Below are positions 1 through 7,017 of a stretch of DNA of 7,017 nucleotides, one piece after another. The notes below the pieces were generated by a model. That model saw nothing but the letters and a program-made list of their open reading frames with translations. It did no database searches and was not told the origin of the DNA. The translations under genes were made by a program, and so were the position numbers. Origin of the DNA: a bacterium (GTDB lineage Bacteria > Desulfobacterota > DSWW01); the NCBI GenBank assembly GCA_030609865.1, contig JAUWSZ010000115.1, forward strand, positions 1-7,017. Direction: 5' to 3'. Position 1 is the first letter of the stretch; each line of letters starts with the position of its first letter.

Positions 1-2
1 CT

Positions 3-242
3 TTCCGGCGTGACTGGAATAGTTTCATCCGTGTGGAAGTCACTGATGATTTGAGAGAATGGATCGACAAAACGGTTTCTCGCTATCCACTTCGCGGTTT
101 TGATGCCATCCACCTCGCCTCAGCGCTAATCGTTCATGATAACTTACCGGAAGAATTCTTGTTTGCCTGCTATGATAAGAACCTTCATAGAGCGGCGCAT
201 AAGACAGGACTGAAGACCCTGCCGGCATCTGTGACGGCCTGA
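3..242 (+). CDS. PIN-domain protein, VapC-like toxin, 5' truncated by window edge
   Basis: The frame is open from the first bases of the window to a TGA at 240-242, so this is the last ~79 residues of a longer protein. The GTG at 33 is probably internal. The visible part has two hallmarks of the C-terminal half of PIN domains: LRGFDAIHLASAL, with the conserved acidic residue of the metal-binding cluster, and FACYDKNLHRAAHKTGL, which matches the late 'sxDxxLxxAAxxxGl' element. PIN proteins of this type are Mg-dependent ribonucleases, usually VapC toxins of type II toxin-antitoxin pairs. Their antitoxin gene normally sits just upstream, which here is outside the window. The gene is on the opposite strand to everything else and converges on trmL. 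Its stop codon lies inside a duplicated segment (see 238-299), so the last residues may not be ancestral. The family assignment is fairly safe. Whether it is an active toxin cannot be judged. Confidence 0.75.
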   Translation, partial: FRRDWNSFIRVEVTDDLREWIDKTVSRYPLRGFDAIHLASALIVHDNLPEEFLFACYDKNLHRAAHKTGLKTLPASVTA

Positions 243-299
243 CCCCTGTCTTCCACTAGGCGTCGTAGTAGAGGGCAAACTCCCAGGGATGGGGACGGA
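238..299 (-). repeat. Orphan direct-repeat copy containing the last 44 bp of glnA
   Basis: Bases 256-299 are identical by eye, 44/44, to the end of glnA at 961-1004. Read on the minus strand they encode [13 protein letters not shown] and the TAG stop. The flanking 238-255 matches 943-960 with three mismatches. Together the two copies form a 62-bp direct repeat of about 59 identities, bracketing trmL. Beyond 299 the copy has six extra bases (gctaga) and then loose similarity to glnA for about ten bases. In the glnA frame the insert adds a TAG codon before RPHP, so this is a gene-end remnant and not an expressed glutamine synthetase. It may be a segmental duplication, an att-like footprint of an integration at the glnA 3' end, or an assembly artefact. 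The rest of the gap, 300-356, holds nothing I recognise. Confidence 0.85.
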
Positions 300-356
300 G
301 CTAGATGTCCACGTTGATAGGTTGGTTTTTTTCAGCGGCACGGATCAAAGCTCTAT

Positions 357-812
357 CTACTTGCTTGCCTGCCGCATGGCCTCAAACAGAACAATGGCCA
401 CCGCATTGGATAGGTTGAGACTTCTCACTTTATTATTATATAGGGGAATGGTAAAGCAGCTTTCCCGGTTCGCCTCAATGATATCCGCGGGCAGCCCGAC
501 CTCTTCACATCCGAAAACAAGAAAATCATTCTCTTTGAAGGCATACTCCCAGTGTGGTCTTCCCACATTAGAGCTGAAGAAGACGAGGTTTTCTCCTGCG
601 TTGGCCTGCTCAAAGGCTTCAAAGTTCGGGTGCCGGTGATAGGTCAGGTGCGGCCAGTAATCAAGGCCCGCGCGCTTGAGCTTTTTGTCGGTCAACTCAA
701 AGCCGAGAGGGTCGACAAGGTGAAGCGTCGAGTTGGTGGCCACGCACAGGCGGCCGATGTTGCCCGTGTTGTTGGGGAGTTGCGGATGCACGAGAACGAT
801 ACTAAGCGACAT
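357..812 (-). CDS. trmL: tRNA (cytidine/uridine-34 2'-O)-methyltransferase TrmL
   Basis: This is a 151-residue SPOUT-class (SpoU family) methyltransferase. TrmL uses SAM to methylate the 2'-OH of the wobble nucleotide 34 in certain tRNA-Leu isoacceptors, acting as a cytosolic dimer. The three SPOUT motifs are present. NTGNIGR is at residues 15-21 (RNA-binding/catalytic Arg). FGCEEVGLP at 100-108 and IPLYNNKVRSLNLSNA at 122-137 form the trefoil-knot SAM pocket. There is no extra N-terminal RNA-binding domain, as expected for TrmL rather than TrmH. The length is close to the ~155-160 residues usual in the family. The ATG at 810-812 begins the conserved SIVLVHPQLPNNTGN block. Only a weak AAGG stands about 10 bases upstream, so ribosome binding looks poor. 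The gene follows glnA in the same direction but is separated by a possible terminator. It looks more AT-rich than glnA (for example around 425-440) and is flanked by the glnA-end repeat. Confidence 0.93.
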   Translation of the reverse strand: MSLSIVLVHPQLPNNTGNIGRLCVATNSTLHLVDPLGFELTDKKLKRAGLDYWPHLTYHRHPNFEAFEQANAGENLVFFSSNVGRPHWEYAFKENDFLVFGCEEVGLPADIIEANRESCFTIPLYNNKVRSLNLSNAVAIVLFEAMRQASK

Positions 813-844
813 CGATCGACGGCCTTGAATTCAGATTGTGTTTC

Positions 845-869
845 AAAAAAAGCTTGTCACGAACAACGC
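845..869 (-). terminator. Possible intrinsic terminator after glnA
   Basis: Read on the minus strand, GC-(G)-TTGT, loop TCGTG, ACAA-GC forms a 6-bp stem with one bulged G, followed directly by seven T. It lies 92-116 bases past the glnA stop and about 32 bases before the trmL start. The stem is short, but stem plus T-tract is the intrinsic-terminator layout. If it works, trmL needs its own promoter overlapping this site. GTGACA inside the hairpin could be a -35, but I find no convincing -10. Confidence 0.45.
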
Positions 870-921
870 TGCCGCGGCTAACTTCTACTTGGGGCCCCTT
901 CCTCTCGTGGGTGGTGGCGGC

Positions 922-941
922 GTCAGGGCCTGAGCCCTGAC
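922..941. repeat. REP-like hairpin in the glnA-trmL spacer
   Basis: GTCAGGGC, loop CTGA, GCCCTGAC is a perfect 8-bp stem with a 4-base loop. An overlapping direct repeat CCTGAGCCCTG occurs at 929-939 and 943-953, and a variant (CCTGACCCCTG) recurs at 238-248 beside the PIN gene. The hairpin begins 20 bases beyond the glnA stop and could stabilise its mRNA end. No T-tract follows it on either strand, so it is not a typical intrinsic terminator. GC-rich palindromes of this kind resemble dispersed REP elements. Membership in a genome-wide family is inference. Confidence 0.6.
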
Positions 942-942
942 A

Positions 943-1004
943 CCTGAGCCCTGTCTGCCGCTAGGCGTCGTAGTAGAGGGCAAACTCCCAGGGATGGGGA
1001 CGGA
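943..1004 (-). repeat. Parental copy of the 62-bp direct repeat (glnA end plus spacer)
   Basis: This is the native counterpart of the orphan copy at 238-299. It comprises the last 44 bp of glnA, including its stop, and 18 bp of the CCTGAGCCCTG-type spacer. The two copies start 705 bp apart and enclose trmL. The coding part is unchanged between copies while the spacer has diverged at three positions. That is compatible with a recent duplication or gene conversion. Confidence 0.85.
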
Positions 1005-2385
1005 TGTCGAGGGCCTGCACCTCGTTCGTCATCTTGTAGGAAATCCAGGTCTCGATCACGTCCTCGGTGAACACGTCCCCCTTGAGCAGGTAGGCATTGT
1101 CGGCTTCGAGCGCATTGAGCACCTCGCGCAGGGTCCCGGGCGTCTGCGGCACCTTGGCCAGTTCCTCGGGGGGAAGATCGTAGATGTCCTTGTCGAGCGA
1201 CTCGCCCGGGTCGATCTTGTTCTGGATGCCATCGAGGGCCGCCATCAGCATGGCGGAGAAGCCCAGGTACGGGTTGCAGGTCGGGTCCGGGCAGCGGAAC
1301 TCGATACGCTTCGACTTGGGCGAGGTGGAGTACATCGGGATGCGGATGGCCGCGCTCCGGTTTCGCCGCGAGTAGGCCAGGTTCACCGGCGCCTCGAACC
1401 CGGGGACGAGCCGCTTGTAGCTGTTCGTGGTCGGGTTCGTAAAGGCGAGCACGGACGGCGCATGCTTCAGGAGGCCGCCGATCGCGTAGAGCGCCATGTC
1501 CGAAAGTCCTGCGTACTTGTCGCCCGCAAACAGGTTCTCCCCGCCCTTCCACAGGGAGAGGTGCGTGTGCATGCCGCTCCCGTTGTCGTTGAAGAGCGGC
1601 TTGGGCATGAACGTCACCGTCTTGTTGTGCTTGCGGGCGGTGTTCTTGATCACGTATTTGTACATGAGCAGTTTGTCCGCCATTTCGACCAGGGGCATGA
1701 AGCGCATATCGATTTCCGCCTGGCCGCCGGTAGCCACTTCGTGATGCTGCGCCTCGACCCTGATGCCCATCTTCTCGAGGGTGAGCACCATCTCGCTGCG
1801 GATGTCCTGCTGGCTGTCCGTCGGCGGAACCGGGAAGTAGCCTTCCTTGTATCGCGGCTTGTAACCGAGGTTCGGGCTTTCCACGCGGCCCGTGTTCCAG
1901 CGCCCCTCCGTCGAATCGATGTGGTAGTAGCCTTCGTGCTCGTTCTGGTCGAAGCGGATGTCATCGAAGATGAAGAACTCGGCTTCAGGCCCGAAATACG
2001 CGGTGTCCGCGAGGCCCAGGCTCTTTACATAGTTCTCCGCCTTTCGGGCGATGTTTCGCGGATCCCGCGTATAGTCCTCGCCCGTGACCGGGTCGCAGAT
2101 GTTGCAGAGTATGGTGAGGGTCTTTGCGGCCAGGAAGGGATCCAGGAAGGCGGTCCCCGGAACAGGCTTGACGAGCATATCGGACTCGTTGATCGCCTGC
2201 CATCCACGGATGCTGGAACCGTCGAACCCGAGGCCCTCTTCGAAGGTTCCTTCTTCGATCTCTCTCGGCGGCACGGAGAAATGCTGCCAGAGACCCGGGA
2301 AATCCATGAAGCGAAGATCCACGATCTCGACATTCTCATCCTCAATGAACTTCACGACGTCTGCCGGGGTTTTGAACTCGCTCAT
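961..2385 (-). CDS. glnA: Glutamine synthetase type I (GSI-beta), adenylylation-controlled
   Basis: This cytosolic enzyme makes glutamine from glutamate, ammonium and ATP and forms dodecamers in this family. The 474 residues fit GSI (E. coli 469). Motifs in order: [10 protein letters not shown] (53-62, N-terminal beta-grasp), [12 protein letters not shown] (131-142, metal-binding Glu), [17 protein letters not shown] (262-278, ATP/ammonium site with His273), [17 protein letters not shown] (317-333, flexible loop with the catalytic Glu), NRSAAIRIP (342-350) and [15 protein letters not shown] (360-374). [11 protein letters not shown] carries Tyr402 in the position of the Tyr adenylylated by GlnE, placing it in the beta subclass. 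No glnE is in the window. The ATG at 2383-2385 is chosen because AAGGAG lies 9 bases upstream and MSEF begins the family alignment. A longer in-frame start at 2451 would run into the sigma-54 promoter. The upstream neighbour glnD feeds the PII/GlnE cascade that controls this enzyme. Confidence 0.98.
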
Positions 2386-2394
2386 CGTCCTTTT

Positions 2395-2400
2395 CTCCTT
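2395..2400 (-). promoter_or_regulatory. Ribosome binding site of glnA
   Basis: AAGGAG on the minus strand ends 9 bases before the ATG at 2385. It is a strong Shine-Dalgarno sequence. It settles the start against the in-frame ATG at 2403 and the start at 2451. Confidence 0.8.
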
Positions 2401-2434
2401 CATGTGTTGATGTCTCTGCTCGTCCTTATGGAAT

Positions 2435-2450
2435 AGCAATAAGTGTGCCA
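2435..2450 (-). promoter_or_regulatory. Sigma-54 promoter of glnA
   Basis: The minus strand reads TGGCAC-ACTTA-TTGCT, matching the sigma-54 (RpoN) consensus TGGCAC-N5-TTGCW with the invariant GG (-24) and GC (-12) at correct spacing. Counting 12 bases from the C of TTGC puts transcription start near 2424, giving a leader of about 39 nt. Sigma-54 promoters need an ATP-dependent activator bound upstream. Two candidate sites lie at the expected distance (2528-2537, 2559-2568). Control of glnA by RpoN and NtrC is well established in other Proteobacteria. Confidence 0.9.
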
Positions 2451-2527
2451 AAAGGCGAGTTTGAATTAACGAAGCAAAACCAGATTGTTACAGTCACCAG
2501 CCGGTCTTTCTTTCCCGATAGAAAACG

Positions 2528-2537
2528 ACAAAAATGT
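2528..2537 (-). promoter_or_regulatory. Candidate activator site, proximal, upstream of glnA
   Basis: The minus strand reads ACATTTTTGT, an ACA-N4-TGT dyad, inside TGCAACATTTTTGTCG. Its centre is near -108.5 from the predicted sigma-54 start. It is one of three identical boxes in the window, all upstream of sigma-54 promoters. The flanking TGCA resembles one arm of the enterobacterial NtrC site (TGCAC...GTGCA), but the other arm is poor. That an NtrC-type activator binds here is inference. Confidence 0.6.
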
Positions 2538-2558
2538 TGCATCAGAGATCTTCGTCCA

Positions 2559-2568
2559 ACAAAAATGT
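2559..2568 (-). promoter_or_regulatory. Candidate activator site, distal, upstream of glnA
   Basis: This is a second ACATTTTTGT on the minus strand, within AAGCACATTTTTGTTGGA, centred near -139.5. It is exactly 31 bp, about three helical turns, from the proximal box, so two dimers would sit on the same face of the DNA. The GCAC and TTGG arms look somewhat NtrC-like. It begins 11 bases after the glnD stop, so the whole control region fits in the 194-bp glnD-glnA gap. Confidence 0.6.
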
Positions 2569-2579
2569 GCTTTTCTTCT

Positions 2580-5186
2580 CTAAGGATCGCGGCCGTTATG
2601 CAGAACCTGCCCGATTGCATCCTTTATGCCGGCCACGGCCTCTTTGTCGTCCACCTTCTGCCCATCCATGTCGCGGACGTAGAAGATGTCCACGACCTGG
2701 TCGACATCCGTTGCGATCTTGGCGATCAGAACATCCAGATTTCGTCGAAACAGGGCGTTGGTGATCTTGTAGAGAAGCCCCGGGAAGTCGTGGGTATGGA
2801 CCTCGACGATCGTGAAGAAACCGGAGTTCTCGTTGTCCACGACGATCTTGTCCGGCTTCTTCCGACCTGACCTGCGGGTCGGCCTGTACGAGAGAAGCTT
2901 TTCGTCCAGGGCCGCATCGAGGGCCAACGCGCCGGACCGTGCGGCATGCAGATCGTTCCTCAGCTTGCTCCAAAGCTCGTCTTCGCGAAGGCTGTCCCGT
3001 GGAGCCCGAACGGTGAAGATGTCGAGGGCAATTTGGTTTCGCCAGGTGTAGATGTTGGCGTTCAGGATGTCCAGGTTGTTCAGCGTGAGCACGCCTGAAA
3101 TGCTCGAGAAAAGCCCCGGCCGGTCTCTGGCGCACACCGTGGCGGTCCTGAAATATTCTCCCGAGGGTGTGCCGGGATCGATCACGAAGGGGGCGTCACC
3201 GAGCATCTGGTACAGCTCAACGTGACGGACAATGTCCTTGGATGGGGTATAGAGCAAATACCGGGGAGACAGGTTCTCGAAGAGGGCCTCCAGCTTCTCC
3301 CGGGGCATGGAGTGAGCCTGCCGGAACACTTCCTCCCTCTTCTTGTCGACGATCTCCCCTGACGTCTTCGTGGCCAGTTCCCCCTTGCGCAGGATGTGAT
3401 GGACCTTGAAGAAGATCTCCCGCAGGAGTACGTCCGTCCAGGAGTTCCACGCCTTAGGCCCCGTGGCCTTGCAGTCGGCCACGGTCAGGAGGTAGAGCAT
3501 CTTGAGGTCATCGATCTGCCGAAACTTCCCGGCGAACTGCACCACGAGCTTCTCATCCTGGATGTCCCGCTGGGTGGCCGTCTTGACCATCGACAGATGC
3601 TCCCTCACCAGGAAGGAGATCGTGTCGATGTCATCCGAGGGAAAGCCCATCCTCGTGAAGACCCTTCGCGCGATCTCGGCGCCCTGCTCGGAATGGTCCT
3701 CTTCCGGCACGCCCTTGCCCACGTCGTGGAACAGGGCCGCCCACAGGACAAGCTCCGGGTTGGCGATTTCGTCGTAAAGTTGAGGGCAGAGAGGGCCGCC
3801 CTCTTCGGATTTCGGGTCGGCGAGGTCCTTCAGAATCCGCACGGCCAGCAGGGAATGCTTGTCCACCGGATGCACGTGGTATTCGTCGTATTGAATCCGG
3901 TTGACGATCGCCTTCATCTCCGGGACGAGGGCGACCAGGATGCCCGTGTTGAGCATCTCGTTCAGGACGTTGAAGGTCTGGGGCGGCGACACGAGAACCC
4001 GTCGCAGCGACTGGACCACGGTGTCCGAGCTTCGGAAGCCCTCGTCGATCATGGGCAGGCACTTCCGCACGAGGCGTACGGCATCGATCGACAGGGGCAC
4101 GCCCAGCAGGGCGCTCTGCTCGAAGATCTTGATCAGCAGGAGAGGGTTCCCACGAACCGCCTCGGGGGATTCGAAATGCAGGGCGTCATTGAGGATCCGC
4201 AAGCCCTGGATGCGCAAACGGGATATGATCTTCCTTCGGTAGGGCTTCTCTCCCCTGGGCATCACTCTGTTCAGAAAGCTCCGATGGAGGTGCTTGACGA
4301 ACTCCATGTGGCCGTGCATCTCCCCCAGGAACCTCTCCACGGCCTGTTGTCCGTTGGCAGCCTCGAATCCCAGGTCCCCGGCCAGCTTCACCTGATACTC
4401 GAAGTACAGCTGGTCGCACTTCCTTCCCGTGATCTTGTGCAGCCGGTTTCTCACCCTCCAGATGAAGGAAACGGCCTCTGAAAGGCCCTGAAATTCGTCC
4501 CGTGCAAGATGCCCGTTGTCCACGAGTTCACTGACTTGCTTCACACGGTATTTGCACCAGGCGATCCAGCGGATGGCATGGAAGTCCCGCAGTCCCCCAA
4601 GGCCCTCCTTCACGTTCGGTTCCAGAAGGTACGCAGAATCTCCGAACTGGGCGTGACGCTTCTGGCTCGTCTCCACGAGCCATTTCAGCAGCGCGCGACC
4701 ACGCCTCCGGAGCACCTTGTCCTGGATCCCCTCCATGAGATCCGAATACAGAAAGGAGATCCCGCAGAGGAAACGTGCATCGATCATGGACGTAAGCACC
4801 TCGAAATCCTCGGAGGCCAGTCGAGTGCATTCGCGCAGCGAGCGGGTCCCGTAGCCGACCTCGAGACCGATGTCCCACAGGGGGTAGAAGATCTCCTGGA
4901 CGAGTTCTTTTGCCTCCTCCGGCACCCGTTTCTTGAAGAGAAGCAGAACGTCCACGTCGGAGTGGAGGCACTGCTCTTTCCTCCCATAGCCGCCGAGGGC
5001 GATCAACACGCATGGGTTCTTCTCCATGTGCATTCGGGGGCCCACCGAACTCCTGGCGAAGCTATCCTGGAAATAGTCGTCCAGGATCTCAGCGTGCTGA
5101 TCGACGAAGTCGGGCGCACGGCCCTTCATGAATCTGGAAACCAGCGCTTCCCTTTTCTTCTGTAGCTCCTGAACGGGAGAATTCAT
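2580..5186 (-). CDS. glnD: [Protein-PII] uridylyltransferase / uridylyl-removing enzyme GlnD
   Basis: GlnD is the glutamine sensor that uridylylates PII proteins when glutamine is low and removes UMP when it is high, setting GlnE and NtrB activity. The 868 residues match the family (E. coli 890). The nucleotidyltransferase domain has GGYGRKE (66-72) and SDVD (76-79), with catalytic Asp residues. The HD hydrolase domain has HPVDKHS (439-445) and LFHDVGKG (485-492), whose His-Asp pair binds metal for UMP removal. Two ACT domains, for glutamine sensing, start near 681 (CARDRPGLFSSISG) and 791 (VHTHDFPGLLYKITNAL). No key motif is missing. The start is uncertain: ATG at 5184-5186 is preferred, TTG at 5195 adds three residues, and neither has a clear Shine-Dalgarno. 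A sigma-54-like promoter and an activator box lie upstream, and glnA follows 194 bp downstream. No glnB is in the window. Confidence 0.97.
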   Translation of the reverse strand: MNSPVQELQKKREALVSRFMKGRAPDFVDQHAEILDDYFQDSFARSSVGPRMHMEKNPCVLIALGGYGRKEQCLHSDVDVLLLFKKRVPEEAKELVQEIFYPLWDIGLEVGYGTRSLRECTRLASEDFEVLTSMIDARFLCGISFLYSDLMEGIQDKVLRRRGRALLKWLVETSQKRHAQFGDSAYLLEPNVKEGLGGLRDFHAIRWIAWCKYRVKQVSELVDNGHLARDEFQGLSEAVSFIWRVRNRLHKITGRKCDQLYFEYQVKLAGDLGFEAANGQQAVERFLGEMHGHMEFVKHLHRSFLNRVMPRGEKPYRRKIISRLRIQGLRILNDALHFESPEAVRGNPLLLIKIFEQSALLGVPLSIDAVRLVRKCLPMIDEGFRSSDTVVQSLRRVLVSPPQTFNVLNEMLNTGILVALVPEMKAIVNRIQYDEYHVHPVDKHSLLAVRILKDLADPKSEEGGPLCPQLYDEIANPELVLWAALFHDVGKGVPEEDHSEQGAEIARRVFTRMGFPSDDIDTISFLVREHLSMVKTATQRDIQDEKLVVQFAGKFRQIDDLKMLYLLTVADCKATGPKAWNSWTDVLLREIFFKVHHILRKGELATKTSGEIVDKKREEVFRQAHSMPREKLEALFENLSPRYLLYTPSKDIVRHVELYQMLGDAPFVIDPGTPSGEYFRTATVCARDRPGLFSSISGVLTLNNLDILNANIYTWRNQIALDIFTVRAPRDSLREDELWSKLRNDLHAARSGALALDAALDEKLLSYRPTRRSGRKKPDKIVVDNENSGFFTIVEVHTHDFPGLLYKITNALFRRNLDVLIAKIATDVDQVVDIFYVRDMDGQKVDDKEAVAGIKDAIGQVLHNGRDP

Positions 5187-5244
5187 GAGGGTCAACCCAG
5201 GCCGTGAGTGGTTTCATCTCTTGCTTACGGTTTCAATAGAATAG

Positions 5245-5260
5245 AGCAACGCGCATGCCA
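5245..5260 (-). promoter_or_regulatory. Probable sigma-54 promoter of glnD
   Basis: The minus strand reads TGGCAT-GCGCG-TTGCT, with one mismatch to TGGCAC-N5-TTGCW. GG and GC are spaced exactly as in the glnA promoter. The predicted start is near 5234, 48 nt before the glnD ATG. An ACATTTTTGT box identical to those at glnA lies at about -120.5. The shared upstream box raises confidence above that of a lone match. Confidence 0.72.
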
Positions 5261-5281
5261 GAGGCTGGGTCTCGAGAAAAA

Positions 5282-5297
5282 GCTGATAACTATCAGC
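5282..5297. promoter_or_regulatory. 16-bp palindrome upstream of glnD, possible operator
   Basis: GCTGATA-AC-TATCAGC has perfect 7-bp arms around a 2-base centre. It is centred about 55 bases before the predicted sigma-54 start and between the activator box and the promoter. The symmetry suits a dimeric DNA-binding protein. It does not resemble the ACATTTTTGT box, so a second regulator is possible. No T-tract follows, so it is not a terminator. Confidence 0.45.
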
Positions 5298-5349
5298 CAG
5301 ATAGGCAGACAAGGTTCGATCGATTGTCGCAACCCTCAATACCTTTGAT

Positions 5350-5359
5350 ACAAAAATGT
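5350..5359 (-). promoter_or_regulatory. Candidate activator site upstream of glnD
   Basis: This is the third exact ACATTTTTGT in the window, here within the 12-bp dyad TACATTTTTGTA. It is centred near -120.5 from the predicted glnD start, which suits a sigma-54 enhancer. Just downstream is TATCAAAGGTATTG, which loosely resembles an IHF site (WATCAA-N4-TTR) but has one extra base in the spacer. IHF often bends such promoters. That part is weak. Confidence 0.55.
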
Positions 5360-5414
5360 AGGAAATGGAAGCCTATGGCTTGCGGTTCCACGTGGAGGTC
5401 ACACCCGAGGAACT

Positions 5415-5448
5415 GAAGACGTGGTTCGAGGGTATACCCTTCGTCTTC
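5415..5448. repeat. Imperfect inverted repeat around a 12-bp palindrome, downstream of the transaldolase gene
   Basis: The outer arms GAAGACG (5415-5421) and CGTCTTC (5442-5448) enclose the perfect palindrome AGGGTATACCCT (5429-5440). The two halves are not concentric: seven bases separate them on the left and one on the right, so a folded RNA would carry an asymmetric loop. It lies 60-93 bases past the transaldolase stop. It could be part of a transcription end or a protein-binding site. No T-tract follows on either strand. Confidence 0.4.
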
Positions 5449-5478
5449 TTGACAGGCTCGGCGGTTGGCGGGAGAACG

Positions 5479-5496
5479 GCCCGGCGTGCGCCGGGC
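5479..5496 (-). terminator. GC-rich hairpin after the transaldolase gene, possible terminator
   Basis: GCCCGGC, loop GTGC, GCCGGGC is a perfect 7-bp GC stem beginning 12 bases after the transaldolase stop. On the minus strand it is followed by CGTTCTCCC, a very poor U-tract. It may therefore end transcription inefficiently, act with the inverted repeat 30 bp further on, or simply protect the mRNA 3' end. It marks the likely end of the metK-transaldolase transcript before the separately promoted glnD. Confidence 0.45.
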
Positions 5497-5507
5497 GTGG
5501 CAACTCG

Positions 5508-6155
5508 CTACTTCTTTGGCACTTTTTCCCAGTCGTCCAGGAATTTCTTCAGACCGATGTCGGTGAGGGGGTGTTCGATCAACTGCATGAGGACCTTGTA
5601 CGGCAGGGTCGAGATGTGTGCCCCCATCATGGCCGCTTCGACAAAATGTAGGGGGTTCCGAATAGAGGCAACGATGACTTCCGTCTCGTATGCATAATTT
5701 TCGAGGATCGTCACCACCTGTTCGACCAGATCCATCCCCACATGGCTGATGTCATCCAGCCTGCCCACAAAGGGAGAGACGTAGCTTGCGCCCGCCTTGG
5801 CGGCCAGCAGGGCCTGGGAAGCGGAGAACACGAGCGTCACGTTCGTCTTGATGCCCTTCCGGCTGCATTCCGTCGCGGCCTTGAGCCCTTCTGCCGTCAT
5901 CGGGAGCTTGATGACGATATTCTTGTGGATCTTGATCAGGCTTTCCGCCTCGGCCATCATCCCGTCCACCTCCAGGCTGACGACCTCGGCGCTGACCGGT
6001 CCGTCCACGATGGAGCAGATCTCGTTTACCACCTCGCGGAAATCCTTCCCCTCCTTGGCGATGAGGCTCGGGTTCGTGGTTACGCCGTCGACCATCCCAA
6101 GGGCATTGGCCTCTCGGATGTGGTCCACGTTCGCGGTGTCTAGGAATATCTTCAT
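5508..6155 (-). CDS. Fructose-6-phosphate aldolase / TalC-type transaldolase
   Basis: This is a 215-residue class I aldolase of the short transaldolase family (Fsa/TalC/MipB, usually 210-220 residues), a cytosolic TIM barrel. Members either move a dihydroxyacetone unit between sugar phosphates in the pentose phosphate pathway or cleave fructose 6-phosphate. Visible landmarks are [12 protein letters not shown] (2-13), [14 protein letters not shown] (23-36) and NIVIKLPMT (79-87), with Lys83 as the Schiff-base lysine. [35 protein letters not shown] is the signature segment that follows, with the final barrel strand and helix after it. Sequence alone does not separate transaldolase from aldolase activity. 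The ATG at 6153-6155 gives the family-standard N-terminus. An ATG 39 bases upstream (6194) would add [13 protein letters not shown], which is not conserved. It probably shares a transcript with metK, 74 bp upstream. Confidence 0.94.
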
Positions 6156-6162
6156 CTTGGTG

Positions 6163-6171
6163 CCCCCCCCC
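6163..6171 (-). promoter_or_regulatory. Ribosome binding region of the transaldolase gene, a run of nine G
   Basis: On the minus strand the Shine-Dalgarno region is AA followed by nine G, ending 7 bases before the ATG at 6155. No other purine-rich motif is at the right distance. Homopolymer G tracts of this length can slip, which would alter spacer length and translation. If the upstream ATG at 6194 were used, slippage would break the frame. Confidence 0.5.
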
Positions 6172-6229
6172 TTGGACGCCGGCCGAACCGACATCTTGTC
6201 GCGCCTTGAAGACCCACTTCTCCTTCTGC

Positions 6230-7017
6230 CTAGGCCGCGTTTCGCTCGAGCGCGCGAGCGTTCTTCGTGAGGCCGGCGGCCTTCCTGAGCAACGCAGCCT
6301 TGTCCGTACGCTCCCAGGTGAAATCAGGATGCTTCCTGCCGAAGTGCCCGTAGGCCGCCGTCCTTTGGTAGATCGGCCTCTTCAGCTTCAACTCTTCGAC
6401 GATCGCACCGGGCTTGATCGGGAAATACTCTCGGACCATCCCCTCGATCTCTTCCTCCGGGATCCTGCCGGTCCCATGCGTGTCGACGAGCAGGGACACG
6501 GGGTCGGCGACTCCGATCACGTAGGCGACTTGCACCTCACACTTGTCTGCAAGGCCTGCAGCGACCACGTTCTTGGCGATGTATCGGGCCGCATAGCTTC
6601 CGGAGCGGTCCACCTTCGAGGGATCCTTTCCGGAAAACGCCCCTCCCCCATGGCTGCCATGACCGCCATAAGTATCACAGATGATCTTTCTCCCAGTCAA
6701 GCCCGCATCCGCGACCGGCCCCCCGAGGACGAATTTTCCGGTCCCGTTGATGAAGTACCGTGTCTTCGTGTCCAGGTTCTTCCCGCAAACAGGCCTGATC
6801 ACGTGTTCCATAATATCTTTACGGAGTGTAGACATCCTGACCTTGGGATTGTGCTGGGCAGCGATCACGACCGTGTCAACCCTCTTCGGGACCCCGTCCA
6901 CGTATTCAATGGCCACCTCGGTCTTTCCATCCGGGCGCAGGTAGGGAAGGATCTTCTTCTTGCGCACGTGGGCAAGCCGCTTGGCAAGCCCGTTGGCAAG
7001 GACGATGGACAGGGGCA
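6230..7017 (-). CDS. metK: S-adenosylmethionine synthetase, N-terminus beyond window edge
   Basis: MetK makes SAM from methionine and ATP, releasing phosphate and pyrophosphate. It is a cytosolic tetramer. The last 261 residues are present, of an expected ~385-390. The frame stays open to the right edge, so the GTG at 6967 is internal (upstream residues read [16 protein letters not shown]). Landmarks are [12 protein letters not shown], the central-domain [24 protein letters not shown], and the signature [16 protein letters not shown], whose Lys and Asp contact ATP phosphates and metal. [29 protein letters not shown] and the C-terminal TAAYGHFGR follow. The family's first signature, GAGDQG, lies outside the window. 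The TAG stop is at 6230-6232. No terminator is visible before the transaldolase gene. SAM from this enzyme is also the cofactor of TrmL, but nothing beyond proximity links the two genes. Confidence 0.97.

Follow-up and report, generated by a model that had tools for sequence, protein, structure and literature searches.

An ACA-N4-TGT box shared by the predicted sigma-54 promoters of glnA and glnD in Desulfobacterota, and a NifA-family candidate for its activator

The contig JAUWSZ010000115.1 (the whole stretch of 7,017 nucleotides, from a member of the Desulfobacterota, is referred to here as the window) carries glnA and glnD on the same strand, and the same 10-bp sequence stands upstream of both genes, which raises the question of whether a single activator controls them and to which family it belongs. 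An exact-match search of the whole window located ACATTTTTGT on the minus strand at 2528-2537, 2559-2568 and 5350-5359 and detected no further exact copy, as the preliminary description had claimed; 0.01 copies were expected, and none of 200 shuffled sequences reached three. The features considered are as follows.

961..2385, minus strand: glnA, type I glutamine synthetase (TIGR00653, 682.4 bits, over the cut-off); start ATGAGCGAG set by eye
2435..2450, minus strand: glnA sigma-54 -24/-12 element, TGGCACACTTATTGCT; perfect consensus match, with aligned elements in L001, L002 and G003
2478..2490, minus strand: weak IHF-like site, 2 mismatches to the consensus, 27 bp upstream of the glnA -24 element
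2528..2537, minus strand: putative proximal glnA enhancer box, ACATTTTTGT (GCAACATTTTTGTCG), centre estimated at -108.5, 31 bp from the distal box
2559..2568, minus strand: putative distal glnA enhancer box, ACATTTTTGT (GCACATTTTTGTTGG), centre estimated at -139.5
2580..5186, minus strand: glnD, PII uridylyltransferase, 868 aa (TIGR01693, 633.9 bits, over the cut-off)
5245..5260, minus strand: glnD sigma-54 -24/-12 element, TGGCATGCGCGTTGCT; perfect consensus match, with aligned elements in L001 and L002
5350..5359, minus strand: putative glnD enhancer box, TACATTTTTGTA, centre estimated at -120.5

With one mismatch allowed, the sigma-54 consensus TGGCAYNNNNNTTGCW has two matches in the window, both perfect and placed before glnA and glnD as originally reported (0.30 expected; two were reached in 9 of 200 shuffles). 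The corresponding elements of relatives deviate from TGGCAY-N5-TTGCW by 0-1 mismatch, and by their fit to this pattern the glnA and glnD promoters are predicted to be of the sigma-54 type. The boxes had been placed 108-140 bp before the -24/-12 elements; this holds when the distance is counted to the inferred start sites (-139.5, -108.5 and -120.5), but not to the -24 elements, from which the two glnA boxes are separated by 108 and 77 bases and the glnD box by 89.

Alignment with relatives showed that the site is retained as ACA-N4-TGT instead of letter for letter:

Distal glnA box: ACACTTTTGT (L001), ACAATTATGT (L002), ACAAATTTGT (G003)
Proximal glnA box: ACATTTTTGT (L001), ACGTTTTTGT (L002), ACATATTTGT (G003)
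glnD box: TACATTTCTGTA (L001), TACAATTCTGTG (L002)

At glnA, the window, L001 and L002 share a box spacing of 31 bp and a distance of 77 bp to the -24 element (one of the two L002 boxes has a mismatch); in L113 (G003) the spacing is again 31 bp and the distance 75 bp. The glnD box of L001 and L002 lies at 88-89 bp, as in the window. The exact 10-mer is rare: the G001 genome (3.8 Mb) has one copy, at glnA, and G002 (8.9 Mb) has three, none at glnA or glnD, against two matches to the reversed control. Of the two outcomes named at the outset as refuting the earlier reading, a box frequent across the genome and a site missing from orthologous upstream regions, neither was thus observed in these relatives. 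A search of G001 for one box followed by a sigma-54 element returned two matches, the glnD and glnA promoters. The exact 10-mer was rejected as the functional unit, both because relatives vary its letters and mostly retain ACA-N4-TGT and in view of the location of the three G002 copies. ACATTTTTGT is one version of the dyad ACA-N4-TGT, whose usual arrangement is a pair approximately 31 bp apart near -108/-140; the earlier reading is accordingly revised to an ACA-N4-TGT core that appears to act mostly as a phased pair. Upstream of glnD in the window, the only ACA-N4-TGT is the box at 5350..5359.

We then searched 395 genomes of the phylum with a pattern that names no gene and consists of a box pair (permitted spacing 26-36 bp) and a sigma-54 element, the reversed pattern serving as control. 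It recovered 35 promoters in 31 of the 395 genomes, and the control none; the observed pair spacing was 29-32 bp, with 31 bp in 20 of 36. A gene could be read downstream of 34 of these promoters, and in 28 cases it has a role in nitrogen assimilation (glutamine synthetase, 12; amtB/PII, 8; glnD, 6; gltB, 2); the anticipated enrichment upstream of further nitrogen genes was thus seen for amtB, PII and gltB. The co-regulation of glnA and glnD is well supported, and the conserved sites and the predominance of nitrogen targets favour the proposal of one activator for both genes, which would bind at these boxes. IHF-like sites (≤1 mismatch) accompany 15 of the 36 promoters, against 4.3 expected and a maximum of 9 across 200 shuffle rounds. 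The copy at 2478..2490, scored against the IHF consensus, is a poor match, whereas the site at glnA of relatives has 1 mismatch in L001 and 0 in L002 (the latter judged by eye). Among the papers listed by literature searches, none had a title or opening of the abstract that describes the box.

These counts bear on two simpler readings of the boxes. Repetition by chance in AT-rich intergenic DNA might be entertained for the bare dyad, which is fairly common (3 in the window against 0.78 expected; three were reached in 4 of 200 shuffles), but the count of the exact 10-mer, the spacing conserved among relatives and the phylum search (35 promoters against 0 in the reversed control) make it extremely improbable, as was originally argued, and we reject it. 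The boxes could alternatively serve a repressor or a nucleoid protein, or belong to some other regulon in which glnA and glnD are incidental members; the short, AT-rich dyad does resemble many repressor operators, and 6 of the 34 readable targets lie outside the known nitrogen genes. Such a function is nevertheless very unlikely: in 31 genomes the boxes stand in helical phase and at enhancer distance from sigma-54 elements (the element being itself part of the search pattern), and nitrogen-assimilation genes make up 28 of the 34 targets.

Candidates for the protein that binds the boxes were compared by gene neighbourhood and co-occurrence. A NifA-like protein scores 536.8 bits with TIGR01817 (cut-off 528.85), and five of six NifA-like proteins pass this cut-off, the sixth (L133:10396-11877) falling under it. 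The three proteins scanned for domains consist of GAF, sigma-54 activation and HTH_8 domains with no receiver, and the N-terminal part is similar to the nlh1/nlh2 structures. The label 'EBP_L079-like', given to the linked activators from tblastn, was rejected, as they form a receiver-less group of their own. In G135 the gene, whose product shares 78% identity with the orthologues in G002 and G003, is located upstream of amtB-PII-glnD and is itself preceded by a sigma-54 element with one box. Of 30 NifA-like loci, 11 have a nitrogen gene no more than 1.5 kb away and the other 19 have none within that distance; among 30 NtrC-model loci there is no such case. When the genomes are ranked by their NifA-like match, boxes are present in 20 of the best 38 versus 11 of the 357 others, figures uncorrected for kinship and based on a 38-genome cut set after the list was seen. 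An orthologue was not found in the box-bearing G071, G306 and G342, nor in G001, the closest relative compared (GlnD 90%). As glnE, the neighbour of the NifA-like gene in G002, is also absent from G001, an assembly gap is likely there, albeit not proven. A 1266-aa neighbour first read as glutamate dehydrogenase was assigned by Pfam to GlnE. Because of its nitrogen-gene neighbourhood and its co-occurrence with the boxes, the best candidate is a NifA-family GAF-AAA+-Fis protein, a predicted binder, and the activator is probably not a classical NtrC.

As in enterobacteria, the same enhancer might instead be bound by a phosphorylated response regulator of the NtrC type, either DVU3220-like or a diverged NtrC. 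The glnA boxes at -108.5 and -139.5 stand at the NtrC site positions of enterobacterial glnAp2, and receiver-bearing activators are numerous in all six genomes searched. However, none of six related genomes encodes a protein over the TIGR01818 NtrC cut-off, and NtrC-model matches have no nitrogen gene within 1.5 kb in any of 30 loci. The classical NtrC dyad was rejected for the window, where GCAC-N7-GTGC with ≤2 mismatches shows no enrichment (28 versus 33.7 expected); the distal glnA box is overlapped by one of these matches, with 2 mismatches (2556-2570), and the boxes are AC-N6-GT dyads. The best-scoring response regulator, the one of its kind covered by the co-occurrence analysis, has boxes in 5 of its 38 best genomes versus 26 of the 357 others, although a looser cut gives 13 of the 68 best genomes (p 6e-4); at E<=1e-130 it was detected in 14 of the 31 genomes with boxes, G003 not among them. 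With this weak co-occurrence and no flanking nitrogen gene (1.5 kb), that regulator (the L071-L074 group) was rejected as the binder. DVU3220 binds DNA upstream of the Desulfovibrio amtB-PII-glnD genes in EMSA, according to the available text of PMC3333781, and a proteobacterial comparison places NtrC regulation in deltaproteobacteria (PMC5343134, available text). Overall, we regard an NtrC-type binder as rather unlikely. Of the two options in the preliminary description, a lineage-specific NtrC motif is less likely than a site for a different enhancer-binding protein, since the genes nearby and the co-occurrence counts point to a NifA-family one-component protein.

The boxes, the sigma-54 elements, their spacing and conservation, the association with nitrogen genes, and the linkage and co-occurrence with the NifA-like gene are direct observations. 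The explanation that we somewhat favour is that the boxes bind a NifA-family one-component activator of nitrogen status, which loops to the sigma54 polymerase and fires glnA and glnD jointly. The ACA-N4-TGT dyads would be its enhancer sites, two at glnA, three helical turns apart, and one at glnD, from which the bound protein would contact RNA polymerase-sigma54 at the -24/-12 elements, with looping probably helped by IHF, so that both genes would be switched on together under nitrogen limitation. The activator, most likely of GAF-AAA+-Fis HTH architecture and without a receiver domain, would sense nitrogen status through PII by its GAF domain, by analogy with NifA; as PII uridylylation is under GlnD control, glnD as a target would provide feedback on its own activator. 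Binding, activation, PII coupling and feedback are steps that we infer.

The code may extend to nitrogen fixation. Among three readable nifH upstream regions, that of G038 lacks TGT-N10-ACA, has three ACA-N4-TGT boxes 30 bp apart ahead of a sigma-54 element that fits the consensus perfectly, and seems to be a NifA-type target using the ACA-N4-TGT code; G295 has one of each motif, and G368 has neither. nifD exceeded the cut-off in just 5 of 35 genomes. Tentatively, and with rather less confidence than for the window itself, we suggest that in much of the phylum a NifA-family one-component activator replaces NtrC as master of ammonium assimilation, with its own ACA-N4-TGT code, IHF-assisted looping, self-reinforcing sensing via glnD and a reach to nifH in diazotrophs. 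The control of nif genes by NifA would, in that case, be a special branch of a broader function in nitrogen regulation. Binding by the NifA-like protein would bear on the division of roles between NifA and NtrC. The result is a searchable enhancer code for nitrogen assimilation across a large bacterial phylum, which predicts regulon members in metagenome-assembled genomes and sets a testable rival against the view of NtrC as the universal driver of glnA.

In enterobacterial glnAp2 two NtrC sites, spaced by about 31-32 bp, lie close to -108 and -140, and the window glnA resembles it in having two putative enhancer sites at such spacing and positions before a sigma-54 promoter. The box differs, ACA-N4-TGT here as opposed to the NtrC site TGCACYA-N3-TRGTGCA (dyad GCAC-N7-GTGC), as does the candidate activator, which has no receiver domain. 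glnD, with a single site, is also a target here, unlike in the enterobacterial NtrC regulon, where to our knowledge it is not usually listed. The canonical NifA site is TGT-N10-ACA; it has no match in the window and was rejected as the identity of the box. Most targets here are ammonium-assimilation genes, which sets the system apart from NifA-nif promoters, yet both combine a GAF-AAA+-Fis activator (a candidate one here) with upstream sites and an IHF-like site before a sigma-54 promoter, and a role of IHF at nif promoters is described in the available part of PMC9866876. The same text presents Nlh1 and Nlh2, NifA-like homologues of Aquifex, as GAF-bearing activators, as is the candidate here (PMC9866876). 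In Desulfovibrio, the response regulator DVU3220 was called the likely nitrogen regulator, and DVU1231-1234 form an ammonium transporter, PII and uridylyltransferase operon (PMC3333781, available text). DVU1949, co-transcribed with iorAB, was predicted to be a single-component sigma-54 activator of nitrogen metabolism with 9 operons, including DVU1231-DVU1233, and a nitrogen-metabolism regulon, its regulator unnamed in that passage, is among four conserved in most species of the order of Desulfovibrio (Kazakov et al. 2015, PMC4641369, available text). Compared through its described regulon, DVU1949 is, like the candidate proposed here, a predicted case of one-component sigma-54 control of nitrogen genes.

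The genes read in the window of 7,017 bases are as follows:

window, minus strand: metK, C-terminal part
window, minus strand: fructose-6-phosphate aldolase-type gene
window, minus strand: glnD
window, minus strand: glnA
window, minus strand: TrmL-like tRNA methyltransferase, with a match score below the curated cut-off

The preliminary description had proposed that one activator co-regulates glnA and glnD through a common 10-bp box, and the sequence elements it named were recovered: three copies of ACATTTTTGT, one version of the dyad ACA-N4-TGT (minus strand, 2528-2537, 2559-2568 and 5350-5359), and two perfect sigma-54 -24/-12 elements (TGGCAY-N5-TTGCW), both in excess of what chance predicts. 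The boxes are separated from the -24 element by 77 and 108 bp at glnA and by 89 bp at glnD. With transcription assumed to start 26 bases downstream of the element's first T, box centres are inferred at -108.5 and -139.5 (glnA) and -120.5 (glnD), the former two coinciding with the positions of the NtrC sites of enterobacterial glnAp2.

Between the glnD box and its sigma-54 element lies a near-perfect palindrome, GCTGATAGTTATCAGC (5282-5297), similar in the related locus L001 and dissimilar in L002, which is a possible site of a second regulator. The trmL-like gene stretch is flanked by the copies of a 73-nt direct repeat (238-310 and 943-1015, 89% identical), the second of which spans the glnA 3' end; this looks like a partial duplication or else an insertion located at that end of glnA. 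The plus strand at 3-239 holds the end of an open frame, PIN-domain-like by eye, for which a Pfam search returned no match.

A GlnD scan of genome contigs (G- and L-numbers denote genomes and loci of the same phylum) identified two relatives, L001 (Syntrophobacteria MAG G001, 90%) and L002 (G002, 81%). Both have two glnA sites, with gaps of 77 and 108, and one glnD site, with a gap of 88-89, all accompanied by sigma-54 elements; L002 has the imperfect copy ACGTTTTTGT as its proximal glnA site, and the glnA element has one mismatch in each locus. Two boxes and an element are retained at glnA of G003 despite a different upstream gene. In alignments of the glnA and glnD upstream regions, boxes and elements are among the best-conserved stretches, other blocks (e.g. 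CTTTTTCTCGA at glnD) being conserved too. G001 has a single exact copy of the 10-mer, located at glnA; G002 has three, 0/3 at glnA or glnD.

When one box plus an element was sought in 15 chosen genomes, a looser pattern than the box pair, 25 matches were found in 13 of them (reversed control, 1 match), and the two in G001 are glnD and glnA. A nitrogen gene follows in 18 of the 25 (glnD 11, glnA 3, amtB 2, PII 1, nifH 1), assigned partly by eye and in a set overlapping the pair search described below. The other seven precede a porin-like gene, a nameless class-II-amidotransferase-looking gene, three unrelated-looking frames and, in two cases, no readable frame.

As distant GlnD loci show the same box pair, 395 genomes of the phylum were searched for an element with two ACA-N4-TGT boxes, no gene being specified. 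This pattern, designed after inspection of loci of the same phylum, gave 35 matches in 31 genomes, and its reversal none. Five had been known beforehand (glnA of G001; glnD of G038, G275, G295 and G105). On widened stretches, the downstream genes were glutamine synthetase (12), amtB/PII operons (8, including L114 and L129, where amtB is second to an unassigned gene), glnD (6), gltB (2), a porin-like family (3), no assigned family (3) and a contig end without readable gene (1). Core nitrogen-assimilation genes thus stand behind 28/34 pair promoters, or 23/29 without the five known beforehand. With the window there are 36 distinct promoters, not all independent, since close relatives (e.g. L124-L127) are included. 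Pair spacing is 29-32 bp (31 bp in 20/36; 26-36 permitted), and 32 promoters have gaps to the element of 74-82, the other four of 68-69 (68-88 permitted). An IHF-like site with at most one mismatch to the consensus is present in 15/36 promoters (4.3 expected; opposite strand, 3 versus 3.4), 27-30 bp upstream of the element in 13 of the 15; the window's copy has two mismatches.

The porin-like family (L109:16311-17105, L118:8074-8856 and L123:9180-9941, in three genomes), with a weak Gcw_chp match in the one member scanned, is a candidate nitrogen-regulated outer-membrane protein. In G306 and G342, which lack a NifA-like orthologue, variant boxes such as TCGACAATAATGTCGA precede a 102-109 aa protein without assignment (L131:4315-4800, L132:8632-9118) and perhaps serve another activator with a related code. 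The glnD of G071 looks broken, its match being split into three parts downstream of a boxed amtB fragment (L106:9965-10731).

What binds the boxes was sought among sigma-54 activators. In each of six genomes the NtrC model TIGR01818 had 54-85 matches, all of them below cut-off, and the activators in or near the nitrogen clusters of L122, L128, L133 and L138 (the last without a strict box pair) are, by eye, not response regulators. One orthologous protein of G002, G003, G135, G275, G315 and G210 (62-87% mutual identity; 54-57% to the G115 protein in L128) scores just above the NifA cut-off (TIGR01817). Three proteins scanned with Pfam have GAF, sigma-54 activation and Fis HTH domains and no receiver, and the best solved-structure relative is a Nif-specific regulatory protein. 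The NifA-like gene adjoins PII and glnE in G002, adjoins PII in G003 (glnE on the same contig) and in G135 precedes amtB, a PII frame assigned by eye, and glnD, the amtB promoter there having a sigma-54 element and one box. Among the best 30 NifA-like loci, which include four close relatives (L165-L168), 11 have a nitrogen gene within 1.5 kb, versus 0 of 30 TIGR01818-hit loci; the latter come from six genomes only, and two of these loci overlap while in three the script recognised no activator frame. In G128, glutamine synthetase and PII-amtB flank a second, more distant NifA-like activator (L133:10396-11877), which scores below the NifA cut-off.

At E<=1e-120, 247/395 genomes and 27/31 box genomes have a NifA-like match (Fisher p 0.003). 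Boxes are present in 20 of the 38 top-scoring genomes versus 11/357 others (p 8e-16), and in 18/35 when G135, G002, G003 and G001 are removed (p 8e-15), the 38-genome cut having been chosen after the list was inspected and all these statistics ignoring kinship. The rival, the best-scoring NtrC-type response regulator, is found at E<=1e-130 in 14/31 box genomes; boxes occur in five of its best 38 genomes (p 0.2) and in 13 of its best 68 (p 6e-4). No NifA-like orthologue was found in the box genomes G001, G071, G306 and G342; as glnE, its neighbour in G002, was not found in G001 either, an assembly gap is suggested there.

Among 35 genomes selected for the NifA-like gene or boxes, only five have nifD above cut-off, and the NifA-like protein is therefore mostly not nif-specific. 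nifD surroundings were read in these five, and nifH with its upstream DNA was readable in three. In G038 (L207:6035-6236) a perfect sigma-54 element is preceded by three ACA-N4-TGT boxes at intervals of exactly 30 bp, a number of boxes reached by 2/20,000 base shuffles, and TGT-N10-ACA is absent, which supports a NifA-type binder. The G295 promoter (L203 near 10512) carries a single box together with a single TGT-N10-ACA, and its contig also bears the NifA-like gene; the G368 promoter has neither motif and gives such a binder no support.

Taken together, glnA and glnD very probably share a nitrogen enhancer, and we lean towards the NifA-like protein as what binds it. Activator dimers probably occupy the phased boxes, and IHF-assisted DNA looping would then let the activator ATPase open the sigma-54 complex at both genes. 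NifA GAF domains reportedly respond to GlnB or 2-oxoglutarate (PMC9866876); should this apply here, uridylylation of PII by GlnD would affect the activator through which glnD is expressed.

Desulfovibrio DVU1949 is a single-component activator with a predicted regulon of nine nitrogen-metabolism operons (PMC4641369), the response regulator DVU3220 binds the amtB-PII-glnD region in EMSA (PMC3333781), a sigma-54 promoter is mapped at Geobacter glnB-glnA (PMC2725144), and NtrC regulation is listed for deltaproteobacteria in a proteobacterial comparison (PMC5343134). The kind of system found here is therefore not new. Apparent novelties are the box code, its occurrence as a phased pair in a broad span of genomes, the placing of glnD among the direct targets in the window's lineage, and the likely identity of the binder as a NifA-family protein.
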